Origin: Oegoconia quadripuncta
Taxonomy: Eukaryota; Arthropoda; Insecta; Lepidoptera; Autostichidae
Assembly (NCBI GenBank): GCA_949316235.1
Contig: OX438749.1
Coordinates: forward strand, 7,396,914 to 7,460,913
Direction: 5' to 3'
DNA: 64,000 nt
Part shown: piece after piece, positions 1-64,000 of the stretch
Numbering within the stretch: the first letter of the stretch is position 1
Layout of the letters: every line of letters begins with the position of its first letter
Translations under genes and position numbers: made by a program
The notes under the pieces: generated by a model
What the model saw: only the letters and a program-made list of their open reading frames with translations
Told to the model about the DNA's origin: nothing
The model's database searches: none

Positions 1-1989
1 GTATACCTTGTAATAAGAGTGATATTATTACTATGAAACAATAACATAAGCACCTAATAACTTTATACATCCATACAATAGAAGAATTGACTATGAATAC
101 AAAACCTACAACCAACAGACCTGCCCAACAATACGTTAGCCTTTCTAAGTTTCTACAGGAAATCCTTAGAGCAATTATAAATATTCATCGTTCATCAATC
201 ATGCGTCAGCAAACAGATCTCAGAACAACCGTTTCATTAGGTGTTAAGCGAAAAAACGGTTCGTTTCAAAGCGCATGCTCATGTACCTTACAAACTCTAT
301 GAATGATGTTTCCGGCGACTCTTTTAAACTTAATTTGCCTTGAGTGAAAGTTATTCTCACGGATAATGTTTTTTTGTTTACTTGTTCAATATATTGGCAT
401 GGTATGAGAGCCTAATAGGTGTTGTGGTTTTGGACGAAGTTACAAAGACGAAGGCATATTTAGAACTGTTGGATTCAGCAGCACTTATTAACGAATAAAA
501 GTTTTTTGTAACTAACCTTCAGGATGTTGACCAGAAATAGTTCTAGGGAAAGAAGTATTTATCGGATATACTTAAGAATAGATCAAAAATAGAACTCAAG
601 AAGTTATTAACAGTAACTGTTTCTAATCTGTAGATGAATTTTCCTGCTTGTGTGAGAAATTGTTCACAAAGAAATTCAAAAAGTGGTTAATAGAAAACTG
701 TTTCTATATTATAGAAGAACATTTTTAACACTGAGATCTCAATAATAGAAGATCTAACATAATTCCATTTAGAAATCCGAGTATTACAAAATATTTATCA
801 ACGTTGCGTCCTGACAGATTTTACAAATAAAGGGTTATAATATCATTACATGTTTTGTTTTTATGCACACAAATTTTCAGATGAAATGTGTCAAACTACA
901 TTTTAACCGACTTTATTTGTACAACATTTTATTGTATTCTTTGCATTGTGTGCACTTAAAAACGTAAAAGTGAAGGTGTATAATTAAATAACAAATTGTC
1001 ATTTACAATATATAAATTTATTTATTGTACTTAAAATTAAGACATGAAATTAAAGGAGTATACTGTATAAGTGGATTGTTGTTTAAGTTATATTACAAAG
1101 TGCATGGCCATAGTCAATGTTGCCATTATAGCGTGTTTGCTTCACATAAATAAGCCCGAAATCAAATCTTCCGCATATATGAGGTTGTTGCGTCTCAAAT
1201 GGCGTAAATGAATTTTGTTTTTAGACTAATTATTTCACATTTACCATAACTGTTCATACCGGAATACTCTGCACACATAATTGTTGCTTACTGTACATTT
1301 TATAGCAGACACGCATCAATTTAACTGTGTTTAATATTTTTTTATTTCACCGTGTCTATTATAAAATGTTTAATTACATTTTTAAGTATTTAGTCAGTAA
1401 TCTGTGGAATATCTTAATTTACATATAAAATGATAATGAATGATATTAACACTAATGCAATCTTGTACTCTCTAATTAACTTTAAAAGATCTGAGCAAAA
1501 TGATTTGGATCTACGTAAACTCATCTAGTATTGTATATTATTATTTACACAACGTCATGTTCTAGTAATTTCTACCATTCAATGTTTAACAATAAGGGCT
1601 AGAATAGCTCGTGTAACTTTAGGAATTTAATTTGTTTGTTCAATATTTACATAAATTCGTTCAATTTACTTAATTGCCCCTCAAGGGGAAATATAAGCAA
1701 ACATCTTAATTTCTTTGCTGGTTAATGTACCAATTATTATTTAACGATATCATAAATTACTCTGTATTTATTATGGAAATTAAGTGAGAGATTTGTTAGG
1801 AATCTTGCGAATTTAAAAACATATCTCGGAAAGCGTACAAACAATTAAATATGAATCATGTCACTGATTCTTTCAACGGAAACAAAGTGTCTGCATTATT
1901 AATTGTTGAATATTTTTATTTCATACCAACTAATAAAAGCTATTTAAATATAAAAAAAAATATTATATGATTTATTTTATAATTTTTAT
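1..1989. other. AT-rich left flank, no gene recognised
   Basis: Stop codons are dense in all frames; an open frame at 87-302 has no recognisable motif or splice context. No repeat of a family seen elsewhere in the window was recognised. Confidence 0.5.
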
Positions 1990-2208
1990 TGAAAACTAGC
2001 TCTCCGCGCGCGCCTTGGGCCGTGTGGATAAAAAGACTTGTTGTATCCTTGTCCAAAATGACAAACTTTGTTTGGTGTTTTTATTTTCAAAATTTTACCT
2101 AAATAAAAAATAATTCATTAATTTAAACTCCATCAAAATCCGTTCAGTAGTTTTCCGGCGTTCAAACAAACAAATTACGATTTTATTATATGCATATACA
2201 TAGATGAC
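1990..2208 (+). mobile_element. Dispersed short element, family H, copy 1
   Basis: Begins CTAGCTCTCCGCGCGCGCCT and ends with an ATCAAAATCCGTTCAGTAGT segment, ACAAACAAA and TATATGCATATACATAGAT. The same two modules recur at 28185, 34570/35770, 36270 and 42318, so this is a common interspersed element, probably the 3' part of a LINE or a non-autonomous derivative. Confidence 0.75.
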
Positions 2209-2743
2209 GTGGAAATTTCAAAAATAAATTATAAACAAATTTCAAATCTGTCCAATTTTGCAATTAATCGGACTTGAAATAGTTGAGAGCGAAGCAACGA
2301 CTCACTTGACATAATATTAGCAGCCAATCAAGTGATGATATAGCGTGTATTAAACTATTATCTATGATTCCGATAATCTAAATTCCATGCCAATCAGACA
2401 TGCAAATATAATTAAAATTGACAAGGAAGGCTATCTAAAATAAACTACCGTTACGAATAGAATATTTATAATACTTCCACATATTTGCATGAACCATGGA
2501 CAACAAAGCTGCCAGTTGAATTCTATAGTGACAATTCTGCCCCCATACTCCTATTGTTACTGCTATAGGGAACAGCTGCTGCAGGTAAACGATACCCTAC
2601 GTGACTCCATTGAACCAAAGACTAATTAGCAAAAGAACTAGATTTTCTAGGAAAGAGAAGTTGTCGAAAGTGACAATTGGAGAGTAGGATGAAGGTATCT
2701 AGAATAAGGATATACAGGATGAGGTTTTTACCATAACAAAACA

Positions 2744-2977
2744 CTAGTAGCTTAATTTTTTGTTTTTTCAAAACCATCATCGACGCTCGGGCCGGTGGGT
2801 GATATGCGACTGATTCCAATCATGCGAAATTTATTTGGAACTCATATTTCGTCCTATTTTTTTTTTCAATTTATTTAATTTGATGGTGTAGTTATTTGGA
2901 ATAAGCTTCAAACGCGGCAGTCTATATGACACGAAGCGTTATTCGATGATGGTTTTGAAAAAAATAAAATTAACCTA
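2744..2977. repeat. Inverted-repeat pair around 160 bp (MITE-like)
   Basis: A roughly 30-bp sequence containing TCAAAACCATCATCGA (ending about 2783) recurs inverted from about 2945 as TCGATGATGGTTTTGA. The arms continue with minor differences. The interior has no gene. It could be a small foldback element; no target duplication was identified. Confidence 0.45.
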
Positions 2978-4279
2978 CCTATTCCAATTCCTTCTATTAC
3001 ACTTACCTAATATGCCCTATTTTTTTCCTCACAGTAAAAAAACTTATCTGGTATACTTATATAGATTTAGTGGAGTGAGGGCTGTTCAGCGAGGGAATGC
3101 TGCCAGCCTACTTGGGATTCTGCCGGCCTGGTACTTTTTTAATTTTCATATCTATTTTATACAATTTGAAATCCTCTTTTAGATATAATACGGTGCGATA
3201 TTTATGTTAAAGCTTATAAACCTATATAGGTACTTAGGATATCTTTAAAATATGGGAGACAAGACAAGTGCCACCAAAATAGCCCTTTGCGTGGTTCCTA
3301 CCTCGACCTCCTGGACCAAAACGTCGCCCTTGAAAATATTTTAATTAGGTACTAACAACTTAAGTAAAGATGTTTCATGACAAGTTTTTTAAAGTAATCC
3401 TACAATTTTGTTTAAGGTTTATATTATAGTTACCTACCTACTGCTGCGACGCAAACACAATTGAAAATCAATTGTTTGCGGTCACCGGTGACCACAACGC
3501 TCAAAGATTTCATGAATTATAATACACGTAGCACATCAAACCAGAATAATAATACAACATTATTAAACTTTACTACCTATTTTCCGGTCCAGACTTTGTT
3601 AAGAATAGTGTAGAACATGAAAATATCATAAAACGTTCAACGTTTTAAAGCTTACATTATCCGGTATCTTAATTACCAGTACTATCGCGAAGGTACACTC
3701 AACTACTTAAGTAGCTAAACGGTTGAATCAACTTTCAGCTCTTATCCACATCACAATAGAGTCTACAAGTGATGATCGATTATGGTTGATAACTATACAA
3801 GCTGCCGGAACTTGGGTGTAGTCTGCAGTGTGTCTATTAAATTCATTCCTGGTTTCTTGAACTTGTCAGGAGAGAACACATAAAAGTACGGAATGTGAGC
3901 GATGCAAGGGGTATTTAAGTACTTAAAAAGGTAATCACGTATGGATAACTTGATGTTTTAGTGTTTTATTTTAGGTATAGATCCAAAGGTGTCTGGCTGT
4001 ATAACAGTATATGAAATAGACACCGCATTAAGTTTCGTTGAAGAGCGGCAGAGCTAAAATATACTTGTAAATAGAGGTCAACCTCATAATTCATGCATCA
4101 TTTTCCCCCTCTTATTCAGGTGAGGTGGCATAACATGTGTTCCTCTTCCACTTTTCTTATCAGCCGTCATTTCCGTACTCACCCCTTTCATACCAATATC
4201 ATTCCTCATGTACTCTACCCACTCCTTCTTCAGTCTTCGCCTACCTCTGTATTTATACTTAACACATTTATACTTAACA
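2978..4279. other. Flank without recognised gene
   Basis: AT-rich. A short stretch near 3070-3130 encodes AVQRGNAASLLGILP, which resembles the C-terminal tip of lepidopteran retroelement proteins, but it is too short to classify. Confidence 0.35.
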
Positions 4280-4637
4280 CCGCCTGCGTGGCTCAATGTA
4301 AACAACATAGGGTTTACGAATCGGAGGTCGCGGGTTCGATCCCCAGCGGGGTACATGTTTAGTACTCGGTTTGTTTGGTGGTAGGGCATTTTAAATGTCC
4401 GCCTGGCTAGCTATAACACCATCTTATCTAAATCTGCCGCCAAATAGCAATGTTAATAGCATTGTTGTGTTCCGGTTGTTAGAGATAAAGATAGCCAGTT
4501 CCCTAAATATTTGGGTTTCCGGGTACTCACCCACTCACACACACAAGCGTACTCACGCTTCCACCTCCGGCCTCATCTTCATTTAACATCAGGTGTGATT
4601 GAGGTCAAGTGCTAACCCGTTGTGCATAAAAAAAAAA
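4280..4637 (+). mobile_element. tRNA-derived SINE, family A, copy 1
   Basis: Full-length copy. The head has RNA polymerase III box A-like GTGGCTCAATGTAA and box B GGTTCGATCCC, then a body (GTCCGCCTGGCTAGCTA, AGCAATGTTAATAGCATTG) and a tail ending TGTGCATAAAA. A CACTCACACACAC insertion lies in the body. Confidence 0.88.
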
Positions 4638-4904
4638 CACTCGTCTCGTTACGTGCCTTTCATCCCTCCTCATAACGTGCCCACATCATTATTACGAAAA
4701 AAAAAATTAGAATCGAAATGTAGGAAGCATGGAGATAGGTTGGCGTGTATGTTATATAATACCTCGCACTCACCTCCTTCCGCAGGACCATTGCCAATTA
4801 GAAAGACCGCAGTCTTCGATCTGCAATGGAATTTTATCTAACACCTTCATTCCCCTGTATGCCTATCAGTTAAATAATTATTTTCAAGTAATACCAGTTT
4901 GCGC

Positions 4905-5045
4905 CACCCACAAGGTGGACGGACGACCTAATGAAGGTCGCGGGAAGTGGCTGGATGCAGGCCGCTACCAACCGGTCACTTTGGAAATCTATGAGGAGGC
5001 TTATGTTCAGCAGTGGATGTCCTGTGGCTGATATGATGACGCTGA
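4905..5045 (+). mobile_element. RTE-like LINE 3' fragment (family G)
   Basis: Encodes, with one frameshift, the end of a reverse transcriptase: GRPNEGRGK / DLMKVAGSGWMQAA, then EEAYVQQWMSCG and a stop, then GATATGATGA. A second related fragment is at 9755-9885. This 'EAYVQQW' end is typical of lepidopteran RTE elements. Confidence 0.7.
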
Positions 5046-6590
5046 TTAATACCCGTTTGTTGTCTTGCAGCTGTTGCTCTAAAGCAACATTTAAGTGTTC
5101 ACTTATAATCGACGAAACTTCTCTCTTTTTTAATGCTATACGATAATAGCCTGTCCCAGATGTATATGTACCTATATGGAAAGAATCTTAAGTAATTTAA
5201 CCCAAAAAAAACCTCACTGTATTTTTAAAGGTAAGAAAAACTGCATTCGTGGTATATTAAAAATCGTCACATTATATACCTGTGTTATAATCTTCCGGTA
5301 TAGTCGCGAAATGAAGTACAATTATCACAACTACAATTTGATGGTACCAATTATTTACCCCCCATGAAAAGGATGTTAGCCGTCAAATAATTTGTGGATC
5401 AATTTCAGTTCTTTTGATGAAAATGTAATCGAAATGTCGAAGATATTTAACTTTTAACACAGTTGCTTTATATATCTGGAAAATTTTCAATTTATGTCAT
5501 AATTTCATGTTCAGAATTATCGATAAAGATGGAAAAGTAAAGATTACGGCCGATGCGCCGTCTTAAATTATCGCCCATATCCCGTGGTTACAGATTTCAT
5601 GAGTTCTAGCAATCTTCTATCAGGTGTACAGCTTGTTTATCATATCATAATATATCACAAAACAACCTCTCTGATTTCCATTGCATATTTTAGTTTAAAA
5701 ATTACGTATCACGTTATTAAAAGCATGCAGTCGCGAGCATGCCAGCAACTATTTACCAAAGAATGCCCCAGGCACCGCATGCCTGTAATTTCTACTAACC
5801 GCCACCTCACCATTCTTTATTTTCTTTTCTATATTATTAATATCAACATTAGAATAAAGCTGGTGCATCGTGATGCTACAGGACCTGTTGCCCGCGGGAT
5901 AGATATGTCCCGCAACCGCTAATGCCTAGGGTTAAACATCTGCCTGTAATTTCTATGTACCGCTGTAATGTTACTAAACTTTTGATTATCTAAACAGAAT
6001 ACTGTATTAGGTGACAGAACTAGTTAGCTCCAGCAAATTCTCGTCCTTTAAATAAGAAAATAAGAAGTAGGAGTAGTGGCGCAGTGGCATAGCGTAGGAG
6101 TGTTTCCTTGCTTCCTTGTGCACGTTAAATAGTCGATCCCGCTTGTATTCAATGATGATAGTTCTTAAGCGAAGTCGGTAGACTACAGGGGCGGTTTAAA
6201 GCAATAACTGTATGTCCAGTAGTGGACTTGTAGTAATGAAAATAGTATAGTGTGTAACATATAAAAACGTTAAGACAATGAACGGTAAATATCAAGAGAA
6301 TCAACCACGTCTTCATATCGTAATTGTCCACAGTGCAACGTTTATTTTTATTTGAAATTTACACTGAATAAACTTGTTTACGTTTTAATTTAGTAATATA
6401 ATGCTGGAAGCCGATTTAAAATTAGCAACGCTTAATAAAGTTTGTTATCGTATGTACAGCTTTACTTAGTGGAACAAGTATAAGGATCCAATGACACATG
6501 TACATGAATGTTCTTGATTAAGGAAATTTTGAAGATATGACATCAGAAATCATACTGACTACAGCGAATATGCTGTGTGGTTTTTGACAC
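5046..6590. other. Flank without recognised gene
   Basis: Several short open frames (for example 5584-5922) have no domain or codon pattern that supports a gene. The region is AT-rich. Confidence 0.4.
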
Positions 6591-6593
6591 GTA

Positions 6594-6835
6594 AAAACAA
6601 TAGAAACGAGCCGTCTCTTCCCGTGGATGACGTAAAAAGCGGCTAAGGAACTTTACAGCAAATAACTTATAGGCTAGCATGTTTTACCAGCGATGGACTC
6701 ACCCCTATCATATGTACATTGCGGTATTTATTGTTGAGTCGATGCTGTTTGAAGCATTATAATTTTAGAACATCCAAACGATTGGGATATCTAACCACGC
6801 CATTTGGGATAAAGGTAATGATGTTACGTATAAAT
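6594..6835 (+). mobile_element. Dispersed repeat, family I, copy 1
   Basis: Degenerate copy containing AAAAAGCGGCTAAGGAAC, CAGCGATGGACTCACCCCT, TGTTTGAAGCATT and CCATTTGGGATAAAGGT. The same modules in the same order occur at 8150-8370 and inverted at 32385-32625. Probably the 3' part of a LINE. Confidence 0.7.
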
Positions 6836-6999
6836 GACTGCATCCATGAATACAGATCAAGTTTGAGTACGAATTCAAAATTCCAATTTCTATACAACAT
6901 ATTATTAGATTTTGACCACAGATGCATTGTGAAATAGAATATCAAATTCATAAAGCTTTACGAGTCGTACATAATAAATAAATAAATAATAAATAAATA

Positions 7000-7244
7000 A
7001 ATATCCTTACAAACAGCGCCATCTAGTTCCACAGTAAGCAACTATAAGCTTGTGTTGTGGATACAAGATGGTTGATAAATACATTTTTTTTGTAAATAAA
7101 TACTTATTATAAATGAAAACATCCATAACTCGGGTACACATGTCCGTATTCATCACACAAACATATGCTTCTAGCGGGATTCGAACCCCCAACCTTTTGG
7201 TATAGTGGTCAGAGTTGCTAACCACTACACCAAACAGGTCGTCA
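7000..7244 (-). mobile_element. tRNA-derived SINE, family B, copy 1
   Basis: On the minus strand the head reads GACGACCTGTTTGGTGTAGT with box B GGTTCGAATCCCGC. The tail has the CTAGATGGCGCTGTTTGTAA end. Flanked by AAATAAAT repeats. Confidence 0.85.
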
Positions 7245-7585
7245 TCGTACATTCATTTAAAGATTATGGGTACTGACAAACTATCCTTGGAGATCGATTC
7301 TGCCAAGGTAAACTGACGATATATATTTTTATATCCTTAATTGAAACAACAGACAAAAGTCAAGCCAGATATATTAAAAGATCTGCTTATTTACTAATGT
7401 AAATAATAACTTTGTAACACTAATAAAGTCAGCAGGTCCGAACAGAGCCAAGGCGTGTCAACTACAGATGCATTTTCGAGGACCGACCGCAACACGTACG
7501 AAAATATAAACAGACTGGCCATTTTATAATACTCATACTGGTTTCCACCTGCCCATTGTAATGTGGTAAGATATGTACTAAAATA
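7245..7585. other. Short flank without recognised feature
   Basis: Nothing recognised on either strand between SINE B1 and MITE E1. Confidence 0.4.
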
Positions 7586-8006
7586 TTAGGTCCTTACCTA
7601 TGAAATTGGCGTTTTGCATTAAGAATTTCATTAAGACTGTTTTCTCCATACAAACATTTTTGATTTTTTTTTGGGAACGGCAAATCCAAATTTAGCTAAA
7701 CTTTGTGTGTATTATCGGATAACATTAAGTTAAGTATAGGCAGCGTTAATTTTTAAAAGTAACCGCTTTATAAAAGTTTCATCGAATCTAAGAAATGATT
7801 ATGGGAAGCACATGAAAAGAGCTCTGTTCAAATTTTTTTTGATTATGTGATAGCTCAGAAATTAAAAAATATTTCATGTGAAACCTTGAAATAATATTCC
7901 ATTTTCCACATAAAAAACTAAATTTGGATATAGCTTTGAAAATCGCAGGAATTGGTACATATGATTAACGAAGAAAAAAACTCCAATTTCATAGGTAAAG
8001 ACGCAA
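7586..8006 (+). mobile_element. MITE, family E, copy 1 (about 420 bp)
   Basis: Terminal inverted repeats CTTACCTATGAAATTGG at the left and its complement CCAATTTCATAGGTAAAG at the right, next to AT-rich (TAATATTA-like) target sequence. No coding capacity. Reversed copy at 57300-57661, half copy at 37049-37195. Confidence 0.85.
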
Positions 8007-8149
8007 TATCAATTTTATCATGTAGTTCAGGCCTGAAAACTGTTACAACTTTTATTATCAGAACAACCTTTTAATTTGAGAAAACAACATCAACTATTTC
8101 ATACGAGTAGGAAAATTTTTCTTTCACACACATGTGGTATCAGAATAGA

Positions 8150-8370
8150 ACCAACCCATCTCATGGAAGTCGTAAAAGGCGACTAAGGGACATTCCACCA
8201 AAAAACATCTTGCACTGGCGATGGGCTCACCCCCTTTAACGTGTGCATTTTTGTATATTTCGAAGGTGAACCGTGGTTGCTGTTTGAAGCATTAATCTTT
8301 TAATGTTGGCAACGCCCAAACGCTTAGTTTGGGATATCTCTGACAAACCCATTTGGGATAAAAGGTGTGA
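8150..8370 (+). mobile_element. Dispersed repeat, family I, copy 2
   Basis: Best-preserved copy: GTAAAAGGCGACTAAGGGAC, GCGATGGGCTCACCCC, TGTTTGAAGCATTAATC, AACGCCCAAACGCTTAG, CCCATTTGGGATAAAAGGT. Confidence 0.75.
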
Positions 8371-8500
8371 CTTTAAAATCCAATATCTCCTAATTAATTT
8401 TAAGCGAGTTGACTAATGAGATTAGTTCAATGGTTTGATAAATCCTGAAGGCACTCATCCAGAGACATTGAAATTAAGAACAATGAGGTTTTTTGTTGGT

Positions 8501-8756
8501 TTTTTTTTATGCACAACGGTTTGGTACTTGACCTCTATCACACTGATGTTAAGTGAAGATGAGATCGAAGGTGGAAGCGTACTAATCCGGAAACCCCAAT
8601 ACATTTGGGGGACTGGCTATCTTATCTCTGACAACCGAAACACAACAATGCTATTAACATTGCTGCTTGGCGGCAGATTATGTACCCCGCTGGGGATCGA
8701 ACCCGCGACCTCCGAATCATAAACCCAATGTTGTTTACATTGAGCTACGGAGGCGG
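8501..8756 (-). mobile_element. SINE family A, copy 2, internally deleted
   Basis: Tail (poly-T, TATGCACAACGG) and tRNA-like head (GGATCGAACCCGCGACCTCC ... CTACGGAGGCGG) are present, but about 70 bp of the body between GGCGGCAGATT and GTACCCCGCTGG is missing. Confidence 0.85.
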
Positions 8757-9754
8757 TTTTTAATTTGTTAACAACATCGCTTAGACAATGTTGTTAATGT
8801 GGCTAAGCTTATTACTCGGATTCAATCGAAATGAAATATCAATTCCAAATATCAAAACACAAAACAGTGTTTCCACGACTTCGGTGTTGGTTCCATAATA
8901 AAAGTCATTCAACATACCTATAGCTTATTACCTACCCAAAAATATTTAGTCAGTTACTAAAATGTGTGGCATGTCTTGATTCTGATTACAAATTTAAAGA
9001 AAAAAAAATTTGAAGTTCATATTTATCGCATTAATGTAACTATGTACACTGTTGTTAACTGTCCCAAATAAATAAAATAAAAAAATAAAATAAATAAATA
9101 AACTAAATATTAAAAATTAACATTAAAGACCACATCATATCACCTGGAAATCAGCTAAAATTTCAGCGCGTAGAGGTCAAAACCTTAGCATCTGGCGAGA
9201 GCAATGAGTCTGACATTATTTACGACTACTGGAAACACTTGAAACATGCAGTGTTTGAAAGACATAACATTATCGGTCTGTTTCTAACCAACGTCATGGA
9301 CTTAATGACGTCATTAATTTAGTGTCTATGGAGGTCGTATATCTGCGGACCACAAGTCAAGCTAGTCGGAGTTTCCGGGGTCGAAAGATCTTAATTTTCA
9401 TAGACATAATATATATGCTTATACTTGTCATATGTCGTTTAATCTAAGTTTAAATACATTCCACACCACATATTTGAGGAGAGTCGTTGCTGGAATAATA
9501 CATCTATATCTCTTTAAATGGGAATCAGGAAATCAATCGAGTGTATTAAGTAACGGAAACAGCTCGGGGAGTCCATACGAATAGGTTTTGCACGCACATG
9601 ACCACGTGCCCGTCTGCGTATGCATAGCCACTACTGCTTAAGCAGTGAAACAACTGCGTACAAAACGATTTCACTGTCGTGAAAACTTTATAAAGCTTTT
9701 ATATTGAAGCGCGTGTGTAGTGAAATACAGCGCCTTATTCACATGTGAGATCAC
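8757..9754. other. Flank without recognised gene
   Basis: AT-rich with an AAATAAAATAAA stretch near 9066-9105. No repeat family or coding signal identified. Confidence 0.4.
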
Positions 9755-9885
9755 ATGGTGTACGGGCGACCTGATGAAGGTCGCTAGGTGTCGCTGGATG
9801 TAGGCCGCTTCCCACAGATCGCTCTGGAAGTTTATGAGGAAGGTGTATTTCAGTAGTGCACGTCCTGTGGCTGATATGATGAATT
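9755..9885 (+). mobile_element. RTE-like LINE 3' fragment (family G)
   Basis: Parallel to 4905-5045: ACGGGCGACCTGATGAAGGT, then CGCTGGATGTAGGCCGCTTC, then ATGAGGAAGGTGTATTTCAG and TGTGGCTGATATGATGA. Decayed. Confidence 0.68.
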
Positions 9886-10096
9886 ACGTGAAATATTTAT
9901 CTCGTTAGAAAACCAGCGCCTTAACCTGTGGTAGTTGCATCAGCAACCAATAGATTACGATAACAAGAATACATTTCGTACCATGAGCAGAGGTGCAACC
10001 CTGAGCTTTCAAGTTATTTGGGAGATTGGTTATCATAACAACATAGAACACAACAATTTACATTGCCGTTTGACGGGAGATGGTGGTATCTAGTCA

Positions 10097-10340
10097 TATT
10101 CATCATCATCATTAGTCTGTAAACATCCCACTGCAGAGATATAGGCCTTCCCACATTTAATGAGGGAGTATAGGCCATAGTCCGGCACGCTGGCCCAACG
10201 CGGGTTGGTGACTTCAGACGCCTTTGAATTTTTATTTCTTAAGCATGCAGGTTTCCTCACGATGTTTTCGTTCACCGTTAAAGAGCAGTCGGATAAATGT
10301 ACATAAGTAATTAAATTGAAAAACTCATACTACTAGACAT
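10097..10340 (-). mobile_element. SINE family D, copy 1, head missing
   Basis: Shares CATGCAGGTTTCCTCACGAT, AGAGCAGTCGGATAAATG and AAACATCCCACTGCAG with full copies at 48533 and 53498. The tRNA-like head is absent. It ends about 70 bp before the Polinton. Confidence 0.78.
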
Positions 10341-10406
10341 ATTATTCCGCTTTAAATAAAACCTACCACCTCCGACTTGTAATCTCTATGTTGGTCTACA
10401 GTGACT

Positions 10407-10412
10407 CACCAA
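10407..10412. repeat. Target site duplication, left copy (CACCAA)
   Basis: The six bases CACCAA directly abut the left terminus and are repeated at 25594-25599 directly after the right terminus. Six bases is the standard Polinton integrase duplication. Confidence 0.95.
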
Positions 10413-11149
10413 AGTAGTACGTATTCGAGAGTTCTGGACCAGCCCCGGGCCCTCCCCCTAAAAAAAGGTCACCACGGTGTGTTCCCCCTTTCACGGTCTC
10501 ATTGGCGGCTTTAATTGGGTCGTTATTGACGGATTTGCCAGTTAACTTTGTTTGCTAATTATAATGGCTAGTAAAAAATTGTCCTTATCTAACCTAATAA
10601 TAGGTTCACACATAAATCAAGTGGACGATAACTCCTCGGCTTTTGGCGCTTTTGTGTACCTACAACTGATACAAGTCTGAACTTGTTCATGGTAAGCATA
10701 GCGATTACAGCAGGTGTATGTTTTTAATATGGAAAAAAATTAAATTTATTGTCAGCAATGAAACTGCCTTTCCATTATTCTTTTATTTAGTTTTCTAATT
10801 TATGATCAATTTATATTTATGGCAGTAGTCGACAAAAAACATGCACCTTTTACGGTGAATAGAAACTTCGTAATTTAAGTTATTTCATTATAGTATACCA
10901 TTTTTTCCTAGTAAGATTTGGAAACAGGTGAGACTTTTTTGCTCGTCACGTTGGAATGTGTACGCCTTTAGATGAAATGATAACGATCACCCACTGTCAA
11001 ATTTATTTATGTTAGTTATTCTTTAGATCGCCATCTGCGGCATACGCAGTATTTTTTCTTAATTTTTTAATTCGATTCAATAATAAATATGTAGGGTTAA
11101 TTCTTAATAGCTACTACGTATGTGGTATCACCACTCTACCTGGATAGGG

Positions 11150-11158
11150 TATTTAAAG
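11150..11158 (+). promoter_or_regulatory. TATA-like box of the left TIR gene
   Basis: TATTTAAAG lies about 30 bases upstream of an ACAGT initiator-like sequence (around 11180-11184) and about 110 bases before the ATG at 11263. This spacing fits a normal insect core promoter. The same site occurs inverted at 24663-24671. Confidence 0.55.
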
Positions 11159-11262
11159 CGAGACGGCTTGTACAGCACCACAGTCCAAATTCGATCGCCC
11201 GCCTCGCCTCGAGACACAGTCGTACATTTCATAGTGAAAAGTGTTAAACTACGCTTTCTGTC

Positions 11263-11839
11263 ATGTCGGTAAGTTTTTGTCTGTAACTACATTGTTTATG
11301 TGTTGTCTACTTTACCTGGACGATCTGTTTCGATGCAATTGCTTGACCTAACCTTCGTTTTCTGCTCGTTTCAGACGTCGATTCCTGACAGTGATTACAC
11401 CTTTAAGAACTATTACTTTCCTACTGCCGATCTAAGCGACGATGATGAAACTCAAGATCCTCCTGCCTTGAAGGTCAAGCAAAACATTGCTAAGAGAAAC
11501 ATTGATTGTTTCTTTGAGAAGCCCAAGAAAAAGAGGGTCCGACTACAGTCTTCCAATATTGCCCAAGCTAACGGAGAAGGAACTTCATACATTTCATCGA
11601 ATAATGATGACGGATCCTCAGCGAGTCATCTCATTAAAATAGAAGTGTATGAGATGAAAAAGTTGAAAGATGTTCAACCAATTGATTACTGGAAATATGC
11701 AGATGTTCGTGTTAAATATTACGCCTCAGAAGACGACAAGCATTACCGAAATGTAAGAGATTTAATTTACAATATAACAAAACAGGTGGCAACGAAGACC
11801 GACTGCACAAAGTACTACATAACAGCGGATAAGAAATAA
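11263..11839 (+). CDS. TIR-encoded spliced protein with PKKKRV nuclear signal, left copy
   Basis: I do not recognise the family. The best model is exon 1 at 11263-11268 (only ATG TCG), a 106-base intron at 11269-11374 with consensus GTAAGT and a pyrimidine-rich TTTCAG acceptor, and exon 2 at 11375-11839, giving 156 aa. The phase-0 splice is supported by the TATA box and initiator upstream of this ATG. An alternative start at 11300 lies inside the intron and would add a hydrophobic, uncharacteristic N terminus. Residues 21-31 are acidic (DLSDDDETQD), and 52-57 read PKKKRV, the classical monopartite nuclear localisation motif. The C-terminal half is charged, with several Tyr residues and no Cys cluster. 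An AATAAA lies at 11948-11953. Its place in both TIRs suggests a role at the element ends (replication, transcription or integration), which is inference. Confidence 0.78.
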
Positions 11840-11983
11840 TTCCTGGAATAGCCCGTTTCTTGCGACTCCCAATAGAGCAACGTTATAATTTATGGGTTTC
11901 TTCTTAGCACATTAACTGTCGCGACGCAGACTCTACTGAAAAACAGCAATAAATTTTTCGTTCCCCACCGTTTTATACCTGTC

Positions 11984-11990
11984 TATAAGA
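11984..11990 (+). promoter_or_regulatory. Candidate TATA box for the TIR-spanning leader (left)
   Basis: TATAAGA is followed by a second TATAAG-like site at about 12000, upstream of the ATG at 12050. It lies inside the TIR, so an identical promoter (23837-23831) faces inward from the right end. Confidence 0.4.
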
Positions 11991-12049
11991 TACACCTCAT
12001 ATAAGCCACATGCCACCGAGAGATACATTTGTCTAACGCAGGCAGAAGG

Positions 12050-15000
12050 ATGGCACACTTCGAAACTCAATACGATGACCAACTGGTACGACTGTGTCTC
12101 GAAGCCGAACAAGACGAAATCGACCGACAACTCTATGAACTCTACGATGATGTCGCAAACCAAGGACCAACAAAATCGTAAGTTTTTTTTTCCCTTGTTT
12201 TTATTGTTATGATTCTATACCCGAACGAGTAACTTGTATGAACATGTACCAAACTAATGTAGAGGGGGCGAGTATGGGTCGGTATATAAACGAGTTGTTC
12301 TGTGGTATTGGTATCACTAACAATTAATTCGTAGTTTTGAATTTAGAACAATGTTGTCTTTGTCGACTGATGAAATACTATCATTAAATAAATTACTTAT
12401 AATAAGTAAATTTCATCGTTGTATTAGAATGTGGTATATTAGTCACAAACTGCCTAATGCCATGTTGGAGGACTTAGAGATTATGCCCTATTATACACCT
12501 TGTCGTGGTCATTCAAAAAAAAATTATGTGACTACTGGAGAGACCGATGAAATTGATGGTGTTATGCTAATGCAAGCATATTGCAAGCTGTGCAATGTGA
12601 GTATTATAATCGAGTTCTCGATTGTAATATTAATTTTGAATGTTTACTTTAACCTATACTTATTAACCTATGCACCTCTTTACAGATCGAGTTCTCAAGT
12701 TGGCGGGAAAAGAAAATCGGAATCATGTGAAGGAACTGCTTCGAAGACTCGTCGAACACTAGAATGTCAAGATTATCAAGAACCATCAACATCAAGAATA
12801 GTGCCCCCAACTGTGAGTTACTTAGATAAACTAATAGTAGAATGTACCATATGTAAAGTGTCAGTCAGCAAGCGATATTTTTCTAGCCATTTAAAGAGTA
12901 ATTTACATAAAAATAATTTAATTACTGTTCACGATAACTTAGCAAATGTTCAGGTTATTGAGAGTGCATTTGGACAAAGGGTAAAAACTTACCGAATAAC
13001 TTCAGACTCCAATATATTACATTTAGAAGTCGAAACGCCTGAATCATTTCTATTAGGAATAAAATCCACTTTATTACAACTGATGAGCAAATGCATTAGT
13101 GATTTAACCCTCATCAAGGTAAATTTTATTTTACATGCCGATTTTGTGCAACAAACAAAAGATTTACACAATTCTTTTGACTTTCAAACTTTTAATTATA
13201 GCTATTGCGTGGGGGATGATCCTGATAGCATAATTTCATTAATTTTTAAAGAAATTTCTGAAAAAGTTAGTAATTTTGAAAAGAAAGACAGCGGTTGGAG
13301 TTTGGAGAAAATCATATATCTTGATATGAATGTTAATAAATTTAACCCTTTACGCGGTTCCTCCTATATAGACTTGCCTCTTGATATAAAACACAAAAAA
13401 GCCATCGTAAATGTTAAAAATAATGACCAACAATGTTTTCAATGGGCTGTACTTTCCGCACTATATCCAGCTGCTCAACATTCTGACAGAGTAACGTCAT
13501 ATTTAAGTCATAAAAACAAATTAAATTTCACAAACATTCCTTTCCCGATGAAACTTAAAGATATTCATAAATTTGAACAGCTAAATAATATCAGCTTAAA
13601 CGTTTTCGGTTTAGAATATGTTGCTAAAGAGAAAAAAAACCAAATCATTGGGCCTTTATACTTCACGAAACATCGAAAAGAAACTCACATTAATTTATTA
13701 TATTTGAAAAATGGTGCTAGTAACTGTGGCCATTACTGCTACATAAAGAATTTATCTAGATTAGTTAGTAATCAAATCACTGCGAGACACGGCGCTGTTT
13801 ATATCTGTGACGGCTGTTTGCTGTATTTTCCAACACAGGAACAGTTAAACAATCACTATCAGTTCGATTGTAATCATATAAAAACTGATTTACCAAATGA
13901 CAAGCCGAGGAAAACCATATGGTGTGGAGAACCGCTACCTAATAACAGATTAGCCTTCAACAATTATGAGAAAAAATTAAAAATTCCGTTTGTAGTGTAC
14001 GCAGATTTCGAATCATTTTTAAAGCCCATACAAACATGTAAAAACGACCCATCTAAATCCTTCACAGCCAATATACAAAAACACGAAGTGTATAGTTTCG
14101 GCTATTATATTAAATGTTCATACAATGATCAACTTTCTGTTTATAGAAAGTATACGGGTGAAGATTGTGCCCAGGTTTTTATGAAATTTCTTAAAAATGA
14201 TTTAATTAACATCTGTCGAAAAAACTCCTTTCAGATATGTCCAGTGCCATTGACCACCGAAAATAATCGGGATGTGTTACAAAGTAGGGTATGTTTTATT
14301 TGTGAAAGTGAATTGAAAAATGATTCCACGGTATATTGTGATTGGTATACTGGCTTGTACAAAGGAGTTGCTCACTCGATGTGTGCTTCTAATTATAGAG
14401 CTCCCCGGTTTGTTCCTGTCTTTTTGCACAACTTAAATAATTATGATGCACATTTCATTGTTCACGCGCTGAATTTTGATGAGGGAGATATTGAAATAAT
14501 TCCCCAAAACAAGGAAAAGTATATATCATTTTCAAAAAAAATTAATGTTTTAAATAATACTATGACCTTGAGATTTTTAGATTCTTTTAAATTCATGTCG
14601 TGTAGTTTGGAAAAGTTAGCACAAAATCTTAAAACCGACAAATTTCATGAACTCCATAAAAATTTTCCGGATCAAGAAGATTTTAAGCGTTTGACTAGGA
14701 AAGGCATTTTCCCTTATGAATATATGACTTCATTTAATATATTAAAACAAGATTATCTTCCAGCCCAAGATAAATTTTATAACTCGCTGGTAAATGAGCA
14801 TGTTTCACTGGAAAGTTATAAACACGCAGAAGACGTATGGAATCATTTTAATTGTAAAAATATGTCTGATTACTCAGATTTATATTTAAAAACCGACGTC
14901 TTATTACTAACTGACATATTTGAGAATTTCAGAAGTTTATGTTTATCTACTTATGATTTAGACCCTGCTCATTATTTTACTGCGCCCGGTCTGAGTTGGG

Positions 15001-16406
15001 ATGCCATGTTGAAGTATACAAAAGTAAACCTAGAACTTCTGACCGATTTTGCCAAAATTGCGTTCATAAAAAAAGGTATTAGAGGCGGTATTTCTCAATG
15101 TAGCAATAGACACGCGAAAGCTAATAATATGTTCATGGAAGACTACAATAATGAATTACCTTCATCCTATTTGATCTACCTAGATGCAAATAACCTGTAC
15201 GGTTGGGCTATGTCACAATATCTCCCCATCGGTGAGTTTGAATGGGTTGATGTAAATACTAATTTCAACGTTTCAGATGATTCAGAATATGGATTCGTGT
15301 TAGAAGTTGATTTACAATATCCTGATAATTTACACGATTCTCATTCCGATCTACCTTTCTGTCCGGATAATTTATGCTCTGAAAATAGCAAAGAAAAAAA
15401 ATTAATACTAAATTTAAACAATAAAACTAAATACATCATCCATTATAGGAATCTAAAACAATGTTTAAAATATGATTTACAATTAACGAAAGTACACCGA
15501 GTACTTAAATTTAAACAAAGTATATGGCTGAAAAAATACATCGATTTAAACACAAATATGCGTACTTTAGCGGTCTCAGACTTTGAAAAGGATTTTTATA
15601 AACTAATGAATAACTCTGTCTTTGGAAAAACTATGGAAAATATCGAAAAACGGGTTAATGTAAAACTACTCACACATTGGGAGAATCGAGGTAAAGTTGA
15701 AGGTGCTCAATCATTAATATCGAGGCCTGAATTTCACAGTCTTTCAATTTTCTCAGAATCGTTGGTAGCTATACAATTAAGAAAAACTAAATTGCTGTAT
15801 AACAAGCCTATATATTTAGGTTTTTGCATATTAGATATTTCGAAAACATTAATGTATGACTTTCACTATGACTATATGAAAATTAAATTTCAAAAGAATT
15901 TAAAACTACTTTATACTGATACCGATAGTCTTATCTATCAGATATATAGTAAAAATATATATTATGACATAAAGCCCGATTTATTGACTTACTTTGATAC
16001 ATCTGATTATCCCATGGATAATAAGTATGGGTTACCGCTAGTTAATAGGAAGAAACTAGGTCTCTTTAAAGATGAAAATAATGGAAAAATATTTAGAGAG
16101 TTTGTTGGATTGAGATCAAAAATGTATGCGATTGATGTAGACCACAAATTTACAGCAAAAGCAAAAGGTGTCAATAAAAATGTGACAAAGAATTTTAATA
16201 TGGAGCAATATAAAAGTTGCTTATTCCAAAAAAAGATTCACATTTCTGAGATGTTGCGATTCAAATCTATTAAACATGTAATTTATACCCAAAAAATTAA
16301 TAAGATTTCTTTATCGCATAATGACACCAAAAGGCATTTACTGGAAAATTGTACTGATACTCTAGCTTGGGGACACTATAAATTAAGAAAAAGTGAACAC
16401 TTTTAA
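12050..16406 (+). CDS. Protein-primed DNA polymerase B (pPolB) with TIR-borne leader exon
   Basis: Replicative DNA polymerase of the element, using a protein primer at the TIR ends. Main open frame 12351-16406 (1,351 aa). Numbered from its Met, the 3'-5' exonuclease motifs are YADFES (D552, E554), HNLNNYD (H693-D699) and YLKTDVLLL (Y845, D849). Polymerase motif A is DANNLYG from D945, motif B KLMNNSVFGKT from K1084, motif C YTDTDS (D1190, D1192), and KMY is at 1257-1259. All catalytic residues are present. Residues about 360-480 hold QCFQWAV and GHYCYIKN, resembling a cysteine-protease/OTU-like fold, followed by a CDGC...H zinc-binding pattern. The preferred model adds exon 1 at 12050-12177: donor GTAAGT at 12178, acceptor TTTAG ending 12346, in frame, giving 1,395 aa. 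Alternatively it starts at 12351 from the TATA box at 12283. A further cryptic intron may lie at 12597-12698. Confidence 0.95.
12283..12290 (+). promoter_or_regulatory. TATA box for an alternative pPolB start
   Basis: TATATAAA sits in the putative leader intron, about 60 bases before the ATG at 12351 and about 30 before a TATCACT initiator-like sequence. It would allow a leaderless polymerase transcript from unique sequence, independent of the TIR promoter. Confidence 0.5.
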
Positions 16407-16777
16407 GTTATTTTTTACGTCAGGAACATTTTTTAGTTTTATATAAAAAAGTTATTATTCACACGTCGTAGCCTTATATAATTAATTAACCTATTGTGTC
16501 AAATTTTTATTACATGCGTATGTAGCGTGTAGCACTATTTTTGCAATTTGTTTCGCTTCATTGTATGAAAATAGTTTTGTAGTCGTAGTATAACGTATAT
16601 AGTATTTTGTGGGGGTCCTAGAACTCAGGTTGTTGAGCAACTAATGTGTATAGAAAATCTAAAAATGTATAAGTAAATTAAACATAGTTAATTATTATTT
16701 TTGTAATTTTAAAATGAAAGATAATACTAATTGAGATGTTAAATTGATTTTATTGTTTTTTTTTTTTTACTTTGATA

Positions 16778-16857
16778 ATATGCTGATATATGAGGGAGAG
16801 GAGGCCTTTGTCCAGCAGTGGGACATTGGGAGCTTATAATAATAATATATGCTGATA
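16778..16857 (+). mobile_element. 58-bp RTE-type 3' end nested in the Polinton, with 11-bp TSD
   Basis: ATATGCTGATA occurs at 16778-16788 and again at 16847-16857. Between them lies a short piece (GAGGCCTTTGTCCAGCAGTG and neighbours, then a TAATAATAAT tail) that matches the 3' end of the RTE-like LINE seen elsewhere in the window (for example 4905-5045 and 34055-34150). This is a severely 5'-truncated LINE insertion made after this Polinton lineage formed. Confidence 0.75.
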
Positions 16858-17050
16858 AAATCAAAGTAAAAATTAAATGAAATTTCTGTGTATATGTGGG
16901 AAGTATATGAATATATTTATCGACACTCATATAATAATAATACTGTATGATGACTAATTTTAAAAGATGTGTTGTTGTGGAGTTTCTTAGGTCGCTTCTT
17001 CTCCATAGCCATAACACCTTTTTGAAGCGATATAGTAAAAAATTTAAAGT

Positions 17051-17058
17051 TTATAATA
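17051..17058 (+). promoter_or_regulatory. Candidate TATA box upstream of the ATPase
   Basis: TTATAATA lies 69 bases before the ATPase ATG, with a T-rich stretch between. Support is by position and sequence only. Confidence 0.3.
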
Positions 17059-17126
17059 AGTGTTTTATTGTTTTTATTCCATTCCCCCATTCTACAGCCT
17101 GCAAGTAACACGCTCAATAATGAAAA

Positions 17127-17789
17127 ATGATTCATTTCATACACCCCTTCACAGCTATAGTAGCAGGTCCTAGTGGGTGTGGTAAATCAAACTTTGTCAC
17201 TAATTTTCTTAAATTTATGAAAGAAATATGTAACACTAATTTTTCACGAGTAGTATGGTGTTACGATGAAATGCAACCTTTATATAATTTGAACAACGTC
17301 GACTACAGTCAAGGTATACCGGATTTAAACATGTTTGATGGGAAGCAACCACAATTACTTATAATAGATGATCTTATGAGAGAATCCGATGGTCGTATAG
17401 TGGACATTTTTACTAAAGGTAGTCATCATAGAAACCTTAGCGTGTTTTATATAACACAAAATTTATTTCATCAAGGCAGAGGACAACGTGACATTTCTTT
17501 AAATTCAAGTTACATAGTATATTTTAAAAATCCCCGGGATAGAACACAAATACGCCATTTAGCGCGCCAAGTGTTCCCAGATAACTCTAAGTTCGTAGAA
17601 GAAGCTTATAAAGATGCTACGTCAGAAGCACATGGCTATCTAATGATTGATTTAAAGCAAAATACAGACGATATGTGTCGTTTTAAGACTAAGATATTTC
17701 CCCTCAATAGCAATTGTGTAGTTTATGTATCGAAAAAGGGTTATAAATATAATACGTATCGTGATAAAATTACAGTTAACAGTAGATAA
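17127..17789 (+). CDS. A32/FtsK-HerA-type genome-packaging ATPase
   Basis: DNA-packaging motor that would translocate element DNA into a capsid. The protein is 220 aa. Walker A is GPSGCGKS at residues 14-21, and Walker B is LLIIDD, ending at D81-D82. FYITQN at 107-112 is the Gln-containing strand usual in this family, and FKNPRDRTQIR further on holds candidate arginine-finger residues. Length and HPF(T) start fit Polinton ATPases. The start is fixed by an in-frame stop just upstream. Its stop overlaps the next ATG by one base (TAATG). No transmembrane segment. Confidence 0.93.
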   Translation: MIHFIHPFTAIVAGPSGCGKSNFVTNFLKFMKEICNTNFSRVVWCYDEMQPLYNLNNVDYSQGIPDLNMFDGKQPQLLIIDDLMRESDGRIVDIFTKGSHHRNLSVFYITQNLFHQGRGQRDISLNSSYIVYFKNPRDRTQIRHLARQVFPDNSKFVEEAYKDATSEAHGYLMIDLKQNTDDMCRFKTKIFPLNSNCVVYVSKKGYKYNTYRDKITVNSR

Positions 17790-18007
17790 TGTCTGAAGAA
17801 GCAGTGACACGAGATCGAGAGTTAGTTTTACAAGTACTAACACCTAAATATCGCAAAGCTCTATTAAAAGAATGTACTGATGACAAAATAAATCGTATCT
17901 GTGAAAGTATTTTAGATACTTTGGATGAAATCCCCATAAAGGAAGTCCGGGAATCAAAATTTAGCTTCTTAAATCTACATTGTTTCTTTTCAACAAACAT
18001 TGCTTAG
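17789..18007 (+). CDS. Short paralogue of the next gene, C-terminally lost (72 aa)
   Basis: The TPKYRKALLKEC segment followed by Ile/Cys/Asp-rich helices aligns clearly with KPKYCTALLKVC in the next gene: LL..L.PKY..ALLK.C.D..IN..CE.I...L...IP. The basic linker and hydrophobic tail of that neighbour are absent; the end (after about residue 58) is unrelated and low in charge. It starts on the last base of the ATPase stop codon. It is either a degenerating duplicate or a shortened specialised form. The helical domain may mediate oligomerisation, which is inference. Confidence 0.65.
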   Translation: MSEEAVTRDRELVLQVLTPKYRKALLKECTDDKINRICESILDTLDEIPIKEVRESKFSFLNLHCFFSTNIA

Positions 18008-18058
18008 TATTTGCTTCTAATATTAACAACATTGTAAAAATATTATCAGTCGTTTACA

Positions 18059-18388
18059 ATGGTTGGTAGAGTGACGACGCATCTAGACTTATTAAAAGCA
18101 TTACATACACTCAAACCTAAGTATTGTACAGCTTTATTGAAGGTTTGTAAGGATGAAGAAATAAATTGTTTATGTGAATGCATTTATAATATTTTAAATG
18201 GTAAAATTCCTCTGAAGAATCAAGATAAATCCAAGTTGAATAAATACAAAACTATATTGAGAAAATTGGTGTCTAAAGGTAAAAGTAACTCTCGAAAACG
18301 AATTATTATACAGAAAGGTGGAGCATTCCTACCCATTATTTTAGGTTCCGTTCTCAGTGGATTACTAAGTTCGTTTCTAAATAAGTAA
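18059..18388 (+). CDS. Small basic core-like protein with GG-FLP hydrophobic tail (109 aa)
   Basis: N-terminal helical domain (residues about 8-50), Lys/Arg-rich middle (56-82, including KSNSRKR), then QKGGAFLPIILGSVLSGLL and a short end. The order of basic DNA-binding part, Gly-Gly, and hydrophobic amphipathic tail resembles adenovirus precursor core protein X/mu, and such proteins are recurrent in Polintons and adintoviruses. Q-K-G-G|A fits the adenain-type cleavage pattern, so the protease encoded downstream could mature it. Likely role: DNA condensation in the virion or membrane interaction. It starts 51 bases after the truncated paralogue. Confidence 0.72.
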   Translation: MVGRVTTHLDLLKALHTLKPKYCTALLKVCKDEEINCLCECIYNILNGKIPLKNQDKSKLNKYKTILRKLVSKGKSNSRKRIIIQKGGAFLPIILGSVLSGLLSSFLNK

Positions 18389-18396
18389 AAATTACA

Positions 18397-19164
18397 ATGG
18401 AACATACAAAGAAAATGATACTTGTGGAACCCCACATCCTAGAAAGGATTAGAGACAGTAACCATGTTCATGAAAAGCCCTTATCCCGTCTTGATGAGGA
18501 AATGAGTAAAATCTTACACAGTAAAATTGATGATCGTGAGAAGTGGACACAGTACTCGCAAATTTTACAAAGATATTTACATTTTGCTAATAAAGAACGT
18601 CATCCCATTAAATTACCAATAGTTACAGATGACTCTATGTATGATGTTTTTAAGACTATTAAAAAGGAAGAAAGTGATGTTAAAACAATAGTTCCAGAAT
18701 TGCCAAGAATAGAGGAAGACGTAGCAGCGGAAAAACATATCTCATCACGTTACACTCCAAATTATTTATTTAAGTATATACCAAAAACATATAAAAAGAA
18801 GGGCGAGTTGTTATTGGAAGGTATATTGGATCATGAAAATATTATTAAATGGGATACCAATGGTCATGTTGTAATCAATGACGAAGTTATTGATAACAGT
18901 AATATTGTGGATTTAGTGAACGATGCCCTAAGACCATTACGACGCCCAAAACCATTAGGCTGGGAGAAGTTTGCTTCAGCTTTAAGGGATATAAAAATAC
19001 CGTTATCTTGTATAGGTAACCCAGAAACGCTTGAATATATTAATAATATTCATTCATCTGATTTAGAGAAAGACGATCCAGCTCAAATTAAAACGCCAAA
19101 GCAAAAACCTGGTGGCTTGTTTCACAAAAGAAAACTTGACTGGGAGAAATGGACTCCCATATAG
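18397..19164 (+). CDS. Conserved Polinton protein of unknown function (255 aa)
   Basis: I recognise the architecture as a common Polinton/adintovirus protein without assigned function. The N-terminal helical part has LDEEMSKIL (about 32-40) and KWTQYSQILQRYLHF (about 50-64). An acidic linker with VPELPRIEED follows. A C-terminal domain has YIPKTYKKKGELLLEGIL, then W-D-x-N-G, SNIVDLVNDALR, GWEKFASALRDI and IPLSCIGNPE. The very end is basic (KQKPGGLFHKRKLDW). KPGG|L may be a protease site. It begins 8 bases after the preceding gene and overlaps the integrase by 16 bases. Possible virion core or assembly factor, not established. Confidence 0.8.
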   Translation: MEHTKKMILVEPHILERIRDSNHVHEKPLSRLDEEMSKILHSKIDDREKWTQYSQILQRYLHFANKERHPIKLPIVTDDSMYDVFKTIKKEESDVKTIVPELPRIEEDVAAEKHISSRYTPNYLFKYIPKTYKKKGELLLEGILDHENIIKWDTNGHVVINDEVIDNSNIVDLVNDALRPLRRPKPLGWEKFASALRDIKIPLSCIGNPETLEYINNIHSSDLEKDDPAQIKTPKQKPGGLFHKRKLDWEKWTPI

Positions 19165-20231
19165 ATAATATAAATAAAATTTATTATGATGTCTCTCATC
19201 CAGCTGGATACAGTAGCATTGAAAAATTGACGAAAGCTATGCAAGGGAAAATGAATGAAAAGGATGTAAAGAAGTGGTTACAATCCCAAGAAACTTATAC
19301 TTTACATAAACCTGTCAATAGGCGATTTCCTAGAAATAAATATATTTTATCTAATTTTAATGAACTCTGGCAAGCAGATTTAAGTGACATGCGAACATAC
19401 AATCAATATAATGATGGATTTAATTATATTCTCTGTGTTATTGATGTGTTTAGTAAGTATGCATTTGCGAGACCTATGAAAAAGAAAAATTCTAAAACTG
19501 TAAAGATATGTTTTGAAAGCATATTTATTGAAGCGAAAGCTACTCCTAGACATATACAATCTGATAAAGGTACAGAATTTGTTTCAAGAGATGTAAACCA
19601 GTACTTCAAAAAGAAAAATATTAATTACTATACAACTAACAATCCGGACATAAAGGCCAGTATTGTGGAAAGATTTCAAAGAACCCTAAAAATGAAAATG
19701 TGGCGATATTTCACACATAATAATACGTATAGGTATGTTGATATTTTACAAGATTTATTATATTCTTATAATCACAGTGTCCATTCAAGTATAAAAATGT
19801 GTCCAAGTGATGTGAATTCCAGTAATATAATGACAGTATGGTCTAATTTATATGATAGGTACAACTTAAACACTTCAGACCGATTACCATTTAAAGTAGG
19901 TGATTATGTTAGAATAACGAAATATAAACACATTTTCCAGAAAGGTTATGAAACAAATTGGTCCGATGAAATATTTGTAATAGAATCCATTGTAAAAAGA
20001 CTTCCTTGGTTGGTTTACAAATTAAAAGATCTACAAAATGAATCAATAATTGGTACATTTTATGGAAGGGAATTACAAAAAGTAATCTATGACCCCACTA
20101 TTACCTACAAAATAGATAAAATAATACGCACTCGCTATTCTGGCAACAGAAAGGAAGTGCTAGTCAAATGGAAAGGATATCCTAATAAATTTAATAGTTG
20201 GATATCCGCATTAAACTTAGAAACAATATGA
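19149..20231 (+). CDS. Retroviral-type DDE integrase with C-terminal chromodomain (360 aa)
   Basis: Inserts the linear element and makes the 6-bp target duplication. Residues 17-60 hold the Polinton signature HPAGYSS and the TLHKPVNRRF helix region. The RNase-H-fold core has D77 (ELWQADL), D139 (IQSDKGTEF) and E174 (SIVERFQRTLK), with the canonical D-35-E spacing. VGDYVRI at about 250-256 is the SH3-like C-terminal domain. Residues about 320-355 (YKIDKII...VLVKWKGY...NSWI) form a chromodomain with its aromatic residues, expected to bind methylated histone tails and steer insertion. All catalytic residues are present. ATG is the upstream-most Met and overlaps the previous gene by 16 bases. Confidence 0.95.
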   Translation: MDSHIDNINKIYYDVSHPAGYSSIEKLTKAMQGKMNEKDVKKWLQSQETYTLHKPVNRRFPRNKYILSNFNELWQADLSDMRTYNQYNDGFNYILCVIDVFSKYAFARPMKKKNSKTVKICFESIFIEAKATPRHIQSDKGTEFVSRDVNQYFKKKNINYYTTNNPDIKASIVERFQRTLKMKMWRYFTHNNTYRYVDILQDLLYSYNHSVHSSIKMCPSDVNSSNIMTVWSNLYDRYNLNTSDRLPFKVGDYVRITKYKHIFQKGYETNWSDEIFVIESIVKRLPWLVYKLKDLQNESIIGTFYGRELQKVIYDPTITYKIDKIIRTRYSGNRKEVLVKWKGYPNKFNSWISALNLETI

Positions 20232-21007
20232 CGGAAGATAGTTTTTATCTTACTTTGCCAAGCAATAGTTCAACTGCATATTTCCCCCAAAATACAACCG
20301 CCAACTTTGTAACAAAGTTACCTAAAACTGTTCAATTGGAAGGAGAATGGGTTGTAGGATTAGCTGAATTTCATTATCCCTGTGCTATATTTAACGTCCA
20401 AGAAAATGAGAATATTCTTTTCGTCAAGAAGAAAGTAATAGTCGAAGGAGATGACGAATCATTAATATCAGTGGAATATAAATCCCAAATTCCTTCATTT
20501 CCTTATGATAACATCAACAATTTTCTAAAAGTATTTAATGAAAATAGCCTCCTACAAAATCAAGTGGCATTCCAAATTGATAACGACTCGAAACTTATCA
20601 CTGTTACGAACTTAACTCGCAGTGTATCATCGTTGATTTTGTCACCTACATTAAATCTTCAACTCGGTTTCGAGCCATATACAAATTTAATTGCGGATCC
20701 ATACGCTAAATACCCAGCGAACTTACAATTAGGATTACCATCACAGCTATTTATTTACTCTGATATTATTCATCCTCAAATAGTTGGAGATGTAATGACC
20801 TCATTATTTAGAATCATACCGCTAGATCCATCAAAATACAACTATGGTGCTTATAAAATGCACGTATTATCTCCAATTCATTATCTTCCAGTAATGCGCA
20901 GAGAATTTGACATAATCGAAATAGATATAAGAACAAGCATTGGTAATAGAGTTCCATTCCAGTTTGGAACTGCATGTGTTAAACTACATTTTAAACGAAT
21001 AAAATGA
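20228..21007 (+). CDS. Penton-like minor capsid protein (single jelly roll, 259 aa)
   Basis: Vertex protein of the predicted icosahedral particle. The beginning, FYLTLPSNSS..YFPQNTTANF, followed by LPKTVQLEGEWVVGLAEFHYP, is the signature of the Polinton penton homologue. Many short beta strands follow, with RREFDIIEIDIRTSIGNRVPF close to the C terminus, another hallmark of the family. I chose ATG 20228 because it overlaps the integrase stop as ATGA, as at the next junction; a start at 20198 would overlap the chromodomain. The 3' end again overlaps the next start by four bases. Confidence 0.9.
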   Translation: MTEDSFYLTLPSNSSTAYFPQNTTANFVTKLPKTVQLEGEWVVGLAEFHYPCAIFNVQENENILFVKKKVIVEGDDESLISVEYKSQIPSFPYDNINNFLKVFNENSLLQNQVAFQIDNDSKLITVTNLTRSVSSLILSPTLNLQLGFEPYTNLIADPYAKYPANLQLGLPSQLFIYSDIIHPQIVGDVMTSLFRIIPLDPSKYNYGAYKMHVLSPIHYLPVMRREFDIIEIDIRTSIGNRVPFQFGTACVKLHFKRIK

Positions 21008-21453
21008 ATTATAAGCGTGATAATATCGTTTGTCCTTATCATCATTATTATTCTAATCAAGCTGGATCAGGTGTAGGTATCATATACAGAGGTGTACCGC
21101 ATCAACGTGGTCACGGCATTGGAAGTTTTTTGGGCGGACTATTTAGATCTGTATTTCCACTCATAGCAAGTGGTGCCAAGACAGTCGGGAAAGAGGCATT
21201 AAGCGCAGGAGTAGGTTTATTATCAGATATGGTCAGGGCACAACCAATGGGGGAATCAATTAAGTCTCGACTCAAAGAAGCAAGTGCTAATTTAAAACGA
21301 AAAGCGGATAACAAAATTGATTCGCTTATGTCTGGCTCAGGGTATAAAATCAAGAGACTTCGAAAGAAACCTACCATTTCATTGAAACCATCTAAGCGAA
21401 GAGGAGTTGACAGGAAGAAAAAAAGTAATATAAAAGATATATTTTCAAATTAA
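21004..21453 (+). CDS. Basic glycine-rich core-like protein with adenain-type sites (149 aa)
   Basis: A small protein rich in Gly, Lys and Arg (predicted strongly basic), with HQRGHGIGSFLGGLFR at about 35-50, an amphipathic stretch at 50-75 (VFPLIASGAKTVGKEAL), helices to about 105, and a very basic end (KRRGVDRKKK). L-M-S-G-S|G at about 108-113 fits the adenain consensus (M/I/L)-X-G-X|G. This organisation (membrane-active amphipathic part, cleavage site, basic tail) recalls adenovirus protein VI/VII-type virion proteins. Its position between penton and major capsid genes supports a virion role. Homology is inferred, not proven. Confidence 0.75.
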   Translation: MNYKRDNIVCPYHHYYSNQAGSGVGIIYRGVPHQRGHGIGSFLGGLFRSVFPLIASGAKTVGKEALSAGVGLLSDMVRAQPMGESIKSRLKEASANLKRKADNKIDSLMSGSGYKIKRLRKKPTISLKPSKRRGVDRKKKSNIKDIFSN

Positions 21454-21455
21454 CT

Positions 21456-22769
21456 ATGTCGTTTCTTCATAATAATTCTTGTGAGTGTGTTAAATCAGAG
21501 TTAGATCTTTTTGCTATACCATCAACACAGACAAGTATTGAGAGTGGGCAATGGATTCATTGTACACCGATATCATCGCTAAGTGATGAAGGACCAATTG
21601 AATTTGTTATGCCAGGAAGTGGAGATGACTACATTGATTTGTCACACACCCTCCTTCATGTTAAAGCTAAAATTATAAACCTAGATTCTACCACTCCTCC
21701 CCCTGATGAGAAGACAGCACCTGTTAATAATTGGTTGCATTCACTTTTCAACCAATTAGATGTTTATCTAAATCAAAAACTTGTATCACCTCCTAATAAC
21801 ACATATGCTTATCGGGCTTATATTGAGACTCTACTTAATTATGGACCAGCGGCAAAACAATCACACTTGACTTGTGGTATGTGGTACGAAGATACAGCTT
21901 CAAAGATGGATTCATGTGATGACAACAACAAGGGCTTTCACAAAAGACATCAACGGGTAAAAGACGGCAAATCAGTTGAAATGATTGGACATTTGCACGG
22001 TGATCTATTTAATCAAGAAAAGTTCTTAATAAATGGGGTAGAAATACGTGTTAAATTAGTACGTAACAAAGACACTTTTAATTTAATGTCATCATCAGTG
22101 AATTCAAAATATAAAGTTCAAATTGATAGCGCTACTCTTATATTGCGAAAGGCAAGAATAAATCCATCCGTTTTACTCGCTCATCAAAAAGTTTTAACCA
22201 CTACAACTGCAAAATATCCAATTACTCGCGCTGAAGTTAAAGTTTTAACTATTCCATCAGGAGTCCGTGGAAAAACAATTGACAATGTATTTCTTGGTCA
22301 GGTGCCGAAAAGATGTATTATCGGATTTGTTGATAATGTTGCTTTTAATGGTACTTTCAATACCAATCCATTTAACTTCGATAATCATGATATAAATGTA
22401 TTTAGCTTGTATGTAGATGGGCAACAAATTCCTTCTAAAACCCTAATGCCATCATACCGTAGCGGTGTGTTTACGAGTAGTTACCATACGTTATATACTG
22501 GAACAGGTATTCACTTTTTGAATGAAGGCAATTCCATATCGATTGAGGACTATGCAAATGGATACTGCTTAATGGCATTTGATTTAACTCCTGATCTATC
22601 TGCTAACTCAAGTTCCCACTGGAATTTGATAAAACATGGGTGTGTTAGAATAGAAGTCCAATTTGAATCAGCTCTTGCAAAAACTCTTAACTGCATTGTG
22701 TACGCAGAGTTTGACAATGTTATAGAAATTAATAAAAATAGAGATGTGAGTGTAGATTATAATAGTTAA
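21456..22769 (+). CDS. Major capsid protein, double jelly roll (437 aa)
   Basis: Hexon-like main shell protein. The start, CVKSELDLFAIPSTQTSIES, followed by PIEFVMPGSGDDYIDLSHTLL, is the characteristic Polinton MCP opening. NNWLHSLFNQLDVYLNQKLV and YAYRAYIETLLNYG mark the first barrel, and HGDLFNQEKFLINGVEI and IRVKL with RNKDTF the middle. The second barrel ends with NGYCLMAFDLTPD and RIEVQFESALAKTLNCIVYAEFDNVIEI. Length is typical. It begins two bases after the previous stop, so the capsid genes form one tight block. No signal peptide or membrane segment. Confidence 0.96.
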   Translation: MSFLHNNSCECVKSELDLFAIPSTQTSIESGQWIHCTPISSLSDEGPIEFVMPGSGDDYIDLSHTLLHVKAKIINLDSTTPPPDEKTAPVNNWLHSLFNQLDVYLNQKLVSPPNNTYAYRAYIETLLNYGPAAKQSHLTCGMWYEDTASKMDSCDDNNKGFHKRHQRVKDGKSVEMIGHLHGDLFNQEKFLINGVEIRVKLVRNKDTFNLMSSSVNSKYKVQIDSATLILRKARINPSVLLAHQKVLTTTTAKYPITRAEVKVLTIPSGVRGKTIDNVFLGQVPKRCIIGFVDNVAFNGTFNTNPFNFDNHDINVFSLYVDGQQIPSKTLMPSYRSGVFTSSYHTLYTGTGIHFLNEGNSISIEDYANGYCLMAFDLTPDLSANSSSHWNLIKHGCVRIEVQFESALAKTLNCIVYAEFDNVIEINKNRDVSVDYNS

Positions 22770-22797
22770 GTATTCAGCATTTTTGTATCTATTATAG

Positions 22798-22805
22798 TAT
22801 ATAAG
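22798..22805 (+). promoter_or_regulatory. Candidate TATA box for the protease
   Basis: TATATAAG lies in the 109-base spacer between capsid and protease genes, about 75 bases upstream of the protease ATG. It suggests separate transcription of the protease. Confidence 0.45.
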
Positions 22806-22878
22806 ATTTCCATATAATATTTTTCATCATTATCCGTTAAACTACCTTAATGTATGTATTTAAGAAAGTATTTCAATA

Positions 22879-23316
22879 ATGGATACACACGAAATTAGAC
22901 TATTTATGAAAAAGATAAATCACAGTCTAGAATTTAACGTGTTCCCTGCTAACAGAATACCAATGTACATAGAAGCACCCACTTACTTTATTTCTAACTT
23001 GGATCCTGATACAAAATCGGGATCACATTGGGTAGCCATTCATATCAATGCTAATGGTATCGGTGAATATTTTGATTCATATGGTAGAAAGCCTACCGGC
23101 CACCATAAATCGTTTTTGAAAAGAAATACTCGGAAATGGTTTTACAATAATAAAATTCTTCAAAGTCACTTAACTTCTGTTTGTGGTGAATACTGTTTAG
23201 TGTATCTGTACTTTAAGTTTATGAATATGAGCATGTCAGAGTTTTTAAGAGATTTTTGCGATATTCCTTTGTATAACGATATATTCATAAATAAAATATT
23301 TAAAACCATTTTTTGA
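22879..23316 (+). CDS. Adenain-like (C5-type) maturation cysteine protease (145 aa)
   Basis: Predicted to process virion proteins during particle maturation. Catalytic residues in family order: H50 in KSGSHWVAIHI, D66 in EYFDSYG, the oxyanion-hole Gln Q95 in KILQSHLTS and C102 in SVCGEYC. The length is short, as usual for Polinton proteases, which lack the longer adenovirus C-terminal part. Candidate substrates are the two basic proteins at 18059-18388 and 21004-21453. An AATAAA starts right after the stop (23317-23322). Confidence 0.93.
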   Translation: MDTHEIRLFMKKINHSLEFNVFPANRIPMYIEAPTYFISNLDPDTKSGSHWVAIHINANGIGEYFDSYGRKPTGHHKSFLKRNTRKWFYNNKILQSHLTSVCGEYCLVYLYFKFMNMSMSEFLRDFCDIPLYNDIFINKIFKTIF

Positions 23317-23322
23317 AATAAA
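23317..23322 (+). terminator. Poly(A) signal after the protease
   Basis: AATAAA immediately follows the protease stop codon, closing the rightward gene block. Faces the leftward poly(A) signals at 23414-23423. Confidence 0.6.
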
Positions 23323-23413
23323 TTTATTTTACCAATTATCTGTTTTTTATTTACATTATCCTATTTTGATATAGAAGAGTGAAGATAATGAAACATCAGA
23401 ATTACAGTTTTAC

Positions 23414-23423
23414 TTTATTTATT
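23414..23423 (-). terminator. Poly(A) signals of the 103-aa right-end gene
   Basis: Two overlapping AATAAA motifs on the minus strand about 40 bases after the stop at 23460. With 23317-23322 this makes a convergent bidirectional 3' end region. Confidence 0.55.
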
Positions 23424-23459
23424 TTCTAATTAAACATTATAATACAATATTGTAGCTAA

Positions 23460-23771
23460 CTAATCTATCTGCGGGGTTGGACTATAGACACCCGGTGATA
23501 ATGAAAACAATTTTTCAGACGCCCACGACGTTTCATAAACTTCTTCTTCCTGTTCCAATGACATGAGTGGGTTCGCTGGCCGCTGCAGAAATGTTAGTAT
23601 AGGGGGAGGTGAGGGTCTTGAATACCCACCATAATCGTAATTGGCCCACTGGCGGAGATTATTTAGGTTTTCTTCATGGAATTCATAGAGTTGTCGGTCG
23701 ATTTCGTCTTGTTCGGCTTCGAGACACAGTCGTACCAGTTGGTCATCGTATTGAGTTTCGAAGTGTGCCAT
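23460..23771 (-). CDS. Acidic right-end protein sharing its N terminus with pPolB (103 aa)
   Basis: I do not recognise the C-terminal part. The ATG is at 23771; the 7-residue extension that some frames allow begins at a TTG and is not used here. Residues 1-30 (MAHFETQYDDQLVRLCLEAE onward) are encoded within the TIR and are identical to the leader predicted for the polymerase. From residue 31 on, the sequence is unique: EENLNNLRQW, then a Gly/Tyr/Pro-rich stretch (YDYGGYSRPSPPP), then an acidic segment (MSLEQEEEVYE). No intron is needed. The leader looks like an acidic amphipathic helix with LVRLCLEAE. Possible roles are a regulator or an interaction partner docking through the shared helix; both are speculation. 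Confidence 0.72.
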   Translation of the reverse strand: MAHFETQYDDQLVRLCLEAEQDEIDRQLYEFHEENLNNLRQWANYDYGGYSRPSPPPILTFLQRPANPLMSLEQEEEVYETSWASEKLFSLSPGVYSPTPQID

Positions 23772-23830
23772 CCTTCTGCCTGCGTTAGACAAATGTATCT
23801 CTCGGTGGCATGTGGCTTATATGAGGTGTA

Positions 23831-23837
23831 TCTTATA
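23831..23837 (-). promoter_or_regulatory. Candidate TATA box for the TIR-spanning leader (right)
   Basis: Inverted copy of the site at 11984-11990, upstream of the ATG at 23771-23769 of the 103-aa gene. Confidence 0.4.
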
Positions 23838-23981
23838 GACAGGTATAAAACGGTGGGGAACGAAAAATTTATTGCTGTTTTTCAGTAGAGTCTGCGTCGC
23901 GACAGTTAATGTGCTAAGAAGAAACCCATAAATTATAACGTTGCTCTATTGGGAGTCGCAAGAAACGGGCTATTCCAGGAA

Positions 23982-24558
23982 TTATTTCTTATCCGCTGTT
24001 ATGTAGTACTTTGTGCAGTCGGTCTTCGTTGCCACCTGTTTTGTTATATTGTAAATTAAATCTCTTACATTTCGGTAATGCTTGTCGTCTTCTGAGGCGT
24101 AATATTTAACACGAACATCTGCATATTTCCAGTAATCAATTGGTTGAACATCTTTCAACTTTTTCATCTCATACACTTCTATTTTAATGAGATGACTCGC
24201 TGAGGATCCGTCATCATTATTCGATGAAATGTATGAAGTTCCTTCTCCGTTAGCTTGGGCAATATTGGAAGACTGTAGTCGGACCCTCTTTTTCTTGGGC
24301 TTCTCAAAGAAACAATCAATGTTTCTCTTAGCAATGTTTTGCTTGACCTTCAAGGCAGGAGGATCTTGAGTTTCATCATCGTCGCTTAGATCGGCAGTAG
24401 GAAAGTAATAGTTCTTAAAGGTGTAATCACTGTCAGGAATCGACGTCTGAAACGAGCAGAAAACGAAGGTTAGGTCAAGCAATTGCATCGAAACAGATCG
24501 TCCAGGTAAAGTAGACAACACATAAACAATGTAGTTACAGACAAAAACTTACCGACAT
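23982..24558 (-). CDS. TIR-encoded spliced protein with PKKKRV nuclear signal, right copy
   Basis: Inverted second copy of the gene at 11263-11839. Exon 1 is 24558-24553, the intron 24552-24447 and exon 2 24446-23982. The exon 2 translation is identical to the left copy, so both produce the same 156-aa product. Its own TATA-like box (24671-24663) and poly(A) signal (23873-23868) lie inside the repeat, so each copy is a self-contained transcription unit. This doubles gene dosage and means the gene is copied whenever either end is copied. Function unknown. Confidence 0.77.
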
Positions 24559-25050
24559 GACAGAAAGCGTAGTTTAACACTTTTCACTATGAAATGTACG
24601 ACTGTGTCTCGAGGCGAGGCGGGCGATCGAATTTGGACTGTGGTGCTGTACAAGCCGTCTCGCTTTAAATACCCTATCCAGGTAGAGTGGTGATACCACA
24701 TACGTAGTAGCTATTAAGAATTAACCCTACATATTTATTATTGAATCGAATTAAAAAATTAAGAAAAAATACTGCGTATGCCGCAGATGGCGATCTAAAG
24801 AATAACTAACATAAATAAATTTGACAGTGGGTGATCGTTATCATTTCATCTAAAGGCGTACACATTCCAACGTGACGAGCAAAAAAGTCTCACCTGTTTC
24901 CAAATCTTACTAGGAAAAAATGGTATACTATAATGAAATAACTTAAATTACGAAGTTTCTATTCACCGTAAAAGGTGCATGTTTTTTGTCGACTACTGCC
25001 ATAAATATAAATTGATCATAAATTAGAAAACTAAATAAAAGAATAATGGA

Positions 25051-25420
25051 AAGGCAGTTTCATTGCTGACAATAAATTTAATTTTTTTCCATATTAAAAA
25101 CATACACCTGCTGTAATCGCTATGCTTACCATGAACAAGTTCAGACTTGTATCAGTTGTAGGTACACAAAAGCGCCAAAAGCCGAGGAGTTATCGTCCAC
25201 TTGATTTATGTGTGAACCTATTATTAGGTTAGATAAAGGCAGTTTCATTGCTGACAATAAATTTAATTTTTTTCCATATTAAAAACATACACCTGCTGTA
25301 ATCGCTATGCTTACCATGAACAAGTTCAGACTTGTATCAGTTGTAGGTACACAAAAGCGCCAAAAGCCGAGGAGTTATCGTCCACTTGATTTATGTGTGA
25401 ACCTATTATTAGGTTAGATA
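25051..25420. repeat. 185-bp tandem duplication within the right TIR
   Basis: The segment 25051-25235 is followed immediately by a second copy at 25236-25420, starting again with AAGGCAGTTT; no difference between the two was seen. The left TIR has only one copy (10586-10770). The duplication therefore arose after the arms were last made equal, or has not yet been spread by copying or gene conversion. Confidence 0.93.
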
Positions 25421-25593
25421 AGGACAATTTTTTACTAGCCATTATAATTAGCAAACAAAGTTAACTGGCAAATCCGTCAATAACGACCCAATTAAAGCCG
25501 CCAATGAGACCGTGAAAGGGGGAACACACCGTGGTGACCTTTTTTTAGGGGGAGGGCCCGGGGCTGGTCCAGAACTCTCGAATACGTACTACT

Positions 25594-25599
25594 CACCAA
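25594..25599. repeat. Target site duplication, right copy (CACCAA)
   Basis: Identical to 10407-10412 and adjacent to the terminal ACTACT of the element. Confidence 0.95.
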
Positions 25600-26140
25600 G
25601 TAGGTACTGTTATAACCACTCGGAAAGCGACAGGCAAATTGACGGTAGTTATTTACTATGGTTAACTATTATAGTTATTCATTTAGTGTTCAGACTTGTT
25701 AATACTTTAAATTTCTTATTCCACATATGGGAACTTGTGATCGGAATCTGAAACAAGAACAGACTCAGAAACCTTTCCTTGACAAAGCAGCCGGTAATTT
25801 CATTGGCTCTTTTAAAATTCTCATGAAGCGGTAGTTTTTGGATTGGTGCTTGATATTATCTGATATTAATGGATGGATTTCGGTCTAGTTGAGTTACTGC
25901 AGGTATCAGTTCTGTGTGTACGTGCCGCTTGCGGCCGCGACGAAGAGATTAACGACAGGTACGCGGAGGCACTTGTATAATTCTATCCCGGGCGTCGGAA
26001 ATGTGGCTCCATCTGGATAACTGTCGTTGGAATTGAGTCAGACATGTTATAACGACTAGAACCACGGATACATGTATATATCACCTTTTAAAATTTATTT
26101 GTTCACAAAAATAAGTTTAAAATCAGGCTTTTTTACAAAA
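25600..26140. other. Right flank of the Polinton, no gene recognised
   Basis: Unique-looking sequence with no repeat family seen elsewhere in the window and no coding signal. Confidence 0.4.
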
Positions 26141-26374
26141 ATTATGCACAACGGATTAGCACTTGACCTCAATCACCTCTGATGTAAAGTGAAGATAAGG
26201 CTGAAGGTGGGAGCGTACTGACCCGGAAACCCCATTTTATTTAGGGGACTGCCTATCTTATCTCTGACAACCGGAACACAACAATGCTATCAACATTTCT
26301 GTTTGGCGACAGACTTCGATAAAACGGTGGTAGCTAGCCAGGCGGAGATTTAAAATTGCTCTACCACCAACCAA
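26141..26374 (-). mobile_element. SINE family A, copy 3, head missing
   Basis: Tail TTATGCACAACGGATTAGCA and body up to CTACCACCAACC are present; the tRNA-like head is lacking. Point changes are numerous. Confidence 0.82.
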
Positions 26375-27517
26375 TGTCCAATTTCCCCATTCAATTTTTC
26401 TATGCTTTCCTTTACCGTACCAAGCAAAGACAATCCGACCTCATATTATTCTTTTGACCGCAAGAATAAGATTGTTTGTAGCTCAGAAACATCAAAATTC
26501 TAATTGAATGTAGATGCACATGAACAATAAAATATTTTAAAAAATTATTCCTATTTTAGATTTGTAATTATATCACAAGATTACTGGTAGAATGAAGTTA
26601 AAGTGACGTCAGACACTGATAAAATTGAACCACTCAATCTTCAAGAAAGTTGTTGGTTCCAGCTGTTTACCAGTTTTTGCATCCAACGTGGCGTCAAATA
26701 GAAGTACGGAAGCAAACGTGTAATTTACTCCCATTGGCGAGAATAGACTTATCGGCCCTCAATGCCGCAGTGTAAAGTTATACAGAGGTACAATAATTAT
26801 TACAATATGTGTCGTCACAAATTTCGTACTGCTTTACGCATATTGTGTTCGGATTTATTACAAATTACAAAATTACAAATTACAAAATTATTTATTTTCA
26901 GTAAAATATCAGTTTTAATAAATGAGTAGTTGAGATCTCCTTGTAAGTATAGCAATACCTGTATCAGAAGACCTCACTCTTCCATAGCTATGTTATATTA
27001 TTTTACTAAATAAAACAGTGTAAATTTAATAAGAAACTTAACAATAATAATAAACAGGATTACTTTAACATAATTTATTATAACATAATTATAAGTTATA
27101 ACAGTGTAACGCTTTGTATGTAGACATATACATATATTTATTTGACATCACACTATAGCGACCACAATATTAATAAAAACAAGAAAATTACTACAATTTA
27201 GTAGAGCAGGCGAAATTTAGTAGTTTTTCTTATAAATGAATGGGTATACTGCTAGGGTTGTTACAAATAAATATGGTGAAGATCTGATGATGTATTTCAG
27301 AAATAGAGAACAGAACCTTACTGGAGTCGGTTGTTTCGCCAAAAGTGACATTTTTCTGTTTCTTCAATAAGATAATTCATAGAATTTGTCTTCCAAGTAT
27401 AAAACAGATAAAATCTAATTGATCCAGCACCTAAGGGTTACTAGAACCACAGATTACTGCAACACAGAATCACAAGTCTTTCCCAGACCGTTAACATCTC
27501 AGTATTATTTTTAATTC
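26375..27517. other. Flank without recognised gene
   Basis: AT-rich with short local repeats (ATTACAAAATTACAAATTAC near 26860). No gene identified. Confidence 0.4.
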
Positions 27518-27822
27518 TTTTTTTTTATGCACAACTGGTTAGTACTTGACCTCAACCACACCTTATGTTAAGTAAAGATGAGGCCGAAGGTGGAAGCGTA
27601 CTGACCTGGAAACCCAAATATATGGGGAACTGGCTATGTTATCTCTGACAACCGGAACATAACAATGCTATTAACATTGCTGTTTGGCGGCAGATTTAGA
27701 TAAGATGGTGGTAGCTAACTAAAACCAATCAAACCGAGTACTAAACATGTACCCTGCTGGGGATAGACCCGCGACGTCCGATTCATAAACCCTATGTTGT
27801 TTACATTGAGCCACGGAGGCGG
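27518..27822 (-). mobile_element. SINE family A, copy 4
   Basis: Near full length, from poly-T and TATGCACAACTGGTT to GAGCCACGGAGGCGG. The box B region is changed (GGGATAGACCCGCGACGTCC). Confidence 0.87.
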
Positions 27823-28184
27823 TTAAGAGAGTCATTAGAGAGAATTGTGACATTACAGCATGCACTACATTGCAAAGTTTTTTATAAAGCACGAGAAAAA
27901 GTTAAAACGCCATGTTTTTTGCTTTACGGAGTTGTTGAAGTATTATAAAGGCAATTTCTATTCGTTTCCACAATTACTGCAACCAACGCCCAGTTTTATG
28001 GCCAAGCATTTCCTAGTTTGCAACCAGATAATTGGTGTGTACGACTTACTTATGTTTTTTCACACATTTTTTTTCTTTGCGACGATTTTTTCCTTTTTTA
28101 TGTTACAAATCTCCTGTAACAAGAATTTATCGTTACCTCTTGGAATGTTATAGGTAGGGATATACTGGACCAGCATTCCGCCCG

Positions 28185-28372
28185 CGGCTTCGCTCGCGTA
28201 GGTAACTTTATATAGGATATGTTTAATTTATTTATCCGCGGGAACTACTCACTTTATCGTGAAAAATATCCTTCATATCATCCAAATCCGTTCAGCCGTT
28301 TCGCCGTGATGGAGCAACAAACAAAATAAACAAATAAACAAACAAACATCCAAACTCTCTCATTTATAATAT
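28185..28372 (+). mobile_element. Dispersed short element, family H, copy 2
   Basis: TTCCGCCCGCGGCTTCGCTC at the start, CATCCAAATCCGTTCAGCCG in the middle, then AAACAAACAAACATCC and TTATAATATTATTATTA at the end. Confidence 0.78.
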
Positions 28373-28377
28373 TATTA

Positions 28378-28500
28378 TTATTAAATTCTTTATTGCACAC
28401 AAAAATAAAATACAAAGAACATTTAACATAGATGATGAAGTGTACAAAGGCGGTCTTATCGCTGATAGCGATTTCTTCCAGACAACCTTAGTTAAAGAAC
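28378..28500 (-). mobile_element. LINE 3' UTR fragment (family J)
   Basis: AAATTCTTTATTGCACACAA (poly(A) signal inverted) and GCGATTTCTTCCAGACAACC. Related stretches are at 52788-52915 (same strand) and 43536-43640, 43078-43190 and 56415-56540 (opposite strand). Confidence 0.6.
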
Positions 28501-28597
28501 CTTTTTAATAAGTAGTTTGATAGTGCAAAGTTAAAGGTGAATAACTTTAAATATTGTTACATTAAGACTAGTCTTTCGGTTATTTAACTATTTTATA

Positions 28598-28649
28598 TGT
28601 TTACTCAAGTGGGTAATATTCGTCAGAATTGTACCCACTTGAGTAAACA
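28598..28649. repeat. Perfect 18-bp palindrome arms, 16-nt loop
   Basis: 28598-28615 (TGTTTACTCAAGTGGGTA) is the exact reverse complement of 28632-28649. Confidence 0.9.
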
Positions 28650-29199
28650 GACATAACTTGAGATTTATGTCAATAAATCGTCCAATCCTCTCTGGGCCCT
28701 CGTTCATTCTCTCTTAGTAAGAGGAGGTTGTACCCCAATAGTAAGGACTTAAGGCTGTGGATGGACGTGATAATTTATTCGATTGTACAAGCACAGTATA
28801 GCAGTAGACTTATAATCATACGAATACATTTATAACTCTTCGTATAAATTAGATTGACTGTATCAAAACTAGAATGCGGATTGCCGTGGGAATAAATGAG
28901 ACTGCGGTATAACGATGTTAAACTGAATATTTGAAATGGTTCAGTCCATTTGAGGCATCGGCGATTGTAACGAGTACTCGTTAAGATGTAGAGCTTATCA
29001 GGAAGGTGAGTCAATAAGCCTTAGGGTGCGTTCGTATATAGTGGGCGTTAGACACTAAGTAGGAGTTGTTCTATTACATTACTTTATGATAGTACTGATT
29101 TCCAAGAGATCCTTAGGTATAGGTAAGGTCCTAATTTACTCCATTATACATGTAATTGTGTAGATCTATATAGTATCTCAAATAATAATAATATATATA
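28650..29199. other. Flank without recognised gene
   Basis: No coding signal or repeat family identified. Ends in an (AAT/AT)n run. Confidence 0.4.
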
Positions 29200-29718
29200 T
29201 TTTTATTAAAAACGGGCTAGCCTCTTAACCTCAGTCACACCTCATGTTAAGTAAAGATGGGGCCGAAGGTGGAAGCGTACCGACCCGGACAGCCCATCTT
29301 ATTTGGGGATTCGCTATCTTTTATCTGGCAACTGGAATACAACAATGCTATTAACATTGCTGTTTGGCTGCAGACTTAGATAAGATGATGGTAGCTAGCC
29401 AGGCGGACATTTAAAATGCCCTGCCACCAACCGCATATGAAGTTTACATACAAAGAGAATTTACACACTTTGATAGAACTATGGGTAAGCGAAGTTGCCC
29501 TTAGTACTATCGATTGGACTACGGGCAATTTGATTTGCCCGTGGTCCGATTGATAGATCCAGGCAAAAACAATTGCCCATGGATCGATCAGTAGAACTCG
29601 GTGATCGGACCACGGGCAATAAACGACCAAATCGAGTACTAAACATATACCCCGATGGGGATGGAACACCGATCCGATTCGTAAACCCCATGTTGTTCAC
29701 ATTGAGCCACAGAGGCGG
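29200..29718 (-). mobile_element. SINE family A, copy 5, split by a roughly 195-bp insertion
   Basis: Tail and body run from 29200 to CCACCAACC at 29432; the head resumes at about 29626 (AAATCGAGTACT) and ends GAGCCACAGAGGCGG. The inserted segment is listed separately. Confidence 0.85.
29433..29625. mobile_element. Palindrome-rich insert within SINE A copy 5
   Basis: Not part of the SINE consensus. It contains repeated ACGGGCAA/TTGCCCGT units, including an inverted pair around 29516-29548 (GGACTACGGGCAA with TTGCCCGTGGTCC), a third unit at 29611-29619 and a related ATTGCCCATGGATCGATC. It looks like a small non-autonomous DNA transposon; family unknown. Confidence 0.6.
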
Positions 29719-30004
29719 TTAAATATCAATAATAAAATAAACACCTAACCTTTCGGCGAAAGATATCTCTGCAGCATTTAAATTGTAGGCGGTTCAGTTT
29801 TTTAATAAATTAAAATTAATCAATGTCATCTCAAGACCGATGCTTAACACCGGGACTAGATGTAAGTGGTACAGTAGTTTCGATATATTGACTAATAGAC
29901 TAATGCATTAATATTAAGCTTCTTTATTATAAGTAAATATTTAAATTGACATTCAACAGAATATCTTACGTTGAAATATATAATATTAATGATTGATTAC
30001 ATAC

Positions 30005-30296
30005 ATACATATGGTCACGCCTGTTTTCCGTTGGGGTAGGCAGAGACTAGGTATATGATTTCTACTTGCAACGTCATATTACTTTAGCTTCTTCGACTCT
30101 CACAAATGCTTCAAACACAAACTTCAGTCGGTTAGTGGTTGACCGCATCTGACCTTTTTGTGAGTACGTACACTTGATTTCCCTTCTTGGTCGACCTTTA
30201 CTGACTCTGCCATTCACGCTTTCGTTATATATTGCTTTCCTTAATCTCTTTTTACTCATTCGTTCCATATTGGGCATATGGAACGAATGAGTAAAA
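30005..30296 (-). mobile_element. Degenerate retroelement ORF end with foldback 5' edge
   Basis: Minus-strand translation shows MSKKRL...VNGRVSKGRPRREI and EKGQ-like QKGQMRSTTNR, then EEAKV, followed by a YPNGKQA-like end before ATATGTATG. I recognise this pattern from lepidopteran retroelement 3' regions. The upstream edge (30250-30296) is a perfect hairpin. Confidence 0.55.
30250..30296. repeat. Perfect 21-bp palindrome, 5-nt loop
   Basis: 30250-30270 is the exact reverse complement of 30276-30296; loop TGGGC. The core is CATTCGTTCCATAT. Confidence 0.92.
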
Positions 30297-30299
30297 CCT

Positions 30300-31000
30300 T
30301 AACATTTTTTCTCTATACGTCTTTCTATCTTACCTACTCACTACGTCATCATTGATTCCATAACCATATTTCGATTTTTATAACACGCACTAGGTTACAG
30401 TACATTCACCAATATTATTCATTAATTACCTACACTAAATACTTAAAGTAGTTAAAGTATCTGAAAAAGAGGAGATACCTACCTAAATTTGATAGACATA
30501 TGTATACCAATATCTATTTTTCATAAACGCGTTTGGATTCTATGGTTCAGTGAGTCAGTTATATAATCTAGTTAAGAATATGTGTATCATGGGAAAACCG
30601 AGGACACTCCCTTTATTTGATGGTTTGTTATATTAGTATGACGTCAGCATAAAAACCCAAGCGCACCTCTCTCACATTCACCGTATGAGGGAAATTACAC
30701 CTAATAAAGTAAAACCCCGTTTTATTTACTCAAATTTTATAATTCTGAAGCGTGATTTGGGTAAACAACTAATTTTCTTAGCAAGATTGCTTCTACCTAA
30801 CATTTACAACAACATCACCATTGTCAATTTTTTTTAAATTACAAACCTTTTAACTAAATTAGTTACATAGACGATACATTAATAGCTACCATAAAATTAA
30901 ATTTGTTACTTGATAGTTCGAAAGACCATTAGAAATTATTGATTTTCGAATTTTTTCCTTTAATTTGTTTCTTGTATGACCTTGCTTCGTGTGTTAACAC
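30300..31000. other. Flank without recognised gene
   Basis: AT-rich; no repeat family or gene identified. Confidence 0.4.
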
Positions 31001-31002
31001 GA

Positions 31003-31066
31003 CTGTTTAGGGTTACTTCCCATTGATTTAGAGTTATCTAAATCAATGGGAAGTAACCCTAAACAG
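31003..31066. repeat. Perfect 30-bp palindrome, 4-nt loop
   Basis: 31003-31032 is the exact reverse complement of 31037-31066; loop GTTA. The core is GGGTTACTTCCCATTGAT. Confidence 0.94.
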
Positions 31067-31106
31067 GCTTTGATCAACACAAGTCGGAATAAATAAATAA
31101 TAAATA

Positions 31107-31325
31107 AATATTTCGAACACTTACACCAATCATCTAGTCCCAAACTAAGCAAAGCTTGTACTTATGGATACTAGATAACAGATAAACATACATAAATATT
31201 TATATAAACATCCAAGACTCTGGAATAAATGTTCGTATTCAACACACAAACATTTACCAGGATTCGAACCCGCAACCGTTGGTTTCGCTGATAGGGTGCA
31301 CTATCCACTACACCAATCGGTCGTC
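31107..31325 (-). mobile_element. tRNA-derived SINE, family C, copy 1
   Basis: On the minus strand the head reads GACGACCGATTGGTGTAGTG with box B GGTTCGAATCCTGG; the tail has GGGACTAGATGATTGGTGTA. Bracketed by CGGAATAA (31085 and 31324 regions), a likely target duplication. Confidence 0.85.
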
Positions 31326-31329
31326 GGAA

Positions 31330-32384
31330 TAAGACATTTACTGAATTTAAAAGGTCCATCTTTTCATATAATTAAGTCAGAAACTTACATTTTATAGAAC
31401 TCATATTCAGCTAGATATCTCTAGCCGCAGACAGTCAGACAATAAACTATAGGTAAGGGTTTCAACAACTGATCGCCGTCCCGATCGCCACCTTCATCAT
31501 CATCATCACCAGCCTACGAGTATATAAATCCACTACTGATCAAAAGTCTGTATCATGGCCCGATTTGCGTCCCTTTCCAGTTACACTATTCGACATGCTG
31601 AACCGCGGATTGGAGATTTTTTCGAATTCGGCACTAATATGATCCATCCTGTTATGCTCGTTAACCCTTAGTCAACCTTTCCGACACCAACGGGAAGAGA
31701 CGTATAGATCCTATTCTACTCTGCGGGAGCTTGGACATAGTGACTGACTGAATTGCAATAACCCTATTATTATTTCCAGTATACTTAATTTCATTCAACA
31801 AACATTCAACAAATGATATCATGTATGTTACGTTAAAAATAAATGCTGGATGTTTGAAGTTTGACATTATTATCTTCAACCTTTACACTTATAACCTGTT
31901 TTATATAGGGGCGTAAAAGCGCCGTGTGCGCGTTATCGCAGCGTTGGGAACCGCGGAGTGATAGAGTATCGCGTATGAATTGCAGACTAGACACTATCGC
32001 GTTAAGATCGATCTCCATAAGCTCTGCCTGTATGTAAGTACGCCCCGGAAATGTGTAGCTAATATAAAATGGGATTAACGAGGGTCTTGGACCACGGAAT
32101 GTTTATTCCTTGTCCATCAACACTAGAGTCTAGACTCGTCTTGAAGTGAACGCGTTTGCGTGTACCGTTACAAATTGATTACCGCCCTATAGACGTATGC
32201 CGTGGTGCGCCTTCACGTTGTTAAGGTAAAGCGACGTAATTATCGATGAAGTCTGTTCCCGAATGAGAGATCGGGCCTACTTACTATGAGAATCTACCCA
32301 ATGATTTTCGCAACGAAATTAATGACGGATCATTTATTCTTTGCGCCAGAACATCACATAGAGTACCTACAATATAGGTACTCG
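31330..32384. other. Flank without recognised gene
   Basis: CATCATCATCATCACCAG at about 31496 hints at a decayed repeat. No gene recognised. Confidence 0.4.
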
Positions 32385-32625
32385 TACATATATAAAGTCA
32401 CGACTTTTATCCCAAATGGAGTGGTCCCGAACATTAGTGTTTGGGTGTTTCAAACATTAGAATTTAATGATTGAAACAACATCCACGGTTCATCGTAAGA
32501 AATATACAGAAATGCACACGTGACAGGGGATGAGCACATTACCGTTAAATCTACTGATGTTTTTTGGTGGAAAGTCCCTTAGTCGCCTTTTATGACACCC
32601 ACGGGAAAAGTCGTATTGTATTTAT
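32385..32625 (-). mobile_element. Dispersed repeat, family I, copy 3
   Basis: Inverted relative to 8150-8370: TTTTATCCCAAATGG, TGTTTGGGTGTTTCAAAC, GATGAGCACATTACCG and GTCCCTTAGTCGCCTTTTA. Confidence 0.73.
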
Positions 32626-32976
32626 CATATATTCTGTTTGTTGACATTTTGTTATTCTGTACCTATATATCTCTTTTTAGAATTGTTTACTTTGTCTAAA
32701 ATTTTTTGATCGAATTCAACTAATTCGATCGGTGTTAGAAGTTAATGGGAATTACACGAATTCAAATTGACTCTTTATTGCATATAAAGGTATAAAAGCG
32801 AGCTCATCTCTAAAGAGATCTCTTTCAGTCAACCTTACTGGAGGTTAGAGTTATACATTAAGATGGGGAACGAATAAAAAATGCGTAACCAAAAAATTAT
32901 ACATCTACCTGTAATATATGTACATATACTTGATAATAAACTAAATTAAATCGAAGATACCTTAGCGACCTTGGTA

Positions 32977-33656
32977 GGGTCTCCTTCACCCGACCAGGAC
33001 TCCGCCCAGCACACGCTGGAGGACTGCCCGGCGTGGCAGTCCGAGCGTATATAGAGACCTGGTCGACCGGATCGGACGAGATCTGTCCCCGTCAGCATTA
33101 GTCGCGGCTATGCTGGCGAGTGAGGAGGGTTGGAGGGCAGCGGCCTCCTTCTGCGAGGCAGTCATGCTCCAGAAGGAGGCCGCAGAGCGGGATCGGGAGA
33201 GGGCCGATCCCGCTCGCAGGAGGCGACGTCGGGGGGGCGGCAACGCTCGCTAGCCCCCCTACACGTCGCCCGAGGGTCGCGGGCGGCTACATCTCGGGGC
33301 GATGTAGTCGTCGGACGCGGCCCGGGAGAGGATGACACCCCCCGGAGCGACCGGGGGGGTGTCGTCGCATCGGGCCCTGTCGCGCCTCATACCGCTACTG
33401 ATCGCGGTGTGAGGCGCCCTAGACGCCCTCCGGGAATGGGCCTCCCCTTGTGAGGGGGGGCGGGCCGGGGGGGGGACCTGGAGCCGCCTATGCGTTCCCA
33501 GGTCCTCCCTACTGCCGAAGAAGGTCGCCGCGGGGTTTTAGTGGGTATCCCTCCCGTTAGGGAGGGGAGTCCCACGCATAACCGTCTCGCCGTCCCCCAG
33601 GCGAGCGGTACGCGTAAAGCATTTCCCCGCGAAAAAAAAAAAAGGGTCTCCTTCAC
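32977..33656 (+). mobile_element. 5'-truncated R1-clade LINE with 13-bp target duplication
   Basis: GGGTCTCCTTCAC at 32977-32989 is repeated at 33644-33656. Between them (32990-33643) lies GC-rich DNA unlike its surroundings, ending in poly(A). The reading frame begins with HTLEDCPAWQSER, shifts by one base near 33050, and continues DLVDRIGRDLSPSALVAAML then ASEEGWRAAASFCEAVM and an Arg/Glu/Ala-rich end, stopping at 33251. This is the C-terminal end of an R1-clade reverse transcriptase (inferred from the HTLxxCPxW and EEGWRAAASF pattern). The 390-base 3' UTR is rich in G/C runs. The frameshift and truncation make it inactive. Confidence 0.85.
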
Positions 33657-33721
33657 ACCTCATGCTAGTTGTCAGAATTAATTAGTGATCCATGCCTCTG
33701 TATACAAAATACGAGTTTTTT

Positions 33722-34039
33722 GTTTTTTTATGCTAAACGGGTTGGTACTTGACCTCAAAAACACCTGATGTTAAGTGAAGATGATGTCGAAGGTGGAAGC
33801 GTACTGACCCGGAAACCCCAACACATTTGGGGGACTGGCTATCTTATCTCTGACAACCGGAACACAACAAGCTTGCTTGGCGGCAGATTTAGTTAAGATG
33901 GTGGTAGCTAGCCAGGCGGACATTTAAAATGCCCTGCCGCCAACCAAACCGAGTACTTAAACATGTACCCCGCTGGGGATCGAACCCGCGACCTCCGAAT
34001 CGTAAACCCAATGTTGTTTACATTGAGCCACGGAGGCGG
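33722..34039 (-). mobile_element. SINE family A, copy 6, near full length
   Basis: From TTTTTTATGCTAAACGGGTT to GAGCCACGGAGGCGG; box B is intact (complement of GGGATCGAACCCGCGACC). Lies less than 100 bp from the R1-clade LINE end. Confidence 0.9.
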
Positions 34040-34054
34040 AGTAACGTGAAAGCC

Positions 34055-34150
34055 CATCATCATATCAGCCGAAGGACGTCCACTGCTGGACAAAGCCCTC
34101 CCCCAAAGCCCTCCTCCACAACGATCGGTCCTGCGCGAAAACCCATATCA
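34055..34150 (-). mobile_element. RTE-like LINE 3' fragment (family G)
   Basis: CATCATATCAGCCGAAGGAC, GTCCACTGCTGGACAAAG, then CCTCC and ACAACGATCGGTCCTGCGC form the reversed EAYVQQW-type end. Confidence 0.7.
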
Positions 34151-34159
34151 ACAAAGACA

Positions 34160-34569
34160 TAATCTTAGTATGAAGTATTTCTCTATGTGTCTGTAGATTA
34201 TGATTGGGTACTTCTTTTTCAGAGCAATACGGTAGCTAGGTGAGCGTGACGTCTATAGTTAAGCACTCACGCTGATTATACGTATATTGTATGTTGATAG
34301 TTTTTGTGATCGAAAAAATAATTTTATGCGCCTTAAAAGCAAATTACTAATGTCAGTTCGTACGAGTGTAACTAGCAACTACCGATGCAATGTCACGACA
34401 CGCGACCGCGATTGATTTTCTAGGATTCCGTATAAACGAAAACCCCATTTAATGCGTGGACGACTTGTTTTGTGCAGCTTAATGCTTAGAAAGCCTGACT
34501 GCTATGACCGCTAGGTGATATTTTTGTGTGATGAATACGAGTTATGGATGCTTAAATTTAAAATACACT
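34160..34569. other. Flank without recognised gene
   Basis: No repeat family or coding signal recognised. Confidence 0.4.
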
Positions 34570-34641
34570 AGCTTTCCGCCCGCGTCTTCGTCTGCGTGGA
34601 AAGCTTTATGGCGGTTATATCCCGCGGGAAGTTTATCCTAA

Positions 34642-35541
34642 TACAATAATCTTGTTTATATTAATGACTTACCAAATTGCATAGACGGCAACCATGAGAT
34701 AACAATATTTGCTGATGACACTTCTTTACTATTCAAAGTTAAAAGAAAACAGACATCTCTTGACGACGTAAATAATGCTATCTCTAAGGTGGTTGAGTGG
34801 TTCACAACAAATAATCTACTCCTTAATGAGAAAAAAACCAAATGTATAAAGTTTTCACTACCAAATGTCAAACAGGTAGCCACTAAAGTGTTAGTAAAAA
34901 ACGAAGAGTTGGAGCTTGTGGACACTACTTTATTCCTAGGTATTACATTGGATAAAGGACTGCAGTGGGGTCCACACATCGATAAGTTAGCGAAGCGCCT
35001 CAGTTCTGCAGTGTTTGCGATTAAAAAAATACGTTATTTAACCGATGTGGATACCGCGAGGTTGGTCTATTTCAGTTATTTCCATAGTATACTGACCTAC
35101 GGCATTCTGTTGTGGGGAAATGCCGCGGACATAAATTGTATCTTTGTTCTGCAGAAACGAGCGGTTCGCGCGATTTACAAACTGGGCCCCAGAGTGTCTC
35201 TTAGGAATAAATTTAAAGAAATTAATATATTAACATTAGCATCGCAATATATTTACGAAAACTTAATGTATGTAAGAAAAAATATAGAATCGTTTAAGAA
35301 AAATAGTGATATACATAATGTTAATACCAGATATAAAAATAAACTTGCTGTTCATGCCAGCCGTTTACACAAAGTCACTAAGTCATTTAAGGGGCAATGT
35401 ATACGCTTTTATAATAAGGTTCCAGTGGACATTCAAAATTTACCTTTAAATAAATTCAAAACCATCATAAAACAGACATTATTTACCAAAGGCTATTATA
35501 AAATTTCTGACTATCTGGATGATAAGCAAGCATGGACATAG
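34642..35541 (+). pseudogene. CR1/Jockey-like LINE reverse transcriptase, 5'-truncated
   Basis: An open frame of about 300 codons runs from the truncation point to a stop at 35541. LVYINDLPNC is the run-up to the palm, FADDTSLL the catalytic Asp-Asp motif, and VEWFTTNNLLLNEKKTKCI and LGITLDKGLQWGPHI the following thumb motifs. The end, NKFKTIIKQTLFTKGYYKI..YLDD, is shared with two more copies (36972, 51838). No stop or frameshift within, so young. The fingers, endonuclease and ORF1 are missing. The 3' UTR to 35769 ends in TTTGAC repeats. Confidence 0.85.
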
Positions 35542-35769
35542 GCCGCTCGGCGATATTCAGCCTAATTATACAATATAATATAATTGTAACCCAAACTTAT
35601 TTAAAAGAGCAACCCTTGAGTTTCTTGCTCGTTCTTCTCTGGGGAATCTGCTTTGCGAATGAGCAAAAATGTCAATAATTTTAATATTAAGATAAAAAAT
35701 GTGACGTTTTCAAGTGATAATCTTTATCCTACGAAATAAATATTTTTTGACTTTGACTTTGACTTTGAC
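35542..35769 (+). mobile_element. 3' UTR and TTTGAC-repeat tail of the LINE
   Basis: AGAGCAACCCTTGAGTTTCT, CTCTGGGGAATCTGC and CTACGAAATAAATA precede TTTGACTTTGACTTTGAC. The copy at 51951-52204 ends in TTTGATTTGA instead, so short tandem 3' repeats replace poly(A), a CR1-like trait. Confidence 0.8.
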
Positions 35770-35907
35770 AAAATATCCTGTGTCTTAATCCCGGGCATAT
35801 TTTATCTATATCAAATTTCTTCCAAATCCGTTCATCAGTTTTGACCAACAAACAAACATCCAAACTTTCGCATTTATAATATTGGTTGGATTTAAAAAAA
35901 TGTATTT

Positions 35908-36229
35908 GTGTAGCATATCAAACATATTTATGATACAAATCTAGTTGCTTAGTGTGAAACTAGATCGCGCTGTATATATAATAAATAATAAATATCCTTA
36001 GACGTACACACAGCGCCATCTAGTTCTACAGTAAGCAACTATAGGCTTGTGTTGTGGATACCAGATGGTTGATATATTACATAAATAATTTTTTTTTTTT
36101 GGAAATAAATACTTATTTTAAATGAAAACATCCATAACTCGGGTACACATATGCCCCTAGCGGGATTCGAACCCGCAACCTTTTGGTATAGTGGTCAGAG
36201 TTGCTAACCACTACACCAAACAGGTCGTC
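35908..36229. mobile_element. SINE family B, copy 2, with a facing fragment
   Basis: A minus-strand copy at 35991-36229 (box B complement GGGATTCGAACCCGCAACC) abuts a plus-strand B tail at 35908-35975 (TCTAGTTGCTTAGTG, AACTAGATCGCGCTGT), so two B copies lie tail to tail. Confidence 0.8.
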
Positions 36230-36269
36230 ATATATGTACAAGAATATGTATTTAACTAAAATTATAAAT

Positions 36270-36478
36270 GCAAAACTTTGTTTATTTATTTGTTTAGTTG
36301 TTTGTTCAATCACGGCGACTCGTATAGGTATATGTTATTGATTGAAATTTGGTACACGATAGAATATGCCCTGGAATAAATACAGGATACTCTTATTCCC
36401 ATAAAGTGAGTAGTCCCGGATGATAAACGAAATTACACATATATACGACTCCATGTGAACGAAGTCGCGGATTAAAAC
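36270..36478 (-). mobile_element. Dispersed short element, family H, copy 4
   Basis: Reversed: TTTGTTTATTTATTTGTTTA, CAATCACGGCGACTCG, then GTGAACGAAGTCGCGG. Confidence 0.7.
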
Positions 36479-36599
36479 CAGTTTAACATATATTTATTTT
36501 ATCCGTCTACTGGATAATACCCACTGCTGGGTCAACTGAGCTTGATTGCTTGACTTGAACTCCCAACCGGGGAGTGGGAAATCTACAATTTCCATACAT

Positions 36600-36766
36600 C
36601 TGCCGCTAAGCAGCAATGCTAATAGCATTGTTGTGTTCGGGTTGACAAAGATAAGATAGCCAGTCCCCCAAATGTGTTGGGGTTTCCGGGTCAGTACGCT
36701 TCCAACTTCGACCTCACCTTCACTTAACATCAGGTGTGATACGAACCCGTCGAGCATAAAAAAAAA
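36600..36766 (+). mobile_element. SINE family A, copy 7, tail half only
   Basis: CTGCCGCTAAGCAGCAATGC to CGAGCATAAAAAAAAA; the head is replaced by unrelated sequence. Confidence 0.82.
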
Positions 36767-36971
36767 TCTATTTCTTTAATTATTTTGGGGTCCAAAGTAG
36801 CAATGGAATCACGTAGCGCACGCGAGTCGATCTTAGGTATGTCGGCAGGATTAGGAACTAATCTTTTGGTTGGAGATTACAATTCCCTAACTATTAAAAA
36901 TAAAACTTGAAATAAAATATTTCTCTCAATCTGATCCATGTTATAATGTCATATATGGCATTGATGATATT

Positions 36972-37330
36972 TGCCTTCAAATAAATTCAAAACAATCTTG
37001 AAACGGAAATTATTTATAAAAGGTTATATTGATTATTTGGATGATAGCAATGTGATTTAGCCCAGAAATTAAAAAATATTTCATATGAAACCTTGAAATA
37101 ATATTCAATTTTCCAAATAAATAACAAATTTGGATGTAGCTTTGAAAATCGCAGGAATTGATACATATGATTAACGTAGAAAGACCCAATATAATAAACA
37201 TTTACGATGTTTGGTCGAATGACAAATTGTAACCCAAAGAGAACAACCTCGATTTTTGCAGTAATTTTAATATAAAGTTAAAAAATGTAACGTTTCCAAG
37301 CGATGATAGTTTATTCCTATGAAATAAAAT
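36972..37330 (+). mobile_element. CR1/Jockey-like LINE 3' end interrupted by half a MITE E
   Basis: LINE C terminus at 36972-37048 (TTCAAATAAATTCAAAACAA, encoding NKFKTILKRKLF), MITE E half at 37049-37195 (TATTTCATATGAAACCTTG to AGAAAGACCCAATAT), LINE 3' UTR at about 37225-37330 (TTGTAACCCAAAGAGAAC ... CCTATGAAATAAAATA). Confidence 0.72.
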
Positions 37331-37780
37331 AATTTTACTATTAAACGGAACCCACAGATAGTAAATAACGGTCAATTCAGCAGCTTTTTTTATTGACAGC
37401 GCGTTAACCAATTATTCTTGACATGGCCAGTTGCTTATTTGCATGTCAATAATAACACATTACTGCCACACACCTATTCCCTCGAAAAGAATAAAAAAAT
37501 CGCAAAAACATGTACATGTCCACCACCGGACGTTTCATGAAGTGTTGAACAAATATTTTGCTTACAACCTCGCTTGTTTGTTTTACAATGTACAATTAGG
37601 TATAATTGTGCCTGTGTGTGTATGAGTGTGACTGCCTAGGAATACATTAAAAAACGGACAAGTGCAAGTCCAACGGGATTTCAACCCTTATAAGCACCTT
37701 ATGAGTAATCCATGGTTAAATTTAAACGTTACTGTGTAAATATGTATAAATGCGATTATGTGTTTAAATTTTTCATGAAA

Positions 37781-38101
37781 TTTTTTTTTTATGCACAACG
37801 GGTTGGTAATTGACCTCAATCACACCTGATGTTAAAGTAGCGAAGGAAGCGTACTGACCTGGAAACCCCAACACATTTGGGGGACTGGCTACCTTATCTC
37901 TGACAACCGGAACACAAGAATGCTATTAACATGGCTGCTTGGCGGCAGATTTAGATAAGATGGTGGTAGCTAGCCAGGCGGACATTTAAAGTGCCCTTCC
38001 ACCAACCAAACCCAATACTTAAACATGTACCCCGCTGGGGATCGAACCCGCGACCTCCGAATCGTAAACCCAATGTTGCTTAGATTGAGCCACGGAGGCG
38101 G
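37781..38101 (-). mobile_element. SINE family A, copy 8, near full length
   Basis: Poly-T and ATGCACAACGGGTTGG through GAGCCACGGAGGCGG. A roughly 15-bp gap in the tail (GATGTTAAAGTAGCGAAGG). Confidence 0.9.
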
Positions 38102-40815
38102 TTATTAGTCTGTTACTATTCGACTACTGCTGTAAAAAGTTTTTTTTTAGTACTTTTTTAAAGTTGTGTAGGTTAGAGATCTCGATTTATTTATATATTA
38201 TGGAAATAAAAACGAGGGGTGTTACGGCGTTGTGTACGTCCAGGCTTTGTCCGGATGTATTTCATTAATGTGTGGTGCGCTTGAGTGCGGTATGCCATTA
38301 AACATAAGCTGGATGAAGATCAGGGAACCCGTTTCGAAGATCTTTAGCTTATATATATATATATATACAGTTGTTTGATGTATTTGGATTGATATCACAG
38401 TCGTTCGAGGGTTTTTCGTATAACACCTCACTCTGTCGTGTTGCTTAAAATTTCATCCATCCATTTCGAATCCATATTGAATAAAAATGTGATGAAACGT
38501 GATTGACGTGAATAAGTTAGTTCTTTCTATGACTGTAACAAAGTTCAAGAAGATAGCTCCTGCAGTTCTTGAGATAAACAAGTGTGTTAGATAGACGGAT
38601 AGATGGACATACAAGTACAGAAACGAAACCCTTTTTAGTGCGGAACTACAAACACCCTAACCTTATAGCTTCGGATAAATTATATCAATCATCCTCGATA
38701 GATTATATTATCTATGACAGCCAGATAGATGTCAATGTTCATATGCATATGCACATGACATATATCTACCTCCTAATAGTGAACAAACATTGTCGCGTGT
38801 CGGAATTCTAATACCGCTGTCCAGTTCACACTAAGCCAAGTTACAAAAGCCAATGCAATATGTATTTGGATTGACAGCCAACGCTTATCTGGACGTATTT
38901 AGAAGTTACGTGATGCACTTGTTAATGCAGCTAGAAGATGAACCACAGATGTCGACTAAATTGTAAAGTTGATCTTTGACATATACAATATAACTCACTT
39001 TGCATACATTATATGAGACAGAAGGATCTCCACAGACATTTGCGTTGTCCAAACGCAAATGCGTCTAATTGCATAAATCCAGGCCTTTTTATGTAAAGAC
39101 TTTTTACGAATGATTTCATTTTTTTTTTTTAATACAAGTGAAAAACACCATCTTAATGATATTAAGAGAACTTGACTTCATTTTTTCTTTACATTTTTTA
39201 TGGAAAATGAACTATTCACCTGTTTAGCTATACTATAACTTTCCGCTATCACTTACGTTCTGGCATGTGGCGGGTTGACCTTATATGGCTTTCATGGCTG
39301 TATAACATTTTATCAAATAGCTAAATTCTCTTCTTAATTCTTCTTCCATACTACCACCTAAATAACAATCGCTGAATTCGCTCCAAAAAGGCTCATTCTA
39401 GTCGACTGACGAAAATACTAATATCTACATAGATGCTCATAACCACGTGCCAGCAGGTGTCAAGTTAGACAATCCATTTACGAGAAAAACCTATGGACTG
39501 TGAAATAAGCTAACATTTGTGTTAGTTCACGAGAATACTAAGCAGGTATTTACACGATAGATTACGTTATACGTCGCTAATGACATTGTCATAGCGACAT
39601 GTAAACAAAAGAAATGTCAATATGAGTACTTACCTATACAGTTAGATAAATTAATTCGTGAGAATAAGCAGAATTATGTGTTAAGATTGACAGGTAGGTA
39701 TCTTCCATCATAATTATGTGAAAAATCTTGTTAGGGCCTCAAATAGTTCAGAAGGCAAACAACGGATAGGCACGTTACAATAAGCTGTGTATTATACAAT
39801 GACTGTTTATTTCCTGAATAAAATTAAATATGCTTATACTTCTACCTTCTACAGTATTGCTGGTATTCAACCCCCCCCCCCCCCCAGCAGGTTAGTTGTT
39901 GCCACCAAAGAATTTCCATGGGTGAATTTCCAATGGCTATATAATTTTTTTTATGCTTAGGCTTATTTCTAATTTTCTGTATTTACCCGGTTTTGTAGAA
40001 GCTTACCAAAATTGTACATTGGAGTGCCCCGGCGAATGAGATAAAAGGTAATATTTTTCTATATAATACGGAGTAAAATTTAATTCGTGTAATTTCTGTT
40101 TACTGGCTAGTCCACTCCTGATTACGAACAACTGTGAACTAGGAGCCATAGCCGAATTCAGCAGAAAATAGCTTCCTTACTAAATATGGTTTCAGAAGGT
40201 TTACTTTGTATGGGTAATCAAATTAGACTATCGTTCCTTGGGGAAAGTTGTCCGTTATCAAGAGTGGCGTCACCGGTTAAATGGGAATTACATGAATTCA
40301 AATTCACCCTAATATGCTTTGTTGGATACTACATATGAAATATCCGTCATTGTACGTGGGCAAACTATCGTGACTTATTTCCACAGTCACTGAGCTAACA
40401 AGTAAAAGTAGGTATGGTTTACTTGCAATAAATCAGAACTCTTAGTGTTCAATTTCTCACGAGTGAGTGGTCCTATATGCAGAATAAATATTTGCACAGA
40501 TATATACTCTAAAATCATGGGTATAGGGTGCCAGAAAATCAAGTTGGAAAAGCCTAAGGCACAAGCAACGTCTTCCGTGTTAGTCTGCTCTAATTCGTGG
40601 ATCAACTTATAGTTCAATGATATTGACCACCCGAGTTGATAAATACTTGGTAGAAATTGTAATTTCCCTGCAATGCGGATTGATTGCTTAGTACAGTCTG
40701 CATCAAATATGATAAAAAAAGTTAACAAGAGATCTTATCCAACCTACTCTACCGGAATAAAATACGAGTGCGAAAACAAATAAAATATTATACTAAGGTA
40801 ATAATACTACATCCG
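38102..40815. other. 2.7-kb stretch without gene
   Basis: Holds a (TA)n at about 38348-38367, a run of 15 C at 39871-39885, and a motif at 40281-40305 that also occurs at 32742-32767. No supported gene; the open frame at 40387-40728 (minus) shows no recognisable motif. Confidence 0.45.
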
Positions 40816-41066
40816 GCCTGAAGATCGGTGTCAAGAAGACGGAGGTGATGTCTCTGGATACACATGGTCAAGAGATACTGGCCATGAAGCTAAGTGAAAA
40901 CGTGCTGAAACAGGTTGATAAATCCTGTCATCTGGGGAGCATTATAACATCCAAATATGACTTTGATGCCGAGATCAGCAGCGGGATCGATGCCGCTGCT
41001 GTGGCATTTGGGGATGTTGCACTCATGACTCAGAGCTCGCCACCAAGGTATCAGTTTAAAATTTGA
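40816..41066 (+). pseudogene. RTE-like reverse transcriptase fragment
   Basis: Encodes GLKIGVKKTEVMSLDTHG, VLKQVDKSCHLGSIITS and DAEISSGIDAAA. This is the conserved region following the RT active site (G-L-x-I-x-x-K-K-T-x-V-M, then YLGS-like HLGSI) of RTE/BovB-like elements. It stops at 41066. Surrounding domains are absent. Confidence 0.7.
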
Positions 41067-42317
41067 TGTGTTTGACATCGACTCGCTAAGAAGAAGAAGC
41101 TATAGGTTTTCTTTAAATATTTTTCCTTGAGAAAACATCTAAACAGGCTCTGTTATATATTGTGCCACTTGGAAAGAGAGAGTAGTCCTTTATTTTTGTA
41201 ACATAATTGTTCAGAAATCGACTCTCTTTACAGAATATTGCTGCTATACCACATTCGGTAAGCGTTTACTTTTAATTGCAGTCCCTTGCTGGGACCAATT
41301 AAGGCGAGGTTGTTATTTAATGAATTTATGATCCGTCGATTAACGCAATTACATGTAGACATGTGTATACTTTCGACTCTCACTATTAGTAGAATTTTTA
41401 AGATGATACTGTAATGTTAACTAACAATGAGTCATCGAAGATATTTCCTTCTGTCATGCGTTTTCCCTGGCTTATATCCGGTTTACAATGTTTTATATCA
41501 CTTGGAAAAATGATTCAAATAGACATCTTGGTTGCGTGGTACCTTGAAGAGACTGGCATATGCGAATGATTTTGGGCATTGCTTGAAGTGTCGAATTGCG
41601 TGGACGCGAAAGAGAGAAGCATCAACCTACCTTGCTAGGTTAAGTTAAAATAATCAAATTTCATAGTAAATGATAAAGATAATAAAATTATTGTTCTAAA
41701 GTAACTATAATTATATCAGTCAATATAATTAAAGATTATGATTTTAAAGTATTTCTCAACAGCAGCTTTGTATTTCTTTAAGGTAAAGTGAAATGAAATG
41801 TAGAGTTAATTTTATAAGAAATACAGTACTAAAGGGTTTTTAATGAAGCGTTATTACGTGTTATCTTACTCTAAGTAGTTAGGAAACGGTTTCGCCGACG
41901 CGCGACGGTCTAAGATCGGCGTTCTTGCTTCTAGATACAAGGCAAAGCCAGAAGTGGGGTGGGAATTAGACGGAGTTTACTATTTCTTAATGCACTCCGG
42001 GTAATAGATTCAAGAATTTGATGATTTTGCCATCGACTCGTTAAGAAGAACTCGTTCACAAACGACTCAGGGCCCGTTGGGCTCCTGAAGCCGCTGTATC
42101 AAATCGTTTAACGCGTATCGCGCACTTTAAATGAAACATGGCAAACAGCTCTTTTCAAATTCAGTCGACCAGAAGTATCTCCTTACAACATACACCATTA
42201 CATTAATTTATAACAAAAGTACCAAGCTATTGACAGAACGATAATGAATAATACCTAATACAGTAGCATGTTGCTGCAATATTTTACAGAATTGCAGAGA
42301 ATCTAATCTAATCTATC
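41067..42317. other. Flank without recognised gene
   Basis: A short repeat CATCGACTCGCTAAGAAGAA (41077) recurs nearly unchanged at 42030. No gene recognised. Confidence 0.4.
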
Positions 42318-42545
42318 TTACTAATATTATAAATGTGAAATTTTAGATGTTTGTTTGTTTCTCAATCACGGCGAAACGGGTGAACCGATTTGGATCAAAT
42401 TAGGTATATTTATAGAATATACCAGGGATTAAAACATAGATATTATTTATGCCAATAAAGTTAGTAGTTGCCGCGGGGTAAAGAAATTAAACATCCGCAA
42501 TTAACTTATTCCACGCAGCCGAAACCGCGGGTGAAAAGCTAGTAT
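42318..42545 (-). mobile_element. Dispersed short element, family H, copy 5
   Basis: TTACTAATATTATAAATGTG, CAATCACGGCGAAACGGGT, CCGCGGGTGAAAAGCTAGTA. Best-preserved copy of the family. Confidence 0.8.
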
Positions 42546-42907
42546 CATAGAAACCTAGGATTATTAAGTCAATGCAACTTTGATATCTGTGAGAATGTAT
42601 TGTTATTAAACGGTGTTCTTACATAATGACAGCTTAAGTCTGAGAGCTTATAAACGCCAGTAGATTTTAATAGCTGCGAACTTTATAGCGGAACTAGATA
42701 AATTCAATTTCCTCTTATCCCCGATACAATTAAGCAATTAAAATTTTATTCATAACTTTAATAACAATAATAAATAGTTCCAGATAAATTCCATTCATCA
42801 ATATCATTGTTTTTGATTAATGTTTCTCTCTCTCTCAACTCCAACTCCAACTCCAACGGTTTATTAAGTAGGTATATTCTCTATCGATCTATGTATGCGT
42901 TTGTAAG

Positions 42908-43010
42908 TATATATATATATATATATATTTTTTTTAAATTGGTTTCGCGTTTGACTACAATCTCACCTAATGGAAAGTGACGATGTAGCCGAAGATATTA
43001 AATCTGTTCA
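42908..43010 (+). repeat. (TA)n and dispersed repeat, family L
   Basis: A TA run is followed by GCGTTTGACTACAATCTCAC and AAAGTGACGATGTAGCCGAA. The same repeat occurs at 63745-63830. Confidence 0.65.
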
Positions 43011-43077
43011 CGTTGTTTGTATCTGCATCCCTATTTAATACCGCACAACCTGCTTATTTCAAATGTTACTGTCCTTA

Positions 43078-43640
43078 GGTTGGCTAGAGGAGATCGGTTT
43101 GGTGATAAGGTTGTCAAATTGTAAGTTCTACTCTTACCACTTTCTGTAACTGTATTTTCTTTATTGTTGTCCAATAAAGTGTAATTGTATTGTTTCTTAT
43201 TGAGTCATAACATACGGGAGTACATAGAGCGCTGCGACGCTCGCGGTCGCCTCCGTCCCGACTGGGTGAGGACTATATACATTTATGAGGTAGCAATATT
43301 TGTAAAAAAAAATAACAGGGCATTTAGAACTTGTCGCAATAGATGCAAGTATTTTGCTAATATTAACTTATAAGTTAGTACTTTATGAAATAACTTATAA
43401 TCATTAAATTAACATATGTTTTATTCCTAAAGCTAATACTAGGTATATACATACATTAAAATTACTCGTATTGATTATTACTCGTATTGAATTCCCACTT
43501 AATTACTCGTATTAAATTCCGTGATGATAGGTTTGCCTAGAAGAGATCGCTGTTAGCGATAAGTCCGCCTAATTTGTAGTTTCCATAAGATATTTAAATG
43601 TACCTTCCTTATTTAAACAATAAAGTGTATTTGATTTGAG
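43078..43640 (+). mobile_element. Two LINE 3' UTR fragments (family J)
   Basis: 43078-43190: TAGAGGAGATCGGTTTGG ... CCAATAAAGTGTAATTG. 43536-43640: AGAAGAGATCGCTGTTAG ... ACAATAAAGTGTATTTGA. Same structure with an AATAAAGTGT end. Between them ATTACTCGTATTGA repeats occur near 43463-43515. Confidence 0.65.
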
Positions 43641-44038
43641 TTGAATAAAAATCTACACGTATATATTTTACTATTTATTGGTACCAACCCTAGCGCTCGG
43701 GTCAGCCATACATATATTTTAAAAACACGCCTCTACTGGTCTTTTCTGTGTTGTGGCAAGGGTCAAGAAGTGTCCGGCATCATTGATTTGCATGTGGTTG
43801 AATTCAATGTCATCATCATCATCAATGTATTTAAGCAGTTTCAAAGTGAAAACAATCTATGACGTAGGTAGATTTACTTATTTCTGTACAAGCTCAATAA
43901 GTTGTCACACATTCGCGCGAGGTTTTAAAAATAAAATGAACTGACCTAGTTTTTCATAACTTTACCCAACCTTTTTCAACTTGAGAAAATCTAAATTTTC
44001 AACGATAGTAAATAAATAAATAGAAAATAAAATAAATA

Positions 44039-44196
44039 AACATTTCGCACACTTACACCAATCATCTAGGCCCAAACTAAGCAAGGCTTGTACTAGATAC
44101 TATACGATACTAGATAACGGATAAACATATATAAATATTTATTAAACATCCATGACTCAGACATAAATGTTCATATTCATCACACAAACATTTACC
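44039..44196 (-). mobile_element. SINE family C, copy 2, head missing
   Basis: ACACTTACACCAATCATCTA to CATCACACAAACATTTACC; the tRNA-like head is absent. Confidence 0.78.
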
Positions 44197-46238
44197 CTCC
44201 ATTAAACATTTATTTAGAAAAATACTCCTGCTGTGGAACGGTATGTATCTGTGCATACACCTACATGCACTTGGCCGGTATTCCACGTCTTTGGACTTGG
44301 TAGAGTCATTGAAATCTAGTTACAACTGTACTTACCACTGTTTTATGATTCATAATTATTTTAATAATAACTACATCACTAGGATATTTTGGCTAACGTT
44401 CATAATTTTGGGAATTAATATTTTACGATGAAAGATAGTTGCATTTTATTTAAATTTCTTTATTGCCAACCTAATTAAATTTAATTGAATCGTAAAAAAA
44501 TAATTACATTCGTAAATAACATAGCATCCACTTTTGAAATAACTCCATGCGAACTCAAAAAGACAATACGTTAGACATCCGTTCACAGAGCTCGAATCCG
44601 AGTGAAATGCAACCAAATAAATACCAATCAGAACGATGAACATGGACCTTCGTCCTCGTATAACTTTATAAAACATTTTAGGGTTCCATACTTCATTATG
44701 AAAATCTGAACCTTTATAGAATCACTTTGTCTGTTTGTCTGTTCGTGGCACAAATGAAGGTATAACAACGAAAATCGTTAATTTCAAATCCAATTTCAAA
44801 TTATTTATCAAAACATTATTTATCATTAGAGATAACTAAACGGTAACATCGATATGTCGAAGTACGTTTCACCGAATTTTAAAAGTTCGAAGTTTTATAA
44901 TCTATATCTGTTTTCCATAATTTTGTTTGATATAAATGCTCTTAACTTATGTTCGCACGTGCAGAATGCATACTGCATGTTTCCCTGCAAGTTGCATACT
45001 TCACTGCAAATTGTATATCACACAAAATAAAACAATTGAGTTTCAAAATTATACATAGGCTGAGCAATATGGTTTTTAAAAATTTGTAAAACTTTACGGA
45101 ATCTGGGATTTCGGAAAACAAGTTAACGGATATTTGCCATACCTATGTGGTTTGCGTTGCTTGGTGGTTCTTCTAGATTATAAAACAATAGTCAATTTCA
45201 AATTTATGGACAGAGTTTTTTTTGGAAAATAGTAATATGGGAGGTAAAAAAGAGATTTCGTTTTCGAAAAAATAAAAAATTTGAACTTGTGATAAGTAAC
45301 TTAACTAAACACAAGGGATAAGACCGTCTTTGTACTTAATTTTAGGTTACATTTAATTTGTCAATGTATATTTATCATATGAAGCACAATAAAGCGTTTA
45401 CAAATAAACAAACACATATTTCAGTTTGTTGATCAAAAAGGTGATTAAACGGTGATGGTTGTACGAAACCCTCATAGCATGAGTCCTACTCACACTTCAG
45501 TCATTTTTATTACATGAAAAATACACAACTAAACGCTACTACAAAATATTTATTCAGCAGGTATCTAAGACCTTTTTTTCTACTGTCAACACCCAATTAA
45601 CTACAGCTTTTTACGGCGGTAGGCATATAGAGCGCGAATTGTACTTCAGTTTTTTTAGCAGAAACACTGCGTCTAAATGAAAATGAGCCGTAAAAGATAA
45701 CAGTAGCTAGTTATTACTGTTAATTGGAAGTTTGATGTTAACTTGGAATATATATACGTATGACGTAAATGGTCTAACAGTAATACCGGCCAATACTACT
45801 TACCTAAATATAAAGAAGTATATTTTTGGAATGGTAACCCGATAATATTGATTTATGGTTGTAAATAACATTTTTGGATAATTTTAATACTATTGTCGTA
45901 TTTTGACCGCAGAAAGAACTAACAATGAGACACTTTCAGCGGTGGTTAAATTGAAAATCTATATCTAATGAATTATATTTTTATTACCTGACTGCCCTAA
46001 GAAAGGGGATAATGTAGAGTGGTAAATTTTGTGTCCTTTTTACGGTTAGTAAATAAACCAAAAAACCCGACTGCATATTTTGCATTGCGGGCGCCATGTT
46101 GGATTTTCTACCATAAAATGTATCCTAGACAACTCTAGGAATAAAGATGAATCTAACGACACCTTGCACTTGCAAATCGGTGAATCAGTTTAGGCTACAG
46201 GAGGTAACATAGAGATCTAAAATATTATAATATAATGA
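44197..46238. other. 2-kb stretch without gene
   Basis: AT-rich, short open frames only, no family recognised. Confidence 0.4.
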
Positions 46239-46453
46239 ATGTCCGCCTGGCTGGCTACCACCATCTTATCTAAATCTGCCGCCAAACAGCAATGTTAATA
46301 GCATTGTTGTGTTCCGGTTGTCAGAGATAAGATAGCCAGTCCCCCAAATGTGTTGGGGTTTCCGCGTCTGTACGCTTCCACCTTCGACCTCATCTTCACT
46401 TAACATCAGGTGTGATTGAGGTCAAGTACGAATCCGTCGTGCATAAAGAAAAA
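46239..46453 (+). mobile_element. SINE family A, copy 9, head missing
   Basis: Starts at GTCCGCCTGGCTGGCTACC and ends TCGTGCATAAAGAAAAA. Confidence 0.85.
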
Positions 46454-48532
46454 TTATGCCTGCACGATGTATGTATGTTACATAGGTACATACTTACATA
46501 CATCCGTCAAATAGTCATAACACTCATTGTTTTTCGTCGGGTTTTAAAAATTGTAAAACGCAGAAAACATTTGTGTCCTAAAATCTACGTAAATAGCTCA
46601 AGTACAATTTATATTTGTTATATGGTGTTGCTTTCCAGAATAAATAAAAATAATAACTCTGTATAGTTACAATCCATCTTCCTTAATTGTACCTGTACAT
46701 TAAACCACCTCAGCTGCTAATATCGTGCAGAAATAATATTTGTTTTACAACATTGTAAATTATTGCCCACTGCAAATAACTTAAAGCAAATGAAGGGCAT
46801 ATAAATGGTTTACTTTTTGTATATTCCTGATGATCTCACTCAACACATCAGAGTGGTAACGAATGTCGTTTACAACATCCCAGTTGTCAGCTCGCACGAG
46901 GTCGTTATCCAATTATCAAGATAATAATATTTTTATTTTTTTATATAAAAATATGAAATAAATAACTCGGCAACCTTCCTATATGGCACAAATAACGTTC
47001 GAAAAGGGTTGTGTATCTGTAGTTAGAGAAATGATAATTAAACTGCCAACATTTTTTAAAACACCATTTCTCATCGTATCTTTAACAATTTTGTATGGAG
47101 CCTGATGGTATACCGTAAATTAGAACCGAATTTTTGTGAATAATGCCATCCAGCTGAGCCATAAACTGGCTTGTTTTTTTTTATAATAAAATGTACAAAC
47201 ATGTTTAAAGAAAATATTAAGGGGCTATGTGATTTTATGAACTGTAATTAGATGAAAGACGGTTCTTTGGGTGGTGAAAATAATATTTTAATCTACTATA
47301 ACATAGCAAGCGGAAAGCAAACAAAAAGACAATTCCCAAATTAGTCAAAAGGCAGGCAAAAAGTAAAAAAATATAAAAGTAAAAAGTGCCTATATGGCAC
47401 ATGAAACGGTTTATTCGGTCCAGTGGCGCCCTCATTAGGTAATTTAAAATTTGTTATATATCAAAAATATTTTTCTCATATGCACTCGAAAAGCTAATTA
47501 TAAATAATCCCTAAAATAGCTTTAATTACGGTTATTTTTGAGAATTTCAAATTAATGATAAAAGCGGACCCTTTTTTAGTAATGGCGAATTTAGAAAAAT
47601 AACTCCCCATCTTTAGGTATTACTAATAATTAGCTTTTAGGCTTTTTGAGCGCTGGTCAGAGCGATTTTTTTGATTTATTGTATTTGGAAAGAAATCTTA
47701 ATTTATTCAATAAGGGCGCCACTGGACGGCATAAACTCTCTTAATGAGTCCAATGCGTACGTCAGTGGCTACCGACATGACAAGAGACATATTATCAGTG
47801 TTTAGATTTATAATACCTTTCTGTTGAAAAGCAATGTATTTATATAAGCAGTCAAAAATAGTTTATAAACGATGGATCCATCACGCGCCAGATCAAAGGA
47901 TACCAGGCATGGTGACAACCCTGTGCAAACATTGACTGAATACATCAATAAGAAATCGCTCGGATACCAACGCATAGCTAATTGGAATGGACCTTAAAGG
48001 CAATACAGGAGAGGTCTTTAAATATTTTAATCAGGATAATTGCGGTCTTCCTCGCCGCATCTATTACTTATACTATACCGTTGAATCTTTATTTTTTGTT
48101 GTGAACTATCCGGTTTCAAAAATGTTAATAGTTAATAATTAGTTTTTTTAAGTCATTTACAGTAATTAAATTGTAGTGGGTAGTATTCAAAAAATTTAAA
48201 GAAGTGACTTTTTTATTACGTTATTGTGTTTTGATACGACAATGTTACCATACCAACGTTGGCATTAACATAACGAGATAGACCGGTGATTTATGCTGCT
48301 AAAGGTTAAAAGAAAATGAAACAGTTCGAGAATTTTAGCGCCACGAGGCTTAAATGTCGACTGCAAGTAATATTTACCGACCTGCCTTATCTGTAGAGTA
48401 GCCACACGATCCGTATATTCATATTTCGGACTGTTACCGTAGTATTTGTCCCCTTTTTGTCCCGTATCAACTGAGTATTAAATTATTCTGCAATTTTGTA
48501 GGTATAGGTAACTATGTATAGGACAATATATA
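46454..48532. other. 2-kb stretch without gene
   Basis: No coding signal. GGCGCCCTCATT near 47425 and GGGCGCCACTGGAC near 47725 flank a region with some inverted resemblance, but no clear element was defined. Confidence 0.4.
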
Positions 48533-48812
48533 TAGGTGACTCAGTGGTTAAGACGCGGTCTCTCAATTTGGGAGGTCCGGGTTCGATTCCCAGGCAGGTC
48601 ATGTACTAATGAGTTTTTAAATTTAATTACTTATGTGCTTTTATCCGACTGCTACTAAAACGGTCAGAGAAAACACGGAAACCTGCATTCGAATGCAAAC
48701 CTACAAATTCAAAGGCATGTGAAGTACCTAAGCGTGGTAGACTACGGCCCATACTCTCTCATATACGAGAGAAGGCCTATATCCCTGCAGATGTTTACGG
48801 GCTGATGATGAA
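48533..48812 (+). mobile_element. tRNA-derived SINE, family D, full copy
   Basis: The head GGTGACTCAGTGGTTAAGAC has box B GGTTCGATTCCCAGGCAGG. The body has TTATCCGACTGCT and GAAACCTGCAT; the tail has GAGAAGGCCTATATCCCTGC and GGGCTGATGATGA. The head closely imitates a tRNA but continues into SINE body, so it is not called a tRNA gene. Confidence 0.87.
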
Positions 48813-49788
48813 TAGATAGATCAAGAAAAGGTCACCAAGAGGAAGATGTAAATAAACCAATCGGATCAGTAGTTTGTTATTGAAAGTCCCATATCATTTT
48901 CAGGATATAATGGCGTAGCTCCGGTGGGGTTCTTGGAAAAGATCAAGATTAGCAGTAATACGACCAATCCGGCCCTATTCCCGTGCTGTTATAAAATACA
49001 TCGGATCGGATAACAGCATAGATGGTTATTTTCTCTAAGCATATTTTAAAAAACCAGTAAGTCTATGTGATCACATTATTCAGAAGAGGCAAAAACTGTA
49101 ACTGACTAAAATTTAACGAAAAATATGTCTGTTTGTTCAAATAAATTGAACATTAGTTTTAGGTTCTCGGGAATTGTGAACAACACGTATTGTTTATTGT
49201 TTTTATATAAAATGCCTTCTCAAATCTACCACAGACTTGTGGTGAGATTAAATATTCCTCGGAAAATTTAACAAAGATTGTAGGTATGTTGTTGTATGTT
49301 GCCAGTAACAGAAATTGCAGAAACCACATAAGTCTCGGGACATTCTTTGTTACGAAAAGAAATTAGCTGAAATTTTACAAAAATAGAAAGTTGTTTTAAG
49401 TTTATCAATCGTTATGTCATATATTTGTCATCTGAAAAATGTCTAATAGTGTGATTACAAAATACGTGGTTCAATTGTGGTATGATTTCTGCAAATCATA
49501 GCATGACAGGCGTGATAAACTTTTATGTCGCGCGAGATAATATTTGTCCTGCTCTTTCACTCCACGAAGCGCGCGACAAACAATGTCATGTTACATCCGT
49601 AAAGTGTTCGAGAAGTTTGCGGTCAGTGATGATGATAAGAACACCAACGAAAAGTGATGGGCACCAGTAGCAACCATCTGTGCAGAAACATCTGCAATCG
49701 CCCATATCTATTCAGACGTTAAGATACTCCATAGAAAAAGGAGTGTAGTCAATAATGATGCCGATGAAAACAATGACGTAAGTGTAAG
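48813..49788. other. Flank without recognised gene
   Basis: No gene or repeat family recognised; the short open frame 49482-49670 has no supporting signal. Confidence 0.4.
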
Positions 49789-50085
49789 AAATTGTTTATT
49801 ATGAATAAGTAATAATAATAATAAATATTTCGGACACTTACACCAATCATCTAGTCCCAAACTAATCAAAGCTTGTACTATGGATACTAGATAATGGATA
49901 AACATACATAAATATTTATATAAACATCCATGACTCAGGAATAAATGTTCATATTCATCACACAAACAATTACCAGTCGCGGGATTCGAACCCGCAACCG
50001 TTGGTTTCGCTGATAGGGTCACTATCCACTACAACAATCGGTCGTCAGAATGAATAAGTAGGTACTTATTCATAATAAACAATTT
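49789..50085. repeat. Perfect 23-bp palindrome split by SINE C copy 3
   Basis: 49789-49811 is the exact reverse complement of 50063-50085. The SINE at about 49812-50049 sits between them with an 11-bp target duplication ATGAATAAGTA (49801-49811 and 50050-50060). Before insertion the arms were separated only by GG. Confidence 0.92.
49812..50049 (-). mobile_element. tRNA-derived SINE, family C, copy 3
   Basis: Minus-strand head GACGACCGATTGTTGTAGTG, box B complement CGGGATTCGAACCCGCAACC, tail CACTTACACCAATCATC. Perfect 11-bp target duplication. Confidence 0.92.
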
Positions 50086-50711
50086 ACTCTCGCTGCTCTC
50101 CAAGTCTCAAGAACGAAACAAATGGACCATTGAAATAATAAATAATGATTTTAAAAGAGATTGCAATATAAGAGGACAAACGAATTGAAATGTTTCACGC
50201 AAAGTATATATTAATAAAAAAGTTCAATTTTTTATCAAGATTATTGAAAACGGATGGGGCTATACGAGTAGCTGGTCCAATTGACATTTAGTTCTTGAAA
50301 CAATTCGCGGTGTGAATCAATTCTACTTTAATTGGAAACATAATTGTATATGGTAGTGTTTTCGAACGTATCGTGCAAGTCTCATTTTTTAGTTTTGTGC
50401 AGTTAATTCAATTTCAAGAAATACAAGGCTTGGTGTAAATGTTAATGTGGTCGTTCCATGCAAATAATGTGTTCATCGTGATGAGCGATGGACCTATTTA
50501 TATTTTATCACCGGACAGTTTTTTCATGTCTTTTGTTAAAAGTAGGAATATTAATGCGAACGCGAGCCGTTTTAAATGAATGCTTAAGGATTATTATGAG
50601 TATGTATGAAGTGGTTTTCAAAAAAATCGAATTATTAATAAGCGAAATGAACTATAAATATCACCTTAAGATTTGTAACATAGACAATGAGAATATATAT
50701 GTACGTAATTG

Positions 50712-50895
50712 ATGACAACCGATTGGTGTAGTGGATAGTGACCTTGTCAGCGAAACCAACGGTTGCTGGTTCGAATCCGGGGTAAATGTTTGTGTAATTA
50801 ATACGAACAATACACTGGTAATGTTACGGTCGTCGTGCTGTCCACTGTACAAGCTTTGCTTAATTTGGGACTAGATGCTTGGCGTAAGTGACCAA
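50712..50895 (+). mobile_element. SINE family C, copy 4, shortened
   Basis: Head CAACCGATTGGTGTAGTGG, box B GGTTCGAATCCGGGG, tail GGGACTAGATGCTTGGCGTA; the middle is rearranged. Confidence 0.82.
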
Positions 50896-51040
50896 AATAT
50901 TAATTTATTTAATTTAAAAATTTGACTGTAAATATCATGAAGGATAAAACTCCACGTCACGTAACTGCTTCTTTCAACTGAAAACAACCTGGACCGACTA
51001 TTTAACGTAACGGCCGAAGCTCGGAAACACAAAATTATTT

Positions 51041-51359
51041 TATTTGCGCTGCCTTACAGCCAAAGTCTGACAGAGAATGAAAATATTACTAGACATAATT
51101 TAAATATGCTATTGCATAACATGTCATGTCATGACAATAAATTTCATATAATAGATACAAATAAATTTATTAAGAACTGTTATACTTTGACTAAAGATAA
51201 TTACTATCTGTCTAGATATTTTAAGCGACAAATAGCTGAGTTACTATCATATTATATAATTAATTCTGCCAAATCCTTGGCAAACACGACAACTGTTTCT
51301 ATTGAGCAGTCAACTGACATTGAACAATCCTTGGAATCGATTCCAAGTTATTTAAATTA
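51041..51359 (+). pseudogene. C-terminal part of a CR1-like LINE ORF1
   Basis: Open frame ending at 51357-51359 encodes MSCHDNKFHIIDTNKFI, then LTKDNYYLSRYFKRQIAELL. The I-x-D-x ... DxxxLSxxxKRQ pattern resembles the C-terminal end of an SGNH-esterase-like ORF1 of CR1 elements, where the catalytic Asp-His pair would be replaced. It directly precedes the ORF2 start below. Assignment is inference from position and pattern. Confidence 0.6.
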
Positions 51360-51392
51360 ATCTATAAGACAACAGAGGGTAACTCTGGCAAT

Positions 51393-51950
51393 TTGTTAAA
51401 ATTAAATAAAAATCAACCTTCATGTAAAAAATTTGAGCCCTCATCTAAATGTAAGAGTAACAAATTAAACCTAGTACATCAAAATATCCAGGGCATTTTG
51501 GGCAAAGAGCTGAAGATTGAGCTATTCATGAACTGTCACAATATTGATATATTATGCATTACAGAACATTGGTTAAAACAGGGTCAGTTCATGTTTAGCT
51601 TTAAAAATCATCAGGTTTCAAGTTCGTTCAGTAGGGATAAACGTACGTACGTACGTACGTACGTACGTACGGGCAGTTCCTTAATTATTACCAATAATAA
51701 ATTAAAACACCGGGAACGCTCGGATAAAGTGAATCTCTCTGTTGAGCGAACTACTGAGTGGGCCTGTGTAGAGCTTGAGCGGCTTATTGTAATGAGCGTA
51801 TACAGACCCCCCAGTTCATCTTATGACATATTCGAGGAAATTCAAAATTTGCCTTTAAATAAATTTAAAACAACCATTAAACGGAAACTATATGCCAAAG
51901 GCTATTATAAAATTTCTGACTATCTGGATGATAAGAATGCGTGGACATGA
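51393..51950 (+). pseudogene. Internally deleted LINE ORF2: endonuclease start fused to RT end
   Basis: 185 codons. Residues about 25-66 are the beginning of an AP-endonuclease domain (NLVHQNIQGI, IDILCITEHWL with the catalytic Glu). A (ACGT)n run at 51641-51670 adds an RTYV-repeat. SVYRPPSSSYDIFEE is the next endonuclease motif. It then jumps in frame to IQNLPLNKFKTTIKRKLYAK and the same end as the copy at 34642-35541. About 700 residues of endonuclease and RT are gone, yet the frame is open. UTR and TTTGATTTGA tail run to 52204. Confidence 0.82.
51641..51670. repeat. (ACGT)n self-complementary microsatellite
   Basis: 30 bases of ACGT repeats (7.5 units) inside the LINE ORF2 remnant. Confidence 0.95.
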
Positions 51951-52204
51951 ACCGCTCGCCATTATCCAGTATATTTTATTCTTATTTTCTTTGTCGAATC
52001 ATAAATTTTACAATTAGGTATCTCAAATTGTATTTGTATTGACTTATTTAAAAAGAGCAACCCTGGAGTTTCTTGCTCGTTCTTCTCTGGGGAGACTGCC
52101 TAGTGAATGAGCGATAACTGTATGTCATGACGATTTCAAATGTTATTCTTATAACTTACGAAATAAAATCATTTTTGATTTGATTTGATTTGATTTGATT
52201 TGAC
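51951..52204 (+). mobile_element. 3' UTR and TTTGA-repeat tail of the second CR1-like LINE
   Basis: AGAGCAACCCTGGAGTTTCT, CTCTGGGGAGACTGC, TACGAAATAAAATC, then TTTGATTTGATTTGATTTGA. Corresponds module for module to 35542-35769. Confidence 0.85.
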
Positions 52205-53497
52205 TCATATTAAAAAGTCACTAGTGGTCAGCTACATGCCAGACATTGCTTAACTTCGCTAATCTAAAACAGATGGCGAATGCAGCTGCGCTACTAGTGC
52301 TTCAAGTAACCAAATAAATTAGTTAGTTTGAGAGAGTTTTGGTTATGCACCATTAGCACATGCTCCTATTAGTTTATCTTCCGCTTCCGACCTAGATTTA
52401 CCTAAATACAAACGTAGCTTTTCCCTCCTAATAATGGTGATCAATTTGCTAGATATGAATTGGTAAACAAGTCGACTATTAACTTGATTACTGTAGAGAC
52501 AATTTCATTTCCGCTTATTTTCTCAGCCTGTTTAGTCTATGGTTAATAAAGCCGGGGAAGTAGAGTTTTGAATCATAGTTGCACTTTCTATTGAATATCA
52601 CAAGTTATTAGTTTAGTTCTTAATGAAAGTTACACAATGATAATGAATGAATTCCGCGATTAGCATACGAATACAATGCAACACCAACCTGTTTAGATTT
52701 TGAGAAAGGATCCAATCATATATAGGTATTTTATGAATCAGAACCTTAGAACAGTGCGGATTGGTGGATTTCAATCAATCAATCAATCAAGTACACTTTA
52801 TTGCACAAAAATTCTACAATGCACTTCATAAATATAGCTTCACAAAAAATAATAATTGTATCGGTCATATCGCCATTAAGCGATTTCTACCAGACAACCA
52901 TTGGGTAGAGAAAAAAGTAGAACGGGATAAAAGCAAGTAGGTTGTGCACCAATGACTTAAAAAAATATATAAAATAATAGATATAAACATACATACGTTA
53001 GATTTGAACATCAACTTACATGCAATGATAGTGTAAAATATACCTATTATAGATTTCTATCAGAAGTGGGCACTGACAGTCGAGATCGTAGTCGTTTCCT
53101 CTCGACTACAACATATGCTGAGATGAGGATCAACTCTTATCGAATCCGAAAACTAGCACTGCTTATTTTTAGATTGATTTTCCATATTTTTTGGTGTTGT
53201 GTAGTACATACAACCCAATCAATTATTTGCAATGTATGTGTGTCGCTAAATGAATCAAATAACGTTTTCTTATTCTTATCTTCAAGCCGCCTCTGCAGAC
53301 CATTGACCTGGCATAACGACCAGTTGAAGCCTCAAATAAAACAACCCTGATCATATATTTAAGACCTTTCTGAAGCACGGTAACACTCGTATGAAAAAGC
53401 CACCAGAGGTCCATCCAAGGACTTCACTAATTTGATAGCAAATAGCGACTGCGACTGTGTATGTGAATTACAAAGAGCAGGATCAATTATTGAGTAT
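52205..53497. other. Flank with a LINE 3' UTR fragment (family J) and short repeats
   Basis: (TCAA)n at about 52772-52791 is followed by a family J stretch at 52788-52915 (ACTTTATTGCACAAAAATTC, AAGCGATTTCTACCAGACAA). No gene recognised; the open frame 53066-53350 shows no motif. Confidence 0.5.
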
Positions 53498-53747
53498 CAT
53501 CATCATCATCATCAGCCCGTAAACATCCCACTGCACGCTGGTCCAACGCGTGTACATCATTAGAATTTTTATTTCTTAGGCATGCAGGTTTCCTCACGAT
53601 GTTTTCCTTCACCGTTTAAGAGCAGTCGGATAAATGCACATAAGTAACTCAATTCAATTTAAAAACTCACTGGTACATGGCCTGCCTGGGAATCGAACTC
53701 GGACCTCCTAAATTGGGAGACCGTGCGTTAATTGCTGAGCCACCGAC
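53498..53747 (-). mobile_element. SINE family D, copy 3
   Basis: ATCATCATCAGCCCGTAAAC to GGACCTCCTAAATTGGGAGA and GAGCCACCGA; about 55 bp of the tail is deleted compared with 48533-48812. Confidence 0.84.
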
Positions 53748-54735
53748 ACTCTATTATCGAGTGTAACGCAAACTGATTGATAATCAAAATAGTTTCATAA
53801 AGTAATGAATAAAATAATTTGGAATATTAAAAGATGACTAAAACGGAATAAATTGTAATCAGTTATCAATTCAGTTTAAGGAAAGTTTAACACGCAGTTT
53901 TGGAACAGGTTCATATCAAATCTATAAACCTCGCATTAGAATCTCAATAATCAGTGCCCTGATCTACTCAATTCACTAGGATAACAAATGCAATTTGCTA
54001 GATTTACAAAATGATTTCGATGTATAACACTACCATTATTTAAAGCTAACAAATACTTGCATAAATCCAAGTACCAAACCAATGTCAATTTTACAAAATG
54101 GCTGAATATCTATCAGTAATACTAATATTATCTAAATTCACTATTTGAAGCCGCGAAGAGCTAGCTCAAATCGTAGTATCACTTACGATTCTTCACTTGT
54201 GAACAGTAACCAATAACGTATTTGAATAGGAACAAGCAATGTTACACCAGTATAATTATACAGTAACGAAACTTAACTCTCTACCTCCCGAGGCGAATTC
54301 ACGCAAACGTGATCTGCGATAATCTCGGCAATGCGCTCCCATTGCGCGCCATTCATACCAATCTCTTGCGGGCAGTGAGATCATGAGACTTTAACGACTA
54401 GACATGCGCAAAATGCGTTACTAAATAAAAAATATGTCTACTTTTCAGCACAGTGATACGTATCTCAGTTAGATCAGTAGCTCAGTATAGTTAAGAGATT
54501 AGAACGATCGGGCGTGAGATTATATACTTTTGATCAGTAGATCAGCATTATTAAGACATTGCATTTTACGACTTTCAATGATTGTTGATTGGTTGGCGTG
54601 TGAATTTGACGTTTTCTTACTGTTCAACGTAAGCGATAGCCATAAAAACCATAATGTTACGTAATCATGCTGCGGAAGTCAAAGCATCATAACAAAATAA
54701 ATTCAGTAACTACAATTTCTTTTTTTGTTGTATAG
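53748..54735. other. Flank without recognised gene, partly less AT-rich
   Basis: 54290-54400 is richer in G/C than the surroundings and could be regulatory. Nearly repeated GATCAGTAGCTCAGTATAGT / GATCAGTAGATCAGCATTAT units occur at 54472 and 54532. Confidence 0.4.
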
Positions 54736-54800
54736 TATGTATTGATGCTCGACGGCAGAAATGGAGGTACCCACTCAGCCGGCTAAGCGAAAACTGAAAG
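54736..54800 (+). other. Exon-like segment with splice sites and an ATG
   Basis: A pyrimidine-rich tract ending TTGTATAG precedes 54736, and AAAG|GTAAGA follows at 54801, a strong donor. ATG at 54761 in AGAAATGG context opens MEVPTQPAKRKLK up to the donor. It could be an early coding exon of a host gene whose remaining exons are outside or unrecognised. No second exon was found, so this is a candidate only. Confidence 0.35.
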
Positions 54801-55180
54801 GTAAGAAGGTCTTGAGGTTTTATATAAACTTTGTTATCCTTCGGAAGTGAGCAATCCAAGTTTAAGTGGTGACTCTACCAGTTCCACCACACCGGTTAGT
54901 GTAGTGGCTGTACTAGTACATGTACCGGGGCGCATAGTTTGGTACCGGACAGTTAACTGCTCGTCAAGGCACCTCACGTACCGAGCGTTACGGATATTTT
55001 AATTTTCAGTTCACACGGCCACCGTGGTCTCTTTCAGACAATACATTAATATTAATAACGTATGCCGCGATATATTACCGAGTGTGTAACAGTACTTGCA
55101 ATATTCCCTATAAACATCATCCTGTAAACAGAAACTTGTTTAGGAAGTAACGTAAAATATGCTATTATCAAAAAAATTTC

Positions 55181-55460
55181 TTTTTTTTTATGAACAACGG
55201 GTTGATACTTGGCCTCAATCATACCTGATGTTAAGTGAAGATGAGGTCGAAGTTGGAAGCGTACTGACCCGGAAACCCCAACACATTTGGGGAACTGGCT
55301 ATTTTATCTTTGACAACCGGACAACAACAATGCTATTAACATTGCTGCTTGGCGGCAGATCTAGATAAGATGGTGGTAGCTTAGCCAGACGGACATTTAA
55401 AATGCCCTACCACCAACCAAACCGAGTACTTAAACATGTACCCCGCTAGGGATCGAACCC
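55181..55460 (-). mobile_element. SINE family A, copy 10, truncated in box B
   Basis: Tail from TTTTTATGAACAACGGGTTG; breaks off at GGGATCGAACCC, so it lacks the outer head. Confidence 0.87.
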
Positions 55461-57223
55461 TGGGGAATATTACAAGGATGGAGGTAAAATTATTGTTTTA
55501 GTTAAGTAATTTTTATGTTACCTATTATATATAGCAAGCGATGTGCTACGAATAAACCCTAATACAGGTTTTTGGCACGTTTTATCTGTAAAACTTTTAT
55601 TTCGAATAAATAAAAAATCTTTGTTTCCAAATAAATTTTCGATGACAGAAAAAAAAGTAGAAAATCTTTTAAAAATTCTTACGTATGTATACGTGGTGCT
55701 TATTCGTAATCCGTTTATTACGTCACTTTCTTCAATTAAAACACTACCACGATGCAACTTTCATTGCATATCAAGGGAATATTGGCCGTAATCTCCACGC
55801 TGGGGTATACTGGTATACCTACTGTTATGTTCAACATCAGAATTATAGGTTTATAGTAAACTTTCTCATTATTTTCACATTTCTTTAATTTCTTAAAAAA
55901 AATTGTTTATAACTTATGAAGTACTATACTGTACAGGCACAAAGAGCGAATAACGACACTCTGATTGGCTAGATTATTATAATGAATAAAATTGCGTAAA
56001 TTAAGTTAAGTTAAGCTACAGAGCTCTTGTTTTGGTGTATATTGAAAAGTATGCAATGGCGGACAGTGTATAGCGAGTGGGGTGTACCTGCCGGCCAATT
56101 CAAGACTCATACGGCATGCGTGAGGAAGTGTGATTGGATGTGTGAATGTGTGAGTGCCCAACAGTGGACCTGCACAATATGTATGCATGTATATGTGTGT
56201 TATAAAGTGGTCTTTCGAAGCACTATCCTAGACAAGTACATTCTGTTGTATTTATTTATTTACTTATTTACATAGAATCAACAGCATTATTGCAGAAATT
56301 ATATTATAGTAAACTAATTCCAAACTTATGCCAATTAGTGATTCTTATTATGTTACCGACATATAATATACTATTTGTAAACATACTCAATCAATTCAAT
56401 TACTCCTCAATTGTTTTCTTACTGGGGTTTACTGAAAGAGATCACTTATAGAGATAATCTCTCCTCTTGTATATTTTGTATATCGCCCTGATGTTTGCTT
56501 AATGCGTATGCTTATAAACAATAAACTGTTAAATAAATAAACATCATTTAGTCACCTTCTAAGACAACCAAAATCACGTCCGTCAGGTCTTCGACTGCTC
56601 TACCTATTACCACAGTCCTAACTCTTTTCTCTATTGGAAGTTTGTACAACAAATTAAACATTTCCCCGGTAGTATTGGCTGCCTCTATCATGAACTGAAT
56701 GATATAATATTAAGTAACAATTATCTTAATTATATCAGTTTTCCAGTGTCATCGACCGAGTCGGCGCCACCAGTCTATTATGTCTCTGAAGCCCCCGTTC
56801 CACTGGTAGCGAAGCTAACCTACAACGCGTTAATAATACTAAAAATGTCTTTACAATGTCAGTGCATATATCAGTATACGGCATCAATATCATACCTATA
56901 CAAAGGTCAAAATACTAATTACATCATAAGAGCAGGTCAACCATTCGACATAAAGCCCTCCCAACGTATTTCGAGGCAGATCTTTGTCCAGCAGTGGACT
57001 TATGAACTGTTGATGATGAGGTTTTATTGGGTTTGTCCACAGATTTATGGTTTGTCAATGATCGGGTTTCCTCACATCTAAATATAAGTGGTTTCTAATG
57101 GGTTTCTACAATATGGCATCTTTTAAAAACGGATTATCCATGTTCCATGTTTATACTATAACTACTTTTTTGTATAATAAAGGGTATTGTGTATTGTATT
57201 TATTTCGATACCATGCTAATAAT
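55461..57223. other. Flank without recognised gene
   Basis: Contains a family J LINE 3' fragment (56415-56540) and a short RTE-like end (TTTGTCCAGCAGTGGACTTA near 56980). Open frames at 55543-55791 and 56746-57081 have no domain support. Confidence 0.45.
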
Positions 57224-57661
57224 ATTGGGTCTTTACCTATGAAATTGGAGTTTTTTTTCTTCATTAATCATATGTATTAATTTGTGTAACTACGTAATAT
57301 TGGGTCTTTACCTATGAAATTGGAGCTTTTTTTAATTACATGTACCAATTCCTGCGATTTTCAAAGCTATATCCAAATTTGTTTTTTTTTTAATTGGAAT
57401 ATTATTTCAAGGTTTCACATGAAATATTCTTTAATTTCTGTGCTAAATCACATAATAAAAAGAAATTGAACAGAGCTCTTTTCATGTGCTTCCCATAATC
57501 ATTTCTTACATACGCTGAAACTTCTATAAAGCGGTCACTTTTATCCGATAATACACACAAAGTTTAGCTAAATTTGGATTTGCCGTTCCCATAAAAAAAT
57601 CAAAAATATTTGTATGGAGAATACAGTCTTAATGAAACGCCAATTTCATAGGTAAGGGCCT
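57224..57661 (-). mobile_element. MITE family E: partial left end plus full copy 2
   Basis: 57224-57275 is a stand-alone end (TTGGGTCTTTACCTATGAAA). The full copy follows at 57300-57661, reversed relative to 7586-8006, with the matching right end CAATTTCATAGGTAAGGGCC. Confidence 0.85.
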
Positions 57662-58563
57662 AATATATCACACAAATTATTATACGCGTAATTGAATATA
57701 TTTATATGTTAAGTCATTTGTAGTGTGTGTACACGTTTTGAGTTTTAGAAAAGCCGTCGTACCACGTAAATACGCTACGATCGCTAAATTTGGTACCACG
57801 TAAGGGCCTTAGAAGGTTAAGGGGATAAACGACAAATTTGTAGCGATCGATTGAACCATTGTCTAAACTGTATAAACCTGTTTCACCTGAGGTTTTAACC
57901 TGTTGTGTATCGATAAAATAAAAATTTGGTCTACTGAACCTGCACAACTTGGAGGAACAATTTATATCCATCCCCTATTACATGTGGAAGACCGTCGTTC
58001 CATAATGTTTTATTCTGTAGCTGGAGGGAATAGTTTTATTTGCAAATGATGAATGAACTGGCTACGTCCCTAGTATGTATTTATAGGGCGGAACGGTAAA
58101 TCATCACGATTATGGTGTATTATTGAAATATCTAAGGGTTACCTACACCAAAATTGGCAGTACTAATGAATTGAAAACCTTGAGGTGCATTAGAAAATCA
58201 GCACTGAGCTTCTAAACTCAGCATAATGCTCAGTCGTTTCCTTTGCTGTGGTGACGCTTCGGTGTGTACTTACTGTTTTTAATTTACATTACCGATTAAG
58301 ACCATGTTGTTTAGCAAGGGAAACTTAGATGCCTGCTACATATTTTGGATTTTTGTTTTGTTTTGTTATCTCAAGTGCTAATAATGTAAGAAACAAATTG
58401 CTTTATACACTTGTCTGCAGAAGTGGTGAATAAAATTTTCCTTTATTTCTTCAGTTTCTTGAGAACCAAAATGTAATTTTACCAATATACAGGGTGCAAA
58501 ATTTAAGTATGTACTTTCAAGCATTAAACTACTTATAATGTTACTTATTACTTGAGTACATTT
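57662..58563. other. Flank without recognised gene
   Basis: A TACAGGGTGCAAAATTTAAG sequence at 58488 resembles the end of the small element at 59680, otherwise nothing recognised. Confidence 0.4.
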
Positions 58564-58822
58564 GACGACCGTTTGGTGTAGTGGTTAGAAACTCTGCTGC
58601 TATACAAAAAGGTCGCGGGTTCGAATCCCGCTAGCAACATATATGTTTGTATGATGAATACGGACATGTGTACCCGAGTTATGGATATTTTTCTTTTATA
58701 TATGTATTTATTTACAAAAAAAAAATAATTTGTGTAGTGTATCAACCATCTGGTATCCACAACACAAGTCTAGTTGCTTAGTCTGGAACTAGATGGCGCT
58801 GTCTGTATATGTCCAAGGATAT
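58564..58822 (+). mobile_element. tRNA-derived SINE, family B, copy 3
   Basis: Head GACGACCGTTTGGTGTAGTG, box B GGTTCGAATCCCGCTAG, tail AACTAGATGGCGCTGTCTGT. Confidence 0.87.
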
Positions 58823-59679
58823 ATATATTAATATATTTCATTAAATTTAGCATTATTTTTTACTTTGTACTATTTTTTACTATTTCTGAGATTAATCAAA
58901 TGTGCTCAAGTAAAATTATATATACGCGGTTTAACGCGAGTACATCTAAATACAATATCACTGACTGCTCTTCTATTTTAAACAGAAGCAACTAATAATT
59001 TGTTTGACAGACACATAAAGCTTTTCGTTACCAAAATCTATTGATAATTCTGATTTACGCGAGTAAGTGATAGAGCGATAGTCTACTATAGGTAAGGAGA
59101 ATTTTATTGTTTACGTAAACTCATAGTGACTCAACCCCTACCAATGTTCTCGTGTACCAAGCAAATATGACTACAAAGCGTCAGTTCGTGAGCGCTACAC
59201 CGCGCCGTGAGCGGTACTGTACCCTTAACGTGCCTACTTAACCTTGAGAACTACACTAGCTTAAAGATGAAGAATCGGAATTTCTAGTGATGCCCTCGGG
59301 GACGACAAATAACCTGCTCCATGTAATTCCAGTGCAGGATTGCGAAGCCGTGTGAAGACACTCCTCGCAAAAAAACTTGCGAGACAAGTCCTGGCGGTAT
59401 TGGCACCGACTATTTGTGTTTTGTTCCGGCCAGCGTCAAAAAATAGAGGCTGTCTGTCTATAATGCTTCGATGATTGACATCTTACAAGAAATTGAAAAA
59501 AGTATATAGTTAACGACATAATAACAATATTTGCGACGGAGTCATGGTGTGTGAGGTTGTGTATTCCTTTTTACATGATATGTATGATTAAGTTATAATA
59601 AATTATTTTTGTAGCTGGTTACAATTCACAGATGATCATGTTTCGAGGAAATCGAAAGTTTGCGACAGGCAACTAACTA
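58823..59679. other. Flank without recognised gene
   Basis: Slightly G/C-richer around 59170-59460, but no open frame or splice pattern worth a call. Confidence 0.4.
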
Positions 59680-59680
59680 C

Positions 59681-59839
59681 AGGGTGTATACTTAAATGCG
59701 GTACATACGTAAGGGGTTAATTAGTATCGATAGTAGGTACCCAGAACACTATTCGAAAGCATGCACTGTTTTTCATTAATTTACTTTTTGGCACAACTCT
59801 TTTTGCTTTGTAATTCATTTAATTAAGTATACATCCTGT
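59681..59839. mobile_element. Small TIR element (about 155 bp) with TA ends
   Basis: Left end TACAGGGTGTATACTTAA (59681-59698) pairs with right end TTAAGTATACATCCTGTA (59822-59839), 17 of 18 matching. TA at both outer edges suggests a Tc1/mariner-type MITE. Confidence 0.65.
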
Positions 59840-60308
59840 ATAAGTACAATCTGAAACAGATAAACCTTTATAGGCCCGCCTAATACAAAATAAATTTTCT
59901 CAGGCAACATTGAACGTACCTGGATATTTTTTTGTTTATTTAATGCAATTACTAAGTTCAACATTATGATAAAGTATTACCGCAGAATATTGATAATTTC
60001 CTGGGAAAACTAAATTTGCAATATGCAGGCTTGTATAGGTTTTTTCTACCCTTTTCAAAGGTTCCATTACCGACATTACTACTACTACGGTACTAAGCCG
60101 AAAGGGGTTTATATTGCGAAAATATTTTTATTTTATTTTTGGATACAATTTTTTAGGAAAATCGAAATTTTTGCTTTGAAATAGTTTTTTATACTATGCT
60201 AATAATATTTAACTAACAATACTTTTAAGAGCCTATCGGCTTAGTACTCATATTCAAATAACCTTGTATAATGGATTCGCGAAACCAGTACACTAATATT
60301 GTGTGATA

Positions 60309-60437
60309 ATTTTTTTGTAAATAAACTTGGGTACATATTCGTATTCATCATACAGATATATGCCTCTAGCGGGATTTAAACCCGCGACCTTTTAGTATAA
60401 GAGCCAGGGTTTCTAACCACTACACAATCAAGTCGTC
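60309..60437 (-). mobile_element. SINE family B, copy 4, head half
   Basis: CCTCTAGCGGGATTTAAACC with changed box B and CTAACCACTACACAATCAAG; the tail is lost after TTTTTTTGTAAATAAA. Confidence 0.78.
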
Positions 60438-62039
60438 TACAATCGTCAAAAATATAGGGTTAATTAACTTTTGTTTTTGATTTATGATATTCAATAAAGT
60501 ATGGAAACATATTTGGAATATTAAAGCCCTATTTTATAAGTTACGTTTATGTCTTCGCACGGTAGTGGATCGTCCACTTTCAGCTCCCCCGTAATTAGAG
60601 ACTATTAAATGGCCGTTCTGAACATGCAACGATTGTTTTACATTGTAGCTCAAGTATCATATCACCGAACAAACATCTTTAAAGCTAGTTTTAATCATAT
60701 TTTATTTCATAATTTCAGCGATTAGTGCATGCCAACATAATTTGTTACAAATTTTTCTATTAAAAGTCGATCTTGAGTGAGAAACCAGCTCTATTAGATA
60801 CGGTATGCAGATAAATAGCAAAGAAAATAAACTAAGCGAACTAAATTACTTTTACTGAGGTGATCAATTTACAAATTACACAGATGTTTCATTAAACTAA
60901 TCAAATTTTCATAAAATTAAGGGCCTTTACCTATAGGCCATTGAAACAGAAAAATATTTCGAAAACTAAAGAATTAATTTTCCACGATTGTTTTTCACTG
61001 GCCTTTTACGTATTTTACAAAATAACGAAACAATTAGTTCAGTCTTAAACGATTCTAAATAGTAAAAGTTGTTCATATTCACAAGTACACTCGCCTGCAA
61101 GTCAAGCGTAACATAAGAATTCTTATAACGCGCCCCTAAGATCAAACGCTTTAGTTGCAGACCACTGTACCTACAGCAAACATTAGATATACATAGACAC
61201 TCGAGGTGACTGAACATTCATTAATCTAATATTTAAAAGCTGATATCTACTGTATTTCTATCAAAGTTGATGTTATAATTCATTCTTAATTAACTTCAGC
61301 TTTCAATAATAGAATATTAATGAAGTCTATACGAATAAAACTTATTCTAAGTCACTCAATTTATTTCATAACAAGACACAAAGGTGATTTCGAACCGAGA
61401 GAGAGCTGGGTGCATATTTTGGCGAATATAATAAGGTAATTAAACAAACATTTCGCGAATGCAAATGTTCAGTTTGCTTTCACCATTGCCTTTTGTGTAA
61501 AACGTGGTATATCACTCGAGGTGGCAGGTAAATGGCCCACAAATTACCACCCGAAGTCAGTTAGATAATAAAACCACATTCATACTTTGAAGGAACAAAG
61601 GCAATGGTTTGTTAATGATCGTGTTACATCATTTTGTAATTATTTAAATCATTCTGGTCACTCAAGCTTCCAATGCCCCTGAGGGTTAGAGATTTCCATG
61701 AGGCTTGCTGCGCATTTGTTAAACATTTGAAAATAATTCCTACGAGTGTTTGAATGACAGAGCTTCTGAGACCCTTGTATTTGAGGTCCAAAACTCTCAT
61801 TGAGTTATAGATAATTACACCTCTTTACTCTGTGAGAGTTTTGGACCAATTGGACGAGCTTAATAATGTTGAGAGATTTGAGCAAGAGAAAAACAAGAAC
61901 GCAAGGAGGGTGTCTAACAATTTATAATATTAGACAACGATTACTTTCGTTCAGCTGAACTGGGTATTAGTTCAACCTAACAGTAATAACTTAAGGGGCC
62001 AAAATTAGTGATTAGTGCAAAATCTTAAAATTGCTCAGA
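60438..62039. other. Flank without recognised gene
   Basis: Contains a perfect 15-bp inverted repeat (GGTCCAAAACTCTCA at 61785-61799, complement at 61833-61847). An open frame on the minus strand at 60966-61217 has no supporting motif. Confidence 0.42.
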
Positions 62040-62180
62040 GGGGTTAGGAGTTACTATGAGAGAGAGGATCCGGAACGAAGTGATCCGCCAAACAACTAAA
62101 GTCGTCGGCATAGTGCTAAAACTTAGCACGCTGGAGTGGCAATGGGCAGGTTATATCTGTCGCAGAAACGGCAATCAAGC
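62040..62180 (+). pseudogene. RTE-like LINE fragment upstream of the usual 3' end
   Basis: Encodes MRERIRNEVIRQTTKVV and LSTLEWQWAGYICRRNG, the 'KWQWAGHIARR' region that lies N-terminal to the VAG..WMQ..EAYVQQW end of lepidopteran RTE elements. Decays after 62190. Confidence 0.68.
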
Positions 62181-63699
62181 AAGTAGGTTCTGAAGTGGAA
62201 ATCGCGAATAAGCGAACTTTGTCCACTCAGCTAAATGAAGTGGGTAAAGCCGAATTTGGGCTTTGAGGCTCTTTCGGGAAAGTTTCGCTGGTCAGCAGTC
62301 CTTAATTCAACTTTCATCAAAATCCATTACATCACGATTAACTACATAGTGGTATTGAACTGGTTCTGGAACGGTTGTATCGCAGTTGCCTGCCTTAAGT
62401 GACACACAAAGTGCGAAGTGTGGAGACAGGTGTCGCGTCAACAGTGCTCACGGAGCTATCAGCAGACACTTGTGTAACATTGCTTACATGTTGATGTATT
62501 ACAAAAAAATTGCTCAGGATCGTGAACGCATTTCGAGCTAGCGTGGCTATAGAACGAACGACTTCCTCAACATAATTAATAGTGGTGGATGGGGGGAATT
62601 AATGGTTGGCGTTAAGTTTTGTGAAAATGTTTAGCTATCGAGAGCTGAAATGTCATGCTTAGGTTTTTTGTTTTTGTTTTCGATATTATGAAATAAAGTT
62701 AGCATTTGGAATAATTCACTAACCCATCATTTACCTATTAGTATCGGTCCTGAATTTCATGGTATATCAATATATATATATATATATATATCAAAAAAAA
62801 AAAAATATCAAAAAAGAAGAAGAAGAAAAAATATTTATTGTGTTAAAGTCAAAGGCAATTCCATAGACTTCATTTTTATTTCACAAAAAAAACCAAAGAG
62901 CTGCAGGCGACGACAGTCAATTAGAACCATAAAAAATATCTTTTTAATAGATGTTCTGGCGTAGTGTCCGCTCAGTTTAAAGTGCGTAAATCTTCCGGGT
63001 CAATAGGCGTTAGGTCAGAAGGTAAGAACTAAAACATCAATTGTCGATCATTATAAACTCATAATTCGAACAGGGAAAGTGGTCTTTGCAGGTACCTACA
63101 GTTATGTGCTAGAGTAATTTAATAAGATTATTATTACTCGTAATCCGACGCAATAAGGGTTTTGACACGCAACGTCTGAGTACCTGTACGAAACAAAACC
63201 TCTTTATATCATTCTGTGGTGTAAGTATCCCATTAAGAAGTCATGTTTGTGTGATGGTTTCTACCAATTTGGGGTCATTATGAATCGCAGACGGGACACC
63301 AGACACTGCGTAGACTATTACGCACTGACTTTCATCCGATAGCCGTGTGAATTATTTGTGGCCACGCCTTATAGTCATATGACGTTACCGATTTCTAGTA
63401 GGATTTAATCGTGTTACCGCAAAAGTGGACTGTCTTTTGGCATGATTCATGGATAATAGGTGTGATACCGATCGGCGCTGGCGGTTATTTAGCAATTTGC
63501 GTTTGTAGGCTTTCTGATCTATTCAAACAGTGCGGAGAAAGATTGACTTAAAGATGTTCGTCAAGTGTTGGGTTCTTTACCACAAAAGTAAAAATAAGAG
63601 CCTTGTCTTATCCAAGAGTGCCCAAGCAGGTATTGATAAGATTGTTGTATTTAGAATGTTTCTCGCAAGGTAAGTCTTCGGATAAGTTCCGGATGGGCG
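62181..63699. other. Flank without recognised gene
   Basis: (TA)n at about 62768-62792 with following A-rich and GAA-rich runs; no gene. Confidence 0.4.
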
Positions 63700-63737
63700 C
63701 GCTTCCACCTTCGGCCTCACCTTCACTCACCATCATG
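63700..63737 (+). mobile_element. SINE family A, copy 11, tail scrap
   Basis: GCGCTTCCACCTTCGGCCTC, then ACCTTCACTCACCATCATG; only about 40 bp remain. Confidence 0.6.
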
Positions 63738-63744
63738 TTTTTTA

Positions 63745-63830
63745 TGATTAACTGGATAGGCGTTTGACCACAATCTCACCTGATAGAAAGTGCAGATGTG
63801 GTCGAAGATAAAGCACGCGACCTATCACTC
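63745..63830 (+). repeat. Dispersed repeat, family L
   Basis: GGCGTTTGACCACAATCTCA, then GATAGAAAGTGCAGATGTGG and TCGAAGATAAAG. Same module as at 42938-43010. Confidence 0.6.
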
Positions 63831-64000
63831 TGCTTTTGAACATACTGAGGTTTTAGGATTCAGGAAAGACTGACGCTGGAAGGGAGTACCATGCCTTGGC
63901 TGTCCGTATAATGAATGAAGAGTCGAACTTCTTAATGCGAATGTTCGGTGTATTAACCATGTACGGGTGGAATTCCATCCCAGGTCTAATAGTCCGAAGA

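Follow-up and report, generated by a model that had tools for sequence, protein, structure and literature searches.

Polinton/Maverick elements of insects combine terminal inverted repeats (TIRs), a 6-bp target site duplication (TSD), relatives of DNA-directed DNA polymerases and an rve integrase with a chromodomain. In linear genomes with TIRs, such as those of poxviruses and adenoviruses, terminal transposition or end-copying replaces one end by an inverted copy of the other, which lengthens the TIR and doubles the end genes. The border of an inverted repeat can also cut a gene, as in the genes at poxvirus TIR borders and the chloroplast ycf1 and rps19 genes at IR borders, where a common start is followed by a different remainder.

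The element described here, a member of family A in the genome of Oegoconia quadripuncta, shares the Polinton features and the gene cut by a repeat border, and three derivatives of its family show end replacement. It is unlike known insect Polintons in that the first exon of its polymerase gene is shared, via the TIR, with a gene at the right end, and in that an ORF is nested in the polymerase intron; neither was found in the titles and abstract openings of the papers listed, and a search for five terms within text of PMC11071308 gave 0 matches. Unlike viral terminal transposition, the end replacements described here lie in Polintons integrated into the genome of an insect, and in contrast to the poxvirus and chloroplast border genes, the shared part is a leader exon with its promoter, and both continuations look coding.

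Ends of the element and the start shared by two genes

All coordinates are positions within the window, i.e. the whole stretch of 64,000 nt that was analysed (GCA_949316235.1, OX438749.1, 7,396,914-7,460,913). The following features define the element and its ends:

10413..25593: complete Polinton of family A (ends and TSD read; integrase with rve and chromo; polymerase relatives)
10413..12139, plus strand: left TIR, 1727 nt, by sequence comparison
23682..25593, minus strand: right TIR, 1912 nt, by sequence comparison
11263..11839, plus strand: TIR gene, with a proposed 2-codon first exon (11263-11268), an intron (11269-11374) and exon 2 (11375-11839)
12000..12005, plus strand: TATA-like box TATAAG inside the TIR, 50 nt upstream of the leader ATG, a consensus match alone
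23460..23771, minus strand: chimeric right-end gene, 103 aa, polymerase leader codons 1-30 followed by a 73-codon tail ending LSPGVYSPTPQID; coding without stop at 23463-23771

The long TIRs and the 6-bp TSD (CACCAA at 10407-10412 and 25594-25599, on both flanks) are those of a Polinton. The two TIRs are identical except for a 185-bp tandem duplication at 25050-25419, which accounts for the greater length of the right one. The TIR gene, whose splice was inferred by eye from the ORF and a donor, is present in the right TIR as well as the left, and is 81.7% identical over 482 nt to its counterpart in family B. A second TATA-like box was noted at -66 from the leader ATG.

Related proteins made up 5607 of the 7983 scored against the polymerase ORF, several of the close ones being named DNA-directed DNA polymerase, and one relative (P0081, 45% identity over 90%) bears a precomputed PF03175. 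Judged by these relatives, the element appears to encode a family B DNA polymerase, although Pfam reported no PolB domain when the ORF was scanned directly, which counts against this assignment; searches with the polymerase against phage records and against solved structures returned none. The integrase (19149-20231) is retrovirus-like, with Pfam matches to rve (8.1e-13) and chromo (5.6e-9). The ORF considered for the packaging ATPase (17127-17789) matched no packaging-ATPase model in Pfam, its best match being PF00910 (RNA helicase; 2.5e-4, 21.9 bits against a cut-off of 21.5). The ORF considered for the adenovirus-like cysteine protease (22879-23316) gave Peptidase_C48 under the cut-off (0.027), and those considered for the jelly-roll capsid proteins (21456-22769 and 20198-21007) were without a match to the Pfam models, which alone were used.

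As the first-pass annotation had it, identity between the TIRs stops inside a coding sequence, exactly at 12139 on the left and 23682 on the right, and the first 30 codons, counted from the ATG at 12050, do not differ between the two ends. It had also correctly described both continuations: the left frame runs for 13 further codons before a TAA overlapping the donor GTAAGT at 12178, and the right frame continues into a 103-aa acidic protein. The protein has a net charge of -13 and a calculated pI of 4.2, and the motif GTAAGT is found 36 times in the window, both strands counted, a rate of about 0.03 per 100 nt. The right junction occurs at 123 genomic places (67 forward, 56 reverse), with 0 mismatches at all 100 places among the matches listed and 0 matches for a reversed-pattern control; all 40 left ends scored (the best 40 of 268 candidates, the window's own included) match 12000-12360 at 100% after rounding. 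The shared start is therefore neither a product of chance nor a fault of a single copy. With the 103-aa protein as query, a protein search gave 3 candidates, none scoring, and Pfam was without a match; searches of viral contigs gave none.

TIR limits in related families and exchange of ends

The genome contains at least three families of these elements. Searches for further families with P0021, P0030, P0034 and P0039 returned copies of A or B only among the rows scored out of several hundred candidates (36, 36, 37 and 40 rows for P0021, P0034, P0039 and P0030, respectively). The TIR limit shifts between the families: in A it lies at leader codon 30, in B some 160 nt upstream of the leader, and in C (3 copies), where it falls within the TIR gene, some 370 nt upstream of the leader ATG. 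The right-end gene of family C starts MYSCC... and is without the leader. In the 2 copies of family B whose right ends were read it is reduced to a remnant ...ISPGVYSPT..., and over SPGVYSPT all changes are synonymous. On this comparison, sharing of the leader with a right-end gene is peculiar to family A among the three. Equating the family A tail with the family C right-end protein as one gene rests on position, since the sequence similarity between them is weak, with 21 of 2000 shuffles scoring equally well. A TATA box of the family C right-end gene was read directly from the sequence, and a Pfam hit of its product to UL42 (0.041) was under the cut-off and disregarded.

In three derivatives of family A an inverted copy of one end stands in place of the other, right onto left in two cases and left onto right in one. 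At C2:23697040 an inverted right tract (window 23712 to 22179) is joined to 14468 with a 2-bp overlap, and at C7:2520985 such a tract (23713 to 22795) is joined to 16726 without overlap. The third, at C14:20175654-20186108, has a left-type end on each side and no right junction among the matches listed; its left tract extends to window 13597, where it joins the reversed sequence from window 17866 over an overlap of 12 bp. The spacing between this junction and the other left end fits (4008 vs 4006 nt; the element was read outside a middle part of about 3.7 kb). The genome thus still holds fresh products of end exchange in both directions.

The best explanation, to which we give a probability of about 0.73, is that the right-end gene of family A received its promoter and leader from the polymerase gene by end-copying, the leader being the ordinary first exon of the polymerase. 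The left end would have been copied onto the right, by repair or by replication template switching between the inverted ends, overwriting the start of the right-end gene with the polymerase promoter, 5' UTR and leader codons 1 to 30. The copied tract would have ended within coding sequence, at a point where the two frames were compatible, leaving a longer TIR and a chimeric right-end gene that is presumably expressed from the polymerase promoter, and later replication would keep both TIR copies identical. This would be a Polinton caught making a new gene: as end-copying extends the TIR, an existing gene acquires the promoter and a coding exon of another.

The two genes are identical up to the repeat limit and unlike beyond it, except that 7 of the first 11 nt just past the limit still agree, with the residues LYDDV and FHEEN on the two sides. 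A single-sequence structure prediction of the right 103-aa protein gives a helix at residues 5-44, which crosses the break (pLDDT about 90 over 11-40, mean 66.8), and the leader itself is accordingly predicted to be helical. Because of these three points the right-end gene may already have had a leader-like start, in which case gene conversion would only have re-homogenised 30 codons of an older paralogy that preceded the present TIR limit. We hold this to be unlikely, as left/right agreement declines by eye from about 12151 onward, and the family C right-end gene lacks the leader (20.8% of shuffles score as well against the 30 leader codons). Against the end-copying reading, no family with an older right-end start beside an A-like tail was found among the three read.

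The probable polymerase first exon, its predicted intron and the ORF within

The left end of the element reads as follows:

12050..12177, plus strand: polymerase leader exon, 42 codons and 2 nt, MAHFETQYDDQLVRLCLEAEQDEIDRQLYE/LYDDVANQGPTKS, codons 1-30 lying within the TIR; counterparts of the exon occur in families B and C and in annotated polymerases
12178..12685, plus strand: predicted polymerase intron 1, donor GTAAGT at 12178, acceptor TTTACAG ending at 12685; same donor, phase and acceptor position in A, B and C
12285..12290, plus strand: TATA box 66 nt ahead of the nested ORF, a consensus match alone
12351..12596, plus strand: nested small ORF MLSLSTDEIL...YCKLCN, about 82 aa (dN/dS against B, own stop in B, conserved in C)
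12686..16406, plus strand: polymerase exon 2, ...SSQVGGKRKSESC..., from the ORF and polymerase relatives

Comparison between families supports the leader as an ordinary first exon of the polymerase gene; the predicted intron, roughly 0.5 kb long (12178-12685), would hold a separate small ORF with its own TATA-like box. Families A, B and C have the same exon, donor GTAAGT, phase 2 and an in-frame acceptor for the leader; the likely acceptor is the TTTACAG ending at 12685, phase compatible with the donor, whose position and frame are kept in all three families and fit annotated lepidopteran polymerases. Between A and B the leader exon has dN 0.30 and dS 1.22. Compared directly, the A and C leaders show only weak similarity (33 of 2000 shuffles scored equally well); family B bridges the two (B vs C, 0 of 2000).

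When the three leaders were compared with the first 250 residues of 120 listed relatives, the top seven were six named lepidopteran polymerases (P0009, P0041, P0037, P0021, P0042 and P0034) and one contig (P0039), each with an acidic first exon ahead of a Q.G.G.KR-like motif, followed by a weevil protein (P0062, score 44) and P0017 (43). Nine exons chosen by eye were put to a shuffle test; for seven of them no more than 7 of 500 shuffles scored equally well, the exceptions being P0041 (18/500) and P0027 (53/500). A leader profile search gave 2 hits among 289 candidates, one a polymerase model from Colias and the other a leader exon standing alone, both polymerase first exons; it gave no leader-bearing end gene in another species, a weak negative because small ORFs may be absent from the database. 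The start of the polymerase genes of these Polintons should thus probably be read in the upstream acidic exon. Of the conservation in relatives that the first-pass annotation had looked to, the leader exon recurs in B, C and annotated lepidopteran polymerases; the break at codon 30 is absent from B and C. The leader was not taken as LxCxE-like, since its spacing does not fit that motif.

The ATG at 12351, previously taken as the polymerase start, instead opens a separate ORF of about 82 aa, and in all three families read the predicted polymerase intron hides this conserved small ORF. Against B it has dN 0.21 and dS 0.73, in the nested frame only, and against C an alignment score of 187, at slightly milder gap costs than in the scan of relatives. 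The box upstream of it is CATAAA at -67 in B and TATAAA at -55 in C. The family B ORF has its own stop, located in a 7-nt gap of the A-B alignment, and since this stop is missing in A the nested frame there continues into polymerase exon 2. The nested ORFs were without a Pfam match, and a splice 12597/12685 for the nested frame was rejected, as it leaves the polymerase out of frame.

These results bear on the earlier proposal that the TIR is a selected cassette dispensing promoter, UTR and N-terminal peptide, tying polymerase and end gene in expression and partner binding, with a splice from 12177 to 12347. In family A the same upstream sequence and N-terminal peptide do stand before two genes, at as many places as the right junction, selection has conserved the leader, which is predicted to be helical, and joining 12177 to 12347 keeps the frame in the window. 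Only in A, however, does the acceptor at 12346 fit the frame (in-frame AGs within 60 nt upstream of the homologous ATG: 0 of 3 in B, 0 of 4 in C), and the exon that it reaches is the nested ORF, ended by its own stop in B. As a rule of the element class the cassette is not supported, since C shares no leader and B lost most of its right-end gene (in the 2 copies read) yet was amplified (38 near-identical copies scored). No evidence for a functional tie was found, and none is needed, because end replacement, seen three times in the genome, explains the arrangement; a selected dispensing cassette is possible but unsupported, and in our judgement improbable.

It is likewise improbable that most of the family A polymerase is produced from the internal TATA box at 12285, as an unspliced 1351-aa frame from 12351 with the left leader a bystander. 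The ORF 12351-16406 is indeed continuous, with the TATA at -66, and open 112-codon frames are rare (11 of 1980 overlapping ones sampled at 27-63.6 kb of the window), but the conserved small ORF and the position of the B stop explain the open frame. The nested sequence is in none of the first 250 residues of the 120 listed relatives (best score 48), and nested ORF and polymerase are separated by a stop in B and lie in different frames in C.

To return to the preferred reading of end-copying, the leader could further be a transferable docking helix: an acidic polymerase exon would recruit the replication machinery of the element or machinery of the host, and its capture by the right-end gene would have left family A with two proteins sharing a partner and expression timing, the new one independent of the polymerase, aiding spread to more than 100 places. 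We rate this as unlikely. Finally, an origin of the leader in the right-end gene, followed by copying to the left to become the polymerase first exon, would agree with the right-onto-left direction of two of the three derivatives, but is very improbable, as the exon is found on the polymerase in both other families and in a number of annotated polymerases from Lepidoptera, the C right-end gene is without it, and left-onto-right replacement also occurs, as at C14.

Two genes with one start in a recent Polinton family

A complete Polinton occupies 10413-25593 of the window; it encodes an integrase with a chromodomain and is flanked at both ends by the 6-bp duplication CACCAA. Relatives of its polymerase numbered 5607 among 7983 scored candidates, and the nearest named ones among the 120 listed are from Lepidoptera. 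The terminal inverted repeats (TIRs) are identical as far as 12139 at the left end and 23682 at the right end; the part in common stops after codon 30 of a frame opened at 12050 (left) and 23771 (right). On the right this frame extends to 103 aa (pI 4.2, net charge -13; the right-end gene, on the minus strand), whereas on the left it runs for 13 more codons to a TAA overlapping GTAAGT. The first-pass annotation had described these TIR limits, the 30-codon common start and its two continuations, and at the DNA level that description is real and repeated. We read the arrangement as a Polinton variant of a familiar kind of event, the fusion of genes where the limit of an inverted repeat shifts.

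In the 622.6 Mb genome holding the window, a 40-nt pattern that spans the right junction of this family (A) occurred at 123 places (control 0), with no mismatch in the 100 listed, while the 40 left ends scored out of 268 candidates, the window's own among them, were all 100% identical to 12000-12360 after rounding. Over 12000-12760, a reading of 18 left ends (the window's own, L005, among them) showed 0 to 2 differences in each, and family A has spread very recently. With the right junction at 123 places and matching left ends, the shared start is not a chance feature of a single copy. Near-identity among the copies read or scored marks recent bursts in both A and a second family, B (38 copies scored). 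Four right junctions in mixed orientation within 5.2 kb, at G000:C15:10951655-10956813, would represent nested or rearranged copies.

The leader and the nested ORF of the polymerase gene

Two further Polinton families of the same genome, B (found with the polymerase relative P0035 as query, 38 of 38 scored rows being at 72% to it) and C (query P0031, 3 of 37 scored rows), have the same order as A: the leader, a short acidic exon, ends in phase 2 at GTAAGT and is followed by an intron and then by polymerase exon 2, whose acceptor phase matches the donor (12685 in A, L009:1514 in B, and 5759 of reversed L043 in C). The leader sequences are MAHFETQYDDQLVRLCLEAEQDEIDRQLYELYDDVANQGPTKS in A, MAHFDLNNPIFDEQLYQLCIEAEQRNIDQQLYDLCELSDAVNQVPPEP in B and MDLNDSFYDKELYQLCEKVEKEYLKS in C. 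Between A and B the leader has a dN of 0.30 and a dS of 1.22; its likeness is strong for B versus C (0/2000 shuffles as good) and weak for A versus C (33/2000). The same kind of exon opens lepidopteran polymerase models: when the three leaders were compared with all 120 listed relatives, the seven that best matched any leader were the named P0009, P0041, P0037, P0021, P0042 and P0034, and the unnamed P0039. In a shuffle test on nine exons selected by eye, no more than 7 of 500 shuffles did as well for seven of the exons; the counts were 18 for P0041 and 53 for P0027. As judged from sequence, the leader is part of the polymerase in A, B and C, to which it is joined by predicted splicing.

The polymerase start had previously been placed at 12351, with an acceptor 4 nt before that ATG; this acceptor is in frame in A only, and 12351 instead opens an ORF nested in the intron and conserved in all three families:

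12351-12596, + strand (L009:1183-1434 in B): nested small ORF, conserved, with a TATA-like box upstream

The nested ORF begins with MLSL in each family, and the TATA-like boxes lie 66 nt (A), 67 nt (B, CATAAA) and 55 nt (C) upstream. Compared between A and B in its own frame, it has a dN of 0.21 and a dS of 0.73, whereas in the other two frames this relation is reversed and 5 to 14 stops are present; A versus C scored 187, against 57 for the best of 2000 shuffles. It had no Pfam match, was absent from the first 250 residues of all 120 listed relatives, and by eye contains a possible CxxH...CxxC pattern. In B the ORF is terminated by its own stop, which in A is spanned by a 7-nt alignment gap; as the nested frame in A also happens to equal that of polymerase exon 2, a long frame of 1351 aa results. 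The nested frame passes the intron end in C as well, there out of frame with the polymerase.

The moving TIR limit

One gene lies within the TIRs themselves:

11263-11839, + strand: TIR gene, likely with a two-codon first exon (ATGTCG, then GTAAGT); second copy in the right TIR

In A and B each end carries it, and in C its main exon is complete only on the right. The TIR arms of C are 98-99.8% alike, and their limit falls just within exon 2 of the TIR gene (whole on the right only), about 370 nt upstream of the leader; the next right-end gene begins MYSCCTTCCC..., with a TATA box ahead of it in the sequence. In B the TIR extends beyond the TIR gene to about 160 nt before the leader, and the right-end gene is a remnant tail, ...ISPGVYSPT... 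(2 copies read), which matches the part of the A protein past codon 30 (0/2000 shuffles as good). Over SPGVYSPT, 5/8 codons differ between A and B, all of them synonymously, and the preceding codon differs (L/I); in the common ancestor the tail thus probably encoded protein and was under selection. Since the likeness between the A tail and the C right-end protein is weak, it is by position that C would display the ancestral start of the same right-end gene. Among the three families read, the leader is common to two genes in A only.

Replacement of one end by the other

In three derivatives of A, both ends are of the same type. At C2:23697040 the inverted right-end tract covers window 23712 to 22179 and joins window 14468 with a 2-bp overlap; at C7:2520985 it covers 23713 to 22795 and joins 16726 without overlap. 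In the third, C14:20175654-20186108 (left ends L002 and L001), left-type ends are found on both sides, the right part being swapped for an inverted left end: the left tract runs to window 13597 and joins window 17866, reading backwards, with a 12-bp overlap, while the opposite end corresponds to left-end sequence running outward from 13860 to 10500. The spacing fits an unbroken stretch between the tracts (4008 vs 4006 nt, as judged from sequence on either side of the middle 3.7 kb), and no right junction was present at this element among the 100 listed of 123 places. In A elements, an inverted copy of one end can thus take the place of the other, in either direction.

Such replacement lengthens the TIR and doubles the end genes, and left-onto-right copying which halted within the right-end gene would yield exactly the observed arrangement. 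We infer this direction for the family-wide event from the leader being part of the polymerase in all three families. There is room for an earlier duplication of the leader with later homogenisation, as 7/11 nt agree just past the break and a predicted helix crosses it (single-sequence model, mean pLDDT 66.8). A search of other species for end genes that carry the leader, which is a weak test, detected none, and no description of the arrangement appears in the titles and abstract openings of the open-licence papers listed. The earlier proposal that the TIRs act as a dispensing cassette holds for the shared DNA arrangement and over-reads it as a functional cassette.

In the elements at G000:C2:23697040-23707800 and G000:C7:2520985-2528900, where the left end is swapped for an inverted right end, the polymerase is partly or wholly lost. 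The right TIR of the window is made longer than the left by a perfect 185-bp tandem duplication (25050-25419), of which the left TIR has a single copy. Outside the element, a 135-nt repeat is present in three copies (8543-8677, 26179-26313 and 27560-27694), the later two at 87% and 62% to the first.
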